Positions 1-64,000 of a stretch of 64,000 nt of DNA are shown here, in pieces. Both the position numbers and the translations under genes were made by a program. The notes beneath the pieces were generated by a model. It was not told the DNA's origin, made no database searches, and saw nothing but the letters and a program-made list of their open reading frames with translations. This stretch comes from an uncultured candidatus Porisulfidus sp. (GTDB taxonomy: Bacteria > Pseudomonadota > Gammaproteobacteria > Poriferisulfidales > Poriferisulfidaceae), in NCBI GenBank assembly GCA_958431155.1, contig OY288106.1, positions 1,509,888-1,573,887 on the forward strand, in the 5' to 3' direction. Positions within the stretch are counted from its first letter, which is position 1. Every line of letters starts with the position of its first letter.

Positions 1-972
1 GTATCGCTGCACCCGAACACACGCCCGGAATCCTACCTGCGCGAAGTGCGCGCCTTGTTGTCCACCCGGATCTTGGGTTCTCCGGGTGGCTACCCGCTGT
101 ACATTCGACGCTGGACCCGGATGGGTCAGGCACGCGACGATGGCTCGTTGGAGCGGTTGCTGCTGCTGGGCGAACCGGAAGCAGTGGCGGCGGTGGTTCA
201 TGCGCCGGGGCTGACGGAGGAGCTTGCGCGACGGGCTTGGTGGGTGGAACCGAACTCCGAGCACGCCCGCCGGATGCTGGACAGCCCGGCCGTTGCCGAC
301 AGTGCGCTGGGCGCGACGCTGGTGGAATTCCTCCTTGAATTCCTGCCGTTCGAAGAACGCCCCGGCGACATCATCGCGTCATTGCAGCGCCTGCTGTGCC
401 ACCCGTCGTTGACGGAGGAGCAGCGGTCCGCTTTGTGGCAGCGCGCGCAGCGCCAGTCCGCCTACATGGTCGGATTCCTGTCGGCGGGTGCCGAATGCCT
501 GCCGGAAATACATCCGCCACACCCGAAGCTCGAAGAGGTTCAGGCGGGGATCGGCCGGGATTCGGAAGACCCTGTTGCGCAACGCCTTCTGTGGGCCCTC
601 GATGCATCCGGGCAGGGCTTTCTTGCGGCCGCCCAAAAGGCGCTTGCGCGCCCGCCCAACCAGGACGTGGTGGTAGCCTTGCTGAATGCGGTCGGGCGGG
701 GGTTTTCCCTGCCCGGAGCGGATGCATCGTTCCGGACGTTGGGCGAACTCGAAGGAGACGCTGATGCTTTTCCGGCCCAGGCCTCGTGGGAGAAGAACCC
801 GGACTTCTCCGAATTCCGCCGTTCTGTGCTGTGTCTGGCTCGGGTCGGGGAGCGGTTATTGGACCCGATTTTCGGCGTGAGCGATGCAGTAGGGTCGGTC
901 ATGCGCCGACGGATCGAACCGGTCGCCCAGCCGATCAAGAAATATCTGGAGTGTTTGGCCGGCCATGAATGA
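1..972 (+). CDS. DsrS-like protein, C-terminal part (5' end outside window)
   Basis: The reading frame is open from base 1 and ends at 972, so the true start lies upstream; an internal GTG at 46 is unlikely to be the start because the text before it is already protein-like. The visible 323 residues are soluble, rich in Leu, Ala and Glu, with no signal peptide, membrane segment or metal motif. The early segment around GSPGGYPLYIRRWTRMGQ resembles, from memory, DsrS, a cytoplasmic protein encoded at the end of the dsr sulfur-oxidation operon in Allochromatium-type bacteria, whose biochemical role is unclear. No other dsr gene is in view. Its 3' end overlaps the next gene by 8 bases, so the two are probably co-transcribed. 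The family call is from memory and moderately secure; a generic hypothetical protein is the alternative. Confidence 0.5.
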   Translation, partial: VSLHPNTRPESYLREVRALLSTRILGSPGGYPLYIRRWTRMGQARDDGSLERLLLLGEPEAVAAVVHAPGLTEELARRAWWVEPNSEHARRMLDSPAVADSALGATLVEFLLEFLPFEERPGDIIASLQRLLCHPSLTEEQRSALWQRAQRQSAYMVGFLSAGAECLPEIHPPHPKLEEVQAGIGRDSEDPVAQRLLWALDASGQGFLAAAQKALARPPNQDVVVALLNAVGRGFSLPGADASFRTLGELEGDADAFPAQASWEKNPDFSEFRRSVLCLARVGERLLDPIFGVSDAVGSVMRRRIEPVAQPIKKYLECLAGHE

Positions 973-1816
973 AAATTTGAGCATGAGGCTGCCGGACGGG
1001 CGGATGCTGGCCTATGCCGAATACGGGGATTCCGACGGCATCCCGGTCCTAGGTGTGCACGGCACGCCGGGAACCCGGCACATCTTCTCGCTCGCCGATG
1101 CTTCGGCCCGCAAGCATGGGCTCCGCATGGTCGTACCGGACCGGGCAGGTGTTGGGGATTCGGAGGACCGCCCCGATCACAGCATTGCGGGACATGTCGA
1201 GGATGCCATGGCGTTGCTGGATTATCTCGGGGTGGAGAAGTTCGCGGTATTCGGTTTTTCCGGGGGAGGTCCCTATACGGCAGAAGCAGCCAGGCAGGTG
1301 CCGCATCGCATTCGGGCCTTGACTCTGGTCAGCGCGCACGCGCAGGGCGTGCAGCCCGGTCCGGGGCACCGGGCGTTGATGAAACTGGCCAATGCCAGCA
1401 TTCCGATAGCTCAATTGATGTTTCTGGCGATCGCGATTCCTGCAGTCGTTGCACCGAATTTTTCCCGGCTCCTGATTGGGCCGGGCCTCAATCACAGCGA
1501 TCGACAGACTATGAAAGACCGGGAAATCCGCCGGTGCCTCACCAAGGGCATTGCCGGGGTTCTTTGGAGTGGGCGCGCGACCGCTCTCGAAGCGAGGAAC
1601 TTTTATCGCGAAGGCCCTCCTTCGTCGATCGCGCTGGATGCGCCGGTGCGGATCTGGCACGGGGCGGAGGACAAGGTAATCGTGCCGAAAGCCGCGTTTA
1701 TTTACTCGCGCATGTTCCCCGGTTCCTATCTGACGATCATTCCGAAGGTCGGGCATCTGTGGGGGCTAGTCGCTTGTGACCAGGTGCTGGCGACTTTGGC
1801 CAGTGATCTGCGTTGA
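965..1816 (+). CDS. Alpha/beta-fold hydrolase
   Basis: A 283-residue protein starting at ATG 965 inside the end of the preceding gene. It shows the alpha/beta hydrolase layout: an oxyanion-loop HGTPG at residues 32-36, the nucleophile elbow GFSGGG with Ser99, a late acid in HGAEDKV and the catalytic His in the C-terminal VGHLWG segment. There is no signal peptide, so it acts in the cytoplasm. The family covers esterases, epoxide hydrolases and C-C hydrolases, and nothing in the sequence fixes the substrate. The overlap with the DsrS-like gene implies translational coupling. Confidence 0.85.
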   Translation: MNENLSMRLPDGRMLAYAEYGDSDGIPVLGVHGTPGTRHIFSLADASARKHGLRMVVPDRAGVGDSEDRPDHSIAGHVEDAMALLDYLGVEKFAVFGFSGGGPYTAEAARQVPHRIRALTLVSAHAQGVQPGPGHRALMKLANASIPIAQLMFLAIAIPAVVAPNFSRLLIGPGLNHSDRQTMKDREIRRCLTKGIAGVLWSGRATALEARNFYREGPPSSIALDAPVRIWHGAEDKVIVPKAAFIYSRMFPGSYLTIIPKVGHLWGLVACDQVLATLASDLR

Positions 1817-1876
1817 GCATCCAACCGTACCACCGTGCTTGTATGATGAGCCGTCATTAATCTAGATTTTGTCCCC

Positions 1877-2371
1877 GTGCGCCAACTGATTCTTGTCCGT
1901 CACGCCAAGTCTGACCGCAGTGACTGGAGTGTCCCGGATGTCGAACGCCCGCTCGCCCCGAGAGGGGAGCGGGATGCGCCGGAAATGGGGCGACGGCTGG
2001 CGGATCGCCAAGAAGGCATTGACGCCCTGTACAGTTCGGTTGCGCGCCGGGCGCTAGACACCGCAGGCCATTTCGCTTCAGCCCTAGGGATGGATCCGGA
2101 GGACATCCGTCTGCGGAAAGGCTTCTACACCTTCTCGCCTAATGACCTGTTGCGCGAATTGCGCGAATTGGACGACGCCGACGATCGGGTTGCGGTCTTT
2201 GGCCACAACCCTGCGACCAGCGGGGTTGCCGCGTATCTGGCCAATGAAATTCTGGGAGACCTCCCGACCTGCGCGGTGGTGCGCCTGGATGTGGACTGCG
2301 GCTCCTGGCGGGACTTGGGTCCTGCCATCTGCACCCTGCGCGAGGTGGATACTCCGAAAAACCCGGCTTGA
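1877..2371 (+). CDS. sixA: SixA-type phosphohistidine phosphatase
   Basis: A 164-residue histidine-phosphatase-superfamily protein with a GTG start. The N-terminal LVRHAKS is the RHG-type motif whose His takes the phosphate; a second catalytic His lies in VAVFGHNPATSG near residue 111. The short length and the RHAKS variant are typical of SixA, which removes phosphate from phosphohistidine in HPt domains or from the nitrogen-related phosphotransferase system. It ends 22 bases from the convergent asnO-type gene. No histidine kinase or PTS gene is nearby, so the partner is unknown. Confidence 0.85.
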   Translation: MRQLILVRHAKSDRSDWSVPDVERPLAPRGERDAPEMGRRLADRQEGIDALYSSVARRALDTAGHFASALGMDPEDIRLRKGFYTFSPNDLLRELRELDDADDRVAVFGHNPATSGVAAYLANEILGDLPTCAVVRLDVDCGSWRDLGPAICTLREVDTPKNPA

Positions 2372-2393
2372 CAGTCGATCTGTGATTTCCGGG

Positions 2394-4175
2394 TCAGGGA
2401 TTGATTCCGTCCACATGCTGTTGCAGCCAGCATTCCAGTGCCGCTGCGTGCCATAGGAGGCTGCCGTCCAGCGCAGTCCGGTGGCTCAGGGGGTCCTGAA
2501 GAAGCCGATCCAGGTACTCCCTCCGAAACAGTCCGCGATCTCGGCACTCGGGCCGATTCAAAGTCTCCCGCGCCCAGTCCAGGAAAGGCCCCTGTACATA
2601 TTTGAGCGCAGGCACCGGGAAGTATCCTTTCGGCCGGTCGATCACTTCCGCCGACAGTCGCGTTCGGGCCAGGGCGCGCAACGGGTACTTGCCGCCGTCG
2701 CGCAGTTTCAGTTCCGCCGGCATCCCGGCGACGCACTCCACCAATTGATGGTCGAGATACGGCACGCGCGCCTCGAGCCCCCATGCCATGGTCATGTTGT
2801 CGACCCGCTTGACCGGGTCGTCGGTAACCAGCATGGTCGCGTCCATGCGCAGCACGGCATTCAGGAATTCGATGTCCTCGCCGCATTCCAGCCGTTCGGC
2901 GAGCAATGCCCGGGTATGGTCTTCGCCGACCCATTCGGGCATTAGCGCTTCGCCGAATTCACCGTGGGTGCGATCCAGGTAATGGTGGCAGAAGGCATCC
3001 AGCCCATCCGCTTGCTCCTCGTGCATCTGCGGATACCAGGAATAACCTGCGAATACTTCGTCTGCGCCTTGGCCACTTTGCACGACCGAGATGTCCGGTT
3101 TGACCTGTTCGGCCAGCAGGAAAAATGCCGCCGCGTCCTGCGCCACCATGGGTTCGCTCATGCAGCCGATGGCCTCATCCAGACGGTCCAGCAACTGATC
3201 ATTGCGGATGAAGTAGCGGTGATGCTCGGTGGCGTAGTGCCGGGCGACCGCATCCGAGTATTCAAATTCATGCCCGGCTTCCCCGCCCGCATCCTCGAAG
3301 CCGATGCTGTAGGTGCGGATGGGTGAGGCGCCGTATTCGGCCAGCAGGGCTACCAACAGGCTGGAATCCAGGCCGCCGGACAGCAGCACGCCGACCGGGA
3401 TGTCGGAAATCTCCACTCGTTTGCGTACGGCCTCCCGCAGTTCGACATGCACCTGTTCCACCCACTCCTCCGCACTGCGCGCGGGATCCGGATTGCGCGC
3501 GTCCAGCCGCCAATAGCTCTGTTCTTTCACCGTGCCGTCCACGCCGACCGTCAGGCAGTGGCCCGGCGCGAGCTTGCGGATGGAACGCAGCAGGGTGCGG
3601 GGCGCCGGCACGACCGCGTGCAGGCTAAGGTGATGGTGCAGGGCGACTTCGTCGAGCGCAAGATCGACGTCTCCAGTGGCGAGCAGCGCCTGCACGTTGG
3701 AGGCGAAGCGGAAGGCATCGGGAGCCTGGTGGTAGTAAAGCGGCTTGATGCCCAGCCGGTCCCGGGCGAGGAACAGTTGTCCCGCATCCGGATCCCACAG
3801 GGCGAAGGCGAACATGCCATGCAGGCGTCCGATGCAGTCTTCTCCCCATTCAGCATAGGCTTTCAGGATGACCTCGCTGTCCCCTGTCGTCCGAAAACGG
3901 TGGCCGCACTCTTTGAGCAGCGTTCGCAGTTGCGGGTAGTTGTAGATGCAACCGTTGAACACCAGCACCCGCCCGGAATCGGGATCCAGCAGTGGCTGGT
4001 GCGCGCGGGGATTCAGGTCGATGACCGACAGGCGCCGGTGTCCCAGGGCAGTCGGCCCTTGATGCCACTGGCCCTCGTGATCGGGTCCGCGCCGGGCCAG
4101 GGGGCCAAGCATACGGGCGATGCGGGCGGGGTCGGCCAGCCCCTTGAAATGCCTTTCTCCCGCGATTCCACACAC
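2394..4175 (-). CDS. asnO: Asparagine-synthase family amidotransferase, probable N-acetylglutaminylglutamine amidotransferase
   Basis: 593 residues beginning MCGIAGE, so Cys2 becomes the N-terminal nucleophile of the glutaminase domain. The N-terminal part shows RRGPDHEG, HRRLSVIDL and FNGCIYNY. The synthetase half has the ATP pyrophosphatase signature SGGLDSS near residues 266-272. The C-terminal stretch with WGLEARVPYLDH, the PKGYFPVPALKYVQGPF segment and the overall length fit the branch that amidates a glutamine dipeptide to make the osmolyte N-acetylglutaminylglutamine amide better than ordinary AsnB. In known genomes that enzyme sits beside its dipeptide synthetase and a peptidase, and neither is in this window. 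Plain AsnB remains possible. Confidence 0.75.
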   Translation of the reverse strand: MCGIAGERHFKGLADPARIARMLGPLARRGPDHEGQWHQGPTALGHRRLSVIDLNPRAHQPLLDPDSGRVLVFNGCIYNYPQLRTLLKECGHRFRTTGDSEVILKAYAEWGEDCIGRLHGMFAFALWDPDAGQLFLARDRLGIKPLYYHQAPDAFRFASNVQALLATGDVDLALDEVALHHHLSLHAVVPAPRTLLRSIRKLAPGHCLTVGVDGTVKEQSYWRLDARNPDPARSAEEWVEQVHVELREAVRKRVEISDIPVGVLLSGGLDSSLLVALLAEYGASPIRTYSIGFEDAGGEAGHEFEYSDAVARHYATEHHRYFIRNDQLLDRLDEAIGCMSEPMVAQDAAAFFLLAEQVKPDISVVQSGQGADEVFAGYSWYPQMHEEQADGLDAFCHHYLDRTHGEFGEALMPEWVGEDHTRALLAERLECGEDIEFLNAVLRMDATMLVTDDPVKRVDNMTMAWGLEARVPYLDHQLVECVAGMPAELKLRDGGKYPLRALARTRLSAEVIDRPKGYFPVPALKYVQGPFLDWARETLNRPECRDRGLFRREYLDRLLQDPLSHRTALDGSLLWHAAALECWLQQHVDGINP

Positions 4176-4219
4176 AGTAATCAGTATAGTAGAACCCTTT
4201 TAGGGAGTCCTTTTCCGCC

Positions 4220-5272
4220 ATGTCCGATTCACTGCCGGATCTTTCGCATGCCGTCCACCGGTGGGGCCGGGAGTTGGGCTTCGATCGGGTGGGCATTGCC
4301 GACCTGGACCTGGAGGAGCATGAGGCACGCCTGCTGGATTGGCTGGGGCGGGGCTGGCATGGCGAGATGGGCTACATGCAGCGCCACGGGGTGCGCCGTT
4401 CGCGCCCGAAGGAATTGGTGCCCGGGACGCAACGGGTGATTTCGGTGCGGCTCAACTACCTGCCGCATGGGCTCGATCGCGCAGAGCAGGCGCTGGCGGA
4501 CCCGGCTTGCGGTTACGTGTCCCGATACGCCTTGGGACGGGACTACCACAAGGTGCTGCGCAGCCGCCTGCGGCGCTTGGTGAAACGCATGGAGGAGGTG
4601 GCGGGCCCATTCGGCTACCGTGTGTTTACCGACAGTGCGCCGGTGCTCGAGAAAGCCTTGGCCGAGCGGGCCGGACTGGGCTGGATCGGCAAGCACACCA
4701 ACCTGTTGGATAAGGACGCGGGATCCTGGTTTTTCCTCGGCGAGATTTATACGGACCTGCCGTTGACGCCCGATCCGCCGACCCGCGAAGAGCACTGCGG
4801 GAGTTGCCGAGCCTGCATTGACATCTGCCCGACCCAGGCGATTGTCGCGCCGTACCAGTTGGATGCGCGCCGCTGCATCTCGTACCTGACGATTGAGCTC
4901 AAGGGGCCGATCCCCGCGCCGCTGCGGCCGCTGATCGGGAACCGGGTCTACGGTTGCGACGATTGCCAGTTGGTCTGCCCGTGGAACCGTTACGCCCAAC
5001 TGGCGGCTGTGGAGGATTTCCGGCCGCGGGCAGCGCTGGAGGGATCATCGCTGGTGGAGATGATGGCCTGGGAAGAAGAAGATTTCCTGCGCCACACCGA
5101 GGGTACGGCAATGCGCCGCATCGGTCATCTCCAGTGGCTGCGCAATGTCGCCGTGGCACTGGGCAACGCTCCACGCAACGAGGCCGTGGTTGCATCGCTG
5201 AGAGCTCGCGCCGGGCACCCCAGCGAACTGGTGCGCGAACATGTCGCATGGGCGCTGGAGCGCCACGCATGA
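4220..5272 (+). CDS. queG: Epoxyqueuosine reductase QueG
   Basis: 350 residues, the usual length. QueG is a cobalamin- and iron-sulfur-dependent enzyme that reduces epoxyqueuosine to queuosine in tRNA wobble position 34. Two ferredoxin-type clusters are visible: CGSCRACIDICP near residues 194-205, and CDDCQLVC plus upstream Cys further on. The segments RYALGRDYHKVLR and ERAGLGWIGKHTNLL are strongly conserved in the family. Its TGA overlaps the ATG of the following phosphorylase gene (ATGA), implying coupled translation of two functionally unrelated genes. It diverges from the asnO-type gene across a 44-base gap. Confidence 0.95.
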   Translation: MSDSLPDLSHAVHRWGRELGFDRVGIADLDLEEHEARLLDWLGRGWHGEMGYMQRHGVRRSRPKELVPGTQRVISVRLNYLPHGLDRAEQALADPACGYVSRYALGRDYHKVLRSRLRRLVKRMEEVAGPFGYRVFTDSAPVLEKALAERAGLGWIGKHTNLLDKDAGSWFFLGEIYTDLPLTPDPPTREEHCGSCRACIDICPTQAIVAPYQLDARRCISYLTIELKGPIPAPLRPLIGNRVYGCDDCQLVCPWNRYAQLAAVEDFRPRAALEGSSLVEMMAWEEEDFLRHTEGTAMRRIGHLQWLRNVAVALGNAPRNEAVVASLRARAGHPSELVREHVAWALERHA

Positions 5273-6978
5273 ACGCGATTTTCGAACATCTCCGGGCGCT
5301 GTACCCGGAGGCAGACGCGGATGCGTTGCAGCAGAGGATTGCCGAGAGTTTTGAGCGGCATGCGTACATGCCGCACCGCCCGGACCGGGAGTGGTCGGAG
5401 AAGGATACGCTGCTGATCACCTATGCCGACACCTTGGCCGAACCCGGGGTGGCGCCGCTACATACTTTGGCCGACTTCCTGGAGGCCCGCCTGAAGGACG
5501 CGTTCAGCGCCGTTCATCTGCTTCCCTATTTCCCGTTCACCTCGGATGACGGCTTCGCGGTCTCGTCCTACCGGGACGTGCGCCCTGATCTGGGGGATTG
5601 GGGGGATGTCTCCCGGATCGCCGGGGAATTCGATCTGATGACGGACCTGGTGCTCAACCACTGCTCGCGGGAACACCCGCTGGCGCGGCGCCTGTGGTCC
5701 GGCGATGCCAGCGCGGAACCCTGGTTTCATGTGGTGGATCCGGCGATGGACACGTCCAAAGTCGTCCGCCCGCGGGCGACTCCGCTGATTACGCCGCTGC
5801 CGAACGACCCGCAGGGTCGCGGGGTCTGGACCACGTTTAGCGACGACCAGCTGGACTTCAACTACCGTAATCCGGAAGTCCTGCTCGAGGTCGTCGACGT
5901 GATGGCGCAGTACGTGGCCGCCGGCACCCGCCTGCTGCGGCTGGACGCGGTCGCCTATCTGTGGAAAGAACCTGGGACGACCTGCATCCATCTGCCCCAG
6001 ACGCATCGGGTCGTCCGATTGCTCCATGCGATCCTCGGGGAGTATGCGTCAGCCTGCCGGTTGATCACGGAAACCAACGTCCCGCAGCACGAGAACCTGA
6101 GTTACTTCGGCACGGGAGACGAAGCGGATCTGGTCTACCAGTTCGCGTTGCCGTCCTTGGTACTGCAGGCCCTGCACCGTGGCAGTTCCGTCTACCTGAA
6201 CCGATGGCTCCGCGACTGGCCGGAGTTGCCGCCGGGCTGCACGTTCCTGAATTTCATCGCGTCTCACGACGGCATCGGCGTGCGCCCGGTCGAACGGATC
6301 GTCACCCCGGAGGAACTGGAGGATCTCCTGCAGACGATGCGCCGCTTCGGCGGGCGGATCAGCACCCGGGTGGGAGACGACGGTTGCGAACACCCCTACG
6401 AGATCAACATCACGTTGTTCGATGCCTTGCGCGGCACCCGTTTCGGCGAGGACGACCTGCAAATCGCCCGGATGCTGTGCGCGCACGCGATCCTCTTGTC
6501 GCTGCCGGGGATCCCGGCGTTCTACATTCATAGCCTGCTGGCTTCACCGAACGACGAGGAAAAAGTGCGTGAGACCGGGCGCGCACGCTCGGTCAACCGC
6601 GGGCAACTGAACCGAGCGGAACTCGAACGACAGCTGGACGAACCGGGGCACCCGCGCCGCGAGATGCTGGAGGCCTTGCTGGGCCTGATCCGTCTGCGCG
6701 CCATGCAGCCTGCATTCGCACCGCAGGCGTCGATGACGCCCTTGGCTCTCGGCTCGGGATTCCTCGGCCTGGTGCGGGAATCGCCCCGACAGAAGATTCT
6801 GGTGCTCTGCAACATCACGCCGCACTCGCAGCGCGTGCATCTGGACACGCATCCGCTGGGGCAGCCGCGCACGGTGGACGACCTGATCGGGAAAAATCGT
6901 ATCCGGGTTCTCCGCCGCCACGTGGAATTGGCGCTGGCGCCGTACCAGTGCCTGTGGCTGGAGGCGGGCGGTCGTTAG
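5269..6978 (+). CDS. GH13 subfamily 18 glycoside phosphorylase (sucrose/glucosylglycerate phosphorylase-like)
   Basis: 569 residues from the ATG that overlaps the queG stop. It folds as a GH13 barrel: DLVLNH near residue 125, the nucleophile Asp226 in RLDAVAY, the acid/base Glu269 in TETNVPQHENLSYFG and the third acid Asp334 in ASHDGIGVRP. The short GFAVSSYRDVRPDLGDWGD segment (residues 95-112) and the lack of a signal peptide match subfamily 18, whose members phosphorolyse sucrose, sucrose-6F-phosphate or glucosylglycerate to glucose-1-phosphate. Substrate is not decided by what I can see. In many bacteria glucosylglycerate phosphorylase sits with glucosylglycerate synthesis genes; none is nearby here. 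Confidence 0.8.
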   Translation: MNAIFEHLRALYPEADADALQQRIAESFERHAYMPHRPDREWSEKDTLLITYADTLAEPGVAPLHTLADFLEARLKDAFSAVHLLPYFPFTSDDGFAVSSYRDVRPDLGDWGDVSRIAGEFDLMTDLVLNHCSREHPLARRLWSGDASAEPWFHVVDPAMDTSKVVRPRATPLITPLPNDPQGRGVWTTFSDDQLDFNYRNPEVLLEVVDVMAQYVAAGTRLLRLDAVAYLWKEPGTTCIHLPQTHRVVRLLHAILGEYASACRLITETNVPQHENLSYFGTGDEADLVYQFALPSLVLQALHRGSSVYLNRWLRDWPELPPGCTFLNFIASHDGIGVRPVERIVTPEELEDLLQTMRRFGGRISTRVGDDGCEHPYEINITLFDALRGTRFGEDDLQIARMLCAHAILLSLPGIPAFYIHSLLASPNDEEKVRETGRARSVNRGQLNRAELERQLDEPGHPRREMLEALLGLIRLRAMQPAFAPQASMTPLALGSGFLGLVRESPRQKILVLCNITPHSQRVHLDTHPLGQPRTVDDLIGKNRIRVLRRHVELALAPYQCLWLEAGGR

Positions 6979-7119
6979 GCTCGACCTTCCTTATTTGGTA
7001 CTATTGCCGCCGGTTGTCCGGGGTCGAAGCCTTCGGGCAGCCCGTTTTATCCGGCCGACCGGAGTTTTAGGGCTCTGATCGGCCTTTTGATTGTCCAAGG
7101 ACTTGCAAGGAGATTCCTT

Positions 7120-9441
7120 ATGGCGCATTGTGGGATGATCTGCATGCAGATATGCGGCTTTTCCCTCTCGGGCCTGCTGGCCGTTACGGCATTCCTGTTC
7201 ACGACGGCAGCCGTCCATGCGCAGGAAATCATCACGGTCTTTGGTTCCAGGGCGGTATTCCAGCATGCCGGCGTTCCGACGGACACCCCCAACCTGATCC
7301 GCCTGGCACCCGGCGGCGCGGTCAGTCGCAACGGCGCCCTGACCAGCATCCCGCAATACCGGGGCCTGCACACCTACCGGGTTCAGACCCATCTGGATGG
7401 CCGCCAGCCGCATACGGCCGGACCTGCCTGGATGGACAGCCCGCTGCATTACATGCCCAGTTCCCTCATGGATTCGGTGCAGGTGCATCGCGGCATTGCG
7501 CCGGTGGGGTCAGGTTCTGCGATTGGCGGCTACATCGACGCGCTTTCGTACACCAGCCGCTACAGCTTGTCCGAGGATTACGAATTTCATGGGCGGGTCA
7601 CGGCGGACAACCTTTCATTCAACGACGGCAACAGCGCAAGCGTGTTCCTGGCGGTGTCGAACGATCGCGCCCGGTACCACCTGTACGGGGCACATGACCA
7701 GGGCGACGAGACGAACAGTGCGGACATAAAAATTCGGACTTCCCATTACAAGCGGGATTTCTTCGGGTTCGGCACGGGCCAGCAGTTTGATCACGGCGAA
7801 TTGATGTTCGACTATGCCCGGAACAATACGGGGAATGCCGGCGTGCCGGCCCTACCGATGGATATCCATTTCTACCACACGGACCTGATGAACCTGCGCT
7901 ACCACGGCGATGTCGGGGAGTGGCATATGGAGGCGCAGGTCCACTACCAGGAAACCGATCACGACATGTCCAACTACGCCCTGCGCGACCCGCCGGACTT
8001 CAGCCAGGCCAACATCCTGCCGCCGTTTCGCGGGACCGACAAGCGCCTGGTGTTGGTCGACGGGCTGTCAATCGGAGGAAAACTGATCGGGAGCCATCCC
8101 TGGGGAGAGGGAACCTTGCGTATGGGGCTGGATTTCAGGCAGAGCGAAAGCGGGGCGACGGTCTATGATCCGGATGCGCCCCCTTTCTTCGTCGAGAATT
8201 TCGATGATGCGACGACGGACGAGTACGGGGCGTTCATCGAGTGGAGTGGTGATCTCACAGGCCCGTGGAGCGGCGAATTCGGTGTACGGGTGCACCATAC
8301 GCGCACGGATGCCGATTCCGTCCAGCATTTCCGGCCGACCTGCGAGATGCTGCTCAGGGTCAACGCCAGCGGCGAGCATCCCAAGTACGGTTCGAACGGA
8401 TCCCTTGCCATGAGAGGGTGCGACGACCCCACTTTGACGCCGGTGGACTGGATGCCCCCTCCGGCCATGTCGGTCGGCATGCTGAGCGGACGTTTCAATC
8501 GGGCGGATCGCAGCCAGGATGACACCGAGGTCGATGCGACTGCGGTGCTGCGCTACGATTGGGGCGAATCGACCGAGCTTGAATTCGGCCTGGCTCACAA
8601 GACCCGGGCGCCGGCCTACATGGAGCGCTACCTGTGGGTTCCGCTTGAGATCAACGCGGGCCTGGGCGACGGCAACAACTACGTCGGCGATATCAACTTA
8701 AAACCCGAGGATTCCTGGCAGATCGAACTGGGCCTGAACTGGGAAGACAGCGGCGGGAAATTCTCGCCGCGGGTCTTCGCGCGCCGGGTCGACGACTACA
8801 TCACCGGGATTCCGGCCACGGATGAACACCTGATTCGGGTCAGCAGCGTGCTCAACGGCGATCCCACTCCGATTCAGTTCGCGAATGTCGACGCCGAGTT
8901 CTACGGGGCCGATGTGGTGTTCGGGTTCCCGCTGACGGACGACTGGCGGTTTGACGGCACGGTCAGCTACGTGCGTGGCAAACTGCGCGAGTCCTTCGAG
9001 AGCCAGGAAAGGGTGATCGAACTGGAGGATGGGACGACAAGCAAGACAACCCGGACGATCCGGGACGACAATGTCTACCGCATGCCGCCGCTGCGCGGCC
9101 TGATGTCTGTTTCGCGCACCTTGGATGACTGGATCGTGTCGGTCGAAGTGGATTGGGCGGCGCGCCAGTCCAAGATCTCGCAGCTTTTGCTGGACGACCC
9201 CCAAAGCGGCAACAATCATAATCGGTCGACTTCCGGGTATGCGCTGTACAACCTGCGCACCGAGTACACACATCCGTCCATGGGTTTCATGCTGTCCGCC
9301 GGTGTGGAGAACCTGACGGACCGCATGTACGTCGATCACATGAACGGCTTCAATCGGGTCAGCGGAGGAGACCAGGCGGTCGGCGAGCGCTTGCCGGGGC
9401 CGGGGCGCAACATCTACGCCCGGGTCAACTGGGAGTGGTAA
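7120..9441 (+). CDS. TonB-dependent outer membrane receptor
   Basis: 773 residues from ATG 7120, which has AAGGAG at 7107-7112; the frame is open further up but that SD decides the start. A signal peptide ends near VHAQ. The plug domain follows (IITVFGSR, RGLHTYRVQTHLDG, VQVHRGIAPVGSGSAIGGY), then a beta-barrel rich in alternating aromatic strands, ending in an aromatic tail (YARVNWEW). Such receptors import scarce ligands (iron chelates, cobalamin, copper, zinc or sugars) using TonB-ExbBD energy, none of which is encoded here. The ligand cannot be read from sequence. The neighbouring fur gene is suggestive of metal control, but I see no Fur box or cobalamin riboswitch in the 140-base leader. 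Confidence 0.88.
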   Translation: MAHCGMICMQICGFSLSGLLAVTAFLFTTAAVHAQEIITVFGSRAVFQHAGVPTDTPNLIRLAPGGAVSRNGALTSIPQYRGLHTYRVQTHLDGRQPHTAGPAWMDSPLHYMPSSLMDSVQVHRGIAPVGSGSAIGGYIDALSYTSRYSLSEDYEFHGRVTADNLSFNDGNSASVFLAVSNDRARYHLYGAHDQGDETNSADIKIRTSHYKRDFFGFGTGQQFDHGELMFDYARNNTGNAGVPALPMDIHFYHTDLMNLRYHGDVGEWHMEAQVHYQETDHDMSNYALRDPPDFSQANILPPFRGTDKRLVLVDGLSIGGKLIGSHPWGEGTLRMGLDFRQSESGATVYDPDAPPFFVENFDDATTDEYGAFIEWSGDLTGPWSGEFGVRVHHTRTDADSVQHFRPTCEMLLRVNASGEHPKYGSNGSLAMRGCDDPTLTPVDWMPPPAMSVGMLSGRFNRADRSQDDTEVDATAVLRYDWGESTELEFGLAHKTRAPAYMERYLWVPLEINAGLGDGNNYVGDINLKPEDSWQIELGLNWEDSGGKFSPRVFARRVDDYITGIPATDEHLIRVSSVLNGDPTPIQFANVDAEFYGADVVFGFPLTDDWRFDGTVSYVRGKLRESFESQERVIELEDGTTSKTTRTIRDDNVYRMPPLRGLMSVSRTLDDWIVSVEVDWAARQSKISQLLLDDPQSGNNHNRSTSGYALYNLRTEYTHPSMGFMLSAGVENLTDRMYVDHMNGFNRVSGGDQAVGERLPGPGRNIYARVNWEW

Positions 9442-9481
9442 ACGCGACGTTAGGCCGGCAACCGGGCGGTTGAATCAGGGT

Positions 9482-9508
9482 GGCCCCGCTACGGCGGGGC
9501 CTATTTTT
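9482..9508 (+). terminator. Rho-independent terminator after the TonB receptor
   Basis: A perfect 8-bp stem GGCCCCGC/GCGGGGCC (9482-9489 with 9494-9501) around a TACG tetraloop is followed by a T-rich run at 9504-9508. It sits 40 bases after the receptor stop and overlaps the last codon of the convergent fur gene. Confidence 0.85.
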
Positions 9509-9917
9509 CCTGGCAGGCGCTGCAGACTCCGTACAGGTACAGGGAGTGGCTCTGCAAGTCGAAATGCTCCTGCTGGGTGACGTCCCGGAGATGTTCGACG
9601 AGTTCCTGGTCCTCGAACTCGATGACGGCGTTGCACTCCGTGCAGATCAGGTGCTCGTGCGGTGACTCGTCGTTGAGCTCGTAGACGGCCCGGCCCGCAT
9701 CGAAGTTGTGCCGGACCACAAGGCCCGCTTGCTCGAATTGGGTCAGGACCCGGTACACGGTCGCAAGCCCGATGTCTTCGTTGGCGTCCAGCAGCCTGCG
9801 ATAAAGATCCTCGGCCGACATATGGCGCACGTCGCTGTGCTCCAGCACGGCCAGTATCTTCAGCCGGGGGACGGTGCTTTTGAGGCCCGCCTTACGCAAT
9901 CCGTCATCGCTAGACAT
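9501..9917 (-). CDS. fur: Ferric uptake regulator Fur
   Basis: 138 residues from ATG 9917; a GTG at 9932 in the same frame would add five residues. The winged-helix part (KAGLKSTVPRLKIL, DIGLATVYRVL) and the metal-binding half (RHNFDAGRAVYEL, HEHLIC, the CxxC in ICTEC, then HSLYLYG and a late CSAC) match Fur rather than Zur or PerR. Fur with ferrous iron represses iron-acquisition genes by binding AT-rich palindromes. It ends tail-to-tail with the TonB receptor gene, sharing the terminator hairpin. Confidence 0.95.
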   Translation of the reverse strand: MSSDDGLRKAGLKSTVPRLKILAVLEHSDVRHMSAEDLYRRLLDANEDIGLATVYRVLTQFEQAGLVVRHNFDAGRAVYELNDESPHEHLICTECNAVIEFEDQELVEHLRDVTQQEHFDLQSHSLYLYGVCSACQEK

Positions 9918-10045
9918 AGGGGGAACCCTCACCAGTTAGGGAGTTTCATACTCTAGCATAGGCGGAGCCCGGTGAGGCTGGTATCGACCGTTCTACAATT
10001 GACTCACGGAAAACTGGATCCGAGAGATTCCCGAGGGAGATACGA

Positions 10046-10255
10046 ATGAGCGAAGAGAACCGGAAAGACATCCGAATGTTGCTGAAACGATTCGGGGTGC
10101 AGGCGGACGAGGCCATCGTCCGGCACCTGGCGCTTCTGGGGGAGGGCGTCCCTCTGCGGTTGCGTTGCACGCTAGAGGACTTGACCGATTACGGGAATCA
10201 GTCCCCGACCTCGCCGTTGAGCGTGGTGGTCGAAGGCGAAGTCCAAGCGCAGTAA
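10046..10255 (+). CDS. Small hypothetical protein
   Basis: A 69-residue acidic cytoplasmic protein starting at ATG 10046, preceded by a good ribosome site GAGGGAG (10033-10039). The N-terminal third is charged and helical (MSEENRKDIRMLLKRFGVQA), and the rest carries no recognisable motif, Cys pair or membrane segment. The 129-base gap to the divergent fur gene may hold both promoters. It faces the end of the SPOR-protein gene with 5 bases between stops. I do not recognise the family; the strong SD and protein-like composition are why I call it real. Confidence 0.6.
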   Translation: MSEENRKDIRMLLKRFGVQADEAIVRHLALLGEGVPLRLRCTLEDLTDYGNQSPTSPLSVVVEGEVQAQ

Positions 10256-10260
10256 CCCGG

Positions 10261-10845
10261 CTACTTGTGAGCGCGGATCAGCAGCGTCTCGATTTTGTTG
10301 TCGTGTAGTCGCTGGCGCACCTCGCGCAGCCGCGCCAAGTCCTTGTAGGGTCCGACCCAGACCCGGTGCCAGGTATCGCGATCCATGGTGACGGACTGGA
10401 TGGAGGCCTCGGTCCCGAGCAGGATGACCCGGGCCCTCATGCTGTTGGCCTCGTCGATTTTGCGGAAGGATCCCGCCTGAAGGTAATAAACGCCTTCGGG
10501 CACGGTCTGGGTCTTTTGACTATCCGGTTCCGTTTTCTTCTTGGCCGGGGGCTCGGGGTCGGGCACCATGACCTCTTGGTTGGGCAGGATGGTGTAGAAG
10601 TCGAACCGCGGGGTTGTCGCTGGCTCCGAAGAAGCCGTTTTGGGTGGCGGGGTTCCGCTCCACTCCACTTCCTTCGCCAGGTTGAATATCAGTACACTGG
10701 CGATGCCGATCAATAGGCCGCCGCCGAGCAGAAGCCACGGGGGCAGGGGCTTGCGGGCGCGGGTCTTGCGTTTCTTGACGGTCGGCCGCCGTTTTTGAGT
10801 CGCGCGCCGTTTGGGGGTTGCAGAGCGTCGTTTGGGGGCCGCCAT
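10261..10845 (-). CDS. SPOR-domain cell-division protein, FtsN-like
   Basis: 194 residues with a very basic cytoplasmic tail of Lys/Arg/Thr (residues 1-33), one membrane segment at about 36-56 (PPWLLLGGGLLIGIASVLIF), a Pro/Lys-rich periplasmic linker and a C-terminal SPOR domain (YYLQAGSFRKIDEANSMRA to the end). SPOR domains bind denuded glycan at the division septum, and FtsN activates septal synthesis. The gene follows argS directly (stop and start share base 10845), the same argS-SPOR order known in Pseudomonas. A DedD- or other SPOR-type role is the alternative. Confidence 0.85.
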   Translation of the reverse strand: MAAPKRRSATPKRRATQKRRPTVKKRKTRARKPLPPWLLLGGGLLIGIASVLIFNLAKEVEWSGTPPPKTASSEPATTPRFDFYTILPNQEVMVPDPEPPAKKKTEPDSQKTQTVPEGVYYLQAGSFRKIDEANSMRARVILLGTEASIQSVTMDRDTWHRVWVGPYKDLARLREVRQRLHDNKIETLLIRAHK

Positions 10846-12599
10846 TACATGCTCTCAGGGGCGTCGATGTTCAACAGGTTCAAGCCGTTGCCAAGCGTCT
10901 GGCGTACCGCCATGATCAGCCGGAGCCGGGCTTGGCACACGGCGAATTCATCAACCAGCACGGCGACGGCATTATAGTAAGCGTGAAATTCCTGCGCCAG
11001 TTTGCGCAGGTAGACGGTCAGATGATGTGGTTCGCGCTCTTGGGCCGAGCGCAGGACCGCGTCCGGATAGCGTGACAGCTGTTTCTGCAACGCGCGCTCA
11101 CTCTCCTCGGTCAGCGGCGACAGATCGCAGGGATTCTCGGGAACGCTGATGTCTTCGTCCTCCGCCCGTTCCAGAATGCTGCAAATCCGTGCGTGCGCGT
11201 ACTGCACGTAATAGACCGGGTTGTCGACGCTCTGTTCGGCGGCCAGTTGCAGGTCGAAGTCCAGATGCTGGTCGGATTTGCGCATGACGTAGAAGAAGCG
11301 CGCCGCATCCCGGCCGACTTCGCGCTGCAGCGATTGCAGGGTCACGAACTCCCCGCTGCGTGTCGACATCGAGATTTTCTGCTTTCCCCGGTACAGGTTG
11401 GCGAACTGGACCAGCAGGATTTCCAGCCGTTTCGGGTCGATGCCCAGTGCCTGGAGGGCAGCACGCACCCGTCCCGTATAACCGTGATGATCGGCTCCCC
11501 AGATGTTGATGGCGGTGCCGTAGCCGCGCGCCATCTTGTCGGCATGGTAGGCGATGTCGGTTGCAAAGTACGTCCACTGCCCGTTGCTTCTCTGGACGAC
11601 GCGGTCCTTCTCGTCTCCGAATTCGCTTGAGCGGAACCACAGGGCGCCTTCCAGTTCGTACAGGTGGCCGGCCTCCCGCAATTGCGCGATGGTTTTCTCG
11701 ACCCTGCCGTCGTCCAGCAGTTCGCGCTCGGATTGCCAGTGGTCGAAACTTGCACCGAAATTGTCCAGATCGCGGCGGATGCGCTCGAGCAGGATATCGG
11801 TCGCGGTCGCGACCAGTTCCGCCCAGGTTGAATCGTCCAGAAAATCCCGGGCTCGCAGGATCAGGAAGTCCAGATACGTATTGTGCCCGTCTTCGTCCGG
11901 GCCGTCGTCCGGAGCGCCTGCCTGGACATTCTCGAAAGAGGCGTGCCACTCGTTGCCGTGAGCACGGTGGCGGTCGGCTGCGATATCCAGGATGTAGTCT
12001 CCCTGGTAGCCGGCCTCGGGGAAAGCGACAGGCTCGCCGCACAACTCCAGGTAACGCAGCCAGACGGAGACTGCCAGGATGTCCATTTGCCGCCCGGCGT
12101 CGTTGATGAAGTATTCGCACTCGACCGTGTGGCCGGCCGCGTGCAGAGTCCGGGCGAGACAGGAGCCGAGCGCAGCTCCGCGACCATGCCCGACATGCAG
12201 GGGGCCGGTCGGGTTGGCGGAGACGTATTCGATCAGGACGCGTTGCTCGCTGCCCGGCGGCCGGGTGCCGTAATTCGCGCCTTGGTTCAGGATGTGGTCG
12301 ACAATCTCGGCCTTGGCCTCCGGTCGCAACTGGAAGTTGATGAATCCCGGGCCTGCCACGTCCGCTTTCAGCAGGTCCGGGTTTTCCGGCAGGTTCTGGA
12401 TGATCTGTTCGGCCAGTTCGCGCGCATCGAGTTTTGCTTCCCGCGCCAGAACCAACGCCAAGTTGCAGGCGTAATCGCCGTGCCGGGGATTCTTGGTCGA
12501 CACAACCTCGATGCGATCGGGGTTCGCATCGGGCAGTAGGCCCTGCTGGTGCAAGGTCTGCCATGCTTGGGTCAGGTTGGCGACGAGAGTAGCTTTCAC
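10845..12599 (-). CDS. argS: Arginyl-tRNA synthetase
   Basis: 584 residues when started at GTG 12599, which gives the family N-terminus (VKATLVANLTQAW) and normal length; the frame is open upstream but that part is unlike ArgS and overlaps the divergent gene. Class I signatures are present: SANPTGPLHVGHGRGA (HIGH-type), the DDHHGYTGR-like GADHHGYTGRV segment and KMSTR-like KISMSTRSG. The enzyme charges tRNA-Arg with arginine. The SPOR gene follows with a one-base overlap, so it is likely read from the argS promoter. Confidence 0.95.
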   Translation of the reverse strand: MKATLVANLTQAWQTLHQQGLLPDANPDRIEVVSTKNPRHGDYACNLALVLAREAKLDARELAEQIIQNLPENPDLLKADVAGPGFINFQLRPEAKAEIVDHILNQGANYGTRPPGSEQRVLIEYVSANPTGPLHVGHGRGAALGSCLARTLHAAGHTVECEYFINDAGRQMDILAVSVWLRYLELCGEPVAFPEAGYQGDYILDIAADRHRAHGNEWHASFENVQAGAPDDGPDEDGHNTYLDFLILRARDFLDDSTWAELVATATDILLERIRRDLDNFGASFDHWQSERELLDDGRVEKTIAQLREAGHLYELEGALWFRSSEFGDEKDRVVQRSNGQWTYFATDIAYHADKMARGYGTAINIWGADHHGYTGRVRAALQALGIDPKRLEILLVQFANLYRGKQKISMSTRSGEFVTLQSLQREVGRDAARFFYVMRKSDQHLDFDLQLAAEQSVDNPVYYVQYAHARICSILERAEDEDISVPENPCDLSPLTEESERALQKQLSRYPDAVLRSAQEREPHHLTVYLRKLAQEFHAYYNAVAVLVDEFAVCQARLRLIMAVRQTLGNGLNLLNIDAPESM

Positions 12600-12652
12600 G
12601 GAATTGGCAAGTAAGAGGCGCGTAGTGTACCGCCATGCCTTAAAATCAGTAA

Positions 12653-13387
12653 ATGCGCCTAGCATTATTGGTCTTCTTCCTGGTTTCCGGTCTTGCGTTC
12701 GCCTCTTTCGAGGTGGATCCGGCCGAGGAATGGTTGCGTGCCGATGCACCACACGTCTATTTGGTGCGCCAGGGAGAAGCCGAGACCGATGCGGCACTGC
12801 GTTTCGTCAAGGATATCCAGCACTGGTCGGAGGTGTGGTGCCCGTGGCCCGGGTACGAACCGCCGGTGCCGGTCGGCCCGGGAGACCTTCTGGTCCGCGT
12901 GCGAATCAACGGGCGCAGCTGGATCCAGCGCGCCAGACTCGGCAATGGCGACCGGCCGCACGCCCAGGCATTGGAGGCTTTCTCCACTGATGGAGTCGAA
13001 CCGTTCACATGGATTCCGGATGCGCAGTTGCATCCGCCGCAGCACCTCACTTTCGACCTGACCGAAGTCGATGTCCATGAGCCGGCGCGTTCGATCCATC
13101 AGGGAGTATCGAGGTTCTGGCCGAGCGGTGAGGCACTGCCCCGGCCAGTGGTTCGCATAGATGCGGGCGGCCTGGAATTTCTGTCGGTCGGCACTGCACT
13201 GACGGTGGTCCCTTCTGGGAAAGAGGCAGAGCCTTCGACCTGGCTGCATGCCGTGGTGGTGGCCGTTTTCCCCAGCTACAGTTATGCGCTGTTGCTGGAG
13301 CCTCAAGCCGTTGCCGCACCGGGAGATTCGGTGCGCAGCCCGACGGCCTGGTGTTTCCGGCACGAGCCCGCTTCGGTTTCGGAATAA
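12653..13387 (+). CDS. Hypothetical exported protein
   Basis: 244 residues with a clear signal peptide (MRLALLVFFLVSGLAFA, cleavage near residue 17). The mature part has many Trp and Pro, several short beta-prone segments and only two Cys (one in WCPWPGYEPP, one in AWCFRHEP), which could form a disulfide. No enzyme motif or membrane anchor is seen, so a soluble periplasmic protein is likely. It diverges from argS with a 53-base gap and precedes topA. I do not recognise the family. Confidence 0.65.
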   Translation: MRLALLVFFLVSGLAFASFEVDPAEEWLRADAPHVYLVRQGEAETDAALRFVKDIQHWSEVWCPWPGYEPPVPVGPGDLLVRVRINGRSWIQRARLGNGDRPHAQALEAFSTDGVEPFTWIPDAQLHPPQHLTFDLTEVDVHEPARSIHQGVSRFWPSGEALPRPVVRIDAGGLEFLSVGTALTVVPSGKEAEPSTWLHAVVVAVFPSYSYALLLEPQAVAAPGDSVRSPTAWCFRHEPASVSE

Positions 13388-13497
13388 ACCTGGAACGGAT
13401 TTTGGGTCGCATCTGCCGAGTCGCTCAAACGTGTTACCCTAAATTTAAGAACCGGCACACCAACAGAATCAAGATCTATCCCGCGTAATATCCCGCC

Positions 13498-15828
13498 ATG
13501 CCGAACAATCTGGTTGTTGTGGAGTCTCCGGCGAAAGCCCGGACCATCGAAAAATACCTGGGCCCAGGCTTCCAGGTTCTGGCGTCGTACGGCCACGTGC
13601 AGGACCTGATTCCGAAGGACGGGGCCGTCGATACGGAAGGCGACTACGCCCTCAAATACCAGGTGACCCCGGGGCACGAGAAGCATCTGCGCAAGATCGC
13701 GAGCGCGCTCGAGAGTTGCGAGACCTTGTATCTGGCCTCCGACCCGGACCGCGAGGGCGAGGCGATCTCGTGGTCGCTGTACAGCCTGCTCAACAAGCGC
13801 AAGAAGCTGGGCGAGAAGAAGACCTACCGGGTCGTGTTCTACGAGATCACCCCCGAGGCGGTGCGCCAGGCGCTGGAGCATCCGCGGGACCTGTCGGACG
13901 ACCTGGTCAACGCCTACCAGGCGCGACGGGCCATCGACTACCTGGTCGGCTTCAACCTGTCGCCGCTGTTGTGGCGAAAGATCGCCCCCAATTTGTCGGC
14001 GGGTCGCGTGCAGAGTCCGGCCCTGCGCCTGATCGTCGAACGCGAAGGCGAGATCGAAGCGTTCCAGCCGCAAGAATTCTGGACCGTGGATGCGGTTTTG
14101 GACAAGGACGGGCACGAATTCCCGGCCAGGTTGCACGTGCTCAACGGGGAGCGCCTGAAAAAATTCGATCTGGCGGACGAGGCGCAGGCGAATGCGGCCC
14201 GCGAACAGGTCGTGGCGCACGCTGGGGAGTTGGCTGTCGATTCGGTGGAGCGCAAGGAGCGCAAACGCTATCCGGCGCCGCCGTTCACCACCTCCACTTT
14301 GCAACAGGAAGCGTCGCGCAAGTTGCGCTTCTCCGCACGCAGGACCATGCAGGTCGCCCAGCAGTTGTACGAAGGCGTCGACCTGGGATCCGGTCCGGTC
14401 GGTCTGATCACCTACATGCGAACGGATTCGGTCACGCTCGCGACCATGGCGTTGAACAACCTTCGGCAGACGATCAAGGAGCGCTACGGGGAAGACCAGA
14501 TGCCATCCGCCCCCCGGCGGTTCAAGACCCGGACCCGCAATGCGCAGGAAGCGCACGAGGCGATCCGCCCGACGGATTCGGCGCGAACACCGGACCGCAC
14601 CCGCAGCAAATTGAGCGACGACCAGCAGAGGCTTTACGAACTGATTTGGAAGCGTACCGTGGCCTGCCAGATGATCCCGGCCGTGATTGACCAGGTCAGC
14701 GTGGATCTCGCCTGTGGCCCTGGTACTCAATTGCGGGCGACGGGCTCCCATGTACGGATTCCCGGGTTCATGCAGGTGTACCGCGAGGGCTCGGACGAAG
14801 CCAATACGAACGGGAGCCGGAACAACAGCGATGAACGCTACCTCCCCGAATTGCGGGAAGGTGAACCTGTGGCGCTTCAGGAAGCCAAGGCAAACCAGCA
14901 TTTCACGGAACCGCCACCGCGCTACACCGAGGCGAGCCTGGTCAAGACCCTGGAGGAATACGGCATCGGCCGGCCCTCCACCTACGCGGACACCTTGTCG
15001 ACCCTGGTCAGCCGCAAGTACGCGGAACTCGACAAGCGGATATTCTTCCCGACCGCGCTCGGAAAGGTGGTGTGCAATTTCCTGACCGAGCACTTCTCGC
15101 AGTACGTCGACTACGAATTCACGGCTCAGCTGGAGGATTCGCTGGATCGGGTCGCACGAGGGGAGACCAAGTGGGTTCCGGTCGTGGACAGTTTCTGGAA
15201 GCCGTTCCACGAGACAGTGGACGAGAAAAGCAAGACCGTGTCCCGCCAGAAGGCGCAGATGATGCGCGAACTCGGTACCGATCCTGAAACCGGCAAGCCG
15301 GTGCGCGTACGAGTCGGGCGCTATGGGCCGTTCGTCCAGGTCGGAGACCGGGAAGACGAGGAGAAGCCGAGGTTCGCGAGCCTACGCGAGGGCCAGAGTT
15401 TTGAGACAATCACGTTCGAAGAAGCGATGGATCTGCTGGTGCTGCCGAGATCGCTGGGGGCGGGGGACGACGGAGAGCTGATCGAGGTCAATATCGGTCG
15501 TTTCGGACCCTACGTGAAATACGGCCCGAAAAAATACGTCTCGTTGCCGAAGGAAGAGGATCCGATGACGGTGACGCGCGAGCGGGCGGATGAACTGATC
15601 GCGGAGCACAAACACCGCGAAGCGAACCGGACGATCCAGGATTTCGGGGTGGATGACATCCAAGTGCTCAACGGCCGGTACGGCCCATACATCACGGACG
15701 GCAAGCGCAACGCGAAGGCTCCCAAGGGGGAGGATCCCGCGGAGTTGACGCTGGAGCAATGCCAGGAGCTCTTGGCCGCCGCACCGCCGCGCAAGCGCCG
15801 CGCCTCACGCGCAAAACGCAAAAGCTGA
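13498..15828 (+). CDS. topA: DNA topoisomerase I, form without zinc ribbons
   Basis: 776 residues. The TOPRIM domain is at the start (VVVESPAKARTIEKYLG, then the acidic LASDPDREGEA with Asp82, Asp84 and Glu86), and the catalytic Tyr is Tyr306 in LITYMRTDS. The enzyme relaxes negative supercoils. E. coli TopA (about 865 residues) carries C-terminal zinc ribbons; here there is no CxxC pair at all, and the C-terminus instead has repeated modules of the type GRFGPYVKYG and GRYGPYI followed by a lysine/arginine-rich tail. This form is known in many other bacteria. The ATG follows a 110-base gap holding the promoter. Confidence 0.95.
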   Translation: MPNNLVVVESPAKARTIEKYLGPGFQVLASYGHVQDLIPKDGAVDTEGDYALKYQVTPGHEKHLRKIASALESCETLYLASDPDREGEAISWSLYSLLNKRKKLGEKKTYRVVFYEITPEAVRQALEHPRDLSDDLVNAYQARRAIDYLVGFNLSPLLWRKIAPNLSAGRVQSPALRLIVEREGEIEAFQPQEFWTVDAVLDKDGHEFPARLHVLNGERLKKFDLADEAQANAAREQVVAHAGELAVDSVERKERKRYPAPPFTTSTLQQEASRKLRFSARRTMQVAQQLYEGVDLGSGPVGLITYMRTDSVTLATMALNNLRQTIKERYGEDQMPSAPRRFKTRTRNAQEAHEAIRPTDSARTPDRTRSKLSDDQQRLYELIWKRTVACQMIPAVIDQVSVDLACGPGTQLRATGSHVRIPGFMQVYREGSDEANTNGSRNNSDERYLPELREGEPVALQEAKANQHFTEPPPRYTEASLVKTLEEYGIGRPSTYADTLSTLVSRKYAELDKRIFFPTALGKVVCNFLTEHFSQYVDYEFTAQLEDSLDRVARGETKWVPVVDSFWKPFHETVDEKSKTVSRQKAQMMRELGTDPETGKPVRVRVGRYGPFVQVGDREDEEKPRFASLREGQSFETITFEEAMDLLVLPRSLGAGDDGELIEVNIGRFGPYVKYGPKKYVSLPKEEDPMTVTRERADELIAEHKHREANRTIQDFGVDDIQVLNGRYGPYITDGKRNAKAPKGEDPAELTLEQCQELLAAAPPRKRRASRAKRKS

Positions 15829-15885
15829 GGGGGCGTCTCCGACAGGGGCGGCGGCACGCTGGACACCCGAGAAGGCATCAGGGCA

Positions 15886-16410
15886 TTGCTGGACGGCAAG
15901 GTCCTGGCCTATCCGACCGAGGGAGTCTGGGGTCTGGGTTGTCTGCCGAGCCGCCCGGACGCGGTGCGCCGGCTGCTGGATGCAAAACGAAGAGACCCGG
16001 ATAAAGGACTGATTCTCATCGCGGCTCGTTGCGAAGACCTGGGGCCGTACATCCAGCCCCTGGACGAGGCGCAGCAGGCTAAACTGGAACACCCGGGAGA
16101 GCCGGTGACCTGGCTGGTTCCGGTTGCCGAAGATGCGCCGGTCCTGTTGCGGGGCACGCATGCGACACAGGCGGTCCGCATCACCCGCCACAGTCTCTGC
16201 CGCGCACTGTGCCTCCAGGTGGGTGCCCTGGTTTCGACCAGCGCGAATCCGGAGGGCATGCCTCCGGCACGAACGTCCGATGAGGTTCGAGAAATGTTCG
16301 GTTCGACGATAGACGGAATTGTGGAAGGTCCGCTTGGCGGGGCTTCGGGACCGACCGAAATCCGGGATCTACTGACGGGGCGGGTGGTGCGCCCGGCACA
16401 GACGGCATGA
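15886..16410 (+). CDS. tsaC: Threonylcarbamoyl-AMP synthase (TsaC/YrdC)
   Basis: YrdC-fold protein that makes threonylcarbamoyl-AMP for the t6A modification of tRNAs reading ANN codons. [12 protein letters not shown], the [13 protein letters not shown] segment and [15 protein letters not shown] are diagnostic. The start is uncertain: TTG 15886 with GAGAAGG at 15869-15875 is the only standard choice, but it trims the first helix seen in relatives. In-frame homologous-looking codons ([10 protein letters not shown]) continue upstream to a CTG at 15859, 30 bases after the topA stop. A tsaE gene for the same pathway is at 32.9 kb. The stop overlaps the hemF ATG. Confidence 0.88.
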
Positions 16411-17318
16411 ACGACCTTCCCGATCCGCGGTCCGTCTGCGCTTTCCTGGAAAAATTCCAGCAGGAGGCCACCGAAGCACTGGAGCGACTGGAGCTGGAGA
16501 CCGGATTCCGACGGGATCCCTGGAATCATCCCGACGGGAGCCGGGGTGAGACGCGGGTGCTGGAGGGCGGGGAGACCTTCGAGAAGGCGGGCGTGAACTT
16601 CTCCGACGTGTCGGGGACGGCGCTGCCCGGGGCGGCTACCGAGCGGCACCCGGAATTGGCGGGTCAGCCGTTCGCCGCGATGGGCGTGTCGATCGTCGCC
16701 CACCCGCGGAATCCCTACGTGCCCACCGCGCACTGCAATGTCCGGTTCTTCAGTGCCCGCACGGCCGACGGAGTTGATCGATGGTGGTTCGGAGGCGGAT
16801 TCGACCTGACCCCGTACTATGGATTCGAGGAAGATGCGCGGCACTGGCACGCGATGGCTCGCGCCGCCTGTGCGTCTTTCGGAGACGAGGTCTACCCGAG
16901 CTTCAAGCAGTGGTGCGACCGGTATTTCTACCTGCCGCACCGCGACGAGACACGCGGCATCGGCGGTCTGTTCTTCGATGATCTCAACGAGTGGGGATTC
17001 GAGAAGACCTTCGGGTTCATGCGTGCCGTGGCGGAACATTTCCTCAAGGGCTACCTGCCGATCGTAGAGCGCCGTCGCGAGACGCCCTGGGGCGAACGCG
17101 AGAGGGCTTTCCAGAAATACCGCCGTGGACGTTATGCCGAGTTCAACCTGCTGTACGATCGGGGCACGTTGTTCGGGCTGCAGAACAGCCGCCGTGCCGA
17201 ATCTATCCTGATGTCGCTCCCGCCGGACTGCGGCTGGATCTATGACTACCGGCCCGAGCCGGGTTCTCCGGAATCGGAATTGACCGAACGCTTCCTGGGC
17301 GCCCGGGACTGGGTCTGA
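16407..17318 (+). CDS. hemF: Oxygen-dependent coproporphyrinogen III oxidase
   Basis: 303 residues, the family length. HemF oxidatively decarboxylates coproporphyrinogen III to protoporphyrinogen IX using O2, which implies aerobic haem synthesis. Conserved blocks are the [14 protein letters not shown]-type start ([11 protein letters not shown]), [19 protein letters not shown] with the active-site His, [15 protein letters not shown], and the [14 protein letters not shown] block. The ATG shares ATGA with the tsaC stop. hemB (18.3 kb) and hemH (44.5 kb) are also in the window but are not in this operon. Confidence 0.97.
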
Positions 17319-17747
17319 CTACTCGACGGTTACCGTAATCGTCCCGGACACGACCGGCGGGTCGTGCGGGATATGCGCATAATCTCCCAATACCAGTTGG
17401 AGAGTGTAGCTGCCCGGCTCCAGCGTCAGCATGGTCTCTGTTTGTCCGCCGCCGAAGTGGCGGACCTGGTCGGTTTTAGCCAACGGCATGCCGAGGTCGA
17501 CTTCCGGGGAGTTGATCAGCAGGTGGTGGTGTCCGGTGTCCGGCTTGTTTACGCCGGCCGGGGCGACCCCCATGCCGTGCAGGCCGAATGATACCTTGAA
17601 GGGGGACTGCACGGTCGCGCCATCGGCGGGTTCGATGAAATACACGCCAGAGCCTTCGGGCGCGGGCTGCCGGGGCATTTCGGCTTGCAGGGGGGATAGG
17701 GCCAGGCTCGCGATAATGGCGAAAGCGCTGAAATTCACGTATTTCAT
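17319..17747 (-). CDS. DUF4399 periplasmic protein
   Basis: 142 residues from ATG 17747, which has AAGGAG at 17755-17760. A signal peptide ends at SPLQA. The mature part is a small beta protein with the hallmarks of DUF4399: VYFIEPADGATV, a GMGVAPAG segment, TGHHHLLI with three adjacent His, and the late YTLQLVLGDYAHIPHDPPV. The His-rich loop may bind a metal, but function is unknown for the family. The SD lies inside the 3' end of dsbB, whose stop is one base before this ATG, so translation is tightly coupled. It abuts the hemF stop with no gap. Confidence 0.85.
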   Translation of the reverse strand: MKYVNFSAFAIIASLALSPLQAEMPRQPAPEGSGVYFIEPADGATVQSPFKVSFGLHGMGVAPAGVNKPDTGHHHLLINSPEVDLGMPLAKTDQVRHFGGGQTETMLTLEPGSYTLQLVLGDYAHIPHDPPVVSGTITVTVE

Positions 17748-17748
17748 G

Positions 17749-18258
17749 TCAGAACTCCTTGTGACGGTTCCGGATGGCATCAATCATGTCGGTCAGGGAC
17801 AAAAGGAACAATACCGCAAAAAGACCCAAGGTCAAGGTTGGGATAGACAGGCCCAGAAACGTCCATTGGATACTGCCGCAGTCGCCACCGCCCTGCAATG
17901 CGGAGGCCACTGCCCCCTCAAGGCCGACCTGGTCGAGCAGATGCCAGAATCCCGCACCGCAGTCTCCCAGGGCATCCGCCGGACGGTTCTGGAGGTAGAC
18001 GTGCCGTGCGGCAATTCCAACCCCACCCAGGCTTATGACCAGGGTGCCGACGTCGTAGCCGATCCGTTCCCCTGCCTTTGGGCGCTGGAAGTAGGCCAGC
18101 GCGAAGATGCCGGCCAGCGCGATGAAGATGATCCGGTCCAGAATGCACAGCGGACAGGGCTCAAGGCCCAAAGTGCGCTCCAGGTAAAAATAACCAAAAG
18201 CAAGGGCAGCCAGGCAGATGACGAGGCCGAGGAGATGAAGGTTTTGGATTCGGCGCAT
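17749..18258 (-). CDS. dsbB: Disulfide bond formation protein DsbB
   Basis: 169 residues with four membrane helices. The first redox pair is Cys35/Cys38 (EPCPLCI) just after helix 1, and the second is Cys100/Cys127 in the larger periplasmic loop, as required for passing electrons from DsbA to quinone. Arg after the CxxC (LDRI) is in place. ATG 18258 is chosen because upstream codons are not DsbB-like. DsbA is not in the window. The DUF4399 gene is translationally coupled downstream, suggesting that its exported product is needed together with DsbB or simply shares the promoter. Confidence 0.95.
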   Translation of the reverse strand: MRRIQNLHLLGLVICLAALAFGYFYLERTLGLEPCPLCILDRIIFIALAGIFALAYFQRPKAGERIGYDVGTLVISLGGVGIAARHVYLQNRPADALGDCGAGFWHLLDQVGLEGAVASALQGGGDCGSIQWTFLGLSIPTLTLGLFAVLFLLSLTDMIDAIRNRHKEF

Positions 18259-18335
18259 TGGCCTATATTGTAGTCTCCCTGTCGTCGAGAAAGTCCTTCC
18301 GGTTTCCGAAAATGGACGCAATCCCCTAAACTTAA

Positions 18336-19343
<1,008 letters not shown>

Positions 19344-19349
19344 CAGTCC

Positions 19350-20180
19350 GTGGAGCGCTATGCCGTCATCGGGGACCCGGTCACGCACAGCCTGTCGCCG
19401 GTGATCCATGCCTGGTTTGCGGCGCAGACCGGCAAGGAGATTCACTACCGGCAATTGAATGTTGCGGCGGCCGATTTCGAGGTTGCGGTGCGGGAGTTTC
19501 GGCAGGCGGGCGGGTGCGGCCTCAACGTGACCGTGCCGCACAAGGAAGCGGCGCTAGGCTTGGCGGAACGGATCATGCCACACGCCCGTGCGGCGGGCGC
19601 GGCGAACTGGCTCTCTTTCGGAGAGGATGCCGTCGTCGCTGGCAATACGGACGGCAGCGGCCTGGTTCGCGACCTCACCGAAACGCTGGACCTGGACCTG
19701 TCCGGCATGCGGATCCTGCTGCTGGGCGCGGGCGGCGCGGCGCGCGGCATTCTGGGTCCTTTGTTGACGTGCGCCCCGCAATACCTCACCGTGGCCAACC
19801 GCACCCCTGAACGTGCGCACGCATTGGTCGCGTCGTACGATGCCTCTGCTAACCTGGCGGCATGCGGATTGGAGGATTTGGGCGATACATCCTTCGACCT
19901 GATCCTCAACGCCACGGCGGCGGGATTGTCGGATTCGCCGATGAGTTTGCCGGCTTCAATCCTGGATGCGGAGCGGACGGTCTGCTACGACTTGATGTAC
20001 GGCGCCGACACGGCATTTCTGGCTTGGGCCCGGCAGACGGATTGCACCCGCGTCTGCGACGGGCTTGGGATGCTGGTGGAGCAGGCGGCGGAAAGTTTCG
20101 AGTTGTGGCACGGCGTGCATCCCGACACTGGACCGGTGCGCGACCGTTTGCGTTCGGCGACTAAGCCCTGTACTGCCTGA
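19350..20180 (+). CDS. aroE: Shikimate dehydrogenase
   Basis: 276 residues from a GTG start 6 bases after hemB. AroE reduces 3-dehydroshikimate with NADPH in aromatic amino acid synthesis. YAVIGDPVTHSLSPVIH is the substrate-binding start, VTVPHKEAAL holds the catalytic Lys, GNTDGSG the Asp, and LLGAGGAARG is the NADP-binding glycine loop; TANRTP-like VANRTPERA selects NADPH. The last 20 bases overlap the convergent pyrE gene. Confidence 0.95.
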   Translation: MERYAVIGDPVTHSLSPVIHAWFAAQTGKEIHYRQLNVAAADFEVAVREFRQAGGCGLNVTVPHKEAALGLAERIMPHARAAGAANWLSFGEDAVVAGNTDGSGLVRDLTETLDLDLSGMRILLLGAGGAARGILGPLLTCAPQYLTVANRTPERAHALVASYDASANLAACGLEDLGDTSFDLILNATAAGLSDSPMSLPASILDAERTVCYDLMYGADTAFLAWARQTDCTRVCDGLGMLVEQAAESFELWHGVHPDTGPVRDRLRSATKPCTA

Positions 20181-20826
20181 GATAGTCCTCAATTTGCTCG
20201 TGATGCTGCTGATACTGTGGGACGTCTTTTAGGAACTGGTGGAAATCGCTGGCGCACGCAACCGAGATGACCGGAATTTCGCAATGTTCTTCAAGTTCTT
20301 GTGCTGCGGAGAGCTTTCCCTGCCCGCGCTCGCCTCGATCCATCAGGATGAGCAATCCGACGGGCGTGGCGCCGAGCGAGCGAATCAGGTCCACCGAGCC
20401 CCGGACCGTGATGCCGGACGAGATCACGTCGTCCACGAGAAGCACCCGGCCCTCGATCGGGGCGCCGAAGGTATGCCCCTGATCGCCATGATCCTTGACT
20501 TCTTTCCGGTCAAAGCCCACCGGCACGGTTCGGGCGTACAGGCGCTGGAAGGCGCAAGCGGCGGCGGTGGCCAGGGGAATGCCCTTGTACGCCGGGCCGA
20601 ACAGCATGTCGAACTGGATGTTGGCCTCGGCGGCGGCCTGGGCGTAAAACGTGCCGACCTGCTCCAGTGCCGCACCGTCGTTGAAGGCCCCGGCATTGAA
20701 GAAATACGGGCTCTTGCGGCCCGATTTCAATGTGAAATCTCCGAATTTGAGGCATTCATACTTGAGCGCAAGCTGCAGAAACGCGGCCCGATAGTCTGTT
20801 GGCGGGGTCGTGGAGGGGGGCGGCAT
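20161..20826 (-). CDS. pyrE: Orotate phosphoribosyltransferase
   Basis: 221 residues from ATG 20826; an in-frame TTG at 20853 would add nine. PyrE converts orotate plus PRPP to OMP in pyrimidine synthesis. KFGDFTLKSGRKSPYFFNAG is the family start, GPAYKGIPLA the substrate loop, and VLLVDDVISSGIT the PRPP-binding motif. The extra dozen residues before DYRAAF are Pro/Thr-rich and unlike relatives, so the exact start is soft; no convincing SD is seen. It is divergent from xth with only about 60 bases between. Confidence 0.95.
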   Translation of the reverse strand: MPPPSTTPPTDYRAAFLQLALKYECLKFGDFTLKSGRKSPYFFNAGAFNDGAALEQVGTFYAQAAAEANIQFDMLFGPAYKGIPLATAAACAFQRLYARTVPVGFDRKEVKDHGDQGHTFGAPIEGRVLLVDDVISSGITVRGSVDLIRSLGATPVGLLILMDRGERGQGKLSAAQELEEHCEIPVISVACASDFHQFLKDVPQYQQHHEQIEDYLRQYRA

Positions 20827-20885
20827 GCCGATGTGCGGGGATTTCGGCTCCAATTCTATCTGATGCGGCGGGGAGCTTGGCTGAC

Positions 20886-21653
20886 ATGCGCATAATCACG
20901 GTCAATGTGAACGGCATCCGCAGCGCCGAGCGCAAGGGTTTTTTTCGGTGGTTGGCCCGCCAGCGGGTGGACGTGGTCTGCCTGCAGGAACTCAAGGCCC
21001 ATCTGGATCAGATCGATACCCCGGCTTTCTACCCGAAGTCGTTCCATTGCTACTACCATCCGGCCGAACGCCCCGGCTACAGCGGCGTGGGTCTGTTCAC
21101 GCGGGATCGGCCGGATCGGGTCATCGAAGGGTTCGGTTCGGCGGAATTCGACCGGGAAGGCCGCTATCTTGAGGCCCGCTTCGGCCGCCTGTCGGTAATT
21201 TCCCTATATGCACCGTCCGGGTCTTCGAGCGATGAGCGCCAGCAGGCGAAATACCGGTTCATGGACGAATTCATGCTACACCTTCAGTCCCTGCGTCGCC
21301 GGCGTGCCATCATTTGCGGAGACTGGAACATCGCGCATCGAGCAATCGACCTGAAGAACTGGCGCTCTAACCAGAAGAATTCGGGTTTCCTGCCGGAAGA
21401 GCGTGCCTGGATGGACCAGGTATTCGGGAAGGGCGGATTCGTGGATGCCTTCCGAGAGGTTGATGCGAGACCCGAGCAGTACACGTGGTGGTCCAATCGC
21501 GGCCGGGCCTGGGACAAGAACGTGGGCTGGCGGATCGACTACCAGGTGGTGTCGCGAAACCTCGCGAACTGTGTCCGCCGCGTCCGCATCTACAAGGATC
21601 GACGGTTCTCCGACCACGCGCCGCTGATCATGGACTACGAGTTGCCTGAGTGA
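20886..21653 (+). CDS. xth: Exodeoxyribonuclease III
   Basis: 255 residues from ATG 20886. The AP endonuclease/3'-5' exonuclease signatures are all present: ITVNVNGIRSA with the metal Asn, CLQELKA with the metal Glu, YAPSG, CGDWNIAHRAIDLKN with catalytic Asp/Asn, and the C-terminal RIDYQVVS and SDHAPLIMDY with the catalytic His. It repairs abasic sites in DNA. The frame is open upstream, but that part overlaps pyrE and is not ExoIII-like. The AmpG-like transporter gene follows after 7 bases. Confidence 0.96.
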   Translation: MRIITVNVNGIRSAERKGFFRWLARQRVDVVCLQELKAHLDQIDTPAFYPKSFHCYYHPAERPGYSGVGLFTRDRPDRVIEGFGSAEFDREGRYLEARFGRLSVISLYAPSGSSSDERQQAKYRFMDEFMLHLQSLRRRRAIICGDWNIAHRAIDLKNWRSNQKNSGFLPEERAWMDQVFGKGGFVDAFREVDARPEQYTWWSNRGRAWDKNVGWRIDYQVVSRNLANCVRRVRIYKDRRFSDHAPLIMDYELPE

Positions 21654-21660
21654 GGGCGCG

Positions 21661-23016
21661 ATGGAAATCCGTACGCTGAGTTGGCGCGAGACTCTGGCCA
21701 TGTACCGGGACATCCGGATGGTGCGGATCCTTCTGATCGGCATGCTGAGCGGTCTGCCGCAGGTCGCGGTGCTGTCCATGATGACCCTGTGGCTGCAGGA
21801 AAGCGGTTTCAGCCGCACGGACATCGGCCTGTTCGGCCTGGTGCTGGTGGTATACGCGATCAATGTCGCGTGGGCTCCGATCGTGGATGCAGTACGCCTC
21901 CCGGGCCTGACCCGTTGGCTGGGTCCCCGGCGTTCCTGGATCGTTGCCATGCAGACGGTGATCGTCGTGTGCCTGGCGGCGCTGTCGCGCCTGGAGCCCG
22001 GAGGACAGCTTGAGTGGATCGCGATCTGGGCGGTGGTATTGGCGGCCGCCGGTGCGACCCAGGACGTCGCGATCGATGCCCTGCGAATCGAGCAGTTTCG
22101 CGAAGACGAACCGCGCAAGGTCGGCGGAGGCTCGGCAATGGCGACTTCGGGCTGGTGGGTCGGGTACGGATTGGGCGGGGGGCTCGCCCTGTGGCTGGTG
22201 GAGAGGATGCAGGATGCCGGTATCGAGCGAGCTTGGCAACATGGCTACTTGTGGCTGATCCTGCTGGTGGGGGTGTTGGTCGGGTTGTTTCTCTGGCTGG
22301 TGCCGGAGCCGGACCGTCCCCGGCGGGAAGCGGCCCGGCCCGCAGGCTGGGGACTTTACTTTCTGGAGATGTATGTGCATCCGGTCCGGAGTTTCGTGGT
22401 GCGCTACGGGGCGCAGCTCGCGGTCTTCCTGCTGCTGGCGATCTTCCTGTTCAAGGTGGGAGAGGCCTTCCTGGGGCGGATGTCGCTGGTGTTCTACACC
22501 GAAATCGGCTTCTCCAAGTCCGACATCGCGTTGTACTCCAAGGGTTACGGGGCCGTGGCCATCGCCATTTTCGCCGTGCTCGGAAGCCTGATCAACGCCC
22601 GCTATGGTCTGCTTCGCGGAATCATCATCGGTGGCGTGGCAATGGCGTTGACCAACCTCCTGTTTGCGCTGTTGGCCTGGTACCCGTCGTCGTGGCTGTT
22701 CGTGGTCGCCGTGATCGCCGACCAGTTCACCACGGCAATCTCCACGGTCGCCTTCGTCGCCTTCCTGTCGCAGTTGTGCGACCGGAACTGGACCGCCACT
22801 CAATATGCGGCGCTGGCATCTCTCGGGACACTGTCCCGGACCCTGCTCGCTGCCGGCAGCGGTGTCCTGATCGACGGGCTGGGCGGCGACTGGCCGCTGT
22901 TTTTCGTCATTACGACCCTGATGGTGGTGCCGAGCCTTCTGCTGATCGCAATGAACCGCCATCGACTGACTCCTTTCATGGAAGGCCGGTCAGTGGGTAG
23001 AATGGATAGCGGTTGA
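21661..23016 (+). CDS. AmpG-like major facilitator transporter
   Basis: 451 residues with about 12 hydrophobic helices, cytoplasmic-facing basic loops and MFS character. The opening segment (YRDIRMVRILLIGMLSGLPQ) and the block LAAAGATQDVAIDALRIEQ resemble the PAT/AmpG group, which imports anhydro-muropeptides for cell-wall recycling and can feed beta-lactamase induction. No ampC, ampD or ampR lies nearby. The gene follows xth closely and precedes phoU by 13 bases. A different peptidoglycan-fragment or acetyl-CoA-type PAT transporter cannot be excluded. Confidence 0.78.
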   Translation: MEIRTLSWRETLAMYRDIRMVRILLIGMLSGLPQVAVLSMMTLWLQESGFSRTDIGLFGLVLVVYAINVAWAPIVDAVRLPGLTRWLGPRRSWIVAMQTVIVVCLAALSRLEPGGQLEWIAIWAVVLAAAGATQDVAIDALRIEQFREDEPRKVGGGSAMATSGWWVGYGLGGGLALWLVERMQDAGIERAWQHGYLWLILLVGVLVGLFLWLVPEPDRPRREAARPAGWGLYFLEMYVHPVRSFVVRYGAQLAVFLLLAIFLFKVGEAFLGRMSLVFYTEIGFSKSDIALYSKGYGAVAIAIFAVLGSLINARYGLLRGIIIGGVAMALTNLLFALLAWYPSSWLFVVAVIADQFTTAISTVAFVAFLSQLCDRNWTATQYAALASLGTLSRTLLAAGSGVLIDGLGGDWPLFFVITTLMVVPSLLLIAMNRHRLTPFMEGRSVGRMDSG

Positions 23017-23029
23017 CACGATCGGAGAG

Positions 23030-23758
23030 ATGGCGGTGGAGCCGGAAGACGTAATCCAGCACTCGTCCAGCGAGTTTGCGCGGTTTCTGAAGAACGTACG
23101 GGGCCATGCCTTGGAGATGGGCGGGCTGGCGGAGCAGCATGTCGAGTCCGCGATTCAGGCGTTCCTCGAAGGGGACCAGAAACTGGCAAAGAAAATTTCC
23201 CGTGCGGACTTCAAGGTCAACGCGCTGGAAGTCAAGATCGACGAAGAATGCAGTGAATTCTTGGCGTTGCAGCATCCGGTCGCCATGGACCTGCGTACGG
23301 TGATCGCGGTGATCAAGGCCACCACGGATCTGGAGAGGGTCGGGGACGAGGCGGAGAAGATTGCGCGGCTGACGGCAAACCTGGATTACCAGGCGGTCCG
23401 GAAGCGGCACCTGCGCGCCGTGAAGCATATCGGGCGCCATGTTTTGGCCATGTTGCATAAGGCGCTTGATGCTTTCGCTCGTCTGGACACGGACTTGGCG
23501 CTGGAAGTTCTCAAGGAGGATCTCGAGGTCGATGAGGAGTACGAAGCCGGGATGCGCCAGATGATCACGTTCATGATGGAGGATCCGCATACCATTCGCC
23601 TGGTGCTGGAGGTCCTGTGGTGCGCGAAAGCGTTGGAGCGTATCGGCGACCATGCCGCCAACATCTGCGAGCACGTGCTGTACCAGGTCATCGGCAAGGA
23701 CCTGCGCCACGTCTCGATCGAGCAGGTAGAGCGGGAACTGGCAGACGCGCAGATCTGA
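23030..23758 (+). CDS. phoU: Phosphate signalling regulator PhoU
   Basis: 242 residues made of two three-helix PhoU repeats. Each repeat shows the metal-binding E/DxxxD pattern (EVKIDEECSEFLALQHPVAMDLR in repeat 1, WCAKALERIGDHAANICEHVLY in repeat 2). PhoU damps the Pho regulon by linking the Pst transporter to PhoR. No pst or phoBR gene is nearby, so this is a stand-alone phoU. ATG 23030 follows a GGAGAG ribosome site. Its stop is 21 bases from the convergent TonB receptor gene. Confidence 0.95.
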   Translation: MAVEPEDVIQHSSSEFARFLKNVRGHALEMGGLAEQHVESAIQAFLEGDQKLAKKISRADFKVNALEVKIDEECSEFLALQHPVAMDLRTVIAVIKATTDLERVGDEAEKIARLTANLDYQAVRKRHLRAVKHIGRHVLAMLHKALDAFARLDTDLALEVLKEDLEVDEEYEAGMRQMITFMMEDPHTIRLVLEVLWCAKALERIGDHAANICEHVLYQVIGKDLRHVSIEQVERELADAQI

Positions 23759-23779
23759 TTGGCACGACGCGACGTCGCG

Positions 23780-26700
23780 TCAGCTGCCAAAGACGTATTG
23801 AAAGCCCAGTTTGAACCGGCGACCCTTGGCATCATGGGTCAGGGGGTCGTATGCCGCCTCCCAGTCCACCAGCGGCGGGTCCTCGTCCGCGATATTGTGG
23901 ACAGTAAGCGTCAGCGTCGTGTTTCCGGCTGGCGGTTCCCAGCGTAGGCCGATGTCCAGAGTGACAAAACTGTCGATGTCTGGATAAAGGCTACCCGCCC
24001 TTTCATCGTCGTAGGCGGAGATGTAGTTCATGTAGATGCTGGTGGTCCAATTGCCTGAGGAGTAGCTGGCGAAGCCATGCCCTTTCAATCGCGGCAACGG
24101 CGGGATGTCAAAGTCGTTGGGATTGTTGTAGTACCCGGCTGCTTCAATCCGGTCCCTCAATTGGATCCCCCTGAAATTCATGGCGTCCACGTCGTATTCC
24201 AGGAGGTAAGTGCCGCCCAGCCCCCATGAGAAGAGGCCCTCCTGCGAGTCGTGACGGCCGCCGACATTGAAGTCCAGCCCGGACGTGCGGGTGGTCGGGC
24301 CGTTGATCATCTTCGTGCGGATTGCCTCGACCTGGCAGATGCTCTGGGCGGTGTGCCCGGTTCCCGCGGCACAGACGATGAGGTCATCCACGGGTGAGGC
24401 TGTTGCGGCTGTATCAAAGATGCGATTGCCATCTGCATCCTCCGTGTACCAGTTACTTGCGTAGGCCGAGACGATGGAGCCGTGGGGGGTTGCCGTGATG
24501 GGATCGTCGAAGATGTATTTCCAGTAGTCCAGTGTCAACTCCACCCCGCTGCCGAACTCTGCAAACATGCCGATGTTGTAAGTCAGCGCTTCTTCAGGGT
24601 CAAGGCCTTTGTCTCCGCGCACCTCGATTGGCTTGTAGGCGCCGGCGACCCATTCCTGCCTGTAGAAGGGATCTTCGTTCAGGTCGTCCACCGAGGGGGC
24701 GCGGAAGGTCGTCTGCACCGACCCGCGAAGGGTAATGGAGTCCGACACGTCCCAAAGCAAAGCAGCTTTCGGGTCGAACGTGCTGGACTCGTCGTGTTCC
24801 TCGTAGTGGGCGGCAAGCTGCATGCTCATCGTATCGCTGACATCGTAGGCCCACTCACCGAAGAACGAATGGGTCGTCTGGTGTGTGGAATAGGGGTAGT
24901 TCCCGACGGTGAAGCCGAACGTGCCGACCTGTCCGTCCGTAAACGCGATCGGGATTTCGCTGGGGTTGCCGTCGTCGTCAAGGTTCTTATTCTGTTCGGC
25001 ACAGTCCAATTCCTCGTCCGACGCGCTGGGGGCCTGGTCCTTGTTCACCCGGCATGGGTTGATGCTGAGGTCACCGACCCGGTTCGGTTTCGCCTCGGCT
25101 TCAAAGCGGCGGAATTGGTAACCGGCGGCAAAACTTCCCATATCCTCGCCCACATCCCCGGTCAGGGTGAGGTCGAACACGTACAGGTCCGCTTCGCTGT
25201 CCAGGGACACTTCGCTGCCGACCATCCAGTCGAGCAACTCCCGGCTGTTCGCCTGGCTCTCGTCGTAATAGGGGTTGGGGCGCGTGGAGAACTCGGCTCC
25301 GGGTTGTTCGGAGTATTGCAGCGCATCGCTGTAGGGGTTGTAGTACATGCAGTCGCCGACTCCGGGACTTTTGCCGCCGGGGTTGCCGAGCTTCAGGCCG
25401 GATTTCTTCGTGCGGTCCGGCAGCGCCTCCACGCCGCAGTCCGGGCCGCCGTAGCCGCGGTACGCGAGGAAGCGCCGGGTGACGTATTCTGCGGGCTGGT
25501 CCACGACGCCTTCGGAATGCGAGTAGGAGAAGCCCAGGTCGTATTCGTACAGGTTGTCACCGAACAGGCTGATTTCATCATTGACCGACGCCGACAGTCG
25601 CCAGGTCTCCGATTCCCGTTCCAAGAACCGTGCGGGGCCCGAATTTCCGACCGTCCGACCTATGAAGCCGAAACCTTCAGCCTGGTTGTCATCAAAGAGT
25701 GTGCGAAGGCTCTCGAAAGCGGGGTGGCCTGATGCAATGAAGTTGACCTCATCGATGTTCGCCCAAGCGGCCGGGGGGTAGGACGGCGTGTTGCGCCATT
25801 CGGGGATGTCCGCCTCGGAGTACATCGCCTCCAGGTGATAGATCATGCCGTCCTCGAACTCGCCGTTGAGCTCCGCGAAGATCCGGGTGTGATCCTGCTT
25901 CTCGATCAGGTTGTCGAATGGGCTGTAGCGGAATCGGCACGTAGTAAATGCTGGAGAAGATGAATCATGTCCGCCGAAATCCATGCATCCGGGGTCGTTT
26001 ATCGTGGGCCCGTCGACGCGAGTCTGCCCATTGACATCCAACTTATAGAAAGTTCCCGGATTGCCCACGCTGGACCAGCCGTTGGTCAGCCCATTGAACT
26101 CCCGCAGACCCCACTCGCGTTCCCCGGCCTGCAATCCCTGCCGTCGGTAGTGTTCCGCTGCGACCACCAGGTGCGCGTTTTCACCGACGTCGACACCCCA
26201 GATGCCCGCAACCGTGCTGTCGCCCGCATTCTCGAAGGAATCATACGAGGCGCTTAACTCGAAACCATCGAAATCCTTGCGCGTATGGAAGTTGACTACG
26301 CCGCCCATGGCATCCGAGCCGTAGATGGCGGCAGCCCCCTCTTTCAGGACATCGATGCGCTCAATCGCCACTTGGGGGATCGCGTTCACGTCCACGAAGC
26401 GGCCGCCAACCAAGCGCGCCGGGACATAGACCTGCCGACGGCCGTTGATCAGCACCAGTGTGCGCGAAGCGCCCAGCCCGCGAAGATTCACATTGGAGAC
26501 GGATTCGGCTAGGTTCTGGCCGGTGCCGTACCAACTGCTGTTCTCGCCGATGATGCCGTGGCTCGCACTCAAGTTTTTGAACAGATCGACCATGGAGGGC
26601 GAGCCCTGGAGTTCCAGCATGCCTCGGTCCATCGTGACGACCTGCATGGAGGCGTCGTTGGCGTCCTGCTTGATAAAGCTGCCTGTGACGGTAATCTCTT

Positions 26701-26872
26701 CCGTCCCGTTGCTTTCTTCAGGTTCTTCAGCATGCGCTGGGGCGAATGCCGCACAAAGCAAAAACCCTGCGACCACCCCGAGAGGCACAAGCCGACGCGG
26801 CGTCCGGCCTGAGCGGAAATCAAAAAGGGGTGAGCGGGTGCAGACTCGGTGTTTGGTTGGGCCCTTCGCCAT
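23780..26872 (-). CDS. Large TonB-dependent receptor
   Basis: 1030 residues from ATG 26872, preceded by GAGG; the frame runs on upstream to 26956 but the start with the SD and signal peptide (GVVAGFLLCAAFAPAHA) is preferred. The plug carries EEITVTGSFIK, SNVNLRGLGASRTLVLINGRR and the IERIDVLKEGAAAIYGSDAMGGVVN box. The barrel ends with an aromatic GFQYVFGS. Members of this long-barrel type are common in Xanthomonadales, Caulobacter and marine gammaproteobacteria and often import peptides or glycans, but the ligand cannot be assigned. Cys pairs within extracellular-loop-like segments (for example CGVEAL and GDCMYY) suggest disulfide-stabilised loops. It shares family features with the receptor at 41-44 kb. 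Confidence 0.88.
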   Translation of the reverse strand: MAKGPTKHRVCTRSPLFDFRSGRTPRRLVPLGVVAGFLLCAAFAPAHAEEPEESNGTEEITVTGSFIKQDANDASMQVVTMDRGMLELQGSPSMVDLFKNLSASHGIIGENSSWYGTGQNLAESVSNVNLRGLGASRTLVLINGRRQVYVPARLVGGRFVDVNAIPQVAIERIDVLKEGAAAIYGSDAMGGVVNFHTRKDFDGFELSASYDSFENAGDSTVAGIWGVDVGENAHLVVAAEHYRRQGLQAGEREWGLREFNGLTNGWSSVGNPGTFYKLDVNGQTRVDGPTINDPGCMDFGGHDSSSPAFTTCRFRYSPFDNLIEKQDHTRIFAELNGEFEDGMIYHLEAMYSEADIPEWRNTPSYPPAAWANIDEVNFIASGHPAFESLRTLFDDNQAEGFGFIGRTVGNSGPARFLERESETWRLSASVNDEISLFGDNLYEYDLGFSYSHSEGVVDQPAEYVTRRFLAYRGYGGPDCGVEALPDRTKKSGLKLGNPGGKSPGVGDCMYYNPYSDALQYSEQPGAEFSTRPNPYYDESQANSRELLDWMVGSEVSLDSEADLYVFDLTLTGDVGEDMGSFAAGYQFRRFEAEAKPNRVGDLSINPCRVNKDQAPSASDEELDCAEQNKNLDDDGNPSEIPIAFTDGQVGTFGFTVGNYPYSTHQTTHSFFGEWAYDVSDTMSMQLAAHYEEHDESSTFDPKAALLWDVSDSITLRGSVQTTFRAPSVDDLNEDPFYRQEWVAGAYKPIEVRGDKGLDPEEALTYNIGMFAEFGSGVELTLDYWKYIFDDPITATPHGSIVSAYASNWYTEDADGNRIFDTAATASPVDDLIVCAAGTGHTAQSICQVEAIRTKMINGPTTRTSGLDFNVGGRHDSQEGLFSWGLGGTYLLEYDVDAMNFRGIQLRDRIEAAGYYNNPNDFDIPPLPRLKGHGFASYSSGNWTTSIYMNYISAYDDERAGSLYPDIDSFVTLDIGLRWEPPAGNTTLTLTVHNIADEDPPLVDWEAAYDPLTHDAKGRRFKLGFQYVFGS

Positions 26873-27020
26873 CAGGTACCTCGCGATTGCGTCCCATTCC
26901 CCTCCATCATAGACCCGATGCCAACTGCCCACAATTGACGCGGTTCTGGAGACCATTTTTCATTGTCCGCCTCCCGGTCTCGGATGATCGGGGTTTCGGA
27001 ATAGGCGAACATCCTGAAAA

Positions 27021-27923
27021 TCAGGTCAGGAGAAACTCCAGCAATGCCTTCTGCGCGTGCAGTCGGTTTTCCGCTTCCTGCCACACCACGCTTTGGGGTC
27101 CGTCGATGACCTCGGCCGTCACTTCCTCGCCGCGGTGAGCCGGGAGGCAATGCATGAACAGGGCGTCCGGGGTGGCCCGGGCCATTAGTTCGGCATTAAC
27201 CTGATAGGGCTCGAACACCTGACACCGGTCGGAGTGCTCGTCTTCCTGACCCATGCTGGCCCAGACGTCGGTGACGACCAGCTGGGCGTCGGCAACGGCA
27301 ACACCCGGATCTTCATGCCACTGAACCTGGTCCGGAGCGCAGTTCAACCACTCCTCGCCGGGCGTGTAGTCGGCCGGGGTGGCGATGCGCAGGGAGAAGT
27401 CGAACTGCCGGGCCGCATTGACGTACGAGCGGCACATGTTGTTGCCGTCGCCCACGAACGCGACTTGGGTGCCTTGAATGCCGCCGCGCAATTCCCGCCA
27501 GGTCAGCAGGTCGGCCAGGAGCTGGCAGGGGTGCAGTCGATCGGTCAGGCCGTTGATCACCGGCACGGACGAGGCTTGGGCGTAGCTCTCCAGAGTCTCG
27601 TGCGCGTACGTGCGCACCATGATCGCGTCGACCATCGAGGAAAGAACCCGCGCCGCATCCTCGGCGGGTTCTCCGCGAGCCTGCTGCGTGGCGTCCGGGG
27701 ACAGGAACAGGGCACTGCCGCCGAGCTGGGCCATGCCCGCCTCGAACGACACCCGGGTCCGGGTCGAACTCTTGTCGAACACCATGGCCAGAGTCTTGCC
27801 GGCCAGCAGCCCCCAGTCGGTCCCGCTTTGGCGCATCTCCTTGAGTTCCACCGCCCGTTCGAGAATGCTGTCGAGCGTCGCCGGGCTCAGGTCCATCAGG
27901 CTCAGAAAGTGTTGTACGCTCAT
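27021..27923 (-). CDS. argF: Ornithine carbamoyltransferase
   Basis: 300 residues. It makes citrulline from ornithine and carbamoyl phosphate. [16 protein letters not shown] contains the STRTR carbamoyl-phosphate loop, HPCQLLADL the HPxQ motif, and [12 protein letters not shown] the ornithine/SMG-type catalytic Cys. Its ATG overlaps the argD stop by four bases, so argD-argF form an arginine operon read leftwards. A 64-base gap separates the stop from the end of the upstream-open receptor frame; I see no strong terminator there. Confidence 0.97.
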
Positions 27924-29110
27924 GCCGTGCCTCCCGCGGCTTCCGCCAGAATGGGAATCAGGCGTTCACATAGCAGGTCGGCTTCCTCGTCGCTCATCAC
28001 CAGGGGAGGCAGAAGCCGTACCACCCGCTCTTGGGTCACGTTGATCAGCAGACGCGCTTGCAGTGCCCGCATGACCAGATCGGGGACGGGCTCGCCCAAC
28101 TCGATGCCGATCATCAGGCCTCGGCCGCGGATGGATTCAATGCCGGGCAGGTCCGCCAGCGCGGTGTGAAAGCGTTCCATCAGGGTATTTCCCAGTTGTT
28201 CTGCGCGTTCCGGCAGTTGTTCTTCCTCCAGGGCGTCGAGCACCGAAAGCCCCACCTGGCAGGCCAGGTGGCTGCCTCCGAACGTGGTGCCGTGCTGCCC
28301 GGCCGTCATGGCGGTCGCTGCAGCTCCCCGTGTCAGGCAGGCGCCAATAGGATAGCCATTGCCAAGTGCCTTGGCAAGCGTCACGGCATCCGGCAGGATG
28401 TCGGCGTGCTGGTAGGCGAACAGCCGTCCGGTCCGGCCCATTCCGGTCTGCACCTCGTCCAGGATCAGCAGCACGTCGTGCGCATCGCACAGCTTGCGCA
28501 AGCCGGCCAGATAGTCGTCGTCGATCGGACGGGCGCCGCCCTCGCCCTGGATGGGCTCGATCAGCACCGCCACCGCGTTCGGGTGCTGGGCCAGGGCGGC
28601 CTGCATCATGGGCAGGTCGTTGAAGCCGACCCGCACGAAGCCTTCGGCGTAAGGCGCGAATCCTTCGCGGACCCGGGCGCCGGAAGAGGCGCTCAGCGCC
28701 ATCAGGGTGCGCCCGTGGAATGCGCCCTCGACCACCAGCACTTCCGGGGATGCGATGTTTTTCCGGGCGCCGTGCAGCCGCGCGATCTTCAGTGCACACT
28801 CGTTCGCTTCCGCGCCGGAATTGCAGAAGAAAGCGCGTTCCATGCCGGAGGCCCCGGTTAGTCTGCGGGCCAGGGCCTCCTGGGGTCCGATTTGATAGAG
28901 GTTGGAGGTATGGACCAGGGTGCCCGCCTGTTCGCGCAGAGCGGCGGTCACGCCGGGATGGCAATGCCCCAGCGCACAGACAGCGATCCCTGCGACCGCA
29001 TCGAGGTATTCGTCGCCGTTTTCATCCCATAGCCGGCATCCCTGCCCGCGCACGAAGCGTACCGGGAGCCGGGCGTAGGTGGGAAGAAGGGCGGAATCGA
29101 TGTCAGACAT
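27920..29110 (-). CDS. argD: Acetylornithine aminotransferase
   Basis: 396 residues, class III PLP enzyme that converts N-acetylglutamate semialdehyde to N-acetylornithine, and often the succinyl-DAP step of lysine synthesis. [45 protein letters not shown] (PLP Asp) and [14 protein letters not shown] with the Schiff-base Lys are all present. It starts at 29110, just after a hairpin that probably ends the upstream puuD-like transcript, and overlaps argF by four bases. Confidence 0.96.
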
Positions 29111-29122
29111 GAGCTTTAAGGC

Positions 29123-29145
29123 AAAACGGCAGCTCGAAGCTGCCG
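29123..29145 (-). terminator. Hairpin between the PuuD-like gene and argD
   Basis: CGGCAGCT at 29127-29134 pairs with AGCTGCCG at 29138-29145 around a 3-base loop. Read on the minus strand it is followed by TTTTGCC, a short T-run. It lies after the PuuD-like gene and before argD on the same strand, so it may separate two transcription units; the weak T-tract leaves room for read-through. Confidence 0.6.
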
Positions 29146-29176
29146 CCTTGCCCTCAACAGGGGGTGGTGCGAGGTA

Positions 29177-29764
29177 CTAGAAAGCCAGCCCCCCGTGGCC
29201 GAACGCTACCATCGACATCAACATGGGAATCGACAGTAACGTATTGGTCCGTGATGCCAACATGGCAACTTTCTTGGCTTTCGCTTTCTCTTCGTCGGTG
29301 GCCTCCACCATGCCGAGGACCTTCTTCTGGTTGGGCCAGATCAGTCCCCACACGTTAAGCAACATTATAGTACCAAGCCAGACGCCAATGCCGATGTTCG
29401 GACTGGCGAGCGTGAAGGCGTTGACAAAACCGATGCCCATGGTCTCCAGCGCGGCCGCGCCGGTCAACCAGGTCAGCAACGCAGCCCAGCGGAACCACAA
29501 CAGTGCCCGCGGCGCGATGTACTTGTTGATGGCCGCGGGTCCCGGGCCATCGGTGTCTGCGGCCGCCGCGGCCACCGCAGGAATCTGGACGAAGTTGAAG
29601 TAGTACAGCAACCCGATCCATATGATGCCGACGAAGACATGCGCCCAGACAATCAGCGAAGGCAGATTGATGGCAAACTTCATGTCGACCAGCCAGCCCA
29701 AGACGATCGCCAGGATCAACCCGGAGATCAGGGTTCCGTTGATCGAGGTCAAAGGATTTTTCAT
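29177..29764 (-). CDS. PuuD-like (urate oxidase N-terminal family) membrane protein
   Basis: 195 residues with about four membrane helices. The start (ILAIVLGWLVDMKF) and the block LIVWAHVFVGIIWIGLLYYFNFVQIP match the membrane domain of PuuD-type urate hydroxylases, where conserved His residues suggest haem or quinone contact. It lacks the C-terminal cytochrome c domain of full PuuD and no purine-degradation gene is near, so a urate role is doubtful. Related stand-alone proteins are common in sulfur-oxidising gammaproteobacteria with unknown function. CAGGAG sits before ATG 29764. Confidence 0.7.
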   Translation of the reverse strand: MKNPLTSINGTLISGLILAIVLGWLVDMKFAINLPSLIVWAHVFVGIIWIGLLYYFNFVQIPAVAAAAADTDGPGPAAINKYIAPRALLWFRWAALLTWLTGAAALETMGIGFVNAFTLASPNIGIGVWLGTIMLLNVWGLIWPNQKKVLGMVEATDEEKAKAKKVAMLASRTNTLLSIPMLMSMVAFGHGGLAF

Positions 29765-29825
29765 GCAGAGGTCTCCTGCGACATCACGCTAAGCAGATTG
29801 TATCAAATCAGGATCCGAAGGCGAT

Positions 29826-29845
29826 CCGCCTGAGGCGGTGTTTTT
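29826..29845. terminator. Terminator-like hairpin without an obvious upstream gene
   Basis: CCGCC (29826-29830) pairs with GGCGG (29834-29838) around TGA, followed by TGTTTTT. It points rightwards, yet the genes to its left are on the minus strand, so there is no annotated transcript for it to end. It lies in the 140-base divergent region between the PuuD-like gene and hyuB and may instead insulate the two or be a regulatory leader element. Confidence 0.45.
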
Positions 29846-29904
29846 GGGGTGCCTGCGCGATCCCGGTTTGTTAAACTGCCTGCAGTTCATTCCGGTGCAG
29901 CCAG

Positions 29905-31440
29905 ATGGATCCCGTAGAACTTGCCGTGTTTTCAAGCCGTATGGAGGCGTTGTGCGAGGAGATGGGCGCAACCCTGCGCCGTTCCGCGTTCTCGCCCAAC
30001 ATCCGGGACCGCCTGGATTTCTCCTGCGCGATTTTCGACCGCGGCGGCCGGTTGGTTGCGCAGGCGGCACACATCCCGGTGCATCTGGGCAGCATGGCGT
30101 ACGCCATGCAGGACCTGGTGGATCGGTTCGACTGGAGTGATGGCGATGCCGTCCTGCTCAACGATCCGTTCCTCGGAGGCACCCACCTGCCCGACATTAC
30201 CGTGGTCACTCCGTGCTTCCTGAACGGCGAGCTTCAGGGCTTCGCAGTGAATCGGGCGCATCATGCGGATGTCGGCGCCGAATCTCCGGGTTCCATGCCG
30301 ACCTCGCGCCGGCTGGAAGAGGAAGGCCTGATCCTGCCGCCGCAGCGGATCTGCCAGGACGGCCGACTGGACGAGTCGGGAATCGAGGCCATCGTGGGCG
30401 CCACCCGAGCGCCGCGGGACATGCGCGGAGATCTTCTGGCGCAGGTGCATGTCAATGACCGGGGTTGCGCGCGCCTGCGGGAGCAGGTTGAAGAGATGGG
30501 GGCGGAGGCTTATGCCCGGGCATTGAACGCACTGAACGAATACGGGCGGACCATTGCAGGCAATGCCCTGAAGGCCATTTCGGACGGGACCTACGAAGCG
30601 GCCGAAATGATGGAGGACGACGGCCTGGGTCACGAAGATGTTCGCCTGCAGGTCCGGCTCCAGGTACAGGATGGCCGGGTCCGGATCGATTTTGAAGGCA
30701 CCGATGCGCAGGTGGAAGGCCCGATCAACTGCCCGATCTCGGTGACGGCCGCGGGTGTCTATTACGCATTCCGCTGCCTGATGCCGGCCTACACCCCGGC
30801 ATGCGCCGGGTGTTTCGATGCCATTGAGCTGCATGCCCCCGAGGGATGCCTGCTCAATGCGCGGTCGCCTGCGGCGGTGGCGGCCGGGAACGTCGAGACT
30901 TCCATGCGCGTGGTGGACCTGGTCCTTTCGGCATTGCGGCAGGCTCTCCCGGAACGTATTCCGGCGGCAAGCCAGGGCACCATGAACAACTTTGCCGTGG
31001 GCCAGGACGGCGAGGCATCCTGGGCCTACTACGAGACCCTGGCGGGGGGCATGGGCGCGCATGCCGGAGGCCCCGGGCTGTCGGCCCGCCACTCGCACAT
31101 GACGAATACTCTGAACACGCCGGCGGAGGTGGTGGAACAGGTGTACCCGATGCGAGTGCGCCGCTATGCGCTTCGTCGTGGTTCCGGTGGACAGGGCCGG
31201 TATCCGGGTGGGGAGGGGGTGATTCGGGAATACGAGTTCCGCGCTCCGGCCCGGTTCAGCCTGCTGGCGGAACGCCGCCGCCGGGCACCGCCGGGTGCCG
31301 CCGGAGGCATGGATGGGCAGGCGGGACGCAACTGTCTCAACGGTGAGGATCTTCCCGGAAAATGCCAACGTTCGGCTACCAAGGGCGACCGGCTGGTGAT
31401 CGAGACGCCGGGAGCAGGCGGCTGGGGGTCTGCGGCGTGA
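29905..31440 (+). CDS. hyuB: Hydantoinase B/oxoprolinase-family protein
   Basis: 511 residues. The HyuB signature is clear: MEALCEEMGATLRRSAFSPNI, FSCAIFDRGGRLVAQAAHIPVHLGSM, DVLLNDPFLGGTHLPD-type and NRAHHADVG with the metal-binding His pair. HyuB normally works with HyuA as an ATP-dependent hydantoinase, oxoprolinase or, with a gamma subunit, acetone carboxylase. No HyuA is adjacent, so this subunit is orphaned in the window. GTGA links its stop to nnrDE, making hyuB-nnrDE-tsaE-amidase a probable operon. Confidence 0.88.
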   Translation: MDPVELAVFSSRMEALCEEMGATLRRSAFSPNIRDRLDFSCAIFDRGGRLVAQAAHIPVHLGSMAYAMQDLVDRFDWSDGDAVLLNDPFLGGTHLPDITVVTPCFLNGELQGFAVNRAHHADVGAESPGSMPTSRRLEEEGLILPPQRICQDGRLDESGIEAIVGATRAPRDMRGDLLAQVHVNDRGCARLREQVEEMGAEAYARALNALNEYGRTIAGNALKAISDGTYEAAEMMEDDGLGHEDVRLQVRLQVQDGRVRIDFEGTDAQVEGPINCPISVTAAGVYYAFRCLMPAYTPACAGCFDAIELHAPEGCLLNARSPAAVAAGNVETSMRVVDLVLSALRQALPERIPAASQGTMNNFAVGQDGEASWAYYETLAGGMGAHAGGPGLSARHSHMTNTLNTPAEVVEQVYPMRVRRYALRRGSGGQGRYPGGEGVIREYEFRAPARFSLLAERRRRAPPGAAGGMDGQAGRNCLNGEDLPGKCQRSATKGDRLVIETPGAGGWGSAA

Positions 31441-32909
31441 CCCGATCGTTGTACACGGCGGAGCAAACCCGTGCGATTGACCGGGATGCCATTGAACGCC
31501 AGGACATCCCAGGCCTGGAGCTCATGGCGCGTGCCGCGGAGGCGGTCTGCCGGCTGATTCAGAAAGAATACCCGGAGATCGACCGTATCGTGATCTATGC
31601 CGGGATCGGCAACAATGCCGGCGACGGCTATCTCGTGGCTTGCCGAATGAAGGATTTCGGAAAATCCGTACGCATTGTGCAATTGGCTTCGGGGAAGTCC
31701 CTGAAAGGCGATGCCGGGGCTGCCTACGGGGAGGCGGTGCGTGCCGGGATCCCCATGCAGTTGTTTGCGGAGGCGGCTCCGGTCGACGAGGACCTGATCG
31801 TGGATGCGCTGCTGGGCACCGGCCTGTCCCGCCCGGTCGAGGGCGACTGGGCGGAGGCCGTAGACCACATCAACCAGTCGAATGCGGGGGTTGTTTCCGT
31901 GGACATTCCGTCCGGCTTAGATGCGGATACCGGGGTGGCGGACCCGCATACCGTAAGGGCCGATCACACGGTGACGTTCATCGCGCGCAAGCGCGGCCTG
32001 TACACCGCGGACGGGCCGGATCGTGCGGGCCGGGTAAGTTACGACGACCTGGAAGTGGAGCCCGGCGATGCGTCGTCGGTGATGTTGTGCGATTGGACGG
32101 AGATCCGTCGGGAATTGCCCCGGCGTCGGAGAAATTCGCACAAGAACGAATACGGACATGTGCTGGTGATCGGCGGGCGCGCCGGTTATCAGGGCGCGGC
32201 TGAACTGTGCGGCATTGCCGCCCTGCGCTGCGGCAGCGGCCTGGTCAGCCTCATCCAACCGCCGGGTGCCTCGGGGGCGCGCTCCCCGGTGCCGGAACTG
32301 ATGTGTCACGCAGTGGCGGATCGACGGGCCCTCCGTGAATTGGCGGGGGTGGCTTCCGTCATTGCCGTTGGGCCCGGGCTTGGACAGGATGCCTGGGCGC
32401 AGGACATGCTCGGGGCGGTCCTTGAGATGTCCGGCCCGCGGGTGATGGATGCGGACGCACTTCGCCTGCTGGCCGCCGAGCCCCATGAGAATTCGTCCGG
32501 GGATTGGGTCCTGACCCCGCACCCGGGAGAAGCGGCGGCATTGCTTGGCACGACGACGGCGGAAATCCAGAAAGACCGGTTCTCGGCGGTCGGGCGCATC
32601 CAGGAAACCTACGGGGGCGTCGTCGTCCTCAAGGGATGCGGCACGCTCGTCGCGGATGCCGAGGGAAGGGTTGGCGTCTGTGCCGGGGGGAACCCCGGCA
32701 TGGCGACAGCCGGGATGGGTGACGTGCTGACCGGCATCATTGCTTCCCTGATCGGTCAGGGTCGGGCCGTTGGTCCCGCGGCCCTTGCCGGGACCTGCCT
32801 GCATGCGGCGGCAGGCGATTTGGCCTGCGAACAGGGAATGCACGGCATGGTGGCCAGCGATCTGCTGCCTCATCTGCGGGCACTGTCGGATCCGCCGGAT
32901 GCTGTTTGA
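31437..32909 (+). CDS. nnrDE: Bifunctional NAD(P)H-hydrate epimerase/dehydratase
   Basis: 490 residues from GTG 31437, overlapping the hyuB stop as GTGA. It repairs hydrated NADH and NADPH: the N-terminal NnrE half has the IGNNAGDGYLVA and DALLGTGLSRPV motifs, and the C-terminal NnrD half has HVLVIGGRAGYQGAA and GNPGMATAGMGDVLTG for ATP/ADP-dependent dehydration. The fused order is the common bacterial form. An upstream open stretch in the frame lies within hyuB and is not part of the protein. The tsaE gene starts 11 bases before its stop. Confidence 0.96.
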   Translation: MTRSLYTAEQTRAIDRDAIERQDIPGLELMARAAEAVCRLIQKEYPEIDRIVIYAGIGNNAGDGYLVACRMKDFGKSVRIVQLASGKSLKGDAGAAYGEAVRAGIPMQLFAEAAPVDEDLIVDALLGTGLSRPVEGDWAEAVDHINQSNAGVVSVDIPSGLDADTGVADPHTVRADHTVTFIARKRGLYTADGPDRAGRVSYDDLEVEPGDASSVMLCDWTEIRRELPRRRRNSHKNEYGHVLVIGGRAGYQGAAELCGIAALRCGSGLVSLIQPPGASGARSPVPELMCHAVADRRALRELAGVASVIAVGPGLGQDAWAQDMLGAVLEMSGPRVMDADALRLLAAEPHENSSGDWVLTPHPGEAAALLGTTTAEIQKDRFSAVGRIQETYGGVVVLKGCGTLVADAEGRVGVCAGGNPGMATAGMGDVLTGIIASLIGQGRAVGPAALAGTCLHAAAGDLACEQGMHGMVASDLLPHLRALSDPPDAV

Positions 32910-33387
32910 TCTCGACGTGCAGGACCAGACCGAGGCCCACGCCGCCGCGATGGCCCGGGCGCTGGATGCTCCGTGCGTGTTCGTCCTTCGCGGCCCGCTC
33001 GGCGCGGGCAAGACGACCTGGGTCAGGGCTTTTCTGCGGGCCCTCGGTCACGACGGAATCGTGCCAAGCCCCACCTACACCCTGGTGGAGCCTTACGAGA
33101 CGGTCGGCATGAAGGTCTGGCACGTGGACCTGTATCGGCTTCAGGATCCGCTTGAACTGGAGGCGCTGGGGATCCGGGAGCTTCTGGATGGCGACGCGGT
33201 GATGCTGGTGGAATGGCCGGAGCGATGGCCTGAGATCGATGCCCGGTCGGATGTGCGCCTGCATCTCCGCCATGGAGACTCGGAGTCGGCACGGCAGCTT
33301 GAAGTAGATGCCGCGAGCGAACGCGGGCGAGGCTTGCTGGAGCGGATGGAGTGGGGGGCATTGCCAAAAGTCCCGACTCCAAGATAA
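32899..33387 (+). CDS. tsaE: tRNA threonylcarbamoyladenosine biosynthesis ATPase TsaE
   Basis: 162 residues from ATG 32899. The P-loop LRGPLGAGKTTWVRAFLRALG and PSPTYTLVEPYE segment with VWHVDLYRL and VEWPER are diagnostic. TsaE is the essential ATPase that assists TsaB/TsaD in t6A formation; tsaC is at 15.9 kb. The nnrDE-tsaE-amidase order is a conserved gammaproteobacterial arrangement. Confidence 0.96.
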   Translation: MLFDLDVQDQTEAHAAAMARALDAPCVFVLRGPLGAGKTTWVRAFLRALGHDGIVPSPTYTLVEPYETVGMKVWHVDLYRLQDPLELEALGIRELLDGDAVMLVEWPERWPEIDARSDVRLHLRHGDSESARQLEVDAASERGRGLLERMEWGALPKVPTPR

Positions 33388-33396
33388 TTAAAGGCT

Positions 33397-34587
33397 ATGT
33401 TGAATCGCCGAAGATTCCTGAGCCTCCTGGCATTCCTGCCATGGGGTTTCCCGACCGCCGTATCGGCAGCGAGGCGGCTGGTGGCGCTGCGCCAAAGCGT
33501 GAACGAACAACGCAACCGGATAGTGCTCGAATTCGACGGGAAGATCGAACTCAAGAGAAAATTTGCGATCGATAATCCGCCGCGTTACGTTTTGGATATC
33601 AAGCAGGCGAGGGTCTCGAAATCCGTCCCCTCGTCTCCGCGTTTTGACCGCAACGGCATCGTCGAGGACCTGCGCTCGAGTGTGTCGAGGGATGGAACCC
33701 TGCGGCTGGTGCTGGATCTGAAGCGCTTGGCGCCTACGGAGATCGGGAAGTGGTTGACCCCTGACGGTAAGAGAGACCGGATCGTGGTGGATTTTCTGGG
33801 GTCGTTCGCCGTGCCCAAATCCAGCCGAAAACCTTCTGTCTCTTCGAAGAAGCCTTCCAGCCGTGGGTCGGCCCCGTCGACCTTAAGCCGAAGGCGGCCC
33901 CTGATCGTGATGATCGATCCCGGCCATGGCGGCAAGGATCCCGGCGCAGTCGGCAAGGGCAGGACCCGCGAGAAGGATGTGGTGCTGTCGATCTCAAGAA
34001 AGTTGCACAAGCTGCTCAAGGCGGACCCCCGGATCAGGCCGTACCTGACGCGCAATCGGGATGTTTTTCTGCGCCTGCATCGACGTACCCAGATTGCGCG
34101 CAGCAAGGAAGCCGACCTGTTCGTTTCGGTACATGCGGACGCGGCACGCAGAAGGAGCGCGCGCGGTGCGTCCGTCTATGCGGTCTCCACGAGAGGTTCC
34201 AGCAGTTCCCACGCGCGGTGGCTTGCGGACCGGGAGAACGCGGCGGACTTGAAAGGGGGCGTCGAGATATCAGGCCGGGACCCCGGAGTGCAGGACGTGC
34301 TGTTGTCGATGTCCCGTGGTGCCGTGCAGGAGTATAGCCTGCATGCCGGGGAGTACATGGTGAATTCGCTTGGGCGGGTCGGCAAGATGCACAGCAAGCG
34401 GGTCGAACGAGCGGGGTTCGCGGTGCTGAAATCGCCTGACATTCCCTCCATCCTGGTGGAAACGGGCTTTATCTCCAATGTCTACGAGGAGAAGCTCCTG
34501 CGCTCCTCGAAGCACCAGGGCCGGATCGCGCTGGCCCTGCGCAGTGGCATCCGAAATTATTTCAGCAAGGTGCCGGAATACAGCTGA
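33397..34587 (+). CDS. amiC: N-acetylmuramoyl-L-alanine amidase, AmiC type
   Basis: 396 residues. The N-terminus NRRRFLSLLAF is a twin-arginine export signal, as in E. coli AmiA and AmiC. It is followed by a beta-rich AMIN targeting domain (about residues 30-125), a Ser/Pro/Lys linker, and the Amidase_3 catalytic domain with zinc ligands in IDPGHGGKDPGA, Glu in REKDVVL, VSVHAD and the late VETGFISN. The enzyme splits septal peptidoglycan between MurNAc and the stem peptide. It follows tsaE by 9 bases. AmiB is the alternative name in some genomes. Confidence 0.92.
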   Translation: MLNRRRFLSLLAFLPWGFPTAVSAARRLVALRQSVNEQRNRIVLEFDGKIELKRKFAIDNPPRYVLDIKQARVSKSVPSSPRFDRNGIVEDLRSSVSRDGTLRLVLDLKRLAPTEIGKWLTPDGKRDRIVVDFLGSFAVPKSSRKPSVSSKKPSSRGSAPSTLSRRRPLIVMIDPGHGGKDPGAVGKGRTREKDVVLSISRKLHKLLKADPRIRPYLTRNRDVFLRLHRRTQIARSKEADLFVSVHADAARRRSARGASVYAVSTRGSSSSHARWLADRENAADLKGGVEISGRDPGVQDVLLSMSRGAVQEYSLHAGEYMVNSLGRVGKMHSKRVERAGFAVLKSPDIPSILVETGFISNVYEEKLLRSSKHQGRIALALRSGIRNYFSKVPEYS

Positions 34588-34608
34588 CCGAAACCTTTCG
34601 GCCAGCCT

Positions 34609-35433
34609 TCACGCATCGAAGTAGCCGAACCAGAACCCCGGAAGATCCCCTTCGGCCTCTGCCTGGAACAGTTCCACGAGTTCCAGCGAAGAAGACTTCG
34701 AGGCTGGCAGGAACGACCCGACCGTCAATGCCGGATGCCCGCCCTGCAGCCGGTGCAGCCACGTCAGGTACAGGCGCTTGACCTGGCCGGACTGCATCAG
34801 GATCCCGTTCATCTGGGGGCCGCAGAAAAGATATGCCGTCCGTGCGCCGAGCTCCTTCAGGTTGGTAATCACGGCCTCGCTCCCGACCCAGTCCGTATCC
34901 TCGCTGAGGATTACGTCGACTCCTTGGTCGCGCAGTTCGGCGACGCGCCGCTCCGGAGCGTTTCCTGGGGCTAGGACGCGCAGGGTCTGGCGGTGTTCTT
35001 CTATCGACGCTGGAACCTGGAAGTCCAAGCTTCGGCTGACCACCAGTACGGTAGGGAAAGGCGTGTCGTGATGGCGTGCACGGTAGTTGGACAGGTCCTG
35101 GAATTCCGGCGTCTGCGGCAGTTGCAGCAGGTTGCCGAGGCTGCCGCGCTCCAAGTCGCGCAGGTAGCCGGCACTGGTGATCAGGCAGTCGGCCTGGGCC
35201 ATGAGTTCGCACAGGAGCCTGAGGTCGCGCGGGTCGGTCAGGGTCTCAGGGTGCGTCCAGTTGCCTTGCCCGTCGTCGATCGCGATGGCCCCGTTCAGGC
35301 TCATGATGAAACTGCTGTAGATGTACGGTCGACCTGTCTCCGCCCGTTCGATGAGGCGGTGTTCAAGACACAGGCCGGACAACGGATGGGGTGAAGTATC
35401 CGGGGGGTGCAGTTGGGTGAGGGAGGTCGGCAT
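34609..35433 (-). CDS. RibD C-terminal-like (pyrimidine/HTP reductase family) protein
   Basis: 274 residues from ATG 35433, which has AAGGGG at 35443-35448. The core matches the dihydrofolate-reductase-like RibD_C fold: RPYIYSSFIMSLNGAIAIDD, then ADCLITSAGYLRDL, TVLVVSRSLDF, VDVILSEDT and the GPQMNGILMQSG glycine turn. RibD_C reduces the ribosyl group in riboflavin synthesis, but stand-alone copies without the deaminase domain are diverse. No rib gene is nearby. Its start codon overlaps the argA start in the opposite direction. The exact substrate is unknown. Confidence 0.8.
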   Translation of the reverse strand: MPTSLTQLHPPDTSPHPLSGLCLEHRLIERAETGRPYIYSSFIMSLNGAIAIDDGQGNWTHPETLTDPRDLRLLCELMAQADCLITSAGYLRDLERGSLGNLLQLPQTPEFQDLSNYRARHHDTPFPTVLVVSRSLDFQVPASIEEHRQTLRVLAPGNAPERRVAELRDQGVDVILSEDTDWVGSEAVITNLKELGARTAYLFCGPQMNGILMQSGQVKRLYLTWLHRLQGGHPALTVGSFLPASKSSSLELVELFQAEAEGDLPGFWFGYFDA

Positions 35434-36793
35434 GGCAGGCATCCCCTTACAATATACAGGAGATTTTACCGCCGCCGCGCACGGAAATACCTTGGATTCG
35501 TTCAACCTCAAAGGGTTTCGCGATATCGCGCCCTATGTATACGCCCATCGGGGCCGCACGTTCGTTCTGTGCCTGGACAGCGCGGTGCTGGAACACCCCG
35601 GGGAAGATACATTGCTGCAGGATATCGCACAGCTGCAGGCCCTGGGGATTCGTCTTGTGCTCGTATTCGGTGCGCGGTGCCGGATCGACCGGAGGCTCCC
35701 GGGTTCGGATTTTCATGCCGATTGCCGGGTTACCCGAGCCGCGGACATGCCTGCGGTGCTGGAGACCGTGGGAGCCCTGCAGTCCGAAATCCAGGCGCGC
35801 CTGTCCCGGGGACTGATGAACACGCCGATGGCTGGCATGCGGTTGCGCGTGCTGACCGGCAACCTGGTGGCCGCCCGGCCTCGTGGGGTGCACGACGGTG
35901 TGGACTTCGAGCAGACAGGAGAAGTGCGGCGGGTCGCCGCAAATGCCGTCGAGAACTTGCTGCAGCAGGATGCGATCGTCCTGATTCCGCCGCTGGGCTA
36001 CTCGGCGACCGGCGAGACGTTCAACCTCAATGCCGCGGCATTGGCCTGCACGGTGGCCCAGTCCATCTCTGCGGACAAGTTGATCTATCTACACGCGGAA
36101 CCGGCCCTGCGCGCCCGCCGCGGGCTGATCCGGCAATTGACTTCGGGTGAGGCGCTGGCACTGATCCGCCGGCGCAAGCTCAGCCCCGTCCAGCGGCAGA
36201 TGCTGCAGGGTGCCGTGGATGCCAGCCTGTCTTCGGTGGGCCGCATCCACCTTCTGGATGCGCGTCGCGATGGCGTGCTGTTGCAGGAACTGTTCACCCG
36301 GGCTGGTGCCGGGCTCATGATCACGCGCACCGAAGCCTATGCGCCCCGGCAGGCGGAAATCCCGGACATCGGCGGCATCGTGGGCCTGCTGGCGCCGCTG
36401 ATCGACCAGGGCGTCCTGGCGGAACGGACCCGGGAGGAACTGGAGTTGCGCATCCACAATTTCCGCGTGATCGAACTGGACGGGCTGATCGTGGCCTGCG
36501 CGTGCCTGCACCCCCTCACCGAAACCCACGCAGAACTGATCTGCCTTGCGGTCCACCCGGAATACCAGGGTCAGGGATTCGGCTACGCTTTGCTGGACGA
36601 TGCGGAGACCCGCGCGCTCGAGAACGGCTTTCGGCAGATCTATGCCCTGACCACGCGGGCCATGCACTGGTTCCGGGAGCAAGGGTTCCGGCCCTCCTCG
36701 CCCCGTTCCCTGCCGGTTGCGCGGCGGAAGTTCTACAACAACCGGCGCAACGCAAAAGTGCTGGCCAAGGTTTTGGGAGAGCGGCATGGGTGA
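35432..36793 (+). CDS. argA: N-acetylglutamate synthase
   Basis: 453 residues from ATG 35432 with GGGAGG upstream. The N-terminal amino acid kinase-like domain (FRDIAPYVYAHRGRTFVLCLDSAVL) is joined to a C-terminal GNAT acetyltransferase domain (ELICLAVHPEYQGQGFGYALLDDAE). ArgA acetylates glutamate to start arginine synthesis and is normally inhibited by arginine. Glycine of the usual LGG is replaced (LVFGARCRIDRRL matches the family pattern VVHGARPQ). It overlaps the following GCS2 gene by 8 bases. argD and argF are 6-8 kb away in another operon. Confidence 0.93.
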   Translation: MAGIPLQYTGDFTAAAHGNTLDSFNLKGFRDIAPYVYAHRGRTFVLCLDSAVLEHPGEDTLLQDIAQLQALGIRLVLVFGARCRIDRRLPGSDFHADCRVTRAADMPAVLETVGALQSEIQARLSRGLMNTPMAGMRLRVLTGNLVAARPRGVHDGVDFEQTGEVRRVAANAVENLLQQDAIVLIPPLGYSATGETFNLNAAALACTVAQSISADKLIYLHAEPALRARRGLIRQLTSGEALALIRRRKLSPVQRQMLQGAVDASLSSVGRIHLLDARRDGVLLQELFTRAGAGLMITRTEAYAPRQAEIPDIGGIVGLLAPLIDQGVLAERTREELELRIHNFRVIELDGLIVACACLHPLTETHAELICLAVHPEYQGQGFGYALLDDAETRALENGFRQIYALTTRAMHWFREQGFRPSSPRSLPVARRKFYNNRRNAKVLAKVLGERHG

Positions 36794-38216
36794 CGAAATC
36801 CGCACGGACCAGTTCAGCGAATCCGACACAAAGCGTTTTCGGCAGGCGCTAGAGCGCGAGACCGAACTGCTCGGCCGCTGGCTCCGGGACCGGCGTTTCG
36901 ACGACCAGGACTATCAGGTCGGGTTCGAACTGGAAGCCTGGCTGGTTGACCTGGACTGCCACCCGTTGCCGCACAACGACGCATATCTGGAGCGGTACAA
37001 CAACCCGCTGTGCCTGCCGGAGTTGTCGCGATTCAACGTTGAGTTCAACACGCCGCATGCCCAGGTGGGATCCGGCATGCTGTCCCTTCTCCATCGGCAG
37101 CTGGACGAATCCTGGCGGGAGGCGACGGAGGTCGCGGAATCCATGGATATCCGGCTCGGCATGATCGGCATTCTCCCGACCGTGCAGGAGAGTGACCTGA
37201 CGGTGGATAGCATGAGCCGGCTGAAGCGTTACCGGGCGCTCAACGAGCGCGTCATGGACCTGCGCAAGAACCGTCCGCTGCAGATCGACATCCGTGGCCG
37301 GGACCACCTGTGCAGCCTGCATGAGGATGTGATGCTGGAATCCGCCTGCACCTCGTTCCAGGTTCACCTGCAGGTTCCCCAATCGCGTACGGCCGTCGCC
37401 TATAACGCCTCCCTGGCCTTGTCGGCCGCCACGACCGCAATGTCCTGCAACGCGCCGTTCCTGTTCGGGATGGACCTGTGGGACGAGACGCGGGTGCCGC
37501 TGTTCGAGCAGTCGGTCAGCCTGTCTACCTTTGCCGGCCAGGCCAAGCAACGTATCGGGCGGGTCGGTTGCGGCAGCGGCTATGCGCGTGAGTCGTTGCT
37601 GGAATTTTTCGAGGAGAACCTGAACGTTTTTCCGGTCATCCTGCCTCAGCCGTTCCAGGCTGAGGACGAGCAGTTCCTGCACCTGAAACTCCACAACGGC
37701 ACGATCTGGCGTTGGACCCGCCCGCTGATCGGCAGCGAGGACGGCGTGCCGCATCTCCGCATCGAGCACCGGGTCATGCCCTCGGGGCCGACCGGGATCG
37801 ACATGATCGCGAATGTGGCGTTTTGGGTGGGCGCGATGATGGCGGTTCTGGAGGGGGGAGAGGAACCCACTTTGAATATTCCTTTCACAGCGGCACGAGA
37901 GAACTTCTACCGGGCGGCCCGCGCCGGCTTGGATGCCAAGGTTGTCTGGAGCGACGGCGTCGAGCTCCCGATTTCCGAATTGATCCTGGAGACCCTGCTG
38001 CCGATGGCGCGCCGGGGCCTGAAGGCGAGCGGCCTGGACGAGTCGGAGTCCAGTCGCTATCTTGATATCATCGAGGCGCGCGTGGAAAAGAGACGGACCG
38101 GCGCGCGCTGGATGCGCGCCTGGCGCTATTCGCACGACGGCAACATGCGGTCCCTGGTCGGCGCCTATCTGGCGCGTCAGCAGAGCGGGTTGCCGGTGCA
38201 CGAGTGGTCGCTGTGA
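36786..38216 (+). CDS. GCS2-family carboxylate-amine ligase (glutamate-cysteine ligase-like)
   Basis: 476 residues from ATG 36786 inside the end of argA. YQVGFELEAWLVD is the first acidic metal site, FNVEFNTPHAQVG the second, and the long beta-rich body with LRIEHRVMPSGPTGIDMIAN fits the GCS2/YbdK-type glutamine-synthetase-fold ligases that form gamma-glutamyl amide bonds with ATP. It is not the classical gammaproteobacterial GshA. Whether the product is gamma-glutamylcysteine or another gamma-glutamyl compound is open. In Pseudomonas, argA is next to gshA, so a glutathione role by replacement is plausible. An AstE-like hydrolase gene follows after 7 bases. Confidence 0.8.
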   Translation: MGDEIRTDQFSESDTKRFRQALERETELLGRWLRDRRFDDQDYQVGFELEAWLVDLDCHPLPHNDAYLERYNNPLCLPELSRFNVEFNTPHAQVGSGMLSLLHRQLDESWREATEVAESMDIRLGMIGILPTVQESDLTVDSMSRLKRYRALNERVMDLRKNRPLQIDIRGRDHLCSLHEDVMLESACTSFQVHLQVPQSRTAVAYNASLALSAATTAMSCNAPFLFGMDLWDETRVPLFEQSVSLSTFAGQAKQRIGRVGCGSGYARESLLEFFEENLNVFPVILPQPFQAEDEQFLHLKLHNGTIWRWTRPLIGSEDGVPHLRIEHRVMPSGPTGIDMIANVAFWVGAMMAVLEGGEEPTLNIPFTAARENFYRAARAGLDAKVVWSDGVELPISELILETLLPMARRGLKASGLDESESSRYLDIIEARVEKRRTGARWMRAWRYSHDGNMRSLVGAYLARQQSGLPVHEWSL

Positions 38217-38223
38217 GCGGGCC

Positions 38224-39222
38224 GTGCTGAAGATCCTGGACCATTTGCCGCCGGGGCTGGCGGACTGCCCGGCGGAAGGCTTGGAGGAAGTCCTCGGTGG
38301 ACCGACTTTGTTGCATCTGCCGGGGGAGCGGCCCGATCCGCTGTTCCTGTCGGTCCTGCTCCACGGGAACGAAATTGCGGGCTGGGAGGCGGTGCGCGGG
38401 ATTCTCAGGGATTTCTCCGGGGCGCGCCTGCCGCGTTCGCTGTCCGTCCTGATCGGCAATGTCAAGGCGGCCCGCCTCGGCCTTCGCCGTCTTGACGATC
38501 AGCAGGACTACAACCGGATTTGGGACGGCGGCGACAGCCCGGAGCACCGCATGGCACGCCAAGTCATCGAGGAGATGCGCAATCGCAGCCCGATTGCCAG
38601 CATCGACGTGCACAACACGACCGGCCCGAACCCCCACTATGCCTGTGTCAATTGGCTGGACGGTCGCTCGCTGTACCTCGCACAGAGGTTCTCCAGGATC
38701 GCGGTGTATTTTCGCGCGCCGCTCGGGATGCAGTCCATGGCGTTCAGCGAGTTGTGCCCGTCCGTGACCATCGAATGCGGCTTGCCGGAAAGCCCGGAAG
38801 GCATCGTCCATGCCAAGGCGTACCTGGAGCAGCGGCTGTTCGAGGAGTCCGTCCCGGATCATCAGCCGGCCGCGGACGAGTTGGAGTTGTTCCACACTCG
38901 GGCCCGGGTGCGGATTCCCAGGGGCCTGTCATTCAGTTTTCAGAGCCGGGATGCCGATTTTTACATGCCGAAGGAACTGGTGGAGCAAAATTTCCGGGAG
39001 TTGCCTGCAGGGACGGCTTTCGGGATATGGGGAGAAGGGGTCGATCCGCGCCTGAGAGTCGAGGACGAAGAAGGGCGGGATGTTTTCGACGCGTATTTCG
39101 AGAACCGGAGCGGACAGTTGATGGTGCGGCAGCCGTTTTTCCTGTCGATGTTGACTACGCGGGAGAAGATCGTGGAACAGGACTGCCTGTGCTATCTCAT
39201 GGAGCGGATGGCGAATTACTGA
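38224..39222 (+). CDS. AstE/aspartoacylase-family zinc hydrolase
   Basis: 332 residues from GTG 38224. The M14-type zinc site is visible: His47 and Glu50 in LLHGNEIAG, His130 in SIDVHNTTGPNPHY, and the general base Glu184 in TIECGLPES. The family removes acyl groups from N-acyl amino acids (succinylglutamate, acetylaspartate). No astABCD genes are present, so a role in arginine succinyl degradation is unlikely. It is the third gene of argA-GCS2-hydrolase, in which one enzyme makes an N-acyl glutamate, one ligates carboxylates to amines and one hydrolyses N-acyl amino acids. The stop overlaps the convergent hipA gene by 7 bases. Confidence 0.8.
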   Translation: MLKILDHLPPGLADCPAEGLEEVLGGPTLLHLPGERPDPLFLSVLLHGNEIAGWEAVRGILRDFSGARLPRSLSVLIGNVKAARLGLRRLDDQQDYNRIWDGGDSPEHRMARQVIEEMRNRSPIASIDVHNTTGPNPHYACVNWLDGRSLYLAQRFSRIAVYFRAPLGMQSMAFSELCPSVTIECGLPESPEGIVHAKAYLEQRLFEESVPDHQPAADELELFHTRARVRIPRGLSFSFQSRDADFYMPKELVEQNFRELPAGTAFGIWGEGVDPRLRVEDEEGRDVFDAYFENRSGQLMVRQPFFLSMLTTREKIVEQDCLCYLMERMANY

Positions 39223-40514
39223 GACATTGTGAGCAGAGAGCGGTTCTGTTCGCGAATGGTTTCGAGGTGTCTCTGAACACGTTTGCGGGCGCTGTCCTGG
39301 ACACATAGTTCCCGGGCGACTGTCGGCCATTGATCGATCGCTTCCACGGTTTGGGCGATGATGTCTCTTGCCTCCTCCCAGTTTTTGAAGCCCGCAAGCC
39401 GGGCTAGGTGGCGCACTGCCTCCAAGGGCGGGGCCTTGCCGTGTCCCATAAAGCCTGTCGTGTGCTCTCCGTACGGATTCGGACTGAACGTGGCATCGTA
39501 GAACGGTGCCGGGCTCCACTCCCCGTGGTCGTCCATCAGGAATGACCAGTTCTTGCTGTGATCGTCCTGATTGCAGGCAAACAGGTTGAACATGGCTCTC
39601 GAAAATTGGGCTTGCCCGGCGGCCGGGCTTTGGCAGAGCGACAGGCTGGCCTTGATGACGGTTTCATAGTCTAGGGAAGGCTGGGCGTAGTCCGCGTCCA
39701 GGAGGCCACACAGAGTGTGCATGTGAAAGCGACCGGTTTCAGGATTGTCGGGAGGACAGTCGAATCGGCGCAGGGCCAGCCAGGCGGGGGCCGGGAAATC
39801 ATCCGGAGGGTCGATCAGCCGCCATTCGGGAACTTCAATGCCACCGTTTTTGGCGAGGGTCAGATACGCAGCCTCGCACAATCCCTCCTGATGTCCTAGC
39901 GGCAGGTGCTTCGAGGTGAACTTCACGATCCACGGTTCCAGTCCGGGTTTGGGCACCGTGGAGGCATGCCGGGCGTCCCCGGGCGACATGTGGATTTGTG
40001 CCTTCGGCCGGGAGCCCCCGGGACTGCCGGCGTGACGGGCCAGCGCTGCCGTGACCGTCGTAGTCAAGCCGTCGAAAAACTGTACGGCACTTTTGCCCAG
40101 ATCCGTGACGTTGATCAATTCATCCGGCTCACCCGGTGAAAATTCGGAAACCGGATCGTAGCTGAGAGCACCGAGCCCTTGCTCGCCCATGTAGGCCAGC
40201 CGATCCATAGCCGTCACCGGATTCGGAGCCAGATCATGGCGGATGAAAACCTGATCCATCAGCGACAGGCCCCATCCGTCCGGTAGCGAATCGGCAAAAG
40301 CGCCATGCAGCCCATTGTGGGGCCTTGTAGGAGCCTGTTGCATCTCGCCGTTGAAGAAAAGCGTGAAAGGGGACAGACCATGGAAGCGGTCAAGATATTC
40401 GGTGTCGTATTGGAAAAACACTTCGCGGCTGTTCTGCGCGAGTTCTCCGACCCGTACTTTCCGGCCGTCGCTCAGACGTCGGGAGACCTGAAGCTTGTCG
40501 ACGGGCCGAAACAT
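39216..40514 (-). CDS. hipA: HipA-family serine/threonine kinase toxin
   Basis: 432 residues from ATG 40514. The N-terminal couple domain (HGLSPFTLFF, GLHGAFADSLPDGWG) and the kinase core with KPGLEPWIVKF ATP-binding, NLFACNQDDHSKNWSFLMD catalytic loop and PFYDATFSP metal site match HipA. E. coli HipA phosphorylates glutamyl-tRNA synthetase and induces persistence. The gene shares TGATG with the hipB stop, so the pair is translationally coupled with the antitoxin first, as in the classical module. Confidence 0.92.
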   Translation of the reverse strand: MFRPVDKLQVSRRLSDGRKVRVGELAQNSREVFFQYDTEYLDRFHGLSPFTLFFNGEMQQAPTRPHNGLHGAFADSLPDGWGLSLMDQVFIRHDLAPNPVTAMDRLAYMGEQGLGALSYDPVSEFSPGEPDELINVTDLGKSAVQFFDGLTTTVTAALARHAGSPGGSRPKAQIHMSPGDARHASTVPKPGLEPWIVKFTSKHLPLGHQEGLCEAAYLTLAKNGGIEVPEWRLIDPPDDFPAPAWLALRRFDCPPDNPETGRFHMHTLCGLLDADYAQPSLDYETVIKASLSLCQSPAAGQAQFSRAMFNLFACNQDDHSKNWSFLMDDHGEWSPAPFYDATFSPNPYGEHTTGFMGHGKAPPLEAVRHLARLAGFKNWEEARDIIAQTVEAIDQWPTVARELCVQDSARKRVQRHLETIREQNRSLLTMSQ

Positions 40515-40789
40515 CAGGAAACAATCACTTCGGTGATCGTGCGTGGTGCAGGTTTCGGAGGGTCCGCCAGTGCGGCCAGTGCATCCAGGCGACCCACGCA
40601 CTGCCACAGCAGGACAAACTGACGTAGGGAAATTTCCCCGGTAGTCTCGAACCGCTTGATGGTCGGAGCGGGCACCGTACTACGCTCGGCCATGGCTTGG
40701 CGAGAAAGCTTCATCTTTTTGCGCCGGATCCGGACGGAGTGGGCCAGTTTTTGCTGGACTTCGAAAGGGTTATGCATGGAAAGAAGCAT
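40514..40789 (-). CDS. hipB: HipB-like XRE antitoxin
   Basis: 91 residues, with a helix-turn-helix in LAHSVRIRRKKMKLSRQAMAERSTVPAPTIKRFE (about residues 15-48). It should bind HipA and repress the operon from the TATCC-N9-GGATA operator immediately upstream. ATG 40789 is preferred because AGGA lies about 10 bases before it, within the operator arm; ATG 40777 is an alternative. The HTH spacing is typical, and the C-terminal tail ends in hydrophobic residues (TEVIVS) resembling the tail HipB inserts elsewhere. Confidence 0.85.
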   Translation of the reverse strand: MLLSMHNPFEVQQKLAHSVRIRRKKMKLSRQAMAERSTVPAPTIKRFETTGEISLRQFVLLWQCVGRLDALAALADPPKPAPRTITEVIVS

Positions 40790-40991
40790 AATAATAATAT
40801 CCTAATTATTTGGATACTATTATATCTTAAATATTATTTATATAGAAATAATAGATATTATATTATCTAAAAAACATTCTAATATCTTGGGGCTGAAACC
40901 AATATTCGATGATGATGGGAAGGAAGTGGGTTAGATTATTTGACTAGAAGCAGGATGCTTCAACAGCTTGTCTATGTACTGAATAGAGACA
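40790..40991 (-). promoter_or_regulatory. AT-rich hipBA promoter and operator region
   Basis: The region from 40801 to 40860 has only 8 G or C in 60 bases. TATCC-N9-GGATA at 40798-40816 forms a near-perfect 19-bp palindrome; the E. coli HipB operator is TATCC-N8-GGATA. A perfect minus-strand -10 TATAAT lies at 40819-40824, so the start site would fall in the operator. Two more palindromes follow: TATTATTT/AAATAATA at 40832-40839 and 40846-40853, and AGATA/TATCT at 40853-40857 and 40864-40868. A small hairpin GAAGCA-GGA-TGCTTC at 40947-40961 may help end the TonB receptor transcript. Confidence 0.75.
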
Positions 40992-43900
40992 TCAGAATTC
41001 CATGCCGACGCCGATGAACAAGTAGCGGCCCAGCGCGTCGTACAGGCCGGGATAAGTATTGCCGTTGCTGCCCGAAGAACTCCCCACGATTGGAGGTTCC
41101 CGGTCCGTCAGATTATTGATGCCCGCGTAGATTTTTGCATTGTCCGCAACCTGCCAGACGGCGGCCAGATCGACATAGTTCACTTTCGGAATGTCGACGC
41201 TGAATCGTCCCGTGCCTTCGACCGCGCTGGTATAACGCCACATGACGCTGGCGGTGATGTCCCACGGGGTGTCCCAGGTAACGCGCAGCCGGTTCTGCAG
41301 GTCGGGTATTGGGCCGCAGTAGCGGTTCCCGGCGCAGCGGACGACGGGCGCATCCCTTGCTGATTGGAAATCCAGGGCATTGATGTGCGTCAGGACGTTG
41401 TCGAATCTCAGTTCGCCCTGTGCGCCGATGTCCAGAGCAAAGTCGAGGGAGACATCCACGCCGTTGGTTCGCTCGATGGCCAGGTTTTCCTGTGGCGCAA
41501 TGATGTGACCGCTCTGGCAGTTGGACGGATCTGCCACCGCGCCTGTGCATCTTTCCCCCTGGATGTTGGAGCCGACCCACAGATCGCCGGAAAGCCCCCG
41601 GACGATTCTTTCACACTGGCTATGATCGCCGTCATCTGCGAGACACTGGTCGAGGCTGTATCCTGGGCTTACGTAAGTGATTCCCTCTTCGATTTCCACC
41701 TTGTAGTAGTCGATTGACAGACGCAGCCCCTCGAAAAATTCAGGGGTGTAGACGATGCCGGCGGTCCAGGTTCGCCCTCGTTCCGGAGACAAGTCGCGGT
41801 TGCCGCTCACTACCGCGTTGTACTGGTTGGCGGGTGAATCCCGTACATTGCCCCACTGCGCCTCAGTCACGCCCGTGCGTGCACATTGATCGAACGTGTA
41901 GCCCAGGGCACTTTCGCCGCCGGTGAGGATGCCATCATTCACCGTCCCGCCGGTTACATCGGAGCAAGGGTCTTTATCCATGCTGAACAAGGTGAGCCTT
42001 CGTGGCAGGAAAAAATTCTGCACGGTCGGCGCCCTGATCGCGCGTTGGACACTGCCGCGGATCATGATTTCGGGATTGATCGTCCAGTTCAGGCCAAATG
42101 CCCAGGTGCCGAAGTATTCGCCGTAGTCGTAGTCCGAGTAACGGTATGTTGCATCGAGAACCAGCTCTTCCGCGTACTGTTTACCCTCGATCAGGGGGAT
42201 GTGGGCTTCGGCGAAAAGCTCGGTCACGTGAAAATCGCCGCTGGTGGCCTGGGTCGCGCCGCCTTGGCCGGCACCCTCGCCCGAGCTGTAATTCTCGTCT
42301 GGGTTCAAGTCCAGGCTTTCCTTTCGGAATGCACCGCCGAGCGCCACGTCGACGCTGGTGACGGCCAGGGGCGACCTGATTCCGTAGGGGGTGAGGTCTC
42401 CGGAGAACTTGGCGGATGTCACGAATTGGTCGGTCGTACCCTTGGCGTGCAGGGACACGGCGAGGTAGTCGATCATCTCCGGGGTTACGGCACCTTCCTC
42501 GAAGATGTTCCAAGGCACGCAGTCGGGGTCTCTCACGGCCCCGCTGGCATCGGGAAGGGCGGACCGGCACACGACTTCGCCGTTGTGCGTGACCGCGTCA
42601 AGGGCGCGAAAGATCCGGGTCACGGACAAATCGTTCAGGTAGGTGTCCCGCACTTCCACTTCCGAGTATTGGACGAACGCGTCGTAATCCCAGAAATCGT
42701 TGAGATCTCCGCGCACTCCCAGGACTCCGCGGTAACTGGCGTGGGTCAGTTCATTCCGTCTCGGCCCGCCCTCCACGTTTCGGCGGCCGATGTAGACCAC
42801 CTGTCGTCCGTCGGGAATCACGTCGTCGTTTTCATCGAGGCAGGAAATCGCGTCGCGTTGCTGCTCCGACAGGAACGGGTGATTGCATCTCAGGGTGCTG
42901 GTGCGGAAGAAACTCCCGGAAGGTGCGATCTGCGAGGTCGTCCGGTCGCGTTTGTACATGAATTCGGCATAGGCTTCCGCCTGGTCGTTGAGATCGTAGT
43001 GGGCGAACGCGCCAAGTGTGTAGCGCTCGTCGGGGCGCTGGAAGTAGTTTGCCGGGCCGTAGTTGTAAGTCCTGCCGTCCCACTCCTTGAAGTTGTGTTT
43101 CTCGACGATGTAGTTGAAAGAAGGCCCGCCGACGAACGTGTCCGTTGAATCAGCCGCGCGGGTTTCATCTGCCTGTCCGTCATCGCTGAAAAACCCTTCC
43201 GGAATGGTGAGCGACCCCAGGCATTGGGTGAGGGTGGTGTCGAGCGAGCAGGCACTGTAGTCGCGGGAGCCCTGCAAGACCGGTTCGATGTCGCGGTAGG
43301 TCGCATAAGCGGTGATGTTGCCGCGGTTGTCGGCGAAATTGAGTCCGGCGATCAGGGATCCCCGGGCAATATCCCCGTCGCTGCTGTAGCCCCTGGGTGC
43401 CGGATAACCGCCTGTGGTGGCGAGTTCCTGCCACTGCTCGCCGTCGTTATGATGCTGGTATTCGCTGTACTGGAAATCGGCGCGCAGCCCCTCGAAATCG
43501 TCCATCAACTGGAAATTGACCACGCCCGCGATGGCGTCGGGCCCGTAGTTGGCAGCGGCGCCTCCCGTAAAGATATCCACCCGTTCGATGAGGGGGCCGG
43601 GAATCTGGTTGATGTCCGGTGCAGATCCGCCGGTCAGCGCCGATCCGGCCGGCATGCGGCGGCCGTTGATCAGTACCAGGGTGCGCAGGGTGCCCAGGGC
43701 ACGCAACTCCACGGTCGCGGTGCCGGTGGCACCGTTCGATTCTCCGGACCCTTGGGCAACGTAGACCTGCGGGTATGAACGCAGCACGTCTTCGACCCGG
43801 GCCGTACCTTGGAACAGGATCTCGTCCGATCCGATCTGGGTGATCGGAGTAGAGCTGACCGGGTCGTCCGTTTGAATTTGCGAGCCGGTGACGGTGAAAG

Positions 43901-44012
43901 TTTCCACCTTCTCTGGGTCTTCTTCCTCTTCCGCCCGCACGTCAGGCATGGCGGGCAGGGTCAAGCCGAGAACAAGGAAGATGGGCAGTGTGCCGGAGAA
44001 CGAATGGTTCAT
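40992..44012 (-). CDS. Large TonB-dependent receptor
   Basis: 1006 residues from ATG 44012, with GAGG upstream; an in-frame TTG at 44030 is less likely. A signal peptide ends near VRAE. The plug contains VETFTVTGSQI, VELRALGTLRTLVLINGRRM and IERVDIFTGGAAANYGPDAIAGVVN, then a long beta-barrel to the terminal GVGMEF. Paired Cys in loops (CSLDTTLTQC and others) suggest disulfides. It belongs to the same broad receptor class as the 24-27 kb gene. Ligand unknown. A 13/19 match to the Fur box lies just upstream. hipBA sits just beyond its 3' end, so this patch may have been acquired. Confidence 0.88.
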   Translation of the reverse strand: MNHSFSGTLPIFLVLGLTLPAMPDVRAEEEEDPEKVETFTVTGSQIQTDDPVSSTPITQIGSDEILFQGTARVEDVLRSYPQVYVAQGSGESNGATGTATVELRALGTLRTLVLINGRRMPAGSALTGGSAPDINQIPGPLIERVDIFTGGAAANYGPDAIAGVVNFQLMDDFEGLRADFQYSEYQHHNDGEQWQELATTGGYPAPRGYSSDGDIARGSLIAGLNFADNRGNITAYATYRDIEPVLQGSRDYSACSLDTTLTQCLGSLTIPEGFFSDDGQADETRAADSTDTFVGGPSFNYIVEKHNFKEWDGRTYNYGPANYFQRPDERYTLGAFAHYDLNDQAEAYAEFMYKRDRTTSQIAPSGSFFRTSTLRCNHPFLSEQQRDAISCLDENDDVIPDGRQVVYIGRRNVEGGPRRNELTHASYRGVLGVRGDLNDFWDYDAFVQYSEVEVRDTYLNDLSVTRIFRALDAVTHNGEVVCRSALPDASGAVRDPDCVPWNIFEEGAVTPEMIDYLAVSLHAKGTTDQFVTSAKFSGDLTPYGIRSPLAVTSVDVALGGAFRKESLDLNPDENYSSGEGAGQGGATQATSGDFHVTELFAEAHIPLIEGKQYAEELVLDATYRYSDYDYGEYFGTWAFGLNWTINPEIMIRGSVQRAIRAPTVQNFFLPRRLTLFSMDKDPCSDVTGGTVNDGILTGGESALGYTFDQCARTGVTEAQWGNVRDSPANQYNAVVSGNRDLSPERGRTWTAGIVYTPEFFEGLRLSIDYYKVEIEEGITYVSPGYSLDQCLADDGDHSQCERIVRGLSGDLWVGSNIQGERCTGAVADPSNCQSGHIIAPQENLAIERTNGVDVSLDFALDIGAQGELRFDNVLTHINALDFQSARDAPVVRCAGNRYCGPIPDLQNRLRVTWDTPWDITASVMWRYTSAVEGTGRFSVDIPKVNYVDLAAVWQVADNAKIYAGINNLTDREPPIVGSSSGSNGNTYPGLYDALGRYLFIGVGMEF

Positions 44013-44037
44013 GGCAAAAAATCCTCGCAAGGCGCTA

Positions 44038-44056
44038 TCTTACGATTAACATTTTC
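44038..44056 (-). promoter_or_regulatory. Candidate Fur box upstream of the third TonB receptor
   Basis: On the minus strand the 19 bases beginning GAAAATGTTAATCG agree with the classical Fur consensus at 13 positions by hand alignment, and lie 26 bases before the receptor ATG, where a repressor would cover the promoter. Such a match can arise by chance in AT-rich DNA, so this is tentative. Confidence 0.35.
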
Positions 44057-44059
44057 AAT

Positions 44060-44509
44060 TTACCGGTTTTCGGAATTATCCCGGGTGTCTTCGACCTCTC
44101 CCTCGATGATGCGACCGGACGCCTCTGGTTTGGGGGGTTTCTGCGGGGGGCGTGGCGTGGCAGATTTGAGCAGTCCGAGAAGAAACGAGTGAAGCCCGGG
44201 CAGGATCAACAAGGCAGCGCCGATACTGTCGGTGATGAATCCCGGCAGGATCAGCAATATCCCGCCGATCGTGACGCGGGCGCTCTTGAACAGGGTAAGG
44301 CTCAAATTGGGCTTCCCGTGCCCGGCCGTCTGCCGGAACATCTCGCGCATCGTCAGTTCCTGATTGTGGCGGATCAGCACGACCCCAAGGATCGCGGTCG
44401 CGACTTCGAACCCGAACACTCCCCAGCCCCAGTCGTACTCAATGGCCGTCATCACCATCAGGAAAAGTTCCAGGAAGAAGAACAGGACGAAGAACGCGAA
44501 AATCGGCAT
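44060..44509 (-). CDS. fxsA: FxsA-family inner membrane protein
   Basis: 149 residues with about three to four hydrophobic helices near the N-terminus (FAFFVLFFFLELFLMVM, FEVATAILGVVLI, IGGILLILPGFITDSIGAALLILPG) and a charged C-terminal tail. The LILPGFITDSIG block is the FxsA hallmark; in E. coli FxsA overexpression relieves exclusion of phage T7 by the F plasmid. Normal role unknown. It lies 3 bases after hemH on the same strand. Confidence 0.88.
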   Translation of the reverse strand: MPIFAFFVLFFFLELFLMVMTAIEYDWGWGVFGFEVATAILGVVLIRHNQELTMREMFRQTAGHGKPNLSLTLFKSARVTIGGILLILPGFITDSIGAALLILPGLHSFLLGLLKSATPRPPQKPPKPEASGRIIEGEVEDTRDNSENR

Positions 44510-44512
44510 GAG

Positions 44513-45493
44513 TCAGGGCATGTGCCGTTCAATCAGGCCCGCCAGGGCGAGAATGTAGTCGGGATTGTCGTTGAGAGCGGGAATATACCGGAAAGTCTGC
44601 CCACCTGCCGCAAGGAACACGGCCTGGTTTTCCTGCTTGATCTCCTCCAGGGTTTCCAGGCAGTCGGCGGAGAAGCCGGGACAGAATACATCGACCGAGC
44701 GAATGCCGGCCCCGGGCAGCTCGCGCAACGTCTCGTCGGTGTAGGGGGTCAGCCATTCCTTGGGGCCGAACCGCGATTGGAAAGTCATGTGCCATTGATC
44801 TTCCCTCAGGCCCAATACCTGGACGATTCCTTGGGCAGTTTCGCGGCATTGCTGCGCATAGGGGTCGCCTTGTTCAACGGATTCTTTCGGGAGACCGTGA
44901 AAGGACAGGACCAGTTGCTCGCCGGAGCCATGCCGCGATCGGAAGTTACGAATCTGTGAGGCGCAGGCATCGAGGTAGGCGGGGTCGTTCGCGTAGTGGT
45001 CAATGAACCGTACTTCGGGCTGCTCGTCCCGACGCTTGAGGGCGCGGGTCAGGGCGTCGCGCGTGGAAGCCGTAGTGGCATTCGAGAATTGCGGATAGAG
45101 GGGCAGGACGATCAGTGTCCGGACACTCTCTAATTCGTCTAGCGCCTGCGCGATGGAGGGCTGGCCGTAGCGCATTCCCAGAGCAATCCGTACCGGGTGC
45201 CCGCGCTGGTTGAGTTCTTCCTGCAATGCGTTTCGCTGGCGCTGGCTGTACACCAGCAGCGGCGAGCCTTCCTCCATCCAGATCTTCTGGTACAGCCGGG
45301 CACTGCGCCGGGGACGGATGCGCAGGACGATGCCGTGCAGGATGGGTTGCCAGAGTAGCGGAGACAGCGCGATTACGCGCCGGTCCGACAAAAACTCCGC
45401 CAGATAGCGACGAACCGCCCGTGGGGTGGGTTCGTCCGGAGTCCCGAGGTTAGTAATCAGGACCCCGGTGCGGGATCCCGGCGATTCGGTCAC
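44513..45493 (-). CDS. hemH: Ferrochelatase
   Basis: 326 residues from GTG 45493, which overlaps the HNH gene stop as GTGA. HemH inserts ferrous iron into protoporphyrin IX. GVLITNLGTPDEPTP is the family start, FIDHYANDPAYL and LVLSFHGLPKESVEQGDPY contain the catalytic His, and PKEWLTPYTDETL and FCPGFSADCLETLEEI follow in order. The long open frame upstream to 46102 is the HNH gene region in another frame and not part of HemH. Confidence 0.95.
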   Translation of the reverse strand: MTESPGSRTGVLITNLGTPDEPTPRAVRRYLAEFLSDRRVIALSPLLWQPILHGIVLRIRPRRSARLYQKIWMEEGSPLLVYSQRQRNALQEELNQRGHPVRIALGMRYGQPSIAQALDELESVRTLIVLPLYPQFSNATTASTRDALTRALKRRDEQPEVRFIDHYANDPAYLDACASQIRNFRSRHGSGEQLVLSFHGLPKESVEQGDPYAQQCRETAQGIVQVLGLREDQWHMTFQSRFGPKEWLTPYTDETLRELPGAGIRSVDVFCPGFSADCLETLEEIKQENQAVFLAAGGQTFRYIPALNDNPDYILALAGLIERHMP

Positions 45494-46077
45494 TTCGCGA
45501 TCCGCTCGCGCAAGGGGCTGGTACGGGGGAAGTGGGCGCGCAGGAATTCCATCTGGTCCGCCAGTACCCGGCGGCCCTGAAGATAGATATACTCGGCGTG
45601 GGTTGGCACGAAAGGAATCGCGAGCAGTTGCATCCCGGCTACTTCCGGAGTTCGCCCGGCCTTCTGGTTGTTGCACCGCTTGCAGGCGGTCACCACATTG
45701 TTCCACTCGTCCATGCCCCCTAGGCTCAGGGGGCGGACATGGTCGCGGGACAGTTGGCGGCGCTCGAACGAATCGCCACAGTACATACACAGCCAGGCAT
45801 CGCGCTTGAACAGGGTCGGGTTGTTCAGCGGCGGCGTGTAGGTGTCCCGAAGCATGTGATTGTTGCCGTAGGTCGAGACAATGGAGTTGAGGGTGAGGAT
45901 GGTGCGTCGCCCGGTGACGGCGTTGTATCCGCCGCGCACGCGCAAGATGTCCTGACCGCTGACATAGGCGACCTGTCCCGCGTAGTGCAGGCGAACCGCC
46001 TCCTGGTAACCGATCCACTCCAGCGGCATTCCGGAGATGTCGGTCCGGAGGATTTGCTGTGTCAGAACATCCAACAT
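45490..46077 (-). CDS. HNH endonuclease-family protein
   Basis: 195 residues from ATG 46077. It has a McrA/YajD-type HNH motif with a zinc ribbon: CMYCG, then RDHVRPLSLGGMDEWNNVVTACKRCNNQKAGR. The N-terminal part (EWIGYQEAVRLHYAGQVAYVSG) is common to a widespread small bacterial family usually left without a biological role. The frame is open upstream to 46224, but ATG 46077 gives the family N-terminus. It forms a two-gene unit with hemH through GTGA overlap. No restriction or phage genes are near. Confidence 0.85.
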   Translation of the reverse strand: MLDVLTQQILRTDISGMPLEWIGYQEAVRLHYAGQVAYVSGQDILRVRGGYNAVTGRRTILTLNSIVSTYGNNHMLRDTYTPPLNNPTLFKRDAWLCMYCGDSFERRQLSRDHVRPLSLGGMDEWNNVVTACKRCNNQKAGRTPEVAGMQLLAIPFVPTHAEYIYLQGRRVLADQMEFLRAHFPRTSPLRERIAK

Positions 46078-46535
46078 GACCACGTCTCGTTTTGCGCGCC
46101 ACTTTATACTGATTTGCGCGACTTTACAACCTGAAGTCTGCACGACAAGACGCTGCTGTTTTGGCTTATGGACGAATTTCGGTGTGATCGGAAGGCTGTC
46201 CATCTTGACTAGGGGTCGATTCATGGATAATTCCGTATGATGCGAACCGGGAGTACTTGCTCATTTGAATTCGGGAATGCGCCGGAATGTGTCTGAAAAT
46301 TCCACAATTACCAACATTTAATATGAAAAAAATGTGTCGGCGGTATTTTTCAGTCGAAACGATGGAGATTTCGCTTAGAAATAATCCAAGTATATGAAAA
46401 ATATGAATATTACTGAATTTTTGTATAGAGGAGGATCAATTTCCGAAAATCCCTTTATTTACAGGCTTATCCCATCTTCTACCCATTGTTATGCACAAAG
46501 TTATCCACAATCTAAAAACCCCTTGGGAATGCTGC
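46078..46535. other. 458-bp non-coding region with AT-rich tract and DnaA-box-like repeats before priA
   Basis: This is the longest gene-free stretch of the window. Its middle is very AT-rich: 46381-46440 has 14 G or C in 60 bases. Next to priA lie three direct repeats of the DnaA-box type: TTATCCCAT at 46467-46475, TTATGCACA at 46489-46497 and the consensus TTATCCACA at 46501-46509, with start-to-start spacing of 22 and 12. An inverted near-match, TTATCCATG, is on the minus strand at 46222-46230. It could be a replication origin or a DnaA-controlled priA promoter. I see no protein or tRNA in it. Confidence 0.6.
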
Positions 46536-48701
46536 ATGACTGAGTTTTGCCTGCACGTGGCGGTCAACGCGCCGATCCGCCACGGTTACGACTATTTGCC
46601 GCCGGCACGGGCGGTTATGCCGCCGCCAGGGAGCCGGGTGCGGGTGCCGTTCGGTCCCCGAAAACAGGTAGGCGTGGTTCTGGAGGTTCGCCCGCGGCCT
46701 GCCGGGGGACCGGAACTCAAGAAGATTGGCAGCGTGCTGGACGAGGCTCCGGTAATCGAGCCGGGCGTTCTGGAGTTGATGGCTTGGGCGGCCCGGTACT
46801 ATCAGCACCCGATCGGACAGGTTATCAATGCGGCGTTGCCCGTCCGTCTGCGCCGGGGCGAGTCGGCGAAACTTTCCGGGACGACCATTTGGCGGTTGAC
46901 GAAAGATGGGCAGGAGGCCGATCCTGAAGCGCATCGTCGTGCACCGGTCCGCCAGACGTTGCTGCGAGCCTTTCAGAGCCATGCGGAAGGCATGACTGCA
47001 GAGCAACTGCGGAAGTTATGCCGCAACCCCGCCGCTCCGCTCAAGGTGCTCATCGGGCAGGGTCTAGTGGAAGCCCGGTTCAGACTGCCGGCCCCGCCGC
47101 CGCCGGTGGTTCCTGAAGCAGTGGCGCACAACCTGCACCAGCGCGAGGCCGTGGATGTTCTGCGGGAGCGTTTGGGTACATTCAGTTGCACGCTGCTGCA
47201 CGGCGTGACCGGAAGCGGCAAGACCGAGGTTTACCGCGCTGTGATTCGTTCGGTGCTGGAGCATGGCGGGCAAGTTCTGGTGATTGTTCCGGAGATCGGC
47301 CTAGCACCCCAGCTGCGCGACCGGCTGGCGCGTGACATTCAAACCCGCATTGCGGTCTATCACTCCGAGTGCACGGCCCGCGAGCAGTACCTGGCTTGGC
47401 TTCTGGCGCAAAGCGGGCAGGCGGACATCGTGGTGGGGACCCGCTCGGCGGTTTTTCTGCCGTTCCGGGATTTGCAACTGATCGTGGTCGACGAGGAGCA
47501 CGATCCTTCGCTCAAGCAGCAGGAAGGATTTCGCTACCACGCACGTGATGTCGCGGTCTACCGCGCGCACCGGGCTGGGGTTCCGGTCATCCTTGGCACG
47601 GCCACGCCGTCAATCGAAACCTGGCGCAACGTGCAGGCGGGGAAATATCAGCACCTGCGCCTGCCGACGCGCGCCGGCCCGGCAGTCCTGCCGAACACGG
47701 AACTGATCGACCTCAATCAGTACCCGACGACGGACGGCCTGTCGGAGCCGCTTCTGGAAGCCTTGCGCGAGACGCTGGATCATGGGGACCAGGCTTTGCT
47801 GTTTCTGAACCGGCGCGGTTTCGCTCCGATTCTGTATTCACCCCAAACTGGCGAGCCGGTGGTCTGCCCGGATTGCCAGGTCTGCCTGACGTATCACCAG
47901 CCACGCCAGCAGTTGATTTGCCATCACTGCGGGTTCCGCCAGTCTGGCGAGCAGGAAGTCGAACAAGGGGCGATGCTGCTGGGGGAGGGGACGCAACGAG
48001 TCGAAGATCGATTGCACACCGAATTTCCGGACTGCCCGATTTTGCGCCTGGACCGGGACCAAATTCGCGGACGCGGGGAACTGGAGCGCAGTCTCGAACA
48101 AACTCGACGCGGTGATTACCGGATCGTGGTCGGCACGCAGATGCTGTGCAAAGGGCACGACTTTCCCGAAGTCACGCTGGTCGGAGTCGTCAACATCGAC
48201 TCCCAATTGTTCAGCCCCCGCCTGCGGGCACCGGAGCGGATGGCGCAGATGCTGGTTCAGGTTTCGGGCCGGGCCGGCCGCCGGGTTAAACCCGGCAGAG
48301 TCTTGCTGCAGACCTCCCTGCCGCGGCATCCAATGCTGCGGCAGTTATTGAATGAGAGTTACGAGAGTTGGTTGGAACGCTTGTCGGCCAGGCGGTGCGA
48401 CCTGGGACTGCCGCCCTTCAGTCACTGGGCGGTCCTGCGGGCGCAGCACAAGGACTACCAGAAAGCGGAGGCCTTTCTGCTGGATGTCTGCCGCCGGATG
48501 AAGGAGGCTGCAGGCGTGTCCGTGCGAGGGCCGGCGCCAGCCATGATGCCGAAGCGTGCCGGCGTCTGGCGGGCCCAGCTGTTGTTGCAGGCGGCCTCTC
48601 GAAAGGCGCTGGAGCGTTGCCTGGAAGACTGGCTTCAGGATCCCGGCAAAAAAAGCCAGGTGAATTGGACGCTGGACGTGGATCCGCTGGATATCGCCTG
48701 A
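46536..48701 (+). CDS. priA: Primosomal replication restart helicase PriA
   Basis: 721 residues from ATG 46536. The N-terminal 3'-end binding domain is followed by a superfamily 2 helicase with Walker A GVTGSGKTEVY, Walker B VVDEEHD, LGTATPSIETW and VSGRAGRR. PriA reloads the replisome at stalled forks. E. coli PriA has eight Cys in four pairs binding two zinc ions; here only the two middle pairs survive (Cys444/Cys447 and Cys462/Cys465). Where the first and fourth pairs should be, the sequence reads YSPQTGEP and SGEQEVEQ. The frame opens slightly upstream at 46491, inside the DnaA-box region. Confidence 0.95.
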   Translation: MTEFCLHVAVNAPIRHGYDYLPPARAVMPPPGSRVRVPFGPRKQVGVVLEVRPRPAGGPELKKIGSVLDEAPVIEPGVLELMAWAARYYQHPIGQVINAALPVRLRRGESAKLSGTTIWRLTKDGQEADPEAHRRAPVRQTLLRAFQSHAEGMTAEQLRKLCRNPAAPLKVLIGQGLVEARFRLPAPPPPVVPEAVAHNLHQREAVDVLRERLGTFSCTLLHGVTGSGKTEVYRAVIRSVLEHGGQVLVIVPEIGLAPQLRDRLARDIQTRIAVYHSECTAREQYLAWLLAQSGQADIVVGTRSAVFLPFRDLQLIVVDEEHDPSLKQQEGFRYHARDVAVYRAHRAGVPVILGTATPSIETWRNVQAGKYQHLRLPTRAGPAVLPNTELIDLNQYPTTDGLSEPLLEALRETLDHGDQALLFLNRRGFAPILYSPQTGEPVVCPDCQVCLTYHQPRQQLICHHCGFRQSGEQEVEQGAMLLGEGTQRVEDRLHTEFPDCPILRLDRDQIRGRGELERSLEQTRRGDYRIVVGTQMLCKGHDFPEVTLVGVVNIDSQLFSPRLRAPERMAQMLVQVSGRAGRRVKPGRVLLQTSLPRHPMLRQLLNESYESWLERLSARRCDLGLPPFSHWAVLRAQHKDYQKAEAFLLDVCRRMKEAAGVSVRGPAPAMMPKRAGVWRAQLLLQAASRKALERCLEDWLQDPGKKSQVNWTLDVDPLDIA

Positions 48702-49745
48702 TCAGTGCGCAGTGAATTCGACCATCCGCCGAGTTGAACGTAGTGCCCGGCGGCGGATGTCTTCTTCGACGTGAATTTCGTTGCTTCCGGTCTCCAGGGT
48801 CTCAATAAGCCGGGACAGATCGTTCATGGCCATCCAGGGACAATGCGCGCAGCTCTTGCAGGTGGCGCCCTCGCCGCCCGTCGGTGCCTCGATGAAGTTC
48901 CGGCCCGGTGCGGCCTGCTGCATCTTGTGGAAGATCTGCCGGTCGGTGGCGACGATGAACGTCGGATGGGGCAGTTCCTGGCAGGCCTGAATCAGGGCCG
49001 TCGTAGAGCCAACCACGTCGGCCATGTCGATGACGTCCTCGGGGGATTCCGGGTGTACCAGCACGGCCGCTTCCGGGTGTTCTGAGACCAGTTCGCCGAG
49101 TTTGCGCGACTTGAATTCGTCGTGCACCACGCAATGGCCCTGCCACAGCGCCATGTCGGCTCCGGTGACGCGTTGCAGGTAGTGGCCGAGGTGGCGGTCG
49201 GGCGCCCACAGGATCTTCTCTCCTTGATCCATCAGGTGCGAGATGATTCGCACCGCGCAACTTGAGGTGACCACCCAGTCGGCGCGCGCCTTGACGGCCG
49301 CGGAGGTGTTGGCGTACACCACGACGGTCCGGTCCGGGTGCTCATCGCAGAATGCGGAGAATGGCTCGATCGGGCAGCCGAGATCCAACGAACATTCGGC
49401 GTCCAGCGAAGGCATCAGGACACGTTTTTCCGGATTCAGGATCTTGGCGGTCTCGCCCATGAAGCGGACGCCGGCCACAACCAGGGTTTGCGCCGATTGA
49501 GTCGTGCCGAAACGGGCCATTTCCAGCGAGTCGGCCACCAGCCCGCCGCTGGTGTCCGCCAGCTCCTGCAGGTCCGGATGGGTGTAGTAGTGGGCGACTA
49601 GGAGCGCATTCTCGCGGGCGAGAAGTTCCCGAGCCTGCTCCATCAACTGCGACCGTTCCGCGCGAGTATATCCGCCCAACCCCTCCTCGATGACGCGAGT
49701 CTCAGGGTAGTCGAAAGCGACTGCGGGTGCGGAAATTCCTGTCAT
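48702..49745 (-). CDS. nadA: Quinolinate synthase A
   Basis: 347 residues from ATG 49745, the length of E. coli NadA. NadA joins iminoaspartate and dihydroxyacetone phosphate to quinolinate using a 4Fe-4S cluster. Conserved features are [22 protein letters not shown] with a cluster Cys, VTSSCAV and the late [13 protein letters not shown]. An upstream ATG at 49775 overlaps a perfect TATAAT and is therefore unlikely. It meets priA tail-to-tail with no spacer and diverges from htpG. Confidence 0.95.
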
Positions 49746-49773
49746 ATAAGTGGCCCATACAATGCCACTAATC

Positions 49774-49779
49774 ATTATA
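49774..49779 (-). promoter_or_regulatory. Likely -10 element of the nadA promoter
   Basis: A perfect TATAAT on the minus strand, 29 bases before the nadA ATG at 49745. With a CTTTCA-like -35 some 17 bases further up it forms a weak sigma-70 promoter. It argues against the upstream ATG at 49775 as the true start, since transcription would begin downstream of it. Confidence 0.55.
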
Positions 49780-49834
49780 GGACTCTGGACAAGGGATGAA
49801 AGTTGGTGCGATTTCGAGGTTGAACCGCCGGCGA

Positions 49835-49863
49835 CTTGAAAAAGACCTCTGACGCCGCAATTT
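49835..49863 (+). promoter_or_regulatory. htpG: Sigma-32 heat-shock promoter of htpG
   Basis: CTTGAAA at 49835-49841, a 13-base spacer and CCGCAATTT at 49855-49863 fit the RpoH consensus CTTGAAA-N13-15-CCCCATNT, with start of transcription expected near 49870 and the htpG GTG at 49895. The gene it precedes is a classical sigma-32 target. Confidence 0.75.
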
Positions 49864-49894
49864 AATCTCCGTCGAAGTATTCAGGCGAAATTTC

Positions 49895-51784
49895 GTGGCC
49901 GAACCGAAGAAACAGCACCACGCCTTTGAGGCGGAAGTCGACCAGCTGCTCCATCTGGTCGCCCATTCCCTGTACTCGCACAAGGAAATCTTCCTACGCG
50001 AACTGATCTCCAACGCAGCGGACGCGCTGGACCGACTGCGCTTCGAAGCGCTGTCGGACGATGGCCTGTACGAAGGGAACAGCGATCTGGGCATCCGTAT
50101 CGAGGCGGACGAGGGAGCCCGGACTCTGACGATTTCCGACAACGGGATCGGCATGAGCCGCGCGGAAGTAACCGACAACATCGGCACCATTGCTCGCTCC
50201 GGCACGCGCGCGTTCCTGCGATCGCTCGGCGAGGAGAAACAGAGCGAGGTCAGCCAGATCGGCCAGTTCGGAGTCGGGTTCTACTCGGCATTCATCGTGG
50301 CCGACCGGGTCACCCTGGTCACCCGTCGTGCCGGTGGAAAACAGGGCACATGCTGGGAGTCAGACGGGCGCGGCGGCTACGACATCTCCTGGGTGAATTC
50401 GGCCCCACGCGGCACCTCGGTCACCCTGCACCTGAAAGAGGACGAGTCCGAGTTCCTGGAAGATTACCGGCTGCGCGAGATCGTCAAGCGCTACTCGGAC
50501 CACACGCCGTTTCCGATTCGCCTGCAGTCGCGCGACGACAAGGGGCAACCCACGGGCGACTGGGACACGGCCAACCAGGCGACAGCGCTTTGGATGCGCC
50601 CGAAGAAAGAGCTGAGCGACGAGGATTACTGCGAGTTCTACCCGCATGTTGCACACGACCCGAACCCGCCGCTAGCCTGGACTCATCATCGGGTGGAAGG
50701 GCGCAACGAATACAGCCTGTTGCTGTACCTGCCGAGCAAGGCCCCATTCGATCTGGCAGACCCGGACCCGCAGCACGGCGTCAAACTGTACGTGCAGCGG
50801 GTGTTCATCTTGGACGAGCCGGACAAGCTCATGCCTCGTTACCTGCGTTTCGTGCGTGGAGTCGTCGATTCCAGCGACCTGCCGCTGAACATTTCCCGGG
50901 AGCTGCTGCAGAACAATCGCACTCTGGACACCATCCGCAGTGCCTGCGTACGGCGGGTGCTGGATCTGCTGGAGAACCTGAGTTCCAGCCAGGAAGAGGT
51001 CTACGCGGAGTTCTGGGAGGAATTCGGGCGCGTGCTGAAGGAGGGCGTGATCGAAGATATCGGCAATCAGGCCCGGATCCTGAAACTGTCGCGTTTCCAC
51101 TCGACGCAGGCCGACGAAGATACGCCTAAGGTCACCTTGGACGGCTATATCGGGCGCATGCAGGACGGGCAGGAGAAGATCTACTTCCTTACGATCGACA
51201 GCCTGTCGGCCGCTCGGCGAAGCCCGCATCTGGAAGTCTTCAGGCAGCGGGGCATCGAGGTGCTGCTGATGACGGACCCGGTCGATGAATGGGCGATGGA
51301 CTGGGTGCGGGAATACGAAGGCAAATCGTTCCAGTCGATCGCCAAGGGAGAACTCGACCTGCCGGGGGCGGAGTCGAAAGAAAAATCTGGAGAAGAGCCC
51401 GACGGCGATCCGCTGTGCGCACGAATCCAGGAAGCCCTGGGCGACGAAGTGGAGGCGGTGCGCCGTTCTTCGCGCCTGACCGATTCGCCGTCCTGCCTGG
51501 TTCGCGGGGAGCATGATCTCTCGCCGGCAATGCGGGAGCTGATGCGCCGGCAAGGACAGATCCTTCCGAAGCCGAAACTGGTCTTGGAGATCAATCCGGA
51601 TCACATGTTGCTGCAACGGATGCAGGCCGATGAAGGACGCTTCTCGGAGTGGGCGCGCTGGCTTCTGGATCAGGCGATATTGGCGGATGGCGGGGCACTC
51701 GACGATCCCGGCGGCTTCGTCGGCCGGATGAACGCGTTGCTGGCCTCTTCACCGGATCCGGAGTCAGGCGAGGCGGAGGCATAG
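49895..51784 (+). CDS. htpG: Chaperone protein HtpG (Hsp90)
   Basis: 629 residues from a GTG start. The N-terminal ATP lid domain has ELISNAADALDRLRFEAL with the ATPase Glu, DNGIGM and GQFGVGFYSAFIVAD; the middle domain has LPLNISRELLQ with the catalytic Arg; the C-terminal dimerisation domain completes the family length. HtpG is the bacterial Hsp90 chaperone. It stands alone under its own heat-shock promoter and diverges from nadA. Confidence 0.97.
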   Translation: MAEPKKQHHAFEAEVDQLLHLVAHSLYSHKEIFLRELISNAADALDRLRFEALSDDGLYEGNSDLGIRIEADEGARTLTISDNGIGMSRAEVTDNIGTIARSGTRAFLRSLGEEKQSEVSQIGQFGVGFYSAFIVADRVTLVTRRAGGKQGTCWESDGRGGYDISWVNSAPRGTSVTLHLKEDESEFLEDYRLREIVKRYSDHTPFPIRLQSRDDKGQPTGDWDTANQATALWMRPKKELSDEDYCEFYPHVAHDPNPPLAWTHHRVEGRNEYSLLLYLPSKAPFDLADPDPQHGVKLYVQRVFILDEPDKLMPRYLRFVRGVVDSSDLPLNISRELLQNNRTLDTIRSACVRRVLDLLENLSSSQEEVYAEFWEEFGRVLKEGVIEDIGNQARILKLSRFHSTQADEDTPKVTLDGYIGRMQDGQEKIYFLTIDSLSAARRSPHLEVFRQRGIEVLLMTDPVDEWAMDWVREYEGKSFQSIAKGELDLPGAESKEKSGEEPDGDPLCARIQEALGDEVEAVRRSSRLTDSPSCLVRGEHDLSPAMRELMRRQGQILPKPKLVLEINPDHMLLQRMQADEGRFSEWARWLLDQAILADGGALDDPGGFVGRMNALLASSPDPESGEAEA

Positions 51785-51913
51785 CTGCCGATTTACGTAA
51801 TTTTTTCCGCCCTGCCCTAAAAATCAAGGGTTTCTCATTCCGTCTAGCCTCGGGTAAAGTATGTAGACCCCACAAATCCATGCCTATAGATGCGGTTAAA
51901 AAGGAGGAACAAG

Positions 51914-52432
51914 ATGAAGAAGCAAAATTACCTGTTCGCCGGATTGGCCGTCATCAGCCTGTCCCTGGTTTTTCTGCATGACGTCGTCACCGCGGACGAG
52001 GACCCGGCGGTTACCCGCACGCGCCAGCACGTCGAGATGCTGGACACGCTCTATAAAACTGCCATCGTCCTGATCACGGACAAGTATGTGACCGACCCCT
52101 CCAAGTTTTCAGGCGCAAGCGCGGCAAAGATGCTCTTTGACACCATGAAGGAGAATGGCTATCACGAGGTGCGCCTGGTCGGGCTGACCGACATCCTGGT
52201 CAACCCGGGCATCAACGCGCCCCAGGACGACTTCGAGAAGGCGGCCAAGGAGAAGATTCTCGCTGGCGAGGCGACCCACGAGGAGGTAGTTACCATGGAG
52301 GACAAGCGTTATCTTCGCAAGGCAACGGCGGTTCCCGTTGTCCTGGAAAGGTGCGTGATGTGCCACGGCAATTTCGCGGGCAACGATGGCGCCATCGGGT
52401 CGTTGATGTACACCGTGCCACTTATTGAATGA
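51914..52432 (+). CDS. Tll0287-like (DUF3365) c-type haem protein
   Basis: 172 residues from ATG 51914, preceded by AAGGAGG at 51901-51907. A signal peptide or membrane anchor occupies residues 1-27. The mature domain has a sensory-domain-like fold and a single haem-c site CVMCH near residue 146 in VVLERCVMCHGNF. DUF3365 proteins are periplasmic and found in chemotaxis receptors, kinases and stand-alone form, including sulfur oxidisers; ligand and partner are unknown. It is monocistronic, with a strong terminator 30 bases downstream. Confidence 0.85.
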   Translation: MKKQNYLFAGLAVISLSLVFLHDVVTADEDPAVTRTRQHVEMLDTLYKTAIVLITDKYVTDPSKFSGASAAKMLFDTMKENGYHEVRLVGLTDILVNPGINAPQDDFEKAAKEKILAGEATHEEVVTMEDKRYLRKATAVPVVLERCVMCHGNFAGNDGAIGSLMYTVPLIE

Positions 52433-52464
52433 CGTGTTCGGCTGAACCGTATCCTGTGATACCG

Positions 52465-52491
52465 AAAAAGGGGGCAAACGCCCCCTTTTTT
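52465..52491. terminator. Strong bidirectional rho-independent terminator
   Basis: GGGGGC (52470-52475) pairs with GCCCCC (52480-52485) around AAAC, flanked by five A on the left and six T on the right. It can stop both the haem-protein gene and the convergent GT9 gene. Confidence 0.92.
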
Positions 52492-52530
52492 GTGCCGTTG
52501 GCTTCAACGAAGTTTCAGAAGGAAGCGGCT

Positions 52531-53610
52531 TCAATCCTCTTCAGCGGCGAGATCCGCGAGAAGCTTCTCCGCCATCCGGATCACTTCGTCCACGGTGATT
52601 AGCCCCATTACGTCTGCATCGTGGATCTTGTAGCCCCAGCGCAGGTTTGAAGCCTTCTGCCCGAACCGGTAAACCGCTGCGTCATCGTAGCGGTCCACAC
52701 ACCAGTCGAGGCTTCGGTAGGGCCCCGTGCGGCGCGGGTTGGAGTTGGCGTACAGGCCGAGGGCCGGGATGTCGGCAATTGTGGCCAGATGGATCGGGCC
52801 GGAATCCGGGCCGATCATGAATCGTGCGCGGCGCAACACCGCCAACAGTTGTTGCAGATTGGTGCGTCCTGCCATGTTGATCGGCGGGTGCCGCATTCGG
52901 GCGCACATCTCGTTTGTGAATTTCACCTGCTCAAGTTCCTTGGAGCACGTGACGACGACCCGCATGCCGTGCGCCTCGGCCAAATGATCGGCCACCCGGG
53001 CGTAGCGATCATTGCGCCAGTTGCGTTCCGGGTTTCCGGCGCAGGGGCTGATGACTACGATCGGCGGTCCGTCCGGCAGTTGTTCTTCGGCCCAGGCACG
53101 CGCCAGCGGATCTTCCGGGACATCCCAGCGGTACTGAAACCGGTCGGGCTCGATGCCGCTGGTCTTCAGGAACCCCATGAAGCCGTCGATGACATGCGGG
53201 CGGATGTCCGGGGCGATCCGGTGATTGACGAACAAGCCGTGGACTTCCCGGGCCCGGGCGCGATCGAAGCCGAGCCGCACCGGGGAGCGTATGCACAGGC
53301 TGGCCAGGCCTGCGCGCAGGGCTACTTGCATCAGGAACAGGCCGTCGAACCGGCGGCTTTCCAGGATCCGGGTCAAGTCCCGATAGGCATGCAGCCCGCG
53401 GCTCTTCCGAAAGACCACGAACTCGATTCCCTCAAGCCTCTCCACCAGCGCCACTTCGGTCTCGCCGATGATCCAAGTCAGCCGTGTATCCGGCCAGCAG
53501 TGGCGCAGGGTGTGCACCATCGGCAGCATGTGGGAGACGTCGCCGATTGCCGACAGTCGCAACAGGCAAAGGGTCTTCGGGGGATAAGATGGGCGCGGAG
53601 ATTCGCTCAT
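52531..53610 (-). CDS. Glycosyltransferase family 9, heptosyltransferase-like
   Basis: 359 residues. The two-domain GT-B fold of heptosyltransferases is seen: LCLLRLSAIGDVSHMLPMV at the start, LGFDRARAREVHG in the middle and the nucleotide-sugar block MIGPDSGPIHLATIADIPALGLYANSNP, with SPCAGNPERNW before it. The family adds heptose to Kdo in the LPS core, and a Kdo kinase and Kdo transferase are encoded nearby. WaaC-type activity is likely but WaaF/WaaQ types are not excluded. Its first 30 codons lie in a 138-bp direct repeat whose other copy is a decayed duplicate at 55.3 kb. Confidence 0.85.
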   Translation of the reverse strand: MSESPRPSYPPKTLCLLRLSAIGDVSHMLPMVHTLRHCWPDTRLTWIIGETEVALVERLEGIEFVVFRKSRGLHAYRDLTRILESRRFDGLFLMQVALRAGLASLCIRSPVRLGFDRARAREVHGLFVNHRIAPDIRPHVIDGFMGFLKTSGIEPDRFQYRWDVPEDPLARAWAEEQLPDGPPIVVISPCAGNPERNWRNDRYARVADHLAEAHGMRVVVTCSKELEQVKFTNEMCARMRHPPINMAGRTNLQQLLAVLRRARFMIGPDSGPIHLATIADIPALGLYANSNPRRTGPYRSLDWCVDRYDDAAVYRFGQKASNLRWGYKIHDADVMGLITVDEVIRMAEKLLADLAAEED

Positions 53611-53658
53611 GCAACAACGGATGCCGGAAGACGGGCGGGGTCATATCGTATACGACCC
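53521..53658. repeat. Left copy of a 138-bp direct repeat flanking higBA
   Basis: Aligned without gaps to 55261-55398 at a constant offset of 1740 bases. Hand comparison gives 8 differences, all in the first 60 bases; the other 78 are identical. This copy holds the live 5' end of the GT9 gene (minus strand) and a dead 5' end of the Kdo kinase gene (plus strand). Confidence 0.92.
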
Positions 53659-53773
53659 GGAGGGTTTTCAGGCCCATGCCGAAGTCAACCGCAAGACATC
53701 CGGGTTTGTTTTCAATCTGGGAGATCAGGTTGCGTTTTACGGAAAAACCTTTAGAATGTTACCTATTAGGTAA
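53609..53773 (+). pseudogene. 5' remnant of the Kdo kinase gene, now a 54-codon frame
   Basis: ATG 53609 begins the same 17 codons as the intact kinase at 55349 (MQQRMPEDGRGHIVYDP), then departs into 37 unrelated residues and stops at TAA 53771-53773, inside the higBA operator. The start codon overlaps the GT9 start as CATG. It retains whatever expression signals the old kinase start had, so it might be translated, but it lacks the kinase domain. Confidence 0.85.
53730..53773 (+). promoter_or_regulatory. higBA promoter with autoregulatory palindrome
   Basis: TTGCGT (53730-53735), a 16-base spacer and TAGAAT (53752-53757) form a plausible sigma-70 promoter. Directly behind it is the perfect palindrome TTACCTA-T-TAGGTAA at 53759-53773, covering the expected start of transcription. 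This is the geometry expected for repression by the HTH antitoxin. Confidence 0.65.
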
Positions 53774-53791
53774 TGAAAATGAGAAGGTATC

Positions 53792-54127
53792 TTGGATATC
53801 GCGTTTCGGAGCCGCAGGCTCAAGAGGGTTTTCGACTCAGAATCAGAGCTCCGGAAAGCCTACGGAAAACCGCGGGCGAGGAAAATCATGATGCGCCTTG
53901 CGGTTTTGAGAGCCGCCCCGAACCTAAGCTTGGTTCCGGTCAAGCCGCCGGACAGGAGACATCTCCTCAAAGGTGATCGAAGAGGCAAATTTGCAGTGGA
54001 TTTAGACCAGTCATATCGTCTTGTTTTCGAACCTGACCATGACCCGGTTATATCTACGGAGGATGGAGGAATTGATGCAACACAAGTAACCGCGATTACG
54101 ATCATCGAAGTCACTGATTATCATTGA
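53792..54127 (+). CDS. higB: RelE/ParE-superfamily toxin, HigB-like
   Basis: 111 residues from TTG 53792, with GAGAAGG at 53781-53787 giving a short spacing. FRSRRLKRVFDSESELRKAYG, the KPPDRRHLLKGDRRGKFAVDLD segment and SYRLVFEPDHD match the HigB/killer-protein family of ribosome-dependent mRNA interferases. The toxin is encoded first, as in higBA. The stop is 14 bases before the antitoxin ATG. Base composition is visibly lower in GC than the flanking envelope genes, consistent with transfer. Confidence 0.88.
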   Translation: MDIAFRSRRLKRVFDSESELRKAYGKPRARKIMMRLAVLRAAPNLSLVPVKPPDRRHLLKGDRRGKFAVDLDQSYRLVFEPDHDPVISTEDGGIDATQVTAITIIEVTDYH

Positions 54128-54141
54128 GGGGGACATTTAGC

Positions 54142-55233
54142 ATGGAGACTATGCTGCATCCATACAATCCGGACTACTCGGTTCCACCGGGGTGGGTCTT
54201 GGAGGAGCATTTGGAGGTACTGGGCATCTCACACGCCGAATTTGCACGGCGGTGCGGACGTTCATCGAAGTTGATTAGCGAAATCATTTCAGGCAAAGCT
54301 GTGCTTGCACCTAAGACGGCACTTGAGTTCGAAAGGGTCCTCGGTTTGGACGCCAGGATTTGGCTGGGAATCGAATCCAATTATCAACTTCACCGAGCAC
54401 GAGAGACGGAAAAGGAAACCACTTCGAAACGTGCCAAGTGGGCAACAAGCTTTCCGGTTAGCGAATTGGTCAGACGAGAATATATACAAAAGCCAGAATC
54501 AACTGCAGATGCGGTGTCCGAGTTACTGGCGTTCTTTGGTGTTGGCTCGATTGACGCATGGACCACGCGTTATGCGGCCGTTAATGTTGCCTATAGACAC
54601 TCTCAGAGTTTCTCAAGTGATGAAAAAGCACTAGCCACGTGGCTTCGTCTAGGTGAACTTGAGGCTGAGAACCAAAAATGTGAGGAATACAGCGAGACCC
54701 GGTTCAGGGATGCAACGCGACAGATTCGCAGTTTGACATGCGAGTCGGTAGAGAAAGCTATTCCGCATGCGACTAAGTTATGTAATCAGGCAGGAGTGGC
54801 GCTAGCACTGGTGCGTCCTTTGTCCGGCACCGCGTTGAGTGGGGCAGCTAGGTGGCTTTCTCCAAAGAAGGCAGTAATTCAGTTGAGCGCACGTCACAAG
54901 TCTGACGATCACCTTTGGTTTAGTTTCTACCACGAAGCCGCACATATCCTGCTTCACAGCAAGAAAGATATTTTTGTTGATGCTGCGAGGAACGGAGATA
55001 CAGGTGCTGAGAAAGAGGCAGACGAATGGGCGTCAAAAACTCTTGTACCTAAAACCGAATGGGAGCGATTTGTCGCAACATTTCCACGGAGCAGGAATGC
55101 AGTTGAGATATTTTCTGATGAGCAGGGAGTAGCCCCCGGCATAATTGTGGGGATGCTGCAACATCAGGGGATATTGCCTTGGACACACCTGAACGGTCTT
55201 AAAGTAAAACTAGTATGGCGGAACCCCGAATAA
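54142..55233 (+). CDS. higA: HigA-type antitoxin fused to an ImmA/IrrE-like metallopeptidase domain
   Basis: 363 residues from ATG 54142, with GAGGGGG at 54126-54132. Residues about 15-75 form the HigA helix-turn-helix (PPGWVLEEHLEVLGISHAEFARRCG). Instead of ending near residue 100 as a simple HigA does, it continues with a long linker and a C-terminal M78 peptidase-like domain with HEAAH at 264-268 and a later acidic ADEWASKTLVP segment, the usual third-ligand region. Such long antitoxins are known; the peptidase part may control antitoxin turnover or sense a signal. It represses from the 53759 palindrome by inference. Confidence 0.85.
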   Translation: METMLHPYNPDYSVPPGWVLEEHLEVLGISHAEFARRCGRSSKLISEIISGKAVLAPKTALEFERVLGLDARIWLGIESNYQLHRARETEKETTSKRAKWATSFPVSELVRREYIQKPESTADAVSELLAFFGVGSIDAWTTRYAAVNVAYRHSQSFSSDEKALATWLRLGELEAENQKCEEYSETRFRDATRQIRSLTCESVEKAIPHATKLCNQAGVALALVRPLSGTALSGAARWLSPKKAVIQLSARHKSDDHLWFSFYHEAAHILLHSKKDIFVDAARNGDTGAEKEADEWASKTLVPKTEWERFVATFPRSRNAVEIFSDEQGVAPGIIVGMLQHQGILPWTHLNGLKVKLVWRNPE

Positions 55234-55251
55234 CTTTGTAATGGCGGAGGT

Positions 55252-55350
55252 CTACCCCACCGGCAGCATGTGGGAGACATCATCAATTGCCGACAGTTGC
55301 AACGGGCAAAGGCTTTTCGGGGGATAAGATGGGCGCGGAGATTCGCTCAT
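55252..55350 (-). pseudogene. Decayed 5' remnant of the GT9 gene
   Basis: Reading left from 55350, the frame keeps MSESPRPSYPP, then diverges from the live GT9 protein at five of the first 31 residues (T13S, L16P, R18Q, G23D, M31V) and stops at TAG 55252-55254 after 32 codons. Six of the eight base changes are GC to AT. The lost Gly23 and Arg18 belong to the conserved LRLSAIGDV block, so this copy is not functional. Confidence 0.88.
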
Positions 55351-55398
55351 GCAACAACGGATGCCGGAAGACGGGCGGGGTCATATCGTATACGACCC
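55261..55398. repeat. Right copy of the 138-bp direct repeat flanking higBA
   Basis: Mate of 53521-53658. It contains the live 5' end of the Kdo kinase gene and the decayed GT9 start. All 8 differences between the copies fall in the GT9-only half, before the shared CATG start site; the kinase-start side is identical. Confidence 0.92.
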
Positions 55399-56080
55399 CG
55401 AATGGCTTTCAGAGGCGACGCCGGAACTTTTCGACCCACACCACCTGAGCGTGCAGGGAATGCTGTCCAGTTTCGGCAGTGGACGAGGCACGGTCTGGCT
55501 GTTTCGCTACGAGGGCAAAGAGTACGCATTGCGGCATTACCACCGGGGGGGCATGGTGGCGCAATTTCTGGGCGACCGCTATCTGTGGACAGGGCTGAAT
55601 CGGTCGCGTCCGGCGAAGGAGGCCAAGATTCTGCGCCAATTGGCAGGTCAGGGGCTGCCCGTGCCCAATCCGGTAGCCTGGAGGGTGACTCGCAGCGGTC
55701 TGATGTATCGCGCCGACCTGATCGTAACCCGGATTTCCCGTGCCCGTTCCCTCACCCAGATCCTGCGCGAGAGAGATTTGGCGGCGGCCGAGTGGGAGAA
55801 CCTCGGTGCACTGCTGCGCCGGTTTCATGACTTGCAGGTCTGGCATGCCGACCTCAACCTGAGCAACATCCTGTTGCGCCCCCCGGGTGATTTTTTCCTG
55901 GTTGACTTTGATCGGTGCAGAGCCCGGTTCGGGAAACTCTGGAAACAACGTAACCTCAAACGCCTCCACCGATCCTGTCTCAAGGAGCAGGCGCAGAACC
56001 GGGAGTTTCACTTCAGGGAACAGGATTTCGACACCCTGCTGCAGGGATACGCCCGAGGGGCGTCCGCGACCGATTCATAG
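55349..56080 (+). CDS. kdkA: 3-deoxy-D-manno-octulosonic acid kinase
   Basis: 243 residues. KdkA phosphorylates Kdo in the LPS inner core. It is an RIO/protein-kinase-like fold: EYALRHYHRGGM holds the ATP Lys-equivalent region, WHADLNLSNILL is the catalytic loop with Asp and Asn, and FLVDFDRCR the metal-binding DFD. It lies in an LPS cluster with GT9 and waaA. Its start region is part of the right repeat copy, which also carries 88 bases upstream that probably hold its old promoter, formerly inside the GT9 gene. Confidence 0.93.
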   Translation: MQQRMPEDGRGHIVYDPEWLSEATPELFDPHHLSVQGMLSSFGSGRGTVWLFRYEGKEYALRHYHRGGMVAQFLGDRYLWTGLNRSRPAKEAKILRQLAGQGLPVPNPVAWRVTRSGLMYRADLIVTRISRARSLTQILRERDLAAAEWENLGALLRRFHDLQVWHADLNLSNILLRPPGDFFLVDFDRCRARFGKLWKQRNLKRLHRSCLKEQAQNREFHFREQDFDTLLQGYARGASATDS

Positions 56081-56110
56081 GCGGTAGGTCCGCGTTTCGG
56101 GAAAATCACG

Positions 56111-57184
56111 ATGCGGCGGCGCGAATTTTTGGGCGCGGGTGGAGCCACTGTGGCCGCCGGGCTAGGCCCGGCCCGGCGAGCGGGTGCCGATGAGCCGTTG
56201 CGCTGGAAAATGGTGACCGCCTGGCCGAAAAACCTCCCTGGAATTGGCACTGGCGCGGAGTTTTTGGCGCAGTCTATCGGCGAGATGTCTGGCGGGCGCC
56301 TGCAAGTGCAGGTCTATGGCGCCGACGAACTGGTGCCCGCCTTCGAGGTATTCGATGCGGTCAGCCAAGGTGCGGCGCAGATGGGCCATGGCGTCTCCTA
56401 TTACTGGAAGGGGAAAAACCCGGCATTCCATTTCTTTTCCACCTTGCCGTTCGGCATGACCGCCAACGAAATGAACGGTTGGCTGTACAAGGGGGGCGGC
56501 ATGGAGTTGTGGGAGGAAGCCTACGCCCCGTTTGATGTTGTACCTTTGGCCGCCGGCAATTCAATGGTTCAGATGGGGGGCTGGTTCAAGCGGGAAATCC
56601 ATCAAATTGAGGACTTTGAAGGTCTGCGCATGCGTATTCCGGGGCTGGGAGGCGAAGTGCTGCGCCGGGTCGGGGTCACGCCCGTGGCACTCAGCGGCAA
56701 GGAATTGCTGGTGGCACTGCAGACCGGTGCGATCGATGCCACCGAATGGACGGGGCCGTGGAACGACCTGGCATTCGGCCTGCACCGTGCCGCAAAATAC
56801 TATTATTATCCCGGCTGGCACGACCCCGGCACGACGCTGGAGTGCCTGGTCAGCCGCCCGGCGTTCGAAACGCTTCCGGGTGATCTCCAGGCCATCGTGC
56901 GGCATGCCGCCATGGCGGCCAACGGAGACATGATGGCCGACTTCACCGCACACAACAACGATGCGCTGAAGGTGCTGGTCGAGAAATACCAGGTCGAGCT
57001 CCGGCCATTCCCGCCGGAGATACTGCGCACTCTGCGGCAGCACACGGAAGCGGTCATCGAAGAAGTGGCCGGAGGCGATCCCTTCGTCCGGCGGGTGAAC
57101 GACAGCTACCAGGCGTTCTCTGCTCGGGTACGGGACTGGACCGCTATCTCAGAGAAAGCGTATTTGGATACGAGACTGGTGTGA
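56111..57184 (+). CDS. TRAP-type transporter periplasmic substrate-binding protein
   Basis: 357 residues. The N-terminus MRRREFLGAGGATVAAG is a twin-arginine signal. The DctP-like fold is evident: WKMVTAWPKNLPGIGTGAEFLA, the subunit-interface segment and the conserved Arg in LRMRIPGLGGEVLRRVG that holds the substrate carboxylate, followed by the GAIDATEWTGPWND block. This resembles the 2-oxo-acid-binding TakP branch. No DctQ or DctM membrane gene is next to it, so it is an orphan binding protein placed between the Kdo kinase and Kdo transferase genes. Confidence 0.9.
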   Translation: MRRREFLGAGGATVAAGLGPARRAGADEPLRWKMVTAWPKNLPGIGTGAEFLAQSIGEMSGGRLQVQVYGADELVPAFEVFDAVSQGAAQMGHGVSYYWKGKNPAFHFFSTLPFGMTANEMNGWLYKGGGMELWEEAYAPFDVVPLAAGNSMVQMGGWFKREIHQIEDFEGLRMRIPGLGGEVLRRVGVTPVALSGKELLVALQTGAIDATEWTGPWNDLAFGLHRAAKYYYYPGWHDPGTTLECLVSRPAFETLPGDLQAIVRHAAMAANGDMMADFTAHNNDALKVLVEKYQVELRPFPPEILRTLRQHTEAVIEEVAGGDPFVRRVNDSYQAFSARVRDWTAISEKAYLDTRLV

Positions 57185-57234
57185 ACATGCCACTGGAATC
57201 GGCCTATTGATACAAGCGGTATCTCTCCACAAGC

Positions 57235-58494
57235 CTAGTTCAGCACGGAGTAGTGGCGGAGGGTCTCCACATAGCGCTTGACCAACTGATTCCGGTTGCG
57301 GACGTGGATCTGCGCCCGTACGCCGATGCGTTCCGCCTCGTCCGGATGTTCCAGCCATCGCGAGAAAATCTGGCCTAGTTCTCCGAGATCCTCCACCTGT
57401 CGCAGGCCGCCGTCATCCTGTAAAGCCCGAACTTCCGCTTCGAAATGCTCGGTGTGCGGTCCGACCACGCAGGCTTTGCCCAGCGTAGCAGGCTCCAGCA
57501 CATTGTGTCCGCCACGTTCGACCAGCGAGCCGCCGACAAATACGAATGATGCGTGCCGCATCCACCACAGGGCTTCGCCCAGCGTGTCGGCCAGATAGAC
57601 TTGGTCATCCGGTCGCGGCTGTTTATCCCGCGAGTGCAGCCCCACCTTCAGGTTCATTGACTCGAGAATCTTCACGATTTCCGGTGCGCGATCCGGATAG
57701 CGCGGCATCAACACCAGCAAATGATCTTTAGAATCAAAGGTTTGCCACAATTGTGCAATCAGCCTTTCTTCATCCCCATGCGTGGATGCGGCCAGCACGT
57801 AGGGGCACTGGATTGGCGCGGTATCCGGTACATCTTCGGCTACGGTTGCGTACTTGATGTTGCCTAGGTTCTCGATTTTGTCGGTCGGCGCGCCCAATGC
57901 GGCGAAACGTGCGGCATCTTTCTCGCTGCGTGCCAGGATGCAGCGTAGTTGCTGCGCCGCCTGACGCAGCGCAGGGCGGAGTGGGACAGGGGAATTCTCT
58001 GTCCGGCGCGACAGGCGGGCGTTGATCAGTGCCATAGGGATGCCCATCCTGCACGCGACTCCGAAGAAGTTAGGCCACAATTCCGTTTCCATAATCAACA
58101 TGGCTTCGGGATGCAGGCGTTTTAGCCAGCGCCGAACGACCGAGACATGATCCAAAGGGAAATAGATGCAGGGGATGTCCGCCAGTAATGTGCGTGCCAT
58201 GCGCCGTCCGGTTGGAGTCCCGACACTAATGAACAGGGGTTGTCCGTCTTCAAGCAGTTTCCGTGCCAGCGGCAAGGCCGCGCGGACCTCGCCAACCGAA
58301 CAGCAGTGCAGGCAGACTCGGCCTTTCAGGCCTGTGGGCAGTCCGTAGGCGTAACGCTGACGTAGGTAACGCCTGCCGCCATCGCGCAGGGCGCGCAATG
58401 CGGTATACAGAAACGCGGGAATAGCGGCCGTGAATACAAGCGCGCGATAGGTCAGGGGGGCGCGGCTTTCCGGTTCCGGCTTCAAAATATTCAA
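57235..58494 (-). CDS. waaA: Kdo transferase WaaA
   Basis: 419 residues from TTG 58494, which overlaps the tolC stop as TTGA. WaaA attaches Kdo residues to lipid IV-A. An N-terminal membrane anchor (LVFTAAIPAFLYTALRAL) precedes the GT-B fold with CSVGEVRAALPLAR, METELWPN with the catalytic Glu, and FVGGSLVERGGHNVLEPATLGKACVVGPH. Translation is coupled to tolC. Confidence 0.96.
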   Translation of the reverse strand: MNILKPEPESRAPLTYRALVFTAAIPAFLYTALRALRDGGRRYLRQRYAYGLPTGLKGRVCLHCCSVGEVRAALPLARKLLEDGQPLFISVGTPTGRRMARTLLADIPCIYFPLDHVSVVRRWLKRLHPEAMLIMETELWPNFFGVACRMGIPMALINARLSRRTENSPVPLRPALRQAAQQLRCILARSEKDAARFAALGAPTDKIENLGNIKYATVAEDVPDTAPIQCPYVLAASTHGDEERLIAQLWQTFDSKDHLLVLMPRYPDRAPEIVKILESMNLKVGLHSRDKQPRPDDQVYLADTLGEALWWMRHASFVFVGGSLVERGGHNVLEPATLGKACVVGPHTEHFEAEVRALQDDGGLRQVEDLGELGQIFSRWLEHPDEAERIGVRAQIHVRNRNQLVKRYVETLRHYSVLN

Positions 58495-59816
58495 TCAAGC
58501 AGGCTGTTCGCCCACTCGATGTCTTCCAAACTGAGTTGACCTGTGGCCTGGCGCAGGCGCAGGGTGTCAACAATGTAGTCGTAGCGGGTCTGCGAGTAGT
58601 CGCGTTCGGCGGCATACAGCCGGCTGGTAGCCTGCACCACGTCAACCGTATCGCGTGTGCCTGCCTCAAGGCCCGCTTCGTGAGCTTCCAGGTCCACCCG
58701 GGCGGATTCCAGTGCCCGTTCAAAGGCATGGACACGCGAGGTTCCGGCCGTGACATCGCGATAGGCGGAGCGGACATCCTGTTCAACCTCGCGCTGCGTG
58801 GATAACAACTCTGCTTGAGCGGCTTCCCGCTCGAACATGGCTTGACGAGTACGGTAATAAACCTCGCCCCCGGCCAGCAGAGGAACCTTCAGCTGGATCG
58901 AGATGCGGTCCGCGTTGGTCTTGGTGCCGGCAGGGCTGTACACGCCGCCGGTATCCTCGGTATCGTTCAGGCTGGCGTACAAGTCCAAGGTTGGCCAGTG
59001 TTTGGCTTCCTCAAACCGCACGGTGTGGCGGGCCACATCCAGTTCACGCTTTCGGATCAGGTAGTCCAGATTGTGTTCCAGCGCCGCCTCGGTCCATTTC
59101 TGGATGTCGGCTGGTTCTGGCGGGACCGGGCGAAGCCGGCCCGACAGGGAGGCCAGATTCTGATGCGGGTGCCCGGTAATCACGGTCAGGGCTTCCAGCT
59201 GGTTCTCCAGAAGGTTTTGAGCCTCTATCTCCCGTGCTACCGCCAAGTCGTAGGAGGCCTGGGTTTCCTTGACCTCAACGATGGCGGTCAACCCGACCTG
59301 GAAACGGGCCTCGGCCTGCTCCAGTTGCAGGGCGATGGCGTCTTTCTCCTTGCGTGAGAACAGGGCGTCATCTTGGGCGGCCAGGACATCGAAATAGGCT
59401 TCGGCCGTCCGAACGATCAGTTTCTGACGGACCGCGTCACGTTGCGCCAGCGCTCGGGCGGTGTTGGCGCCGGCGCGATCCAGCTCGACGTACAGGTCGT
59501 GGTGGTACAGGGTTTGCGACAAGGTCAGCCGGTCGTTCCGGGTGGTGTAGCGGGCGCGACCGCTTCTTCCGAAGCTCTCTCCCTCGACCGACTGCCGGGT
59601 TTCGGAAAGGTTGTATTCGAACGAGACGTGCGGCAACAGGTTCGCCAAGGCGATAGAGTCCCCTTGGGCGGTGGCTTGGTAGCGAGCCTCGACCACTTGC
59701 AATTCGGCATCGTTCTGTTGGGCCAGCAGGTAGATGTTGAGCAGGTCATCGCCAGCATGCGCGATCCCGGTCAGGTTGCACGCGAACAAGATCGCGAGGC
59801 GCTTGGAAAAATTCAT
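58491..59816 (-). CDS. tolC: TolC-family outer membrane efflux protein
   Basis: 441 residues from ATG 59816. A signal peptide ends at GIAHAG. The long helices (two OEP repeats, with LLNIYLLAQQNDAELQV at the start of the first and VRFEEAKHWPTLDLYASLND in the second) match TolC, the trimeric exit duct for type I secretion and RND pumps. The GLVDVVQATSRLYAAERDYSQTR-like segment near the C-terminus is typical. It lies in the conserved pcm-rhodanese-tolC-waaA order. Confidence 0.95.
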   Translation of the reverse strand: MNFSKRLAILFACNLTGIAHAGDDLLNIYLLAQQNDAELQVVEARYQATAQGDSIALANLLPHVSFEYNLSETRQSVEGESFGRSGRARYTTRNDRLTLSQTLYHHDLYVELDRAGANTARALAQRDAVRQKLIVRTAEAYFDVLAAQDDALFSRKEKDAIALQLEQAEARFQVGLTAIVEVKETQASYDLAVAREIEAQNLLENQLEALTVITGHPHQNLASLSGRLRPVPPEPADIQKWTEAALEHNLDYLIRKRELDVARHTVRFEEAKHWPTLDLYASLNDTEDTGGVYSPAGTKTNADRISIQLKVPLLAGGEVYYRTRQAMFEREAAQAELLSTQREVEQDVRSAYRDVTAGTSRVHAFERALESARVDLEAHEAGLEAGTRDTVDVVQATSRLYAAERDYSQTRYDYIVDTLRLRQATGQLSLEDIEWANSLLD

Positions 59817-59847
59817 AACCGAACCAGTGTGGTCGTCCTGTGTTGCA

Positions 59848-60171
59848 CTAGTACGTCGGGACAGCCGGGTCGACCTGCCGCGCCCAGGCATCGATCCCCC
59901 CGTCAAGATTCAGGACATTGGAGAACTGCATGTGCTGTTCGAGGAACAGGCCGACCGAGCGGCTGCGGACTCCATGATGGCAGAGAACCACGGTTTCCCG
60001 GTCTGGATCCAACTCCTGTAGCCGGGCAGCCAACTCTCCCATAGGAATGCAGTGGCTGTGCGGCAGGCAGGCCCGTTCGACTTCCCAGGGCTCACGGACA
60101 TCCAGAAGTAACGGCAACGGAGCGTCCGAGTCCAGGCGCCGTTTGAGTTCGGCGGGGGAGATGTTTTGCAT
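59848..60171 (-). CDS. Single-domain rhodanese
   Basis: 107 residues from ATG 60171. A rhodanese fold with LLLDVREPWEVERACLPHS and the active-site loop LCHHGVRSR, whose Cys carries the persulfide, then LDGGIDAWA. It transfers sulfane sulfur, for example to cyanide or a protein acceptor. It follows pcm by two bases and precedes tolC; the frame open upstream to 60330 overlaps pcm and is not part of it. Confidence 0.93.
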   Translation of the reverse strand: MQNISPAELKRRLDSDAPLPLLLDVREPWEVERACLPHSHCIPMGELAARLQELDPDRETVVLCHHGVRSRSVGLFLEQHMQFSNVLNLDGGIDAWARQVDPAVPTY

Positions 60172-60173
60172 GG

Positions 60174-60812
60174 TCAGGCGGCGGCAGCCGGAGGAACAAT
60201 GGGATCCAATTCCAGTTCGAACAGACTCTTTGGGGCGGTTGTCCCGTGCGGGTATTGCCGAATCAGACGGGCTTCCATCACGGGAGGGCGACCGACCACG
60301 ACGAACAGGCGGCCGAAGGGTTTCAACCATTGCTCGAAATGGGGGTCGTAGTCCGGCATCGAGGCGGCAATCACCACCGCATCATAGCGGATATGCGTCC
60401 GGAAGGACCAGGCATTCATTGCGTGCACGGAAGCCTCGGGGCCTTCCAGGGCGGACCAGGCTTTTTCCGCGGTTTCCGCGAGTTCAGGATGAATTTCGAG
60501 ACTGTCGACCTGGGCGCCGAGATGTCGCATGCAGGCGGTCAAAAATCCCGAGCCTGTGCCAACCTCCAGAACGTGTTCTCCCGGCTGCAATTCAAGGGAC
60601 TGCAGCAGGAGCCCCTGGTTGCGGGGCGACATCATATGCTGGCCGCAAGGCAGTGGAATGGCCGTGTCGGCAAAAGCTTGACGGGCATGTTCGGGGGGGA
60701 CGAAATCTTCCCGATGGACGGCCCGAAAGGCGGTCAGCACGCGTGGGTCGAGAACCGAGCTTCCGCGCAATTGCTGCTCTACCATGTTGCGGCGTGCCGT
60801 CTCGATTTCCAT
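60174..60812 (-). CDS. pcm: Protein-L-isoaspartate O-methyltransferase
   Basis: 212 residues. It methylates isoaspartyl residues for protein repair. VLTAFRAVHREDFVPPEHARQAFADTA is the family start, HMMSPRNQGLLLQSLELQPGEHVLEVGTGSGFLTA holds SAM motif I, and the fold ends with the typical GRLFVVVG strand. Some relatives in this position lack the canonical NTEG-like signature, so activity is likely but not proven. It heads the pcm-rhodanese-tolC-waaA group. Confidence 0.88.
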   Translation of the reverse strand: MEIETARRNMVEQQLRGSSVLDPRVLTAFRAVHREDFVPPEHARQAFADTAIPLPCGQHMMSPRNQGLLLQSLELQPGEHVLEVGTGSGFLTACMRHLGAQVDSLEIHPELAETAEKAWSALEGPEASVHAMNAWSFRTHIRYDAVVIAASMPDYDPHFEQWLKPFGRLFVVVGRPPVMEARLIRQYPHGTTAPKSLFELELDPIVPPAAAA

Positions 60813-60896
60813 GAATGGGGGGATGGTTGCGCACCTTTCCGGGCGCGCTATTTTAACAAGATTGCGGGACCGTCGGGGGGTGTTTTCCGGCAGAAG

Positions 60897-62831
<1,935 letters not shown>

Positions 62832-62919
62832 TCAAGGCCTGCGCGAAAAACTTTGCTGGAGCCAAGGGTGGCACTCGATTTAACCGGCATGAGAATGAGA
62901 CCGCGGTGGGCCGGGGGAT

Positions 62920-62948
62920 TTGCGCCTGGACGCGGTTTCTGCTAAAGT
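62920..62948 (+). promoter_or_regulatory. rpmB: rpmB-rpmG promoter
   Basis: TTGCGC at 62920-62925, a 17-base spacer and TAAAGT at 62943-62948, with start expected near 62955 and the rpmB ATG at 62976. GAGG lies 8 bases before the ATG. Confidence 0.6.
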
Positions 62949-62975
62949 TCGCCGCTCAAGTTTGAGGCTTCTCTC

Positions 62976-63212
62976 ATGTCACGGATCTGCCAGGTTACCG
63001 GCAAGCGCCCGATGTCGGGCAACAACGTTTCGCACGCGCACAACAAGACGCGGCGGCGTTTCCTGCCGAACCTCCACACTCAGCGCTTCTGGGTGGAAAG
63101 CGAGAACCGCTGGGTCAAGTTGCGGGTTTCCCGAAAGGGGATGCGGATCATCGACAAGAAGGGCATTGAAGCGGTATTGAGCGAAATCCGCAACCGCGGC
63201 GTCCGGGTCTGA
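62976..63212 (+). CDS. rpmB: 50S ribosomal protein L28
   Basis: 78 residues, basic, with the L28 pattern [31 protein letters not shown] in its first half (quoted here in short: [21 protein letters not shown]). It is a large-subunit protein. rpmG follows after 5 bases, the standard pair. Confidence 0.98.
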
Positions 63213-63217
63213 CGGTC

Positions 63218-63385
63218 ATGGCCAAGGCGGTTCGCGAGAAAATCAAACTGGTTTCAAGTGCCGGCACGGGTCACTACTACACGACGACCAAGAACAAGCG
63301 CGCGGCGACCGGCAAGATGGAAATCAAGAAGTACGACCCGGTCGTACGCAAGCACGTCCTCTACAAGGAATCCAAGATCAAGTAA
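63218..63385 (+). CDS. rpmG: 50S ribosomal protein L33
   Basis: A 55-residue protein, too short for a 60-residue cut-off. It reads [14 protein letters not shown] at the start, [11 protein letters not shown] in the middle and ends KESKIK, the classical L33 of gammaproteobacteria without the zinc CxxC pairs. It is co-transcribed with rpmB. Confidence 0.98.
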
Positions 63386-63427
63386 GAGCCGGGCTGTTCC
63401 GCCGGGCTTCCCCGTTAAAACCTCCGG

Positions 63428-63736
63428 CTACTCCGGGCAGGGACAGGCGCATTCGCCGCGGTTGCTCCAGCAGCATGCGCCCTGAGTGTCTTGGGCCTGA
63501 TCCTTCCAGACGCCGCAACTGCCGCCGGTAGTTCTTTGGCCCAGCGGGTCCTTGATGCGAAATCCATACCGGTCCTTCACCGTCACGGTGACGTATTTGG
63601 CGGCGGGCTCTTCGGCGGTTGCGGTTTCGGATTGCGCGTCCTCATCATCGAACCAGGAGACGACCTCGTCCATGGTTCCGCAACCTGCCAAGGCGAGAGG
63701 AAGGAGAAACGCCAGAACCCAAAGATGTTTTTTCAT
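63428..63736 (-). CDS. Cys-rich lipoprotein of unknown function
   Basis: 102 residues from ATG 63736. The signal ends in the lipobox LALAGC, so Cys19 is lipidated. An acidic linker (DDEDAQSETATAEEP) leads to a beta-prone segment and a C-terminal tail with seven Cys spaced as C-x12-16-CC-x5-C-x-C-x-C in GSCGVWKD and ACCWSNRGECACPCPE. The cluster could bind a metal or form disulfides in the periplasm. I do not recognise the family. The frame upstream to 63844 lacks signal-like sequence. Confidence 0.72.
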   Translation of the reverse strand: MKKHLWVLAFLLPLALAGCGTMDEVVSWFDDEDAQSETATAEEPAAKYVTVTVKDRYGFRIKDPLGQRTTGGSCGVWKDQAQDTQGACCWSNRGECACPCPE

Positions 63737-63756
63737 TGGCGTGGGGAATTGAAGGG

Positions 63757-64000
63757 TCAGGCCGACCGCAGCGAGTAGCGGCACAGCCGGCGCGCAAACT
63801 GCTGAAGGCCGGCGATGCCGGTCTGTTCGGCTTCCACGCACCATTCGTCCAGCCGGGTGCGCATGATCCGGTAGCCCTCGTTCCGGGCGCGGATGATCTC
63901 CTGCAACCGCTGCTGGTAACGGATCACCTCGCGCAGCCGTGGGTATTGCGACAGAAGCTGCTGGAGTTGATCGTGATCAAACGGGGTCAGGCGATGTTCC
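63757..64000 (-). CDS. C-terminal fragment, probable fatty acid desaturase (start outside window)
   Basis: The minus-strand frame is open from the right edge to TGA 63757-63759, giving 80 residues. It is charged and helical (YPRLREVIRYQQRLQEI, then RTRLDEWCVEAEQTGIAGLQ and FARRLCRYSL). The pattern WCxEAExxGIxxLxxFAxxLxxY resembles, from memory, the soluble C-terminus of bacterial DesA-type acyl-CoA desaturases. The catalytic His boxes would be beyond the window, so this is a tentative call. The stop lies 21 bases before the lipoprotein ATG, so both may share a transcript. Confidence 0.45.
   Translation of the reverse strand, partial: EHRLTPFDHDQLQQLLSQYPRLREVIRYQQRLQEIIRARNEGYRIMRTRLDEWCVEAEQTGIAGLQQFARRLCRYSLRSA

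Follow-up and report, generated by a model that had tools for sequence, protein, structure and literature searches.

Related genomes indicate that chromosomal copying and recombination, not a transposon, made a repeat-bracketed higBA locus in a Porisulfidus genome

Results and Discussion

The higBA module and its bracketing repeats

We analysed a 64-kb stretch (the window) of a Porisulfidus genome (G000) that is represented by a single 1.59-Mb contig. On the left side of the locus lies a heptosyltransferase-like gene of the GT9 type (GT9w, 52531-53610, minus strand), which has orthologues in the congeners G001, G002 and G004. On the right side lies an intact kdkA gene for 3-deoxy-D-manno-octulosonic acid kinase (55349-56080, plus strand). 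Both gene identities were upheld on re-analysis. Between them, higB (53792-54127, plus strand) codes for a HigB-like putative toxin of 111 aa with a TTG start, the conserved partner of higA, and higA (54142-55233, plus strand) codes for an Xre/HigA domain fused to a C-terminal M78 peptidase with a HEAAH motif.

A repeat search of the window revealed a pair of direct repeats at 53509-53661 and 55249-55401 (153 nt, 92% identity, 13 mismatches, 1740 bp spacing), and both higB and higA lie inside the interval that they bracket. The shorter repeats of the preliminary description (53521-53658 and 55261-55398) are real and fall within this pair, with 8 mismatches in 138 positions. Each repeat is a segment, here called J, in which the start of GT9 is fused to the start of kdkA; the two start codons overlap as CATG, and the duplicated sequence is host GT9/kdkA gene sequence. 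J_left (53509-53661) contains the live GT9 start, which GT9w uses, together with a remnant of kdkA codons 1-17, i.e. about 17 codons. J_right (55249-55401) contains a GT9-start remnant of about 34 codons, including a stop codon, and the functional kdkA start. This division into one live and one remnant half per copy is as first described.

No J copy other than these two was detected in the whole 1.59-Mb genome, and within the 64-kb window J is the sole direct repeat of 40 nt or longer whose copies are spaced by a few kb. Since none of 220 control windows (1.5-kb flanks, seven other genomes) had bracketing direct repeats of at least 55 bits around a 1.5-kb gap, a chance origin of the J pair is excluded. 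A search of the window also bore out the earlier statement that neither a transposase nor terminal inverted repeats are visible: no transposase, integrase or recombinase was found in the unit, and no terminal inverted repeats were found. A transposon with terminal inverted repeats was rejected on this ground.

The leader between J_left and higB (53659-53757) has no source in the six genomes searched and bears a weak resemblance to a leader in G004 (3/500 shuffles). It is followed by an operator-like palindrome, TTACCTATTAGGTAA (53758-53772), upstream of higB. Palindromes of the same type, TTTACC-N5-GGTAAA, precede higB in several distant relatives as well, a pattern that is consistent with self-regulation.

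HigA scores 51.7 bits against TIGR02607 (antidote_HigA), above the cut-off of 47.7, and its closest match is PD-Lambda-2_B (126 bits, residues 28-342). HigB reaches 23.9 bits against PF05015, below the cut-off of 27, and has no match in NCBIfam or PADLOC; a HigB homologue directly precedes higA in most relatives. The pair thus resembles type II HigBA modules in its HigA model match, in the toxin gene coming first and in the upstream palindrome, but differs from them in the C-terminal M78 peptidase of HigA and in a HigB that stays under the Pfam cut-off. With PD-lambda-2 (PMC9519451) it shares the succession of a HigB-like protein and an Xre/HigA protein fused to a peptidase, and component B is recognizable. 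However, HigB lacks a PADLOC match, and the third gene, PD-lambda-2C, which is required for defence, is absent; kdkA comes next instead. Judged by family, the pair most likely acts as an autoregulated toxin-antitoxin or PD-lambda-2-like pair, and cells that lose the unit would then be penalised. The toxic component of PD-lambda-2 is the peptidase-fused protein, which the HigB-like protein rescues (PMC9519451), so that either higBA partner may be the toxin here. Given the likeness to PD-lambda-2 B, the label 'antitoxin' for the window HigA (54142-55233) may be wrong.

Gene order in congeners

Five genomes of the same genus were compared with G000: the close congeners G001-G004 and the distant G005. 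A tree based on kdkA, waaA and dnaK joins G000 with G004 (support 0.999), separates this pair from G001-G003 and places G005 far off. In G002, which lacks the module, the order is GT9w(-), manC(-), GT9b(+), DUF6165(+), kdkA(+), GT9b being a second GT9 gene. G001 has the same order, with an additional glycosyltransferase gene and an orphan 106-aa HigA between DUF6165 and kdkA. G003 has lost GT9w and retains manC, GT9b, DUF6165, the orphan HigA and kdkA, and contig C64 of G004 reads GT9w-manC-GT9b-DUF6165. In both G001 and G002, GT9 is separated from kdkA by at least 3.3 kb, a stretch that includes manC, GT9b and DUF6165.

All four close congeners possess these three genes. In G000, manC and DUF6165 have no match anywhere, and the only further GT9 match is a protein of 23% identity. 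Since G000 and G004 are sisters and the genes are present throughout G001-G004, G000 most likely lost manC-GT9b-DUF6165 by deletion. The site was not neutral, as three polysaccharide-related genes are gone. In outgroup families GT9 is usually divergent from and adjacent to kdkA, so that this adjacency is old in spite of the genes that intervene in close relatives.

Decayed GT9 starts are present upstream of kdkA in G001, G002 and G003 (0/300 shuffles each, compared with the native start of G001). G002 thus carries a GT9-start remnant beside kdkA in addition to its native GT9 start. The preliminary description had named a module-free relative with both repeat copies as evidence against its account, and G002 goes half of the way towards such a genome. 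Upstream of the native GT9 in G001, G002 and G004 no kdkA remnant rose above shuffles. An ancestral left J copy in these relatives was rejected for lack of a significant kdkA remnant there.

An array and a common joint in the sister genome

Contig C71 of G004 carries, in this order, a truncated higA1, a J copy (J_a), the leader, a full higBA2, a degenerate junction (J_b) and kdkA. The truncated higA is 86% identical to the window higA at the DNA level and runs into GT9 at codon ~37, as in the window, and then into the kdkA start. G000 and the separately assembled G004 thus have the right-hand joint of higA end, GT9 start and kdkA start in common, which means that the joint is older than their split and that an assembly error is unlikely. 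The full G004 higA is more distant from that of the window (71% protein identity).

The kdkA-start remnant of J_a equals both window copies over 56 bases, whereas the identity is 83% for the functional kdkA start of G004. Simple divergence does not account for this 56/56 match. In coordinates, L099:680-735 corresponds to 53588-53643 of the window, and the surroundings of these 56 bases in the kdkA remnant are about 85% identical. A homologue of the G004 leader directly follows DUF6165 on C64 (0/500 shuffles), a position that agrees with a repeated unit made up of leader, higBA and J. The GT9 remnant of G004_b was not significant by shuffles. In the assembly, C64 and C71 remain separate contigs.

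The first 196 bases of C71 (L099:1-196), to the left of the truncated higA, are 96% identical to C17:41091-41286 of the same genome. This suggests a rearrangement or a chimera left of the truncated higA; the G004 array is accordingly truncated or rearranged. Integration associated with a tRNA gene in G004 was rejected, since no tRNA was found on C71.

Mosaic structure of the left copy

The mismatches between J_left and J_right are distributed unevenly: 12 fall into 53509-53575 (67 bases), none into 53576-53658 (83 bases) and one lies at 53659. If mismatches had built up here as they did in the GT9 half, unbroken identity over 83 bases would have a probability of about 8e-8. The stretch 53576-53658 is the same in both window copies, and 56 bp of it are the same in J_a of G004. 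When J_left is compared in 17-bp bins with the native GT9 of G004, 16, 17, 16 and 16 positions match, followed by 14 and 11; compared with J_right, 13, 15, 14 and 14 positions match, followed by 17, 17, 17 and 17. J_left is a mosaic, near-native GT9 to about position 53576 and J-type beyond, and the bin matches together with the lopsided mismatches point to a crossover or gene conversion as its source. The two halves of J have separate histories, and the earlier assumption of one event for the whole repeat is not supported. The identity of the right halves could be due to gene conversion between the copies or, alternatively, to selection on the region upstream of GT9.

History of the locus

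The preliminary description had proposed that insertion of the module duplicated the GT9-kdkA junction and left both genes unharmed, and it had pointed to recombination or copying as the likely cause. The latter is supported, and the structure of the G004 array points to repeat-mediated change. As regards the insertion, the duplication of host sequence and the integrity of both starts stand, but a single harmless event in a ready-made junction is not supported, as G001-G004 carry manC, GT9b and DUF6165 at this place and G000 has lost all three.

The history that we favour, with only slight confidence over the sum of its alternatives, is that a higBA-J unit was copied at the start of kdkA and that a later crossover deleted manC-GT9b-DUF6165 in G000. 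J would have multiplied together with higBA at the 5′ end of kdkA through DNA copying or illegitimate recombination, in the form of an insertion with long target duplication or, equivalently, of a tandem duplication of the higBA-J unit. We infer that this multiplication preceded the separation of G000 and G004. The J repeats may then have allowed the array to shrink and change through homologous recombination. In G000, the native GT9 start would have recombined with the GT9-start remnant in one of the J copies, and this crossover would have placed GT9 beside the module and removed manC, GT9b and DUF6165. Every product of such exchanges retains one complete GT9 start and one kdkA start, so both genes survive and no dedicated mechanism is needed. 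The exact intermediate, with the native GT9 at its ancestral place and an array bearing a J copy left of higBA1, was seen in none of the genomes compared.

An unlikely course is a single insertion of higBA into an adjacent GT9-kdkA junction with a target duplication of 138-153 bp, followed by gene conversion that equalised the right halves. Such a junction is plausible, as outgroup genomes usually have GT9 and kdkA divergent and adjacent, and similar duplications exist at other higBA-M78 loci. Yet manC-GT9b-DUF6165 is present at this place both in the sister G004 and in the neighbouring clade G001-G003, so the empty junction has to be assumed; the starts of GT9 and kdkA are already duplicated or fused in G002, which has no module, and in G004; and the conversion is an additional event. 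We consider it distinctly unlikely that the unit arrived as a circle with J and higBA, either released from an array or present on a plasmid, which integrated at one J through a single homologous crossover. Such an integration would yield GT9-J-higBA-J-kdkA directly, arrays like that of G004 could release circles, and relatives of the window higA occur on plasmids. It predicts, however, equal divergence in both halves of J, and only one half differs; moreover, neither a circle nor a plasmid copy that contains J is known, and the plasmid relatives are less than 50% identical.

The presence of J at each end of the unit and the unusual conservation of a 56-83 bp core among the J copies might suggest an attachment site used by a recombinase acting in trans. 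This is very improbable, as the unit has no recombinase, J is accounted for as remnants of gene starts, and module relatives elsewhere are flanked by unrelated sequences of differing lengths. Assembly error had been named earlier as a possible refutation, and repeats can indeed mislead assemblers. An artefact is scarcely credible here: the higA-J joint recurs at about 85% identity in the independently assembled G004, G000 is a single contig, and its two copies differ at 13 sites. The copying of a higBA-J unit followed by a deleting crossover remains our preferred history, and the relatives indicate that chromosomal copying and recombination, not a transposon, made the locus.

Comparison with restriction-modification systems

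Chromosomal toxin-antitoxin modules get into genomes even where no mobile element is visible. In the case of restriction-modification systems, the proposal of a transposase-free route, insertion with long target duplication, dates from 2000, and passages of PMC3874152, PMC3031569 and PMC1643837, citing Nobusato et al. 2000 and Furuta et al. 2010, describe target duplications that are long (about 100 bp) and variable. The G000 locus shares with these cases an addiction-type pair, long direct copies of host sequence of the variable kind (~100 bp) and the absence of a transposase; the repeats likewise permit amplification via unequal crossing-over. The insert lies between direct copies of host sequence (153 nt, 92%), a length within the range of tens to hundreds of bp that marks such insertions, and transposase, integrase and terminal inverted repeats are all missing. 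The differences are that the insert in G000 consists of toxin-antitoxin genes, that the empty site is not observed here and that J_left is a later recombinant tied to the loss of three genes. In G002, the module-free relative, 3.3 kb of other genes separate GT9 and kdkA, and adjacency is found only in distant outgroups. In the literature searched, in which subscription papers were mostly out of reach, we found no account of type II toxin-antitoxin modules inserted with a long target duplication. Together with the G004 array and loci in other families, the locus offers a toxin-antitoxin counterpart of the restriction-modification case that is testable in culturable bacteria.

Other higBA-M78 loci

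The preliminary description had suggested searching for the module in duplicated host sequence elsewhere, and a few related loci, small in number, are indeed bracketed. We gathered higBA-M78 loci from 12 plasmids and, within the class, from 369 genomes and applied a threshold of 55 bits to bracketing repeats with flanks of 1.5 kb or 3.6 kb; the controls were overlapping random chromosomal windows, not accessory islands, from seven of the genomes. When the flanks were 1.5 kb long, direct repeats that reached 55 bits enclosed 5 of 17 chromosomal loci, namely the window, G004, G128 (L154), G154 (L155) and G166 (L156), as against 0/220 controls. The repeat of G166 was set aside, as it was read from the sequence to lie at a REP-type transposase gene. 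Without the window, G004 and this transposase case, the count is 2/14 vs 0/220 (p = 0.003); with the plasmids added and the same exclusions, it is 2/26 (p = 0.011). Flanks of 3.6 kb add G366 (L159, hdrB) and G129 (L167, P-type ATPase), and the controls then show one repeat (in two overlapping windows).

Each bracketed locus pairs a truncated copy of a gene with a longer copy on the opposite side. L159 has a truncated hdrB with an internal deletion and L167 a truncated P-type ATPase gene, the longer or full copies lying opposite the higBA stretch. None of the 12 plasmid relatives reached the 55-bit threshold; one of them, L201, has a repeat of 28 bp. In G154 (L155, 40 bp) and in L201 it is the start of an hsdS-like gene that has been duplicated; in both, this gene directly follows higA and the copy of its start lies upstream of higB.

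Because the controls were random and overlapping and the numbers small, the repeat-bracketed loci beyond the window are a lead, no proof, as to generality. It is conceivable, though doubtful, that the Xre-peptidase higBA family spreads and multiplies without a transposase, by a copying process that inserts at the ends of genes, creates duplications of tens to hundreds of bp and leaves an intact beside a truncated target copy, with the toxin holding the unit in place and the repeats letting arrays form and contract.

Five metagenome-type contigs from unrelated genomes (L035, L036, L130, L132 and L136) start within higB or right at its edge, as though assemblies broke at this point. On the plasmids (L194-L205), the neighbours of higBA-M78 are often ThiF/multiubiquitin/DUF6527, restriction-modification or Fic genes, a setting like that of defence islands.
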